Part shown: piece after piece, positions 1 to 22,722 of the stretch
Layout: every line of letters starts with the position of its first letter
Position numbering within the stretch: the first letter of the stretch is position 1
DNA from: a virus
Strand: one strand, 5' to 3'
IMG/VR virus record: IMGVR_UViG_3300031963_000984
Coordinates: 1-22,722 of that record
Length of the DNA: 22,722 bases
Notes under the pieces: model-generated
The model's database searches: none
Told to the model about the DNA's origin: nothing
What the model saw: the letters and a program-made list of their open reading frames with translations, nothing else
Position numbers and translations under genes: made by a program

Positions 1-380
1 GCAAACTCTATAAATTAGACCTATCGCAATACACCGATGACGGTCAATTGGTGCGGCGCGTCAGACGTTGCCCCCACATTACGACCGACCTCCAGAGGCA
101 GTATTTTGCGGAGCTTCAGATCCAGTTTCAGCCCGGAGTAGGTCTACCCTCGGGTCAGGGCGAGAACCCCCAAGCGATGCTTAGATTCTCCGATGACGGT
201 GGGTTTACTTGGTCTAACGAGAACTGGGTGTCCATCGGGGTGCAAGGAAATTATTACGCCCGGGCCATGTGGCGGCGGCTAGGTTGGGCGCGGGATCGGA
301 TCTTTGAGGTTGTGATCACCGACCCGATTAAGGCGGTTATTGTCTCTGCGAACCTAAAAGCAGAGGCCGGGGATAACTGA
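1..380 (+). CDS. P22 gp10-like packaged-DNA stabilisation / tail accessory protein, C-terminal part
   Basis: The reading frame is open from the first bases of the window (codons from base 3), so this is the 3' end of a longer gene whose start lies upstream. The visible ~125 residues contain RFSDDGGFTWSNE and WRRLGWARDRIFEVVITDP, which I recognise as the C-terminal signature of the gp10-like family that plugs the portal after packaging and joins it to the tail. The internal TTG at 48 is not a credible start. It is followed by genes in the order seen in P22 (gp10, then small proteins, then ejection proteins). The stop overlaps the next ATG by one base (TGATG), suggesting translational coupling. 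Family assignment is from remembered sequence style, not a search. Confidence 0.75.
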   Translation, partial: KLYKLDLSQYTDDGQLVRRVRRCPHITTDLQRQYFAELQIQFQPGVGLPSGQGENPQAMLRFSDDGGFTWSNENWVSIGVQGNYYARAMWRRLGWARDRIFEVVITDPIKAVIVSANLKAEAGDN

Positions 381-601
381 TGGCTCAACTACCCCAGAAT
401 CAGGTAATACCTACAAGTCCTCTAGCAAATGAGGCCGGACGCCCGACCCCGGCATGGCAGCTCTTTTTCCTAAACCTTTTGAATTTTACAAGCAGCTCTA
501 CGGCGACCGCCGGGTCTGCGACCCTGCCCGCGAATCCCCGGGGGTTTATCAATATCACCGTGAACGGGGAAGTTAAAAAGGTTCCCTACTACGATGTATG
601 A
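380..601 (+). CDS. small virion-associated protein of unknown function
   Basis: A 73-residue protein in a tightly coupled run: its ATG shares a base with the previous stop, and its own stop overlaps the next ATG (ATGA). The N-terminal half (PTSPLANEAGRPTPAWQLFF) resembles short proteins found near tail-accessory genes of many podoviruses. The C-terminus GFINITVNGEVKKVPYYDV looks like a small beta-rich end. There is no signal peptide; the LFFLNLLNF stretch is too short and context-poor to call a membrane segment. It occupies the position of the P22 tail needle gp26 but is far too short and lacks a coiled coil. A neck or tail role is inferred from position only. Confidence 0.7.
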   Translation: MAQLPQNQVIPTSPLANEAGRPTPAWQLFFLNLLNFTSSSTATAGSATLPANPRGFINITVNGEVKKVPYYDV

Positions 602-1029
602 AGCCTGAACACTTTGCCCCGCTAAATCTTCCAGAGGCCACGGTACGGTGGCTTTTAGACTTTTGGGACGTCATACAAGGTCTTGATGATTGGCGCGATA
701 ACCAAGAAATTACCGCGCAAGAAAAGGAAGCGGTTATCTACAAGGTCATGTTTTTATTGCCCAATAACGTGTTCTTTCAATATCATTCCAAAGAACTGTT
801 GCCGATAGTTAGCAACTTGGTTCTAAAGTGGATTGGGGCTAATAGGTTGGAGGATAATAGGGAACATCTGCACAAGGCTTATATGTGGCGCGCCGCGTAC
901 TACGACTTGATTTTGGAGGTTGTCCGGCTAGTCCACGGGTTCGAAGCTGCGGCAAATGCGTCTGATTTTGTAGCCAAACTTTATGGCGAAACTTTTGAAG
1001 ATTATGTAAAGGAGTTCCAAAATGCCTGA
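598..1029 (+). CDS. hypothetical protein in the gp14 position of a P22-like module
   Basis: A 143-residue, mostly helical, acidic protein starting at an ATG that overlaps the previous stop as ATGA. It is rich in Trp, Leu and Glu and has no Cys, no transmembrane segment and no recognisable catalytic motif. Its place between the tail-accessory genes and the gp7-like ejection protein matches the place of gp14 in P22, which affects virion infectivity; the size is similar (P22 gp14 is about 170 residues). I see no sequence motif that proves the relationship, so the role is inferred from synteny. Its last 8 bases overlap the next gene. Confidence 0.7.
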   Translation: MKPEHFAPLNLPEATVRWLLDFWDVIQGLDDWRDNQEITAQEKEAVIYKVMFLLPNNVFFQYHSKELLPIVSNLVLKWIGANRLEDNREHLHKAYMWRAAYYDLILEVVRLVHGFEAAANASDFVAKLYGETFEDYVKEFQNA

Positions 1030-1792
1030 TCCAGTATCGGCAACCCTAGCGGTAGCGGGGTCGAGCTTAGTTAGTGGCGCTATGGGCGCAAGTGCCGCAA
1101 AGAGCGCGGCAAGAACTCAAGCTGCGGCTGCGGATCGTGCGGCGCAACAACAGCGAGAAATGTTTGATATTGGTAGGGAAGATTTAGCCCCCTACCGTGA
1201 GCGCGGCTATCAGGCGCTGGGAGAAATCGGACAACGACTGCCGTATTTTACCCAACAGTTTACAACCGAAGAAGCTCTAGCCCCTTACTTAGATCCATCA
1301 ATGGCGTTCCGTATGAAGTACGGAACACAGGCCACCGAGCGATTAGCGAACGTAGGAGGTGGAGCTTTATCAGGAAATACTTTGCGTGGACTTACAGAAT
1401 TTGGTCAAGGTCTAGCGTCTAGCGAATATGCTAATGCTTTTAATCGCGCTCAAACCGAACGAACAAATATCTATAACACCCTTGCAAACATAGCTGGTAT
1501 GGGTCAAGGCGCAACAAATGTCGGGGTGCAAGCTGGTCAAGCATTAGGTCAAAACCTTGCCGGTTTAACTACTGGGGCTGGCGCAGCTCAAGCGGCTGGT
1601 CAGGTCGGTGCTGCAAATGCAATAAGTCAGGCTCTACAAGGCCCAACAAATTATCTTCAGTTAGCTACTTTGATGGGTAAAAATCCTTTTGGCGCAGTCA
1701 CCCCAGCAGGCGGCGGCGGTGGAACATTTATGGGAATTGGTGGCGGTGGAGGCGGCGGTGGAAGTAGCATTTATTCTCTAACTCAAAACTAA
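1022..1792 (+). CDS. gp7-like DNA ejection (internal virion) protein candidate
   Basis: A 256-residue protein. The start at 1022 has a strong ribosome site (AAAGGAG about 9 bases upstream) and overlaps the preceding gene by 8 bases. The N-terminus MPDPVSATLAVAGSSLVSGAMG is hydrophobic and Ala/Gly rich, followed by an Ala/Gln helix (residues ~27-48) and REDLAPYRERGYQAL, a pattern common in phage DNA-transfer proteins. The middle is Gly/Ala/Gln rich, and residues ~229-249 are nearly all glycine. P22 gp7 is about 229 residues and also Gly/Ala rich, and the next two genes have the sizes and order of gp20 and gp16. Such proteins leave the virion with the DNA and help it cross the envelope. Family role is inference from composition and synteny. 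Confidence 0.7.
   Translation: MPDPVSATLAVAGSSLVSGAMGASAAKSAARTQAAAADRAAQQQREMFDIGREDLAPYRERGYQALGEIGQRLPYFTQQFTTEEALAPYLDPSMAFRMKYGTQATERLANVGGGALSGNTLRGLTEFGQGLASSEYANAFNRAQTERTNIYNTLANIAGMGQGATNVGVQAGQALGQNLAGLTTGAGAAQAAGQVGAANAISQALQGPTNYLQLATLMGKNPFGAVTPAGGGGGTFMGIGGGGGGGGSSIYSLTQN
1708..1771 (+). repeat. glycine-codon low-complexity tract
   Basis: Near-repetitive GGCGGC/GGTGGA units encode two polyglycine runs (about residues 229-235 and 241-248) near the C-terminus of the gp7-like protein. It is a simple-sequence tract prone to length change. Confidence 0.7.
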
Positions 1793-1801
1793 GCTGAAAT
1801 T

Positions 1802-3253
1802 ATGGCTAACAACATAAAACCTGAAATTTCGCTGGGCGTAAAAGGCCCGCAGACTATGTCGCTAGGCGAACTGGCGGGAACCGCTACCAAGCTGGTTGAG
1901 TTTCAACGCCTATCAGAACTGTATCCTGAGCTGATCAAAAAAACCCAGCAAGAAGTTAGGGCTCAAGAGCTAGCCATAGCGAACACGGAATACAACCAGA
2001 TTACCAACAGTCTGGTGGCTACGGCCAATCATCCATTAGTGATTGCTGCGGAGCAAGATCCAAATTCAGTTAATCAGCAGGAGTTAATTGGTTACCTAAC
2101 CAAAGCTGGTATGGATCATGCCCGGGCGATGAAGATTCCTGAGTCGCGGGCGCGGGAACTGATTGCCCCGGTGTTGCGGGTAGCGCAAGAAAACCCCGGT
2201 AACGTCAGGACTCTACTAAAAGAGTATGTAATGACCTCGCTGGACGCAAGCACAAGAGCGTCTACGATTGGATCGGTCGGAGCAACGACTATCCCTACTG
2301 GACGTCCAGAGTTTCGCCCGCAAGGTGTCCGTCCGCAAGATATGACCGCACCGATGCGCGGGCCAATACCGGGACAAAACCTAATGGTTGCGCCGGTCAC
2401 AGAAAATCGCGTAGACGTAAGTCCAATTCAAGCTGGGCCACAGGTTGCTTCAAGCGCACCGGCTGGAGTGCCCGCTGGAGCACCAGCAGGCGCACCGATG
2501 GGAGCACCAATGGGAGCACCGGTAGGTTTGATGACAGAACCAACAGCCGGAATCCCGCCGTTACGTTATAAGCCTCCGGTGGCTGGCGTACCACACGCTA
2601 AACTTGCCGGTGAGGATGAAGCTATGCGGTTTGGGCAAGATTTTAGAAATACTCTTGGCCGCAGAGCTTTAGATTTAACTCGATCAGACGAAAATCTTGA
2701 TCAAGTAGTTCGTAGCGCAACAAAAATTATGAAAGAAGCTACGTTGCCGGAAACCGGAGCTATTGGTGGAATCAAACGTAAATTTGCGGAATTTACTGGT
2801 GACCCAACATATCAAAAACTTAAAAAAGATATTGCACAAGCCCAACAGGCTAACTTAAATGCTTTGTCAGCCGGTGGCAATAGCGTGGCCGGTCTTGAAT
2901 TAAATCGAGATGCGATGGGTGATATTAACTATTCGCCTGACGTTTTAATTGATATTGCAAGGCGTACCAAAGCGGATAACACCAATTTGCGCCTGATGTA
3001 TCAAGGCTTAGATAAACATTCTCTAAAATTTGGCGATGCTAACGCCGACCGTTATGCTCAAATGTGGATTCAAAACGCTGATAGTAAAATTTTTCAGCTT
3101 ATGAACATTGACAAAGACATCACCAATCCGCAGGAAAAAAAGGCGGCTGCGGCCAAAGTTTTAGAGGGTATGAGCCCACAACAACGGCAAATTCTGAACG
3201 ACAAATACCAGAGGATTAATCGTCTGGTGCAGACCGGGGATTTAAGACAATGA
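1802..3253 (+). CDS. gp20-like DNA ejection protein candidate
   Basis: A 483-residue protein nine bases after the gp7-like gene; the ATG at 1802 has only a weak ribosome site. The N-terminal ~170 residues are helical and charged (KLVEFQRLSELYPELIKK is a likely amphipathic helix). A proline/alanine-rich linker with short repeats lies at ~215-250. The C-terminal half is helical again and ends in a Lys/Gln-rich segment. No enzyme motif is visible. Length and position fit P22 gp20 (about 471 residues), an ejection protein carried inside the capsid. Its stop overlaps the next start (ATGA). The assignment rests on position and length; I do not recognise a specific domain. Confidence 0.65.
   Translation: MANNIKPEISLGVKGPQTMSLGELAGTATKLVEFQRLSELYPELIKKTQQEVRAQELAIANTEYNQITNSLVATANHPLVIAAEQDPNSVNQQELIGYLTKAGMDHARAMKIPESRARELIAPVLRVAQENPGNVRTLLKEYVMTSLDASTRASTIGSVGATTIPTGRPEFRPQGVRPQDMTAPMRGPIPGQNLMVAPVTENRVDVSPIQAGPQVASSAPAGVPAGAPAGAPMGAPMGAPVGLMTEPTAGIPPLRYKPPVAGVPHAKLAGEDEAMRFGQDFRNTLGRRALDLTRSDENLDQVVRSATKIMKEATLPETGAIGGIKRKFAEFTGDPTYQKLKKDIAQAQQANLNALSAGGNSVAGLELNRDAMGDINYSPDVLIDIARRTKADNTNLRLMYQGLDKHSLKFGDANADRYAQMWIQNADSKIFQLMNIDKDITNPQEKKAAAAKVLEGMSPQQRQILNDKYQRINRLVQTGDLRQ
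2461..2531 (+). repeat. in-frame GGAGCACC-type tandem repeats coding for Ala/Pro/Gly
   Basis: Imperfect ~12-bp units built on ggagcaccNatg, with variants, encode alternating AGAP and MGAP tetrapeptides (about residues 221-242 of the gp20-like protein). This is a flexible linker and a likely place for length variation among relatives. Confidence 0.7.
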
Positions 3254-5583
3254 ACGCCCGCGACCCGTATCTCCATAAAAATCTGACCCCAGATCAGATT
3301 GGCATGATCGAACAGGCCATGCGTAATACCGTCATTGATGGCATTCCGCTAGACCCACGCGATACGGTGAGCAATCCGGAAAAATTTAATGCTTATCCTT
3401 TAGAGCTGAGAAAAAAGCTATTTAGTAAGCTGCCTCAACTTACGCCTGAAAAATCTCAATTTGTGGACATGGGTACAGGCCAAGACGTACCTATGATGCA
3501 GACCGCCTCATACCGAGGAACAACAGAAGAGCAACCGGCCATGCAGAATGTGTCGGCTGGCGGTGACTCAATCAGTAACCTTATTTTAGGCGCAGATACG
3601 ACAGAACCGTCTGCACCGGCTCGGCCAACTGATTCGGTCAGCAGTTTGATTTTAGGCACGGAAATCCAAGAACCTACTAAAAAAGCAAAGTCTTTTAAGG
3701 ACTTTTTGCAGGCCGCTAAACCTGAAATTGGTCTAGCCAAAGACGTTGCGGGTCAGTTTATTTATCAGCCAGCGGTCGAGGTTGCGGGTCGAGTCAAGGG
3801 TTTGGTTGAGAGCGTTACGACACCCGGAGTCTATACGTCCGGACAGGCTCCAAAGGTTGCTGAACGTAGCGCGGCTGAGTTCATTAAGAAATACGGCTAT
3901 GAGCCCTCAACCCCGCAAGGTCAAGCTATTGCTGAAGGTCTAGCGACCGTGGCTGAAGCGGCCAAGGTTCCACCGGCTGTAACCCCAGAAATAGCGGCTT
4001 TAGGCCCAGCGATGCGCGGCGTGGGAACCCAACTAGCTACCCGAGGCAGAGGCGGTGTAGCGGGAGTGCCAAGCGCAGCAGAAGTACCGCCTGCGGCTAC
4101 TACATTGACTACCCCAGAGGCGCGGGTCGAACCCACGATGGGCAAACCTAGGGTTAGTTATGCTGAGTTTCAAAAGACGCTAGAAGAAAGAAAAACCGGC
4201 GGCGGTACGACAACTATGCCTACCGGAACTATTTATCAGCCATATAGAGAAATTCAGTTTTCAGACAAAGGGCCGGTAAATCTTAGCGAACAACAAGAAA
4301 GAGCAAATGTTTTGCAACGTGTAGGGTTCAATGAGGCCCGTGAAAGCGCCGTAACTGGCGATAAAAAATCTGCCGGTAATGAATATCAAACCAGCAGAAC
4401 TGATACTTTGGTTGGCAAACTGTATGACGAAACACTTAAAAATGAACGCAATCAGCTAGTGCAATTTGGTAACGATATTATCAATCGCACCGGAGGCACA
4501 ATCGGCTTAGACGAACAAACACTAAGATTGCGCGGAGAGAAAATTGTTGCGCCGTTTGATGCTTTTAAGCAAGAACTTCAGGGCCAAATGACCCGGGCAT
4601 ACGATCAAGCAAAACAAATAGCTGCCGGACAACCAGTAGTAAATCCAGCAAACTTACAAAAATTTTTAGATACAGAATCTAATTTTACGGTCAATGATAG
4701 TTTTATGTCATTACGCCGTGGAATTCAGGCTCATCTAAAAGAAAGCGGATTACTTGATAAAAACGGGCGAGTTTTGCCAATGACTGTTGAGCAAGCAGAA
4801 AACTTGCGCCAATACATCAATTCCAATTGGAATAATGAACGATCAAGATTGGTGGGTCGGTTAAAAGACAAAATTGATAATGATGTAACAAAAGTAGCCG
4901 GTGAAGATGTTTATAAAAATGCAAGAGAAATTCGCACCAAAATAGGCCGATTGTTAGATGACCCCAAGGGCGTAGCCAAAATTATGGACTACGACCCTCA
5001 AAACCCAATCAATCGAGCTGTGCCATTCGAAAAAATTGCAAATTCTATTGAAAGTATGAGTGTTGATCAGGCCCGGCATTTAATTAGATTGTTACAAGAA
5101 ATGCCAGAAAATTTGCGGCCATTAGCGCAACAATCTATTGCCGAAATCAAAGGACATTTTGCAAACCGAATACTAGAACAGGGATCAAAGAATCAAGGTC
5201 AATGGAATGCTAAAGCTGTGACCAAATACCTAAATGATCATAACGACCGGCTACGATTGCTAACTGAAGATAAAGAATTAGGTCAGATGGTGCGCGACTT
5301 AAACGATGCTGGCCATATCTTGCACTACGATTCGTCTTATCCGGGTGCGGCTATACAAGGCCATAATTTAATTAAATTTGGCGTGTTGCCTGCATTTACA
5401 TCAATAGGTGGGGCTCTAGGAACGGCGGTAGGATCAACCTTTGGCGTAGGCGGCGCAGCTATTGGTGGCCCTGCCGGTGCAACATTTGGCGCAAAACGAG
5501 CTTTGGCCATGCAAGAAAAGTCAGCTCTAAAGCGTGGACAAAAGAAAATGATTCGTCTGAAAGACATAGGCAAAGGACAATAA
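3250..5583 (+). CDS. gp16-like DNA ejection / internal virion protein candidate
   Basis: A 777-residue protein coupled to the preceding gene (ATGA). An N-terminal Pro/Ser/Thr-rich region contains a duplicated nine-residue motif, DSISNLILG at 106-114 and DSVSSLILG at 128-136. The middle (about 290-690) is long, helical and polar. Residues ~719-748 are a glycine-zipper-like hydrophobic stretch (GGALGTAVGS, then GGAAIGGPAGATFGA), followed by a Lys-rich tail. A membrane-active C-terminus fits a protein that helps form the ejection channel. P22 gp16 is about 609 residues and follows gp7 and gp20 in the same order. I see no lytic transglycosylase or peptidase motif. The role is inferred from synteny and composition. 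Confidence 0.7.
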   Translation: MNARDPYLHKNLTPDQIGMIEQAMRNTVIDGIPLDPRDTVSNPEKFNAYPLELRKKLFSKLPQLTPEKSQFVDMGTGQDVPMMQTASYRGTTEEQPAMQNVSAGGDSISNLILGADTTEPSAPARPTDSVSSLILGTEIQEPTKKAKSFKDFLQAAKPEIGLAKDVAGQFIYQPAVEVAGRVKGLVESVTTPGVYTSGQAPKVAERSAAEFIKKYGYEPSTPQGQAIAEGLATVAEAAKVPPAVTPEIAALGPAMRGVGTQLATRGRGGVAGVPSAAEVPPAATTLTTPEARVEPTMGKPRVSYAEFQKTLEERKTGGGTTTMPTGTIYQPYREIQFSDKGPVNLSEQQERANVLQRVGFNEARESAVTGDKKSAGNEYQTSRTDTLVGKLYDETLKNERNQLVQFGNDIINRTGGTIGLDEQTLRLRGEKIVAPFDAFKQELQGQMTRAYDQAKQIAAGQPVVNPANLQKFLDTESNFTVNDSFMSLRRGIQAHLKESGLLDKNGRVLPMTVEQAENLRQYINSNWNNERSRLVGRLKDKIDNDVTKVAGEDVYKNAREIRTKIGRLLDDPKGVAKIMDYDPQNPINRAVPFEKIANSIESMSVDQARHLIRLLQEMPENLRPLAQQSIAEIKGHFANRILEQGSKNQGQWNAKAVTKYLNDHNDRLRLLTEDKELGQMVRDLNDAGHILHYDSSYPGAAIQGHNLIKFGVLPAFTSIGGALGTAVGSTFGVGGAAIGGPAGATFGAKRALAMQEKSALKRGQKKMIRLKDIGKGQ

Positions 5584-5584
5584 A

Positions 5585-6403
5585 ATGGCAGTCAATCTTG
5601 CGCCAATAGGCAACGGTTTTCAGTTCTTTACCAATAACGGTGCGCCGTTAAACGCCGGTAAGATTTACACCTATCAGGCCGGGTCGAGCACCCCGCTTGC
5701 AACCTATACCAGCAACACGGGTCTGGTAGCTAACGCTAACCCGATCATCTTAGGTACGGACGGACGGCCTGCCAATCAAATCTGGCTGACCGATGGGTTC
5801 TTTTATAAGTTCATTCTAAAAGACTCAGATGACGTAACGATCCAGACCTATGACAACCTGTATGGAATTATCGGTACTGCGCCCACCCCGCCGACACCCT
5901 TGCCGAGCGGTGCAATTATTCTCTGGTCGGGTTCTATCGGATCGATTCCTGCTGGTTACTATCTGTGTAACGGCTCTAACGGGACACCTGACCTCAGGAA
6001 CAGGTTTATTGTAGGTGCGGGCTCGACTTATGCGGTGGACGCTACCGGCGGTTCTACTGACTCAATTGTTGTGTCGCATACGCATACTTTTAGTGGAACC
6101 ACAGCAAATAACGGAACTCACAATCATTACGTTTTTGAGGGCGCTGGGTATGCATATAGTTATGCTGACGTAAACGTACCTAATCAGTCGATAAGCAACG
6201 GTCTGAATGATGGTGGCGCATCGTCATATTTAATGAGCGGGCCAAACACAACAACTAGCCAGCCTAAAGCAAATATGGGTTTATCAAGTAATGCCGGTGA
6301 TCACAACCACACTTATAGCGGCACAACAGCATCGTCTGGATCATCAGGAACTAACGCTAATCTGCCCCCGTATTACGCGCTGTGCTACATAATGAAAGCG
6401 TAA
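5585..6403 (+). CDS. tail fibre with N-terminal virion-binding-like domain and tail collar domain
   Basis: A 272-residue receptor-binding candidate. Residues ~1-95 (GAPLNAGKIYTYQAGSSTPL, then GTDGRPANQIWLTDG) resemble the beta-rich N-terminal domains that attach fibres or tailspikes to podovirus tails. Residues ~108-150 (LPSGAIILWSG through PAGYYLCNGSNGTPDLRNRF) are a classic phage tail collar domain. The C-terminal third has two related His-rich segments, SHTHTFSGTT and DHNHTYSGTT, of the HxH kind that binds metal along trimeric T4 gp12-type fibres. It ends at a final aromatic-rich strand. It follows the gp16-like gene, where P22 has its tailspike nearby. The host receptor cannot be read from the sequence. 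Confidence 0.85.
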   Translation: MAVNLAPIGNGFQFFTNNGAPLNAGKIYTYQAGSSTPLATYTSNTGLVANANPIILGTDGRPANQIWLTDGFFYKFILKDSDDVTIQTYDNLYGIIGTAPTPPTPLPSGAIILWSGSIGSIPAGYYLCNGSNGTPDLRNRFIVGAGSTYAVDATGGSTDSIVVSHTHTFSGTTANNGTHNHYVFEGAGYAYSYADVNVPNQSISNGLNDGGASSYLMSGPNTTTSQPKANMGLSSNAGDHNHTYSGTTASSGSSGTNANLPPYYALCYIMKA

Positions 6404-6404
6404 G

Positions 6405-6671
6405 ATGGATTGGCAAACTGTTATCAATATCGGCCTTGGCGCAATACTGACCGGCCTTGGCTGGTTTGCCCGCGAGCTGTGGGACGCCATAAAGGAACTG
6501 CGTAGGGACATCCGCAGTATTGAAAAAGCGTTGCCCGAGGATTATGCTCGCCGGGACGAATTTAGGGACGCCATCAAGGAAGTGCGAACAGAAATGAATG
6601 GCCGTTTTGACAAACTGGAAAGCCTAATAAGTTTACTGTACGACAGATTAAACGATAAGGCAGACAAATGA
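6405..6671 (+). CDS. small membrane-anchored coiled-coil protein of the lysis region
   Basis: An 88-residue protein starting one base after the fibre stop. One transmembrane segment lies near the N-terminus (residues ~5-22), followed by a long charged helix (~23-85) with heptad-like hydrophobics (IKELRRDIRSIEKAL, FDKLESLISLL) that probably forms a coiled coil. Similar short N-anchored coiled-coil proteins occur beside holins in many phages, but I cannot name the family with certainty. A holin-accessory or lysis-control role is inferred from location upstream of the holin and endolysin. Confidence 0.7.
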   Translation: MDWQTVINIGLGAILTGLGWFARELWDAIKELRRDIRSIEKALPEDYARRDEFRDAIKEVRTEMNGRFDKLESLISLLYDRLNDKADK

Positions 6672-6674
6672 ATC

Positions 6675-7121
6675 ATGGCAGAACTAGACCCAGCAGCAAC
6701 GGCGAGGGCCGCACTAGGGGGAATTAAGGAAGCAATTAAGGTAGGCCGTGAAATCAAAGACACGGCCAAGGAAGTCAACGCATTTTTAGATGAAGAGGCG
6801 AAGGCTCGCGTAAGCTGGAGAAAAAAACAACAAGAAGTCCAGAGGCGCGGGGACATGATGTATATCGATGCCATACACGAATATAGAATCCTGTATGACA
6901 TCAAACGAGCTAAAGATGAAGCATTCAAACAAATAGAAAAAGAATTCGGTAAAAAAGCAGTCGGTGAGGTGCAGAGCCTAGAAGATAGGCTACGGCGGGA
7001 ACGCAGGGAGCTTCAAAAAGAATATGACTCAGACCGCAAACAGACTAGAAACGAATGGCTGATCATCGGATTATTAGGTCTACTGATCTACGGAATCCTT
7101 AAATTTGCGAAAGTCTGGTAA
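6675..7121 (+). CDS. C-tail-anchored coiled-coil membrane protein of unknown function
   Basis: A 148-residue protein. Residues ~1-120 are highly charged and helical, with repeated Lys/Glu/Arg heptads (EDRLRRERRELQKEYDSD). A single hydrophobic segment (WLIIGLLGLLIYGILKF, ~129-144) sits at the very C-terminus, so it would be a tail-anchored protein with a cytoplasmic coiled coil. It lies between two other single-pass proteins in the block before the holin. The stop overlaps the next ATG (TAATG). The function is unknown; a part in lysis timing or in the membrane stage of DNA entry is possible. Confidence 0.7.
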   Translation: MAELDPAATARAALGGIKEAIKVGREIKDTAKEVNAFLDEEAKARVSWRKKQQEVQRRGDMMYIDAIHEYRILYDIKRAKDEAFKQIEKEFGKKAVGEVQSLEDRLRRERRELQKEYDSDRKQTRNEWLIIGLLGLLIYGILKFAKVW

Positions 7122-7738
7122 TGGCCGAAGAAAAACTTAACGCTAATGACACGCTCTCTAAGGTGTTGGCGTATGTTGACTCGCCGTTTAAGCTCTTTGC
7201 CCTAATCCTGATGGCGGTCTTAGCCTTTTCTGGTTGGATGTTTTACGACAATAAAGAGTTATTGGTGGGTGCTTATAAGGAACAACAAAAGTTACCGCAG
7301 ATTGCAGAGGGTCGTGTTGATGATGCTGCTAGTCACCTGTTTAAGCACACCGGCGCTCAGGTCGTAGCGATATTTAAGGTTAACCCCATCCTTGGGAATC
7401 GGGTGCTGTATCGGGCCTACACCAAAGAAGGTCGGGACAAGACAATGGAAGGGTTAGATGTTGGCCTTTTTACAAACAACCCAAACAACAACCGGGATGT
7501 TGTGGCGCTGATGGCTAACGAGATACCCTGCGGAGAATACAAGACCGCTCAGTCTGAGGTGGGGCTTTGGTACATAGAAAAAGGTATGACTTACGGCTGT
7601 CGAATTAGTGTGCCGCCAGAACAGGATCGGTTTATTGGGCAACTTACAGTCGGTTGGGCTACACCCCCGGCTAATTTAGAGCATACAAGGGCGATGCTTA
7701 TGATTGCCTCAACTATGTTAGCAAAGGAGAGAAAATGA
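7121..7738 (+). CDS. membrane-anchored protein of unknown function upstream of the holin
   Basis: A 205-residue protein. A cytoplasmic N-terminus of ~22 residues is followed by one transmembrane helix (~23-41, LFALILMAVLAFSGWMFY) and a globular domain of ~160 residues predicted to face the periplasm. The domain mixes strands and helices (AQVVAIFKVNPILGNRVLYR, VGLWYIEKGMTYGCRISVPP) and has two Cys (around residues 138 and 155) that could form a disulfide outside the cytoplasm. The start is coupled to the previous gene and the stop to the holin (ATGA). The fold vaguely recalls small sensor domains but I do not recognise a family. Its position suggests a lysis accessory or antiholin-like role. 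Confidence 0.65.
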   Translation: MAEEKLNANDTLSKVLAYVDSPFKLFALILMAVLAFSGWMFYDNKELLVGAYKEQQKLPQIAEGRVDDAASHLFKHTGAQVVAIFKVNPILGNRVLYRAYTKEGRDKTMEGLDVGLFTNNPNNNRDVVALMANEIPCGEYKTAQSEVGLWYIEKGMTYGCRISVPPEQDRFIGQLTVGWATPPANLEHTRAMLMIASTMLAKERK

Positions 7739-8145
7739 TCCCTTTAGCAGCGATTATGTCGATTGGGGAGAAGGTGCTTGATAAGGTTCTCCCAGACCCA
7801 GCCGCCAAGGCCGCAGCACTTGCTGAGCTGGAAAAGATTAAGTCTGAGGGTCGTCTCGCAGAACTGAATGCAGACAACATCGAGGCCCAAGAACTGACCA
7901 AACGGCAGGAAGCCGATATGAAGTCGGACTCTTGGTTATCCAAGAATATCCGGCCCATGACCCTCATCTTCATATTAGGCGCTTATTTCACCTTTGCAAT
8001 GATGAGCGCATTTGGATCAAACGCAAATGAGAAGTATGTAGAACTGCTGGCCCAGTGGGGCATGCTGGTGATGTCGTTTTATTTTGGTGGTCGGACGTTG
8101 GAAAAGATTATGGATATGAAAGCAAAAAGTGCAATTAAGTCCTAA
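7735..8145 (+). CDS. holin, GTA-type '3TM' family
   Basis: A 136-residue protein with strong ribosome site AAAGGAG and ATGA coupling to the gene before. The N-terminal amphipathic/charged helix (~25-60) is followed by WLSKNIRPMTLIFILGAY, the conserved RP-containing start of the first clear membrane segment (~72-93), and a second segment (~102-120, LLAQWGMLVMSFYFGGRTLEKI). This matches the holin family typified by gene-transfer-agent holins. Holins permeabilise the inner membrane and release the endolysin; the endolysin gene starts inside the 3' end of this one. Confidence 0.8.
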   Translation: MIPLAAIMSIGEKVLDKVLPDPAAKAAALAELEKIKSEGRLAELNADNIEAQELTKRQEADMKSDSWLSKNIRPMTLIFILGAYFTFAMMSAFGSNANEKYVELLAQWGMLVMSFYFGGRTLEKIMDMKAKSAIKS

Positions 8146-8566
8146 TTTCACCCTTGAAGAGCTGACCCGCTCGGATGCCGCCTCGCGTAACGGCTGGGAC
8201 AACACCCCCAACGAGGCTGAGATAGAGAACCTAAAACGCCTTGCGGAGCTACTTCAGGCGGTTAAAACTGCCTTGGGTGGTAAGCCGGTGATGATTAACT
8301 CTGGGTTTCGGTCTAAGCAAGTAAACGACTCGGTGGGGTCTAAGGACAGCTCCCAGCACCGGATCGGGTGCGCGGCTGACATTCGAGTCCCGGGCATGAC
8401 CCCCCGGCAAGTCGTAGAGGCGTGTATTGCGGCCTCTGTGCCGTTTGATCAGATCATCCTAGAGTTCGATAGCTGGACGCACATCAGCGTCCCTAACACC
8501 CCAGAATTAGCTCCCCGAGGGTCAAAATTGATCATTGACCGACAGGGAACCCGAGCTTTCGCGTAG
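8129..8566 (+). CDS. endolysin, peptidase M15A (D-Ala/L-Ala carboxypeptidase-like)
   Basis: A 145-residue protein with GTG start at 8129 overlapping the holin by 17 bases. This start is chosen because MQLSPNFTLEELTRSD is the typical N-terminus of phage and prophage M15A proteins. The zinc site is visible: SQHRIGCAADI gives H77 and D84, and FDSWTHISV gives H118, with NSGFRS (57-62) upstream as usual. The enzyme would cut peptide cross-bridges in peptidoglycan. No signal peptide is seen, so it depends on the holin for export. Its length equals the single catalytic domain; there is no cell-wall-binding domain. A terminator follows 31 bases after the stop. Confidence 0.9.
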   Translation: MQLSPNFTLEELTRSDAASRNGWDNTPNEAEIENLKRLAELLQAVKTALGGKPVMINSGFRSKQVNDSVGSKDSSQHRIGCAADIRVPGMTPRQVVEACIAASVPFDQIILEFDSWTHISVPNTPELAPRGSKLIIDRQGTRAFA

Positions 8567-8574
8567 TCTCCTCT

Positions 8575-8588
8575 CCTGCTTCGGCAGG
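8575..8588 (+). other. C(UUCG)G tetraloop hairpin just before the terminator
   Basis: CCTGC-TTCG-GCAGG forms a five-bp stem capped by the very stable C(UUCG)G loop, 8 bases after the endolysin stop and 9 bases before the terminator stem. It has no U-tract of its own. It may protect the 3' end of the late mRNA or help fold the terminator. Confidence 0.6.
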
Positions 8589-8597
8589 CTTGAACAC

Positions 8598-8627
8598 CCC
8601 CCGGCCTAAAAACCGGGGGTCTTTTTC
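8598..8627 (+). terminator. Rho-independent terminator of the rightward late operon
   Basis: A GC stem CCCCCGG (8598-8604) pairs with CCGGGGG (8613-8619) across an 8-base loop, followed by TCTTTTTC. It ends transcription of the structural/lysis operon exactly where the convergent leftward operon finishes. The opposite strand lacks a U-tract after the hairpin, so it is mainly one-directional. Confidence 0.88.
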
Positions 8628-8878
8628 TAATAAAGCGGGGCGCAAGTGACATCGATTACAACGTCCCTACTGACGCCCCCTACGATCCGTCTGCCGTAGA
8701 CCACGATGGCCCTAGTCTTAGCTGCCTGACAGTCTTGGATGGCGTTGGCGGTCTCCAAACGACTTAGGGCTACAACCTCCTTATCTACGATCAAGGACTG
8801 CGCTGGCGGGTTATAGGTCGTGGGTATCGTTGTGGCGCACCCTGCTAATAGGGCGGTGCTTAGTACGAGTAGTCTCAT
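8627..8878 (-). CDS. small outer-membrane-type lipoprotein (spanin-like candidate)
   Basis: An 83-residue protein read leftward. MRLLVLSTALLAGC is a lipoprotein signal peptide with lipobox LLAGC and the lipidated Cys at residue 14. The mature part begins ATTIPTTYNPPAQS and has two more Cys (around 50 and 79) near the middle and end. The ribosome site CGGAGAG is good. Its first 68 bases lie inside the end of the upstream membrane-protein gene in another frame, a layout that recalls Rz/Rz1 spanin pairs. Against that, it is on the strand opposite to the holin-endolysin cassette and is not very Pro-rich. It could instead be a lipoprotein that alters the cell surface, for example for superinfection exclusion. 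Confidence 0.65.
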   Translation of the reverse strand: MRLLVLSTALLAGCATTIPTTYNPPAQSLIVDKEVVALSRLETANAIQDCQAAKTRAIVVYGRRIVGGVSRDVVIDVTCAPLY

Positions 8879-8987
8879 TTTTTCTCTCCGATTTAATTTG
8901 ATACAGACAAGTTACTGCGATTAAAACAATCATGGCCAAGAGGAACGCCCAGACGTCACCGGCGGCTAGGTGGGGGACGTAGTTCAT
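8811..8987 (-). CDS. 58-residue single-pass membrane protein overlapping the lipoprotein gene
   Basis: I take the ATG at 8987 rather than one 75 bases further upstream because it overlaps the preceding stop as ATGA and has a ribosome site (AAAGAAG) before it. There is one transmembrane segment (~13-33, VWAFLLAMIVLIAVTCLYQI), then a basic tail rich in Arg, Lys and His. The positive-inside rule would place that tail in the cytoplasm, which speaks against a standard inner-membrane spanin, whose C-terminus is periplasmic. Its last 68 bases also encode the lipoprotein signal peptide in another frame. Function unknown. Confidence 0.6.
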   Translation of the reverse strand: MNYVPHLAAGDVWAFLLAMIVLIAVTCLYQIKSERKNETTRTKHRPISRVRHNDTHDL

Positions 8988-9181
8988 AGGACTTCTTTCA
9001 CCGTGATAGTCACCGCGATGGGAGTAGCTTTCTGACGCCAGTATTGGCTCGCCATGACCCACTCGGTAGCTTCCCTACGGGTTCTAAAGACGTAAGTCCT
9101 AAACGGGTGTCGGGGGTCATCGTGGGTCTGCACGAATCGCCCGTATTTGTCCCGTAGCGCCCAAGCTCTAGTCTTTGACAT
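8984..9181 (-). CDS. 65-residue basic hypothetical protein
   Basis: The preferred start is the ATG at 9181 (MSKTRAWALRDKYGRFVQTH); a TTG three codons earlier is possible. The protein is basic and aromatic, with a beta-hairpin-like opening (WALRDKYGRFV) and a helix (RREATEWVMASQYW). The gene overlaps both neighbours, 14 bases upstream and 4 bases (ATGA) downstream, so it sits in the middle of a coupled run. I do not recognise a family. Confidence 0.6.
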   Translation of the reverse strand: MSKTRAWALRDKYGRFVQTHDDPRHPFRTYVFRTRREATEWVMASQYWRQKATPIAVTITVKEVL

Positions 9182-9347
9182 CTTTGCCAATCGCAGTCAG
9201 GGCGCGAGCTAACTGCCAACGCATATCTAGGATGATGTTTGTGATCCGATCCTTGTCCGCATCCATCATGGATCGGGTCGCACGTTTAAGTTCTAGCATC
9301 AGGCTATCGACCTTAACGATGATGGTAGAAATATCGTCTTTTTCCAT
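9168..9347 (-). CDS. 59-residue helical hypothetical protein
   Basis: This short gene starts at ATG 9347 after a purine-rich ribosome site (AGGGGGGTGAC) and ends at TAG 9168-9170. It encodes MEKDDISTIIVKVDSLMLEL and a further helical stretch ending IGKDVKD. It is acidic/basic mixed, without Cys or membrane segments, and probably a helical hairpin or small coiled coil. It lies between SSB and the 65-residue protein. The function is unknown; a replication accessory role is possible from context. Confidence 0.6.
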   Translation of the reverse strand: MEKDDISTIIVKVDSLMLELKRATRSMMDADKDRITNIILDMRWQLARALTAIGKDVKD

Positions 9348-9356
9348 GTCACCCCC

Positions 9357-9737
9357 CTAAAAAGGTATGTCGCTAATCAAGCCCGTGGAATCGTAGTTTT
9401 CTACTGCCTCTGTCTTGGTCTTGGATTCTCCGGCAAATTCCAGCTCATTAAGACGGGCTCTTAAAGACATACCCTCGGTTCCGTCTTTGCGTTTGTATTC
9501 CTCAATATGAGGCTCCCCAAGGGTTACAAAGAGCTGCTGGCCCTTGATCAGGTGCTGACTTAACTTCTCTACCCGATCCCCCCACATGGTCGCGGAGACC
9601 CATTGTGTCGGTCTCTTACCGTCCGGGCCTTTCTTCCCGTAAGAGAAGGCTAGGGATAGATCCATGACGGGTTTGTTGTCCGGGGTGTATCGGACTACTG
9701 GGTCGTTACCCAGACGAGCTAAACCTACTAATAACAT
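9357..9737 (-). CDS. ssb: single-stranded DNA-binding protein
   Basis: A 126-residue protein with a strong ribosome site (AAAGGAG, 8 bases before ATG). The OB-fold pattern is clear: LLVGLARLGNDPVVRYTP at the N-terminus, LSLAFSYG, then TQWVSATMWGDRVEKLSQHL and GQQLFVTLGEP. The tail is short and ends SDIPF, matching the acidic DIPF tip by which bacterial SSBs recruit repair and replication partners. It coats ssDNA made by the exonuclease encoded just upstream in the same operon. It is shorter than E. coli SSB (~178 residues), as phage versions often are. Confidence 0.9.
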   Translation of the reverse strand: MLLVGLARLGNDPVVRYTPDNKPVMDLSLAFSYGKKGPDGKRPTQWVSATMWGDRVEKLSQHLIKGQQLFVTLGEPHIEEYKRKDGTEGMSLRARLNELEFAGESKTKTEAVENYDSTGLISDIPF

Positions 9738-9739
9738 CG

Positions 9740-10384
9740 TTACTCTCCTTTATCGAAATAGACTGCTTTGGTGTTGTAGAAATCAAAGAGCTGGTCGCAT
9801 TCCTCTAAGAATGTTTCCGCAGCGCTCTCAATAGCTTTGATTTCTTCCGGCGTGGGTTTGAACTTCCGGATAAATAGGCGCTTACCCTCTTCCATGCGCG
9901 GGTCATAAGATACAAACCATACGTCCCTGCCGGTGCAAGCTGCCTGCAAAATCATCTGTGGTTTGTAGTCATCAGGAACGACCTGATTCCGTATGTATTC
10001 CATGTGTGTCCGGGTCTTTGGGCATTTAATTTCGATCAGGCATCCGTCAGACGTAAACCCGTCCGGTGAGCAACCTAGAAAACCTATGGTCGGGTGATCA
10101 ATAAAACCTACGTCCTCGACCTTAATGCCGGTCATAGCCTCAAAAGCCTCTTTAGCCGATGCCTCTTGCTCAACACCCCACGCCATTTCTGTGGTGACGT
10201 ATTTATCGGCAAAGGTCTGGTTGATCCGTTCGGCCACAATCTCATAGCGCAGATTTTTGCGCTCGGTGGATTCCTTGCCAGACTTTAAGAAGTTCATGGC
10301 CGCGCTCATACGCGAACCGGTGAGCTTACCAAGTCTGTCGTTCCACCAGTTACCGTCTTGCTGGAAGGGATTGGGTTCACGCAT
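9740..10384 (-). CDS. lambda-exonuclease / YqaJ family recombination nuclease
   Basis: A 214-residue protein with the YqaJ/lambda Exo core. The early helix ends in WGVEQEASAKEAFE (69-82, with the conserved Glu), then FLGCSPDGF gives D108, CLIEIKCPK gives the E118-x-K120 pair of the PD-(D/E)xK site, and YKPQMILQAACTG (140-152) carries the conserved Gln residues. Such enzymes are 5'-3' exonucleases that resect double-strand ends, working as toroidal trimers with a partner annealing protein. That partner is probably the gene immediately upstream, which overlaps it by 8 bases; SSB follows two bases downstream. Together they make a recombination set. Confidence 0.88.
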   Translation of the reverse strand: MREPNPFQQDGNWWNDRLGKLTGSRMSAAMNFLKSGKESTERKNLRYEIVAERINQTFADKYVTTEMAWGVEQEASAKEAFEAMTGIKVEDVGFIDHPTIGFLGCSPDGFTSDGCLIEIKCPKTRTHMEYIRNQVVPDDYKPQMILQAACTGRDVWFVSYDPRMEEGKRLFIRKFKPTPEEIKAIESAAETFLEECDQLFDFYNTKAVYFDKGE

Positions 10385-10907
10385 TTTGGGTCTCCTTTAG
10401 CTTTTTGCCGTAGGTCGCTACTTCGTCACGCATAAGTTCGCGTTCATCTTCTTTTAGTGCGCCCCAGAAGATAGCCAGCATCTGCGGGGTTGACGCATCG
10501 TTCATAGCTTTGAGCAGCTCTTCTTTTGACCGGCTTTTTCGTTCTTCAGCTTTAGCTTTTGGTTTGGCCTGCTGATGGATGGCGTTTTGGACTTCGTTGG
10601 CCGAGGCAAACTCAGTACCGCCCCAGCCTGCCGCAGCTAACGCACGACCAATAGCAGAGGTCTCAGCGTTCTCTAAAGCAGAGGTGGAGTTAATTTGGCC
10701 GTTGGCGCGGAACTCTTCGGCGTGGCCGGTAGAGATACATTTGCCATCTTCTTTATAGATCCGGGCCTGCATGATCACCACTACGTCATCGGCCTTGATG
10801 ATTTCTGTGGACAGCTCCCAATCAGGGTGAGCCTCGCGGAACTTCTGAACCCGTAGGGCTACGGTCTGATACTCCTTACCACGGATATTTACAACACCTG
10901 TATTCAT
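10377..10907 (-). CDS. putative single-strand annealing protein (ERF/Rad52-like group)
   Basis: A 176-residue protein from the ATG at 10907, preferred over an in-frame ATG 14 codons earlier because CTGGAG precedes it and homology-like sequence begins here. The core holds a beta-rich part (TEIIKADDVVVIMQARIY) and the segment STSALENAETSAIGRALAAA (~74-93), a motif I associate with phage annealing proteins that act with lambda-type exonucleases. It is followed by a Lys/Ala/Gln-rich linker (~111-128) and a helical C-terminal domain, also typical of annealing proteins with a separate SSB-binding tail. It is coupled to the exonuclease gene. The exact superfamily (ERF, Rad52/Sak or other) needs a profile search. 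Confidence 0.7.
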   Translation of the reverse strand: MNTGVVNIRGKEYQTVALRVQKFREAHPDWELSTEIIKADDVVVIMQARIYKEDGKCISTGHAEEFRANGQINSTSALENAETSAIGRALAAAGWGGTEFASANEVQNAIHQQAKPKAKAEERKSRSKEELLKAMNDASTPQMLAIFWGALKEDERELMRDEVATYGKKLKETQNA

Positions 10908-10920
10908 GACTATTCTCCAG

Positions 10921-11016
10921 TTAGAAAGATACGAACAACACAACGACATACAACATTACAAGCGTAGCAGTAAAGACTGCGTATTCTAGGTACTCGATCA
11001 ATTTATTTTTATCCAT
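10921..11016 (-). CDS. 31-residue single-pass membrane miniprotein
   Basis: A very short gene: ATG at 11016, TAA at 10921-10923. It encodes MDKNKLIEYLEYAVFTATLV followed by MLYVVVLFVSF, that is, a charged start and one hydrophobic helix from ~13 to the end. It overlaps the preceding gene by 8 bases, and a GGAG-like site lies ~8 bases before the ATG. The stop is 13 bases before the annealing-protein start. The regular gene-like spacing supports translation. Phage miniproteins of this type often target host membrane proteins, but nothing here shows a target. Confidence 0.5.
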   Translation of the reverse strand: MDKNKLIEYLEYAVFTATLVMLYVVVLFVSF

Positions 11017-11221
11017 GTTTGGGCTCCCGCAGTAATACATAACGTGCGTAGCGGACACCGTCTTTACCGTCCATCATGTGAGTGCTGATCAGCCATCCGC
11101 GACCCTTGAGCTTAAAGATAACGTCAGCAAGTCGAGTGGCGCGATACTTAGTAATTGCCTCCCAGCTAGTGATGTGTTTGTGTTTGCGTAGGTGTGCTGC
11201 CACATTAGCAATCTTAGTCAT
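11009..11221 (-). CDS. small helix-turn-helix protein (HTH_39-like)
   Basis: A 70-residue protein with strong ribosome site AAGGAG. The sequence HLRKHKHITSWEAITKYRAT, then LADVIFKLKGRGWLIST, has the helix-helix-helix-wing pattern of the phage HTH_39 family: an ITSWEAI turn, a recognition helix and a beta-wing containing RGW, with DGVRYARYVL as the closing strand. It probably binds DNA as a regulator of early transcription or as a replication cofactor. It lies early in the leftward operon, near the divergent control region, where a regulator is expected. Confidence 0.7.
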   Translation of the reverse strand: MTKIANVAAHLRKHKHITSWEAITKYRATRLADVIFKLKGRGWLISTHMMDGKDGVRYARYVLLREPKHG

Positions 11222-11232
11222 TTCTAGTCTCC

Positions 11233-11463
11233 TTATCGTGAATGATCAAATAAATCTTTAGCAATCTGACGGGCTGCTTCTTTTGTCAGCGTGATGCCAG
11301 CTTTGACGTTATCGGTGTTGATGTGCATCCATACAAAGTCGACATCAGAATGAATGTGGGTCTCAAACCGAGAGTCGCCAAACGGGCCGGTAAACTTGCG
11401 AACCTTAGATTCTGTTTCTTCTTGCTGTTCAAGCTGTTGCTGGTGGTGTAGTGCTTGGCTCAT
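11233..11463 (-). CDS. 76-residue hypothetical protein
   Basis: The start overlaps the preceding stop as ATGA and is preceded by GGAGAGAATAA, a leader shared with another gene in this operon. The N-terminus is a Gln/His/Glu-rich polar stretch (~1-22). The rest is a compact mixed fold (FETHIHSDVDFVWMHI, then KEAARQIAKDLFDHS). It has no membrane segment or known catalytic motif and is not recognised. Confidence 0.6.
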   Translation of the reverse strand: MSQALHHQQQLEQQEETESKVRKFTGPFGDSRFETHIHSDVDFVWMHINTDNVKAGITLTKEAARQIAKDLFDHSR

Positions 11464-11630
11464 TTATTCTCTCCACAAGTGATATGGTCAGCTAGGAACT
11501 TCTCGATGTCTTGAAACGTAGATACCCACGCCCGCAGACCGCAGACGCATTTGTAGCTGGGTATGTTGTTCTCGATGATTTTCACCACATGATTGATCGG
11601 CTGATCGTGGTGCTGTGAGTAGACTGTCAT
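11460..11630 (-). CDS. 56-residue Cys/His-containing hypothetical protein
   Basis: A short gene from ATG 11630 with ribosome site CGGAGAG to TGA 11460-11462, the stop overlapping the next ATG. It starts MTVYSQHHDQPINH and contains YKCVCGLRAWV plus a terminal DHITCGENK. CxC followed about 22 residues later by HxxC could make a single zinc site, giving a small zinc finger of the kind seen in phage anti-host or DNA-binding miniproteins. The family is unknown. Confidence 0.55.
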   Translation of the reverse strand: MTVYSQHHDQPINHVVKIIENNIPSYKCVCGLRAWVSTFQDIEKFLADHITCGENK

Positions 11631-11648
11631 TTATTCTCTCCGATAGTG

Positions 11649-11662
11649 GGGGCCGAAGCCCC
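11649..11662 (-). other. intercistronic C(UUCG)G hairpin in the leftward operon
   Basis: Read leftward, GGGGC-TTCG-GCCCC makes a five-bp stem with a UUCG tetraloop, 9 bases after the stop of the first operon gene and ~19 bases before the next start. No U-tract follows, so it is not a terminator; it may mark an RNA processing or stability boundary. Confidence 0.55.
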
Positions 11663-11670
11663 GTTGATAT

Positions 11671-11865
11671 TTACTGCATCTGGATGGTGAGGTTCTCACC
11701 GAGGATTGCTTTGACCGCAGAACCGAAGTGCTGGCGATCAAGACTAAATCCAACTGCGCCAGCGCCCATACGGGTTGCTGTAAATTGTTTAGCTGCGTCC
11801 GACAGCGCAACGAATTGGAATTCGCCGTTAAGGCATTTGGGGGTTTCGTAAACTTGAAAGTCCAT
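11671..11865 (-). CDS. first gene of the leftward operon, 64-residue hypothetical
   Basis: The start at 11865 has a strong ribosome site (AAAGGAG, 8 bases upstream). The protein (MDFQVYETPKCLNGEFQFVA, then AAKQFTATRMGAGAVGFSLD and GENLTIQMQ) is small, beta-rich and soluble, with one Cys. As the gene closest to the strong leftward promoter it should be among the most highly and earliest expressed, a usual place for host-takeover or anti-defence proteins. I do not recognise a family. Confidence 0.6.
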   Translation of the reverse strand: MDFQVYETPKCLNGEFQFVALSDAAKQFTATRMGAGAVGFSLDRQHFGSAVKAILGENLTIQMQ

Positions 11866-11912
11866 GGTGAAGCTCCTTTAGGTATCCGGTCTGAGCGTTG
11901 ACCGTGATATGA

Positions 11913-11960
11913 ATAGTAAACTGTTTATAGGCCATGTCAACAGGTTTTTTAACTTTTTTT
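11913..11960 (-). promoter_or_regulatory. strong leftward early promoter with UP-like A-tracts
   Basis: On the minus strand a perfect -35 TTGACA (11935-11940) is 16 bases from TACTAT (11913-11918, four of six to consensus). Immediately upstream lie two A-tracts (complements of T-runs at 11945-11950 and 11954-11960), placed like an UP element. It would drive the operon from 11865 down to 8627, with a ~40-base leader to the first start. Confidence 0.7.
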
Positions 11961-11970
11961 ACAAAAATAG

Positions 11971-12000
11971 GGTAATCCCCTACAAAATGTGGGGTAATTG
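11971..12000. promoter_or_regulatory. candidate operator between the divergent promoters
   Basis: CCCC-T-ACA (11977-11984) and TGTGGGG (11988-11994) form an inverted repeat around AAA, and GGTAAT occurs on each side of it (11971-11976 and 11993-11998). It lies just outside the -35 boxes of both the leftward promoter and the rightward RNA promoter, a natural site for a regulator such as the HTH protein encoded at 11009-11221. The assignment is inference from symmetry and position. Confidence 0.4.
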
Positions 12001-12026
12001 GCAAGAACAGGTTATTGCCCTATAAT
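11998..12026 (+). promoter_or_regulatory. near-consensus rightward sigma70 promoter
   Basis: TTGGCA (11998-12003, five of six) is 17 bases from a perfect TATAAT (12021-12026). The predicted start is near 12033. No convincing protein start follows at a normal distance. What follows is a strongly folded sequence ending in a U-tract, so this is best read as the promoter of a small RNA and possibly of the rightward operon by readthrough. Confidence 0.8.
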
Positions 12027-12032
12027 CGGGGT

Positions 12033-12205
12033 GTCAGCAGGGTGGCACCTGTTGGAAGAATGAAGATCATCAGGAACCCCCGTTTGTTTAGGTGGGTATG
12101 TGTAGCGCGGGAAATGTGGCTCTCCAGCCTGATGATCCGGTCATTTTTCCTCCGCTGCCCATGCCAAGGGCCATACCCACCTAAGTATTCGGGGGTTTTT
12201 CTTTT
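12033..12205 (+). ncRNA. candidate structured small RNA with intrinsic terminator
   Basis: The basal stem AACCCCCG (12075-12082) pairs perfectly with CGGGGGTT (12190-12197). After a short imperfect joint the helix continues as TTAGGTGGGTATG (12088-12100), pairing perfectly with CATACCCACCTAA (12172-12184). Inside are an arm at about 12104-12156 (AGCG with CGCT, GAAATG with CATTTT, and an inner GGCT-CTCC-AGCC hairpin) and a small GCCC/GGGC hairpin (12157-12171), giving a three-way junction. The closing helix runs into TTTTTCTTTT, a terminator U-tract. A near-consensus promoter lies just upstream. A 57-codon frame from ATG 12060 crosses it, but its ribosome site is too close to the start and its composition looks non-coding. 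The family is not recognised; length and rod shape loosely recall 6S RNA, without further support. Confidence 0.6.
12065..12137 (+). other. long-range complementarity that would make a pseudoknot or switch
   Basis: GATCATCAGG (12065-12074) is perfectly complementary to CCTGATGATC (12128-12137). The first copy is immediately 5' of the basal stem and the second lies in the inner arm, so this pairing crosses the two perfect stems. It therefore forms either a pseudoknot or an alternative fold that breaks the inner arm. Confidence 0.5.
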
Positions 12206-12208
12206 GGT

Positions 12209-12387
12209 GCTGGCTGCGCGAAACGCCAGCTAAGTAAAAGGCGGGGATGGGATAGAGGCCGGGGAATAAGTAGCCCCGGAGCCGGGGTCGACACCCGCTA
12301 TATCCGTCTAGTAGTGGGCATGGCTACCTAGAGTACCGTTGTTACGGGATACATCTCCATGTAAGTCTGGCAAAAACTTGTTTTTGC
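12209..12387 (+). other. hairpin-rich non-coding segment (RNA domain or replication origin candidate)
   Basis: Consecutive inverted repeats fill this stretch. GCTGGC/GCCAGC is at 12209-12230. CCGGGG/CCCCGG (12259-12279) and GGGT-CGAC-ACCC (12285-12296) follow, the former also enclosed by a GCGGG/CCCGC pairing at 12241-12298 that competes with the latter. CTAGTAG pairs with CTA(C)CTAG at 12308-12331. GTACCGT pairs with ACGG(GA)TAC at 12333-12352. GCAAAAAC/GTTTTTGC is at 12370-12387. No open frame with a ribosome site is visible. It could be the 3' part of a longer RNA reached by readthrough, a mRNA leader, or a structured origin between the divergent replication operons. Confidence 0.45.
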
Positions 12388-12440
12388 TAGTTGGTCGGTC
12401 TATGGTTTTAAGGACAAAGGACAGCTTGCAAACAGTTTGC
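12370..12440. promoter_or_regulatory. pair of GCAAA...TTTGC palindromes before the rightward operon
   Basis: GCAAAAAC-GTTTTTGC with a 2-base centre (12370-12387) and GCAAAC-A-GTTTGC (12428-12440) share the same outer half-sites. Between them lie weak promoter-like boxes TTGCTA (12384-12389) and TTTAAG (12407-12412) with a 17-base spacing. The arrangement fits two operator sites flanking a regulated promoter for the genes from 12461. Only the palindromes are certain. Confidence 0.4.
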
Positions 12441-12460
12441 AGTTCGGATACTGTAATTCC

Positions 12461-12664
12461 ATGCAAAACGAAATCGACCAGCTAAAGAAGGTCATCCCGT
12501 GGGCCAAAAGACTCTGGGCGCAAAGCCTTGGGATAGTGCTTTCCCTGCTAATCGGGTTTGGTCTAGGGGTCTTACATACCGAGGGCCAAATCATTGATGA
12601 CTGCCGGTACTCCAGCGTCTTTAGGATCGGATTACAGGCCTACAACTGCCAGAGGCGAAATTGA
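12461..12664 (+). CDS. 67-residue single-pass membrane protein
   Basis: The ATG at 12461 is preferred to a TTG eight codons earlier because that one lies in the palindrome and lacks a ribosome site; the site before 12461 is weak too. A charged N-terminal helix (MQNEIDQLKKVIPWAKRLWA) is followed by one transmembrane segment (~21-39, SLGIVLSLLIGFGLGVLH). The short C-terminal part carries two Cys (48 and 63) that could be disulfide-bonded in the periplasm. It is the first gene of the rightward early operon. The stop overlaps the next start (TTGA). Function unknown. Confidence 0.6.
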   Translation: MQNEIDQLKKVIPWAKRLWAQSLGIVLSLLIGFGLGVLHTEGQIIDDCRYSSVFRIGLQAYNCQRRN

Positions 12665-12930
12665 CCAAAGATGACCTACATAACCTAGCTTCTGGGGTTG
12701 GAATGATCCGCACCGAGAGCGACCTCATAAAACCCCTTTGGACGGCCTCGGATAGCCAGTTAACCCGGATGCTTGAGATAGTGATCAGGGACGTTAAGCA
12801 GAGCGCCTCAGAGGTCATGGTGGGCGCAATTAAGAAGGCTGTCGCGTATGAAAGGGCTGAGTGCGCCAAAATTGCCGGGTACTCAAGCTCTGAGGCAGCT
12901 AAAGCTATACGGGAGAGGGAAGATGATTAG
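12661..12930 (+). CDS. 89-residue helical hypothetical protein
   Basis: A TTG start is proposed because it is coupled to the previous stop (TTGA) and follows AGAGG; no ATG lies near. The protein is soluble, helical and charged, with one Cys, and ends in an acidic REREDD. The segment KKAVAYERAECAKIAGYSSS resembles the helical tail of many short phage proteins with an AYERAECAKIA-type motif whose function is unknown. It overlaps the next gene by 8 bases. Confidence 0.6.
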   Translation: MTKDDLHNLASGVGMIRTESDLIKPLWTASDSQLTRMLEIVIRDVKQSASEVMVGAIKKAVAYERAECAKIAGYSSSEAAKAIREREDD

Positions 12931-13201
12931 GTTTCTAGTCCTACTTTTGGTTGCAACCCCGGCTTTTGCTCAGGTTTTTGTCATGCCCAACAAAGGCGGG
13001 GGAGAAATCACCCTGACCTCAAGACCCTGCGTGGTTAACAGCCAGACGGTAGAGGGACTAAGGGAAGGATACACATGGAGCCCATCGACCCCGTACCAGA
13101 AAGCCTGCTGGACGATTGTTGATGGTATGGTTCACGTTTTGTATCTTGATTCAAACACCCGTAGAGTGTATGCAATAGAGGACTTCCAGAGGAAACAATG
13201 A
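12923..13201 (+). CDS. secreted 92-residue hypothetical protein
   Basis: The ATG at 12923 follows a strong GGGAGAGGG ribosome site; an earlier in-frame ATG 25 codons upstream would bury the signal peptide. MIRFLVLLLVATPAFA is a clear Sec signal with AxA cleavage after residue 16. The mature 76 residues begin QVFVMPNKGGGEITLT and contain two Cys (36 and 62), a likely disulfide, and VHVLYLDSNTRRVYAIEDF. It should act in the periplasm or outside. It is followed with a 4-base overlap by a glycosyltransferase gene, so a role in altering the cell surface is possible but unproven. Confidence 0.65.
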   Translation: MIRFLVLLLVATPAFAQVFVMPNKGGGEITLTSRPCVVNSQTVEGLREGYTWSPSTPYQKACWTIVDGMVHVLYLDSNTRRVYAIEDFQRKQ

Positions 13202-13932
13202 CCAACGTGGCCGTGGTGACCTCAACAATCGGAAGAAAGACCCTGAAAGACTGTATCGAGAGCGTAAGAGCCCAGACCCGCAAGGCTACGCACTACGTCT
13301 TTATCCACGGTAAAAGATTTATTAACGCCAAAAATGAGGTCATCGAGATAGCTACCGATCCCGAGCCAGATGTGGTTTTTGTGCAGCTACCCTTTAATAA
13401 CGGGGGTAACGGGTTTGGGATGGCTCCCGTCTATGCGGCGGCTCCATACATAGTGAGTGAGGAAGTCATCTGCTATCTGGATGATGACAACCTATACGAC
13501 CCGCAACACATAGAAAAGAACGTAGGGTTTCTAGAGGAAGAGGGGCTAGATTGGTGTTATTCCCTACGCAGAATCATTGACCAAAAAGGTTACTATGTGT
13601 GCGATGATTTAACCGAGAGCCTTGGGATTTACAACAACTGCCACGCGACAAGACTTGTGGATAACTCATGTTTCATAGTGAAAACTAAGGTCGCTCAGAA
13701 ACATGGCCACGGCTGGATGCAACCGATTATTTCTGATCGCGGGTTTTTATTGGAGCTGATGACAAACGGACTGAAGTGCGGGGGGCTGGGGGAGACAACC
13801 GTCAGCTATCGAATAAGTGAAGATGGGTCAAACCCAGACGGTGCGAAATACTTTTTACATTGGAACGAAGTGCAGAAAAATAAATATCAGGGGTCATACC
13901 CTTGGATGAAGAGGACGGTGTTTCAGACATGA
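13198..13932 (+). CDS. family 2-like (GT-A) glycosyltransferase
   Basis: A 244-residue protein coupled to the previous gene. The N-terminus NVAVVTSTIGRKTLKDCIES is the nucleotide-sugar-binding start of GT2 enzymes, and CYLDDDNLYDP (92-102) supplies the metal-binding DxD-type motif, followed by SLRRII and a possible catalytic Asp at IISDRGFLLE (D180). There are no membrane segments, so it is cytosolic. It would transfer a sugar from an NDP-sugar; the acceptor may be phage DNA, a phage protein or host surface glycan. Its place amid early genes instead of tail genes favours a role during takeover. The stop overlaps the next ATG (ATGA). Confidence 0.8.
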   Translation: MTNVAVVTSTIGRKTLKDCIESVRAQTRKATHYVFIHGKRFINAKNEVIEIATDPEPDVVFVQLPFNNGGNGFGMAPVYAAAPYIVSEEVICYLDDDNLYDPQHIEKNVGFLEEEGLDWCYSLRRIIDQKGYYVCDDLTESLGIYNNCHATRLVDNSCFIVKTKVAQKHGHGWMQPIISDRGFLLELMTNGLKCGGLGETTVSYRISEDGSNPDGAKYFLHWNEVQKNKYQGSYPWMKRTVFQT

Positions 13933-14318
13933 CTGAATTTGATACGTTTTGGAAAGCCTACCCAAAAAAGGTAGCAAAAGGCGATGCTCGCAAGGCGTGG
14001 ACTACGACTGCGCGGATTCGCCCGCCAATGGAAGAGCTACTGAAAGCGGTAGAAAACCATTGTCAGAGCGATCAATGGCGCAAAAACGATGGCGAATTTA
14101 TCCCATATCCTGCGACCTATTTGCGTCAGGAACGCTGGTCGGATGAGCTAAAAGTTACCTTACCCGGAGTCGTAAATTCTCAGCCGTGGCATGAGAGCTG
14201 GCCCGGGATACAGGCCAAGGGTGCGGAGCTGGGGATATTTGAGTTCAATTTTTCTGGCCCGCAGGAATTCAGAGCTGCGGTGATCAAGGCCGCGAAAGAA
14301 GGTCTGAAGGCTGCATGA
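13929..14318 (+). CDS. replisome-organiser-like C-terminal domain protein
   Basis: A 129-residue protein starting at ATG 13929, which overlaps the previous stop. EFDTFWKAYPKKVAKGDARK (3-22) followed by AW, and GEFIPYPATYLRQERWSDEL (55-74), form the two-part signature usually found at the C-terminal end of phage replication initiation or helicase-loader proteins (FxxFWxxYPxK, then PxPATxLxxxRW). Here it stands alone, without the N-terminal winged-helix domain. It may recruit the host helicase to the phage origin. The non-coding hairpin region at 12209-12440 would be a natural origin. The assignment is by motif memory. Confidence 0.7.
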   Translation: MTEFDTFWKAYPKKVAKGDARKAWTTTARIRPPMEELLKAVENHCQSDQWRKNDGEFIPYPATYLRQERWSDELKVTLPGVVNSQPWHESWPGIQAKGAELGIFEFNFSGPQEFRAAVIKAAKEGLKAA

Positions 14319-14575
14319 CTTGTGAGCTTTGCCAGCAAAACTCTCCAATCTTTGAACTCAAGTGTTCAGGGTGTCGAGACCGGATGGTCATGGTGGAGGA
14401 CTGTAAGCTCATCAGGAAGTGGACTGCCCAGCAGATTGAAAAGGATCTGGGGTTTTTACCGGACTACAACAGGGAACCGAACTGCGGTTGCACCGAGTTC
14501 TGTATTAGAAAATCCCGCATCAAGAATGAACAACAAACTGACATCTTCCCAGAGAAAGCACCTCGCCGCCGTTAA
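14315..14575 (+). CDS. Cys-rich zinc-binding hypothetical protein
   Basis: An 86-residue protein coupled by ATGA to the gene before. CELC (3-6) and CSGC (17-20) make a probable zinc ribbon; further Cys follow at 30 and in NCGCTEFC (57-63). The C-terminus is basic (PRRR). It is probably a small nucleic-acid or protein-binding zinc protein. It overlaps the next gene by 50 bases in another frame. The family is not recognised. Confidence 0.65.
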   Translation: MTCELCQQNSPIFELKCSGCRDRMVMVEDCKLIRKWTAQQIEKDLGFLPDYNREPNCGCTEFCIRKSRIKNEQQTDIFPEKAPRRR

Positions 14576-14783
14576 GTCGTTGGAGTGCGGGGTCTGCGGA
14601 GCTACTGGCCCGTCAGACGCCCACCACATCGAGCAGGGGCTTCAATTTACCTGTATCCCTCTGTGTAAGGACTGCCATCAAGGGTCGTTTAACGGTATCC
14701 ACGGCCAGAAAAGGATATGGAACGTAATGAAAAAGACGGAAATGACGGTACTGAATGACACCATCGAAAAGCTCTTACGATAG
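14526..14783 (+). CDS. HNH nuclease, Ref-like (recombination enhancement) family candidate
   Basis: An 85-residue protein from ATG 14526; the open frame extends further upstream but that part is out of character and shadows the zinc-ribbon gene. ECGVCGATGPSDAHHIEQG has C21, C24 and the HH pair (33-34). LCKDCHQGSFNGIHG has C47, C50, H51 and H59. This Cys-His layout with the AHHI and C-H-GxxGIHG motifs resembles the Ref family, whose P1 member is a RecA-dependent DNA nuclease, as well as HNH enzymes in general. It is much shorter than P1 Ref (~186 residues), having only the catalytic core. The next gene is a junction resolvase. Confidence 0.75.
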   Translation: MNNKLTSSQRKHLAAVKSLECGVCGATGPSDAHHIEQGLQFTCIPLCKDCHQGSFNGIHGQKRIWNVMKKTEMTVLNDTIEKLLR

Positions 14784-15126
14784 GCTGACGCTCCCGTGGC
14801 CACCGAAAGAACTCAGCCTGAACTACTCTGGGCATTGGGCTCCGAGGGCCGCTGCGGTCAAAAAATACAGGTTTGCGGTCAAGATTTTGGCGTTGCAGGC
14901 CAAGTGGCAGATCCCCGAGGAAGGAAAAATCTATTTGGAGGTGGAGTTCTACCCACCAGACAGGCGACCGAGGGATAAGGACAACATGGTTGGTGCTTTC
15001 AAAGCTGGGCAGGATGGTCTTGCGGATGCTTGGAAGATCAACGATAAAAGGATTGATTGCTCATACAAGGTGAGTAGTCAGTTAGGCGGTATGGTGAAGG
15101 TCAAACTTTTAGGAGAAAAACCATGA
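14755..15126 (+). CDS. rusA: RusA-family Holliday junction resolvase
   Basis: A 123-residue protein whose ATG lies 29 bases inside the preceding gene. LPWPPKELSLNYSGHW (13-28) is the classic RusA N-terminal segment. FYPPDRRPRDKDNMVGAFK (65-83) gives the catalytic Asp cluster (D69, D74, D76), and GLADAWKINDKRID contains D91 and the conserved loop. RusA enzymes act as dimers cutting four-way junctions, here resolving branched replication or recombination DNA before packaging. Length is normal for the family. The stop overlaps the next ATG (ATGA). Confidence 0.88.
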   Translation: MTPSKSSYDRLTLPWPPKELSLNYSGHWAPRAAAVKKYRFAVKILALQAKWQIPEEGKIYLEVEFYPPDRRPRDKDNMVGAFKAGQDGLADAWKINDKRIDCSYKVSSQLGGMVKVKLLGEKP

Positions 15127-15251
15127 AAAAGGTAATTGCAGCAGGTCTATTTATTTTCGCTAACGTAGCTTTCGCAGCTTGCCCACCGTATGCACCGTAT
15201 GGATGTCAGCAGACTGCGAGCGGCAAGATGCTCTGCGGTTGCGGGCGATAG
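15123..15251 (+). CDS. 42-residue secreted Cys-rich peptide
   Basis: A very short gene with strong ribosome site AGGAG and ATGA coupling to rusA. MKKVIAAGLFIFANVAFA is a textbook Sec signal ending in AFA (cleavage after residue 18). The predicted mature peptide is only 24 residues and starts ACPPYAPYGCQQ. Its four Cys (20, 28, 38, 40 of the precursor) could make two disulfides. Related sec-signal plus short Cys-rich peptides occur in many phages without known function. It should reach the periplasm. Possible roles are envelope modification or exclusion of other phages; nothing in the sequence decides. Confidence 0.65.
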   Translation: MKKVIAAGLFIFANVAFAACPPYAPYGCQQTASGKMLCGCGR

Positions 15252-15274
15252 AATAGGGTCGGGGGCGGCACGAA

Positions 15275-15607
15275 ATGAATGCAAGTGAGATTCAGGTTGT
15301 GGTACACCCGCCCCCACAAGAAACCGTTTATAATAAGGCGATGGAACGCAAACCGCTTACACGCCGACCCTATCTCTCAAGGGATATCCTGAGGGTATTG
15401 AAAAGATTTCCTAACCTTACGCGCAGGGAAATCGCAGTTAAAGTCCATGCAAAGAATCACTCGGTCAAAGCAGTTTTATTTAAGCTGGTAGCTGCGGGCA
15501 AAATCGATTGCGCCAAGGGTAAGAACACCACCGCAAAAACAGGCCCACGGATGGTCAACGTCTATTGCCTGAATCAACAACCAGAGGCAGAATTACATCA
15601 TGGGTGA
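15275..15607 (+). CDS. winged-helix DNA-binding protein candidate
   Basis: A 110-residue frame from ATG 15275; an in-frame ATG at 15341 (MERKPLTRRP) is an equally possible start and would remove a non-conserved-looking leader. Residues ~34-75 (LSRDILRVLKRFPNLTRREI, then VHAKNHSVKAVLFKLVAAGK) have the helix-turn-helix pattern of a winged-helix domain, with KIDCAKG as the wing. The protein is strongly basic. It is probably a transcription regulator in the middle of the rightward operon. It overlaps the next gene by 8 bases. Confidence 0.6.
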   Translation: MNASEIQVVVHPPPQETVYNKAMERKPLTRRPYLSRDILRVLKRFPNLTRREIAVKVHAKNHSVKAVLFKLVAAGKIDCAKGKNTTAKTGPRMVNVYCLNQQPEAELHHG

Positions 15608-15956
15608 CATGGAAGCATTCGCGCAGACGTTGCTACATTCAGCGACTTGCGCTCATATTCAGCATTGGCAGACCAAGAGTTATGCCCAGCACAAGGCTTT
15701 GCAGAAGTATTACGAGGCCATGCCCGGGCTGGTGGATGACTTGGTCGAGACCTACATGGGCAAAAACGGCATCGTGGGGAACTTTGAGCCAGAGTTTGAG
15801 ATAGAAAAAGACCCCCTGAAATACATGAAGGCTATGCAGGAGTATGTCGAGGAGACCCGTACCGACTTACCTAAAGACTCAGAGATCCAGAACCTAGTCG
15901 ACACCATCATGGATCTAATTAACGCCACGATTTACAAGCTAGAGAACCTAAAGTGA
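15600..15956 (+). CDS. Dps/ferritin-like helical protein (DUF5856-like)
   Basis: A 118-residue, all-helical protein. LLHSATCAHIQHWQTKSYAQHKAL (split here as LLHSATCAHIQHW and TKSYAQHKAL, residues 11-34) has His at 13, 19, 22 and 31, like the HW..H pattern of Dps proteins, and is followed by PGLVDDLVETYMG. Phage proteins of this type are usually filed as DUF5856 and resemble a ferritin-like bundle. Dps proteins oxidise iron and bind DNA, but whether this short version keeps a ferroxidase site cannot be told here. The stop overlaps the next start (GTGA). Confidence 0.65.
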   Translation: MGDMEAFAQTLLHSATCAHIQHWQTKSYAQHKALQKYYEAMPGLVDDLVETYMGKNGIVGNFEPEFEIEKDPLKYMKAMQEYVEETRTDLPKDSEIQNLVDTIMDLINATIYKLENLK

Positions 15957-16138
15957 ATTGTGAGACCTGTAAGTTTTTTCAGGCGTCAGGAAAGTTTGGT
16001 ATGTGCCAGCGTTACCCCGAATACGTTATGAAGCAGGCTGGTATGTGGTGCGGGGAGTATCAAAATAAGCAGGAAGCAGTCGTGGACATAGAACCTAAAA
16101 AAAGAGGGAGACCACCGAGTGATAAAGCCGTTGCGTGA
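15953..16138 (+). CDS. four-Cys small protein with AT-hook-like tail
   Basis: A 61-residue protein from a GTG coupled to the previous stop. CETCKFF (3-9), MCQRYPEY (17-24) and WCGEY (32-36) place four Cys as CxxC, C, C, a layout common in small phage and prophage metal-binding proteins. The tail KKRGRPPSDK (49-58) is an AT-hook-like minor-groove DNA-binding motif. The combination suggests a DNA-associated zinc (or iron-sulfur) protein. It overlaps the GroES-like gene by 20 bases. Confidence 0.65.
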   Translation: MNCETCKFFQASGKFGMCQRYPEYVMKQAGMWCGEYQNKQEAVVDIEPKKRGRPPSDKAVA

Positions 16139-16421
16139 CCGGATCGTTGTAAAACCTTTTGAGCGCCAAAAGAGTGCGGTGCTAGAGGTAATCATGCGGG
16201 AAAACCCGAACATGGGCGAGGTGGTTGCGGTAGGGCCGGGAGAGTACGACAAGAAAGGTCGGCTGGTTCCTAACCCTGCGAAGGTCGGTGACAAGATCCG
16301 CTACGGGACGACAGGCGAATATCTTACGTTTCAGCAGTATGAGGAAAACGGCGAGAATTACCTGATAATGAGCTGGAAGGACGTTTGCTGGGTGGACGAA
16401 AATGGCAAAAACTACCAATAA
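16119..16421 (+). CDS. GroES-like co-chaperonin (Cpn10)
   Basis: A 100-residue protein with GTG start after GAGGGAGA. MIKPLRDRIVVKPFERQKSA matches the GroES N-terminus, and MGEVVAVGPGEYDKKGRLVP, AKVGDKIRYG and NYLIMSWKDVCWV follow in the normal order of the beta-barrel. The mobile loop region (about 17-32) differs: instead of GGIVL it reads VLEVIMRENP, so contact with GroEL is likely modified. No GroEL gene is seen in the window, so it would act with the host chaperonin, as T4 gp31 does for its capsid protein. It overlaps both neighbours by 20 bases. Confidence 0.85.
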   Translation: MIKPLRDRIVVKPFERQKSAVLEVIMRENPNMGEVVAVGPGEYDKKGRLVPNPAKVGDKIRYGTTGEYLTFQQYEENGENYLIMSWKDVCWVDENGKNYQ

Positions 16422-16686
16422 ACCCATTCCCAAGACGACTGTCGGTAAGGGAAAGAACTACAAACCTACCGAGCAGGGTGCGGGAATGACCGCAAAAGGA
16501 AGGGCCGAATACAATGCAAAAAATAATTCAAACCTTAAAGCTCCAGCTCCAAACCCTAAAACAAAAGCTGACGCAGCTCGCAAAAAAAGTTTTTGCGCGA
16601 GGATGAGCGGGATGCCCGGGCCGATGAAGGACGAAAAAGGTCGCCCGACTAGGAAAGCCGCGAGCCTTAAAAACTGGAACTGCTAA
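16402..16686 (+). CDS. basic 94-residue phage protein of unknown function
   Basis: A lysine-rich, low-complexity protein beginning MAKTTNKPIPKTTVGKGKNY and ending in KKSFCARMSGMPGPMKDEKG, RPTRKAASLKNWNC, an ending I recognise as conserved in environmental podovirus proteins of unknown function. It has two Cys, in SFCAR and at the last residue. The charge suggests nucleic-acid binding, or packaging inside the virion with DNA. It overlaps the GroES-like gene by 20 bases; its stop shares a base with the next start. Confidence 0.7.
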   Translation: MAKTTNKPIPKTTVGKGKNYKPTEQGAGMTAKGRAEYNAKNNSNLKAPAPNPKTKADAARKKSFCARMSGMPGPMKDEKGRPTRKAASLKNWNC

Positions 16687-16847
16687 TGAATGAGCAAGCT
16701 ATACAAGCACGAATTGCGGAACTTAATCAGGAACGTGCGAAGGCCATCACAGCTATTCAGACTCTGGATGGAGCGATTGCGGACTGCCATTGGTGGCTCC
16801 AAAGAATCCAAGCAGATACCGTCAAACTTAACGAAGGGAGCGAATGA
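16686..16847 (+). CDS. 53-residue helical protein
   Basis: ATG 16686 overlaps the previous stop (TAATG) and TGA 16845-16847 overlaps the next start. It encodes MNEQAIQARIAELNQERAKA followed by a helical stretch with CHWWLQR and a KLNEGSE end, an amphipathic coiled-coil-like helix pair. A longer frame in another phase covers this region, but coupling and protein character favour this one. Function unknown. Confidence 0.65.
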   Translation: MNEQAIQARIAELNQERAKAITAIQTLDGAIADCHWWLQRIQADTVKLNEGSE

Positions 16848-17014
16848 TGGCTACCAAACCCGGTCTCTACGCCAACATCCACGCAAAACGCGAGCGGATC
16901 GAGCGCCAGAAGGCGGCAGGCAAGACCCCAGAGAAGATGCGAACCCCCGGGTCAAAGGGAGCGCCGACCGCAAAGTCGTTCAAAGAGTCAGCCAAAACCG
17001 CAAAGAAGAGGTAA
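16847..17014 (+). CDS. 55-residue basic protein (MATKPGLYANIHAKR family)
   Basis: The start at 16847 follows GGGAG and a coupled stop; an ATG one codon earlier is also possible. The sequence MATKPGLYANIHAKRERIER and the ending with PGSKGAPTAKSFKESAKTA match a very conserved small basic protein found in many podoviruses and T7-like phages, function unknown. The charge and brevity suggest nucleic-acid association. Confidence 0.75.
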   Translation: MATKPGLYANIHAKRERIERQKAAGKTPEKMRTPGSKGAPTAKSFKESAKTAKKR

Positions 17015-17016
17015 AA

Positions 17017-17163
17017 ATGCTCAAGAAATCTACGTCTGAGAAGGCATTTAAGTCCAACATCAAGACCGAAATGAAGTCTGGCAAACCTCAGAAGCAGGCC
17101 GTTGCGATTGCATACGCAGTTAAGCGCGAAGCTGCTAAAAAGGGTAGCAAAGGCAAGAAATAA
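17017..17163 (+). CDS. 48-residue basic protein (DUF6496-like)
   Basis: ATG 17017 is preceded by AAGAGG. MLKKSTSEKAFKSNIKTEMK with SGKPQKQAVAIAYAVKREA is the conserved core of a small phage protein family (DUF6496-like) of unknown role that often neighbours the preceding basic protein. The Lys-rich tail ends KKGSKGKK. Its stop overlaps the next start by one base (TAATG). Confidence 0.75.
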   Translation: MLKKSTSEKAFKSNIKTEMKSGKPQKQAVAIAYAVKREAAKKGSKGKK

Positions 17164-18605
17164 TGCCGACTCTTGCGGATCTTTTTAATTTAGATCCAAA
17201 CGTAGAGCGGCTAACCCTACTGCCCCGCCTGCGGGGTTCTCTGCCATCTGACCCGGGCTCAGAGCTAAAGGGCTCTGTAATGCTCAAGGGTACAGGCATG
17301 GAGAGCCGGTATATGCCGGACGTCATAGCCCCGAAGGTTCTGTACGACTTTATCCGAGCTGTGAAGGCTCCGGGCCGAGCTGCGCGGGGTGAGGCGTTGG
17401 ACGAAGAAGAGGCGCTGAACACGGCCCTAAATATATTTGGCGGCGGTCTGGCCACAAGCGGTGGGACGCCGTTAGGGTCGCTTGGGATGGGCGCTCGGGT
17501 AGGTGGGAAAACCATCCGCGAACTTTTATACGGGGATAAGCCAAATCTGACGCCTGCGGAAAAGTCAGCCATTACTAAATTTGAGAAAGAACTTAAAGTT
17601 CCGGCGGTTAGGCGGCGCGAGGAAATGCGGGCTGGAGGCCAGACAGTAGCCGTCCCAACACCCGGACTTACCACAATTAGTGAGATTGCGTTCAATCCTG
17701 AAAAGCTGGTTGGCAAAGTTTTAGTTCCCGTATTTGGGGATACGTCTGCCATAGGAAAAGATGTCTCACAAATCAGGGGCGTACCCCTCACAAAACCCGT
17801 AACCCAACAGGGTGGCTTTCATTACCCTCTTGTTAAATCTAACGTAGCTGAAGAAATAGCCTATGCGTCTGAGCCAACCGCAGCGGTAAACAAAATTAGA
17901 AATTTTGAAAAGTTTGCAGATGACGATGTCTTAGGGGTGTTTTTGGCTGGGGGGCCACGATCAATAGACTTTAGCCACCATCAAGCCCAAGGGCTAGTGC
18001 GGCAACTAGAGGCTTTGCAGCCCTCCGCTGGAGCGGTGAAAGATTTTGATCGCAGTCTGCGCGAATTTTCGGTGATTAAAAAAGATTCCGAAGGGAAAAG
18101 CATCAAGACTTACCCTTTTAAGAACCTATCGACCAGCATTATTTCGCCAGAAATGGAAATTTTGATGTCGGAAAGAACGACCAAGGATTTCACTCCCGGC
18201 CAACTGCGGACAGCAATCTCCCAACTTATGTATAAAGACAGGTTTCAAAAACAAGGTTTTCCGGTCTATGACGATGCGTTAGAGGCTTTTGTAGATCCGA
18301 GGCTTCAAAAAGGATTTATGGGGCAAACGATTTTTCAAGCACTTCCCGGTAGAGGGATTCAGACCCCCTCTTATACGCACCAATCATATTCAGCCGGTAT
18401 CCCCGGTAGGTATTTAGGCGGTTTACAGAGCCAAAGTGGCAACCTCGGCGTTCCTGCGGATTTATTGTTTTCCCAGTTATTTGCCAAAAACCGAGCTGCG
18501 GGCAAATCGGATGACGCTACGTTTACCTCCATGATGAAGTCCCACCAAGGCGAAAAGTTTACTGAGCAAGCCCTTGACCCGCTGATGAGGTTTTTAGGTT
18601 ACTGA
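17163..18605 (+). CDS. 480-residue protein with large-polyvalent-protein-like segment
   Basis: The start is coupled to the previous stop. Residues ~1-130 include a Gly-rich segment (IFGGGLATSGGTPLGSLGMG). The segment KVLVPVFGDTSAIGKDVSQI and RGVPLTKPVTQQGGFHYPL (~185-223) matches the pattern of domains found in very large phage polyvalent proteins (a G-D-x-S/T strand, then GVPL..PV..QGG). The rest is mixed alpha/beta without a catalytic motif I can name. Polyvalent proteins are usually injected with the DNA to counter host defences; whether this short version is in the virion is unknown. It lies after a run of basic miniproteins and before the terminase genes. The last 47 bases overlap a gene on the other strand. 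Confidence 0.6.
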   Translation: MPTLADLFNLDPNVERLTLLPRLRGSLPSDPGSELKGSVMLKGTGMESRYMPDVIAPKVLYDFIRAVKAPGRAARGEALDEEEALNTALNIFGGGLATSGGTPLGSLGMGARVGGKTIRELLYGDKPNLTPAEKSAITKFEKELKVPAVRRREEMRAGGQTVAVPTPGLTTISEIAFNPEKLVGKVLVPVFGDTSAIGKDVSQIRGVPLTKPVTQQGGFHYPLVKSNVAEEIAYASEPTAAVNKIRNFEKFADDDVLGVFLAGGPRSIDFSHHQAQGLVRQLEALQPSAGAVKDFDRSLREFSVIKKDSEGKSIKTYPFKNLSTSIISPEMEILMSERTTKDFTPGQLRTAISQLMYKDRFQKQGFPVYDDALEAFVDPRLQKGFMGQTIFQALPGRGIQTPSYTHQSYSAGIPGRYLGGLQSQSGNLGVPADLLFSQLFAKNRAAGKSDDATFTSMMKSHQGEKFTEQALDPLMRFLGY

Positions 18606-18771
18606 CCACGCGGACTAAGAACTGATGCTCGCGCATAAGCTCATTGATGGTATCGGTAACGAACTCCAGCTTCTGTGCGTCAGTCAGACCAAGATAGTCT
18701 CGATCCCATTTAACGTAGCCAGAACGAGAATCAGGATTAAAGCCGCAGTATGCAATTATCTTTTTTGACAT
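18559..18771 (-). CDS. lone leftward 70-residue protein
   Basis: Read against its neighbours, with a perfect-looking ribosome site (CGGAGG, 8 bases before ATG), which supports it as real. MSKKIIAYCGFNPDSRSGYV looks like a short beta strand start, then KWDRDYLGLTDAQKLEFVTD and a helical end. Its last 47 bases run into the 3' end of the 480-residue gene in antisense. No clear promoter is seen in the 113 bases upstream (18772-18884). Function unknown. Confidence 0.65.
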   Translation of the reverse strand: MSKKIIAYCGFNPDSRSGYVKWDRDYLGLTDAQKLEFVTDTINELMREHQFLVRVVSNLKTSSAGQGLAQ

Positions 18772-18884
18772 GGTAAGCCTCCGAAAGAATAGATAAACAG
18801 GTTACTACGAAAAGGTTGCAGACTCAAGACAAACAGTTCACAATTCCACGCTACACAAGGAAGTTATAGATTGAGCTAATCGAT

Positions 18885-19160
18885 ATGGGCGCACCGATAG
18901 GAAACACCAATGGAGCAAAGGGCAAGATGTTCTATGACGCCCTGCGGAAAGCTCTAGTCCAAAACCCCACAAGACTGCCTCGGATAGTAGAGCAGCTCTT
19001 GGCTCAGGCTGAGGCTGGAGAGCCTTGGGCGGTGAAGGAAGTGATAGACCGCTTAGACGGGAAGGCCATCCAGATCAACCAGATGGAGAACGCCGATGGG
19101 TCTCCAATCCTGAATGCGATACAGGTCACGTTTGTTAAGCCTGAAGTCATAGATGTCTGA
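18885..19160 (+). CDS. small terminase subunit candidate
   Basis: A 91-residue protein directly upstream of and overlapping the large terminase by 8 bases. MGAPIGNTNGAKGKMFYDAL is the typical start of short phage DNA-binding proteins next to terminases, followed by a helical stretch (EQLLAQAEAGEPWAVKEVID) with the conserved GEPWAVKE..DRLDGK pattern. Small terminases bind the packaging site and hand DNA to the large subunit. It is short for the role, and the ribosome site is weak. The identity relies on position and motif style. Confidence 0.7.
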   Translation: MGAPIGNTNGAKGKMFYDALRKALVQNPTRLPRIVEQLLAQAEAGEPWAVKEVIDRLDGKAIQINQMENADGSPILNAIQVTFVKPEVIDV

Positions 19161-20451
19161 GGTCGTAGAGGATCGTGAGCTACTAGCTCAGGCGGTTGCC
19201 AAGGCTGAGTTTCCGGTAAAACTTGCGTGTCTCTTTGAGCCCAAGCGATATAAGGTTCTCTATGGCGGTCGAGGCGGGGCGAAGTCTTGGGGAGTCGCTA
19301 GAGCTTTACTGATCAAGGGCGCCAAAGACCCCCTAAGAATCCTATGCGCCCGAGAGTTTCAGGTATCGATTAAGGATTCAGTCCACAAGCTCTTGGCCGA
19401 TCAGATCGAGCAGCTAGGTCTAGCGGAGTTCTACGAGATAACCAACACCGCGATCCGAGGCCGCAACGGGACAGAGTTTTCATTTGTGGGCCTAAAAAAC
19501 AACATCATGTCCATTAAGTCCTTTGAGGGCGTGGACATCTGCTGGTGCGAAGAGGCCCAGACCATATCCAAGACAAGCTGGAACGTCCTGATCCCAACGA
19601 TCCGTAAGGACAACTCCGAGATATGGGTGACCTTTAACCCTGAGCTTGAGACCGATGACACCTACCAGCGGTTTGTGATCAGCCCGCCGGATAACGCGTT
19701 TGTCCAGAAGATTACATGGCGGGATAACCCGTGGTTCCCCCAGACCCTGCGGGAAGAGAAAGAGAACCTTGAGGTCAGGGATCACGATGCCTACCTAAAC
19801 GTCTGGGAAGGTCTATGCCGCAGGACGGTAGACGGGGCGGTCTTTGCCCAAGAGCTGACGATGGCCGAGATGGACGGACGGATCACCAAAGTCCCGTATG
19901 ACGCCGTAAAGCCTGTCCATGCGGTCTTTGACCTCGGTTGGGCAGATAACACCGCGATATGGTTCGTTCAGTTTGTGGGCTTTGAGATCCGGTTGATCCG
20001 CTACATCGAGGACAACCAAAAGACCATGAGCTACTACTTGGCCCAGATGCAGTCCTTGGGTTATGTGTACGACACCATTTGGCTACCCCATGACGCCGAG
20101 AACACGACCCTAGCTGCGGCTGGCCGGTCGATTGCGGACATCGTCAGGCAGGCCAACTACAAGGTTCAGGTGATCCCGAGAGTCCCGGTGGCTGACTCGA
20201 TCAACGCGGCTCGGACTATGTTTTCCAAGTGCTTTTTTGATAAGGAAAACTGCTATCAGGGGCTACAATGCTTGAGACACTATCGGTATGATGTAGATCC
20301 AGATACCAAGCAGTTCTCTAAATCGCCCCTGCACGACATTTATTCGCATGGTGCGGATGCGTTTAGGTACATTGGTTTGGTGGTGAACGAACCCCGGAAG
20401 TCTGGGCCAAAGAAGCCGGTCTACCAGATCCCGGGATCATGGATGGGCTAA
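19153..20451 (+). CDS. terL: terminase large subunit (PBSX-type, Terminase_3)
   Basis: A 432-residue packaging motor. The ATPase half has Walker A GGRGGAKS (38-45), Walker B VDICWCEEAQ (127-136, with Glu133/134 catalytic) and the coupling motif TFNPE (160-164). The nuclease half has FDLGWADN (D260, D265), LPHDAEN (D314) and LHDIYSHGADAFRY (393-406, with D395 and D402), the acidic cluster of an RNase-H-like nuclease. It pumps DNA through the portal and cuts it at the end of packaging. Length is normal. The portal gene follows after four bases. Confidence 0.95.
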   Translation: MSEVVEDRELLAQAVAKAEFPVKLACLFEPKRYKVLYGGRGGAKSWGVARALLIKGAKDPLRILCAREFQVSIKDSVHKLLADQIEQLGLAEFYEITNTAIRGRNGTEFSFVGLKNNIMSIKSFEGVDICWCEEAQTISKTSWNVLIPTIRKDNSEIWVTFNPELETDDTYQRFVISPPDNAFVQKITWRDNPWFPQTLREEKENLEVRDHDAYLNVWEGLCRRTVDGAVFAQELTMAEMDGRITKVPYDAVKPVHAVFDLGWADNTAIWFVQFVGFEIRLIRYIEDNQKTMSYYLAQMQSLGYVYDTIWLPHDAENTTLAAAGRSIADIVRQANYKVQVIPRVPVADSINAARTMFSKCFFDKENCYQGLQCLRHYRYDVDPDTKQFSKSPLHDIYSHGADAFRYIGLVVNEPRKSGPKKPVYQIPGSWMG

Positions 20452-20454
20452 AAC

Positions 20455-22617
20455 ATGGCAAAAGTAGACGTACCCAGCGCAATCCCAGCAGACTCGCGGA
20501 TTCAGGAGGCAATCGACTTCCTGAAGTTTTCCAACGAGGCCGACACCGAGAACAGGCAACAGGGTCTTGATGACCTAAGATTTTCAGCCGGTAACCAATG
20601 GCCGATTGAGGTTCAGAACTCCCGCCACCTTGAGGCTAGGCCGTGTCTGACGATCAATAAGCTGGACGCCTACGTCAGGCAGATTGTCAACGGGATGAGA
20701 CAGTCTAGACCCCGGATGCGGGCGCATTCCATGAATTCCGAGGCGAACGCGAAGGTTGCGGACATCCTGACGGGGATCTTTAAGCACATCGAGGTTAATT
20801 CCGATGCGGATACAGCCTATGACACCGCCGGTGAGTATGCGGTCAGGATCGGCTGGGGCTACTGGCGGGTCGTTACCGATTATGTACGCGAGGACAGTTT
20901 TGATCAGGAAATCTACCTAAGACCCATCGATAACCCGTTTTCGGTCTACTTTGACCCCAACTCAGTCCAGCCGGACGGATCAGACGCTGAGAAAGTTTTG
21001 ATCACCCAGCTTATGAGCAAGGCCGACTTTGAGAAGCAGTACCCCAATGCGGACTCGGGTGGCGACTTTAACCAGCGCGGGACGGGCGACTTTGACCCCG
21101 ATTGGGTTCAGAAAGAGGACATCCGGGTAGCGGAATACTTCTACGTTGAGCGCAAAAAGACTAAGTTACTACTGCTGTCCGATGGGACAAAGGTCTACAA
21201 GGACGAGGCGCCCAGCCCGGAAATCATGGCTGCGGCAGGCATTATGGTCGTTGGAGAGCGCGACACCATGCGCCGGGAGATCAAGTGGTGCAAGCTGACA
21301 GGTCTTGAGATCCTAGAGGAAAGAACTTGGGCTGGACGCTACATCCCGGTCGTCCCGGTCTATGGCCAGATGCTGACCGTTGAGGATAAGCGCAAGAAGT
21401 ATGGGTTAGTGCGAAACGCCAAGGACGCCCAGCGGATGTATAACTACTGGCAGACCAGCCTGACCGAGAGCATAGCCTTGGCTCCGAAGGCTAAGTGGCT
21501 CATGGCCGAAGGTCAGGACGAAGGACATGAAAATGAGTGGGCGCAGGCCAATATCAAGTCGATGCCAGTTCTGCGCTACAAGCAGACGGACATCAACGGT
21601 AAAGAGGCTCCCGCGCCTCAAAGACTTCAGCCGGAGCCGCCGCCAGCCGGGGTTATTTCTGCGGCGATGTCAATCGATAGGGATTTACAGTCGGTCGTAG
21701 GCATTTACGACCCATCTCAACTTCCACAGGGGAATCAGTCTGGGAAGGCTATTCGCGGTCAGCAGATGCAAGTCGATATGACCAACTTCCATTTTTTTGA
21801 CAACCTGACCCGATCCATGAAGCACACCGGACGGATCATTCTGGATCTGATTCCGAAGATTTACGACCGCGAGCGGGTCATGCGAATCATTGGCTACGAT
21901 GGCAAGCCAGAAATGGTAACAATTAACCAGCGAGTCCCTGATGAGATGGGCGTTGAGAAGATTCTGAATGACGTTACTGTCGGTGAGTATGACGTCTACA
22001 TGGACACCGGCCCGGGCTATCAGTCCAAGCGTCAGGAGGCTGTCGAGGCCATGATGCCGATGATTGCCACCAATCAGGAGCTTTTTAATCTTGCAGGCGA
22101 CCTAGTCTTTAGGAACATGGACTTCCCGGGTGCTGAGGTGATTGCAGACCGTCTAGCTGCGATCAATCCTTTGGCTCAGATTGACGAGAAGAGCGAAATC
22201 CCGCCAGAGGTTCAGATGAAGCTCATGCAGGCCGAGAAGCAGATTGCGGATATGCAACAGATGATTGCCGCGATGCAACTAGAGAAACAGTACCGCGGGG
22301 ACGTTGAGGCCATCCGTCAGGAAGGCGAGACCAAGCGTAAGCTCATGGATGTGACCTCTAGGGCGTACAACACCGACACGATCAACGAAGCCAAGGTCAA
22401 CCAGCAGATCCTTGCGACCAAGACCTCGCAGGACAAGGCCGAGCTGGACGCCATCACGAAGATGCTCTTAAAACGCATGGACACCGGCCAGCTCCAGCAG
22501 GCCATCAGGGAAAAGGACATGGAGCAGGCTCAAGTGGCGAGCTTTGCCGAGCGTGAGGTAAATCAGACCGAGAACCCGTTTATCCAACAGCAAAAACAAA
22601 TCGCCGGATTGGGATAA
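20455..22617 (+). CDS. P22-type portal protein
   Basis: A 720-residue protein, close to the 725 of P22 gp1. Typical segments include SAGNQWPIEVQNSRHLEARP near residues 43-62, LTINKLDAYVRQIVNGMRQS, and a long core with YLRPIDNPFSVYFDPNSVQP (160-179). The C-terminal ~120 residues are Glu/Gln/Lys-rich helices (EVQMKLMQAEKQIADMQQM) as in the portal barrel region. Twelve copies form the ring through which DNA enters and leaves and to which the tail attaches. A promoter overlaps the end of this gene. Confidence 0.93.
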   Translation: MAKVDVPSAIPADSRIQEAIDFLKFSNEADTENRQQGLDDLRFSAGNQWPIEVQNSRHLEARPCLTINKLDAYVRQIVNGMRQSRPRMRAHSMNSEANAKVADILTGIFKHIEVNSDADTAYDTAGEYAVRIGWGYWRVVTDYVREDSFDQEIYLRPIDNPFSVYFDPNSVQPDGSDAEKVLITQLMSKADFEKQYPNADSGGDFNQRGTGDFDPDWVQKEDIRVAEYFYVERKKTKLLLLSDGTKVYKDEAPSPEIMAAAGIMVVGERDTMRREIKWCKLTGLEILEERTWAGRYIPVVPVYGQMLTVEDKRKKYGLVRNAKDAQRMYNYWQTSLTESIALAPKAKWLMAEGQDEGHENEWAQANIKSMPVLRYKQTDINGKEAPAPQRLQPEPPPAGVISAAMSIDRDLQSVVGIYDPSQLPQGNQSGKAIRGQQMQVDMTNFHFFDNLTRSMKHTGRIILDLIPKIYDRERVMRIIGYDGKPEMVTINQRVPDEMGVEKILNDVTVGEYDVYMDTGPGYQSKRQEAVEAMMPMIATNQELFNLAGDLVFRNMDFPGAEVIADRLAAINPLAQIDEKSEIPPEVQMKLMQAEKQIADMQQMIAAMQLEKQYRGDVEAIRQEGETKRKLMDVTSRAYNTDTINEAKVNQQILATKTSQDKAELDAITKMLLKRMDTGQLQQAIREKDMEQAQVASFAEREVNQTENPFIQQQKQIAGLG

Positions 22618-22646
22618 TTGACACCTATCAAGAAACAGTTTTTAAT
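22618..22646 (+). promoter_or_regulatory. strong promoter before the gene after the portal
   Basis: Perfect -35 TTGACA (22618-22623), 17-base spacer, -10 TTTAAT (22641-22646, five of six). The predicted start is ~22653, about 42 bases before the next ATG. It would add transcription of the scaffold-coat genes independently of the terminase operon. Confidence 0.75.
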
Positions 22647-22658
22647 AGATATTACCTA

Positions 22659-22674
22659 CCGATGGGTTCATCGG
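22659..22674 (+). other. leader hairpin after the promoter
   Basis: CCGATG (22659-22664) pairs with CATCGG (22669-22674) around GGTT. It would sit at the 5' end of the new mRNA, as stability-giving leader hairpins do. The trailing GTTTATTCTT is too weak to call a terminator. Confidence 0.5.
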
Positions 22675-22694
22675 GTTTATTCTTGGAGTGATCC

Positions 22695-22722
22695 ATGTCC
22701 GAAGTAGCGCAAGAAGTAGCGC
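22695..22722 (+). CDS. start of the next virion gene, probably scaffold, cut by the window end
   Basis: ATG 22695 follows a GGAG ribosome site 6 bases upstream, and only MSEVAQEVA is visible before the window ends. In P22-like phages the gene after the portal is the scaffold (gp8 type), and acidic Glu/Gln/Ala-rich starts are usual there. Identity is inferred from synteny; the visible codons also show a 12-base tandem repeat (GAAGTAGCGCAA). Confidence 0.5.

Follow-up and report, generated by a model that had tools for sequence, protein, structure and literature searches.

6S RNA is a long duplex whose large central bubble imitates an open promoter, and it binds the sigma-70 holoenzyme. phi29 pRNA and GOLLD/ROOL are structured RNAs associated with phages, and their complementary segments vary together. 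Type III antitoxin RNAs of the ToxIN kind are short, pseudoknotted and accompanied by a terminator; the pseudoknotted unit is repeated, and a toxin gene follows. Phage attenuators and leader terminators consist of a promoter, a structured leader and an intrinsic terminator ahead of an operon. GOLLD/ROOL RNAs are oligomeric (PMC12286853). The put RNA of phage HK022 is about 70 nt long and folds into two stem-loops; putL and putR are located at or near the +1 of an early promoter and head an operon, have no terminator of their own, and no pseudoknot or loop-loop contact is described for them (PMC9378689).

The window, that is, the whole stretch of 22,722 nucleotides analysed here, corresponds to positions 1-22,722 of the IMG/VR virus record IMGVR_UViG_3300031963_000984, from a freshwater bacteriophage. 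Its plus strand carries a P22-like terminase/portal region and its minus strand recombination genes (YqaJ-type exonuclease, SSB). In its divergent promoter region lies a structured RNA, RNA-1, which is followed by a second element, RNA-2, and then, on the plus strand, by the genes of a rightward (replication and later) operon (Table 1). This operon includes a family 2 glycosyltransferase gene (13198-13932, plus strand, Pfam E 4e-7), which is not a frequent neighbour among RNA-1 relatives. The phage also encodes a GroES-like co-chaperonin (16119-16421, plus strand, Pfam Cpn10, E 2e-13).

Table 1. Predicted features of the RNA-1/RNA-2 locus (window coordinates)
Feature	Position	Strand	Evidence
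Sigma-70-type promoter	11998..12026	+	TTGGCA 11998-12003, 17 nt, TATAAT 12021-12026
RNA-1 transcript	12033..12203	+	Starts at invariant G, ends in U-tract; covariance model, fold z
P0 5' strand GUCAGC, overlapping the P1 5' strand	12033..12038	+	Complementarity to and covariation with 12209-12214
P1 hairpin, 8 bp (12034-12041/12048-12055), hexaloop GUGGCA	12034..12055	+	Covariation
L1 UGGC, predicted kissing partner of L5 GCCA (12163-12166)	12043..12046	+	Subtype covariation
P2 5' strand, H-type pseudoknot, hypervariable	12065..12074	+	Perfect 10 bp; covariation
P3 5' arm (terminator stem)	12075..12100	+	96% of cells paired (window subtype)
P4 hairpin, 16 bp (12104-12107/12153-12156, 12109-12114/12146-12151, 12116-12121/12139-12144)	12104..12156	+	100% paired, 2 pairs with double changes (window subtype)
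P2 3' strand, inside the P4 hairpin loop	12128..12137	+	Perfect 10 bp with 12065-12074
P5 hairpin (GCCC/GGGC), loop AUGCCAA carrying L5 GCCA	12157..12171	+	Subtype folds, alignment
P3 3' arm	12172..12197	+	Complementarity to 12075-12100
U-tract of intrinsic terminator	12196..12205	+	Sequence; T run after P3 in aligned homologues
P0 3' strand GCUGGC, also RNA-2 start	12209..12214	+	Complementarity, covariation
RNA-2 (window type), about 190 nt, 3' limit approximate	12209..12397	+	Alignment covariation

RNA-1 occupies the position of the put RNAs, at the +1 of a phage promoter and at the head of an operon, and the locus as a whole has the parts of a phage attenuator. It differs from attenuators in general in that the terminator stem encloses the whole pseudoknotted fold, and in that the alternative partner of the 5' end comes after the terminator, not before it. 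RNA-1 shares its shortness, pseudoknot and terminator with the ToxIN-type RNAs; however, no tandem repeats are seen at RNA-1 and no constant toxin gene lies downstream. A type III toxin-antitoxin RNA was rejected on the lack of repeats, on the presence of RNA-2 as the next element and on the variable downstream genes. Unlike phi29 pRNA and GOLLD/ROOL, RNA-1 has no Rfam match and its P2 strands can pair within one molecule. The Rfam 6S covariance model did not match RNA-1, and the conserved predicted fold, a pseudoknot with a three-element P3/P4/P5 layout, is devoid of a large central 6S-type bubble. The sequence-only reading had proposed a 6S-like polymerase decoy or an RNA antagonist of a defence system; no support was found for the former, and nothing in favour of the latter.

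Over 100 distinct homologues of RNA-1 were found in IMG/VR phages and fall into four subtypes, A, B, C and L, the last being that of the window. They were collected first with the exonuclease as an anchor and then by sequence patterns, which yielded about 60 distinct homologues across subtypes A, C, L and B, and a total of 52 distinct sequences for subtype B. The homologues stem from metagenomic contigs, of which some are fragments or may be chimeric. The covariance model R1, in which the window itself is included, matched the window at 12033-12203 with 131 bits. A model built without subtype B found many members of this subtype (E 5e-5 to 0.02, the E-values being rough).

No known family had been recognised from the letters, and the Rfam search agreed: with Rfam 15 at curated gathering thresholds the whole window gave no match, and permissive scans of the RNA-1 regions of the four subtypes gave only weak matches, mostly on the opposite strand and far below threshold. 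RNA-1 is a previously undescribed family, as judged by Rfam and limited full-text searches, and it is a real RNA family in that its relatives preserve the fold although the letters of the knot differ. BLASTN of the RNA-1 region against the phage collection gave no matches; subtype C sequences gave one 26-nt match and nothing further among phages and plasmids; and viral contigs contained no match to a stem-only or a three-part pattern. Scanning genome contigs with a pattern gave 29 places, approximately the number estimated to arise by chance, of which one alone was real. This copy (L249, 1826-2081, minus strand) lies on the same strand as an exonuclease gene, within a phage-like part of a contig of 582 kb that is assigned to an Akkermansiaceae MAG, and is either a prophage or a misassembly. 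A model scan of low sensitivity found no RNA-1 in 369 genomes. RNA-1 is absent from three Manatee Spring phage genomes whose terminases are related (56-72% identity), and it therefore belongs to part of the phage group. One such genome (L256, MW202520) carries an Rfam int-alpA RNA (RF02996) at 2423-2489 on the minus strand.

The near-consensus promoter TTGGCA-17-TATAAT had been noticed in the sequence-only reading, and the comparison of homologues confirms it. It matches the consensus at 11 of 12 positions and is the best within 9-15 kb of the window; a single site of such quality is by itself not beyond chance. Its significance comes from the fixed spacing of the -10 hexamer: in 77 of 83 distinct homologue upstream regions the first conserved G is preceded by a TANNNT sequence at a distance of exactly 6 nt, and no other spacing occurs in more than 7. 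This distance from the invariant GUC makes the first conserved nucleotide the +1; position 12033 is the likely 5' end of the window RNA-1, which gives an RNA of about 171 nt. The -35 side varies among homologues (TTGGCA, TTGACT, TTGCAA, or an extended -10 TGGTAATAT). Operator-like repeats, AAAAATAGGGTAAT / AAATGTGGGGTAAT, are present between the divergent promoters at 11960-12000 of the window, and operator-like TAGGCG..GCCTA palindromes lie upstream of RNA-1 in a subtype A locus (L034). Such repeats suggest a repressor that would act at the RNA-1 promoter.

The predicted fold of 12033-12203 has an energy of -78.1 kcal/mol, compared with -54.9 +/- 4.4 for shuffled sequences (z -5.2, none of 200 as good), in agreement with the claim that the pairing is beyond chance; together with the fixed -10 spacing and the U-tract after P3, it bears out the reading of a structured RNA that has a promoter and a terminator of its own. 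The two stems proposed from the letters, 12075-12082/12190-12197 (8 bp) and 12088-12100/12172-12184 (13 bp), are both perfect, and they are parts of a single pair of 26-nt arms, P3, which is 85% complementary. P1, the P2 pseudoknot, the L1-L5 contact and the pairing of 12033-12038 with 12209-12214 had been overlooked. When each subtype alignment was folded separately, the same layout was obtained in four of four: P1, then P3 enclosing P4 and P5, with P2 pairing the stretch before P3 to the P4 loop. The family is 130-180 nt long, and the window sequence has all its defining elements (+1 GUCRG, P1, L1-L5, the P2 pseudoknot, and P3 with P4 and P5).

Compensatory base changes among relatives, named in the sequence-only reading as the test of this pairing, were found in P1, P2, P3 and P4 across three separate subtype alignments, and in each alignment the covariation score exceeded those of all 500 shuffles and of all slid controls; these counts ignore phylogenetic relatedness, as does the Fisher test given below. 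In the window subtype, P1 has double changes in 3 of 8 pairs and is 100% paired (the same result was obtained in subtype A), and P2 has double compensatory changes in 6 of 10 pairs with all cells paired; P2 double changes affect 4 of 7 pairs in subtype A and 4 of 10 in subtype B. G-U pairs are kept in the RNA-1 stems. L1/L5 is UGGC/GCCA in 54 of 54 non-B sequences and UGAC/GUCA in 51 of 53 subtype B sequences; this covariation is one double change of one predicted contact, counted over many sequences.

The rate of change in P2 is 3-5 times that in the remainder of RNA-1, and the P2 pairing is kept. Per-site differences in the window subtype are 0.31 in P2 vs 0.09 in the other stems and 0.07 in loops; in subtype A they are 0.42 vs 0.09. 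Between two homologues, L150 and L160, the compared alignment has four nucleotide differences, which are compensatory and fall in P2, and none elsewhere; and about 40 different P2 5' strands occur among 53 subtype B sequences. Candidate causes are diversifying selection, cassette exchange and a weak constraint on the letters. No convincing second copies of P2 sequences, as targets, were found within the same collected loci. A hammerhead-like CUGAUGA belongs to a P2 strand, is not conserved and was discarded. A resemblance of GGGUGGCACC to a T-box was also dismissed: the stem letters vary freely (AAG/CUU, GGU/ACC, GGA/UCC).

At least 96 of 103 loci have the RNA-2 start motif within 32 nt of the U-tract, on the strand of RNA-1, compared with a background of 4%. 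RNA-2 comes in several types, which are combined with different RNA-1 subtypes. Double changes affect 11 of 55 predicted pairs in the window type (alignment A1) and 25 of 41 in type A2. Because the minimum free energy of the window RNA-2 is not beyond chance (z -0.67), the case for this element rests on covariation. A third type is the Rfam family Betaproteobacteria-1 (RF02932), found directly downstream of RNA-1 on the same strand in three loci (L170, L225 and L137); this family corresponds to one RNA-2 type and not to RNA-1, which does not match it. The window RNA-2 scored below Rfam thresholds, including that of RF02932 (gathering score 49.4 bits). In two subtype B loci (L321 and L305), RNA-1 runs directly into the middle of an RNA-2 whose 3' part is lost; the junction is a deletion, a recombination event or an assembly chimera.

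The first nucleotides of RNA-1 have a second complementary partner at the start of RNA-2, forming a putative helix P0. The partner of GUCAGC is GCUGAC in other loci, and the subtype B pair is GUCGGA/UCCGAC. At least 5.5 of 6 pairs can form in 84% of 80 distinct loci, compared with 4% with letter-shuffled flanks. Starts with GUCAG are accompanied by CUGRC and those with GUCGG by CCGRC (Fisher 2e-14, not corrected for related sequences), and the association persists within separate RNA-2 types. The search patterns partly fixed the GUCAGC and GUCGG starts, so that only the exonuclease-anchored loci and two loci found by the model and not by patterns, L117 and L086, are free of this bias. These two therefore provide the best evidence for P0: it is GUCAUC/GAUGAC in L117, where the P1 partner has changed too (G-U to U-G), and CGGAAUU/AAUUCCG in L086. 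P0 and P1 use the same 5' nucleotides and are therefore mutually exclusive; the P0 duplex is predicted at -8.1 kcal/mol, vs -2.6 for outer P1 in subtypes A, C and L, or -5.0 in B. Minimum free energy folding of 12033-12440 does not choose P0, and the complementarity could also act in DNA. The gap from the U-tract to the P0 3' strand is only about 3-12 nt, which leaves no room for a promoter between RNA-1 and RNA-2. RNA-1 had been called free-standing; this is correct for its promoter and terminator, but not for its surroundings, since RNA-2 follows within about 30 nt and its first nucleotides are predicted to pair with the RNA-1 5' end.

Similarly, the proposed location at a divergent early switch applies to the window and not to the family. 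The nearest upstream gene is co-directional with RNA-1 in 36 subtype B and 13 subtype C loci; because of these 49 loci, the RNA-1/RNA-2 module is not tied to a divergent promoter region, and its upstream context differs among loci.

We tentatively favour the reading in which RNA-1 acts mainly in cis, as a terminator/leader switch that heads the rightward operon and would also release a stable RNA of about 171 nt. By default, P1 and the L1-L5 contact would clasp the fold, P3 would terminate transcription and RNA-1 would be released. Upon read-through, the segment after the U-tract would draw the 5' strand out of P1 into P0, the stronger of the two helices; this would open the clasp and seal the 5' end, and the extended transcript would then be committed to RNA-2 and the operon. 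As the P0 3' strand is beyond the U-tract, termination cannot be averted by P0 alone, and read-through must be assumed to have another cause. A weak promoter-like sequence, TTGCAA-17-TACTGT, follows RNA-2 in the window (12426-12454); several relatives also have a promoter-like sequence after RNA-2, with TTGCAA-17-TATTCT in the corresponding position ahead of the next gene, so that downstream genes need not depend on the leader.

The main rival is a small RNA acting primarily in trans, in which the 171-nt species would be the effector (a protein-binding decoy, an RNP or an oligomer) and RNA-2 merely adjacent; we consider this possible, though somewhat less probable. The compact, self-contained fold with its pseudoknot and loop-loop contact is explained equally well by action in trans and in cis, and a trans-acting RNA would also account for a promoter at fixed distance and a terminator in all subtypes, for the occurrence of the module in different gene contexts, and for a hypervariable paired P2, which suits an identity element, e.g. 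in self vs non-self assembly. However, the invariable RNA-2 neighbour and the covariation of P0 are then left unexplained, no partner gene is constant (the commonest neighbour gene cluster is present at 73 of about 110 loci), and P2 sequences do not recur as a target elsewhere in the collected loci. The switch in cis is preferred because it explains both the constant RNA-2 neighbour and P0.

An antitermination RNA of the put kind, which as a nascent RNA binds RNA polymerase and renders it termination-resistant in its own operon, would fit an RNA-1 that begins directly at the +1 of a phage promoter and heads an operon in the manner of HK022 putL (PMC9378689). We nevertheless hold it to be unlikely: put RNAs do not end in a terminator (PMC9378689), whereas RNA-1 has a pseudoknot and its own terminator and no sequence match to any Rfam family, and in size and shape (130-180 nt with a pseudoknot vs about 70 nt and two stem-loops) RNA-1 differs from a put RNA. 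That the region is a replication origin, a primer-RNA locus or a DNA element made of inverted repeats, and not a transcription regulator, appears very unlikely. Replication and recombination genes adjoin it, P0 is also an inverted repeat in DNA, and the cumulative GC skew of the window turns near 10.5-11 kb; but this turn follows gene orientation, and the promoter spacing, the kept G-U pairs, the pseudoknot and the U-tract are RNA features. Finally, it is extremely improbable that the pairing is due to chance or to a small protein. The 57-codon frame from 12060 is open in all 8 window-subtype sequences, yet the codon-like substitution that had been named as an argument against an RNA was not seen: differences are spread evenly over codon positions (164/136/133), 245 codon differences are non-synonymous vs 107 synonymous, and the other subtypes have no corresponding frame of similar extent. 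The strong covariation and the fold z of -5.2 also oppose this reading.

New well-supported structured RNA families seldom come from phage genomes. RNA-1 is common in freshwater phages of its type and has an unusually clear predicted anatomy (fixed +1, pseudoknot, loop-loop contact, terminator). Two properties set it apart: one helix evolves several times faster than the sequence around it yet stays paired, and the 5' end has two mutually exclusive partners that co-vary with it, of which one lies past the terminator. The orphan Rfam family Betaproteobacteria-1 gains a context as one of several RNA-2 types found after RNA-1. More speculatively, and we regard this generalization as doubtful, RNA-1 may represent an RNA switch of a so far undescribed class in phages: a pseudoknotted RNA, ending in a terminator, whose 5' end would be swapped between P1 and P0, always coupled to an RNA-2, and whose hypervariable pseudoknot would serve as a phage-specific identity element.
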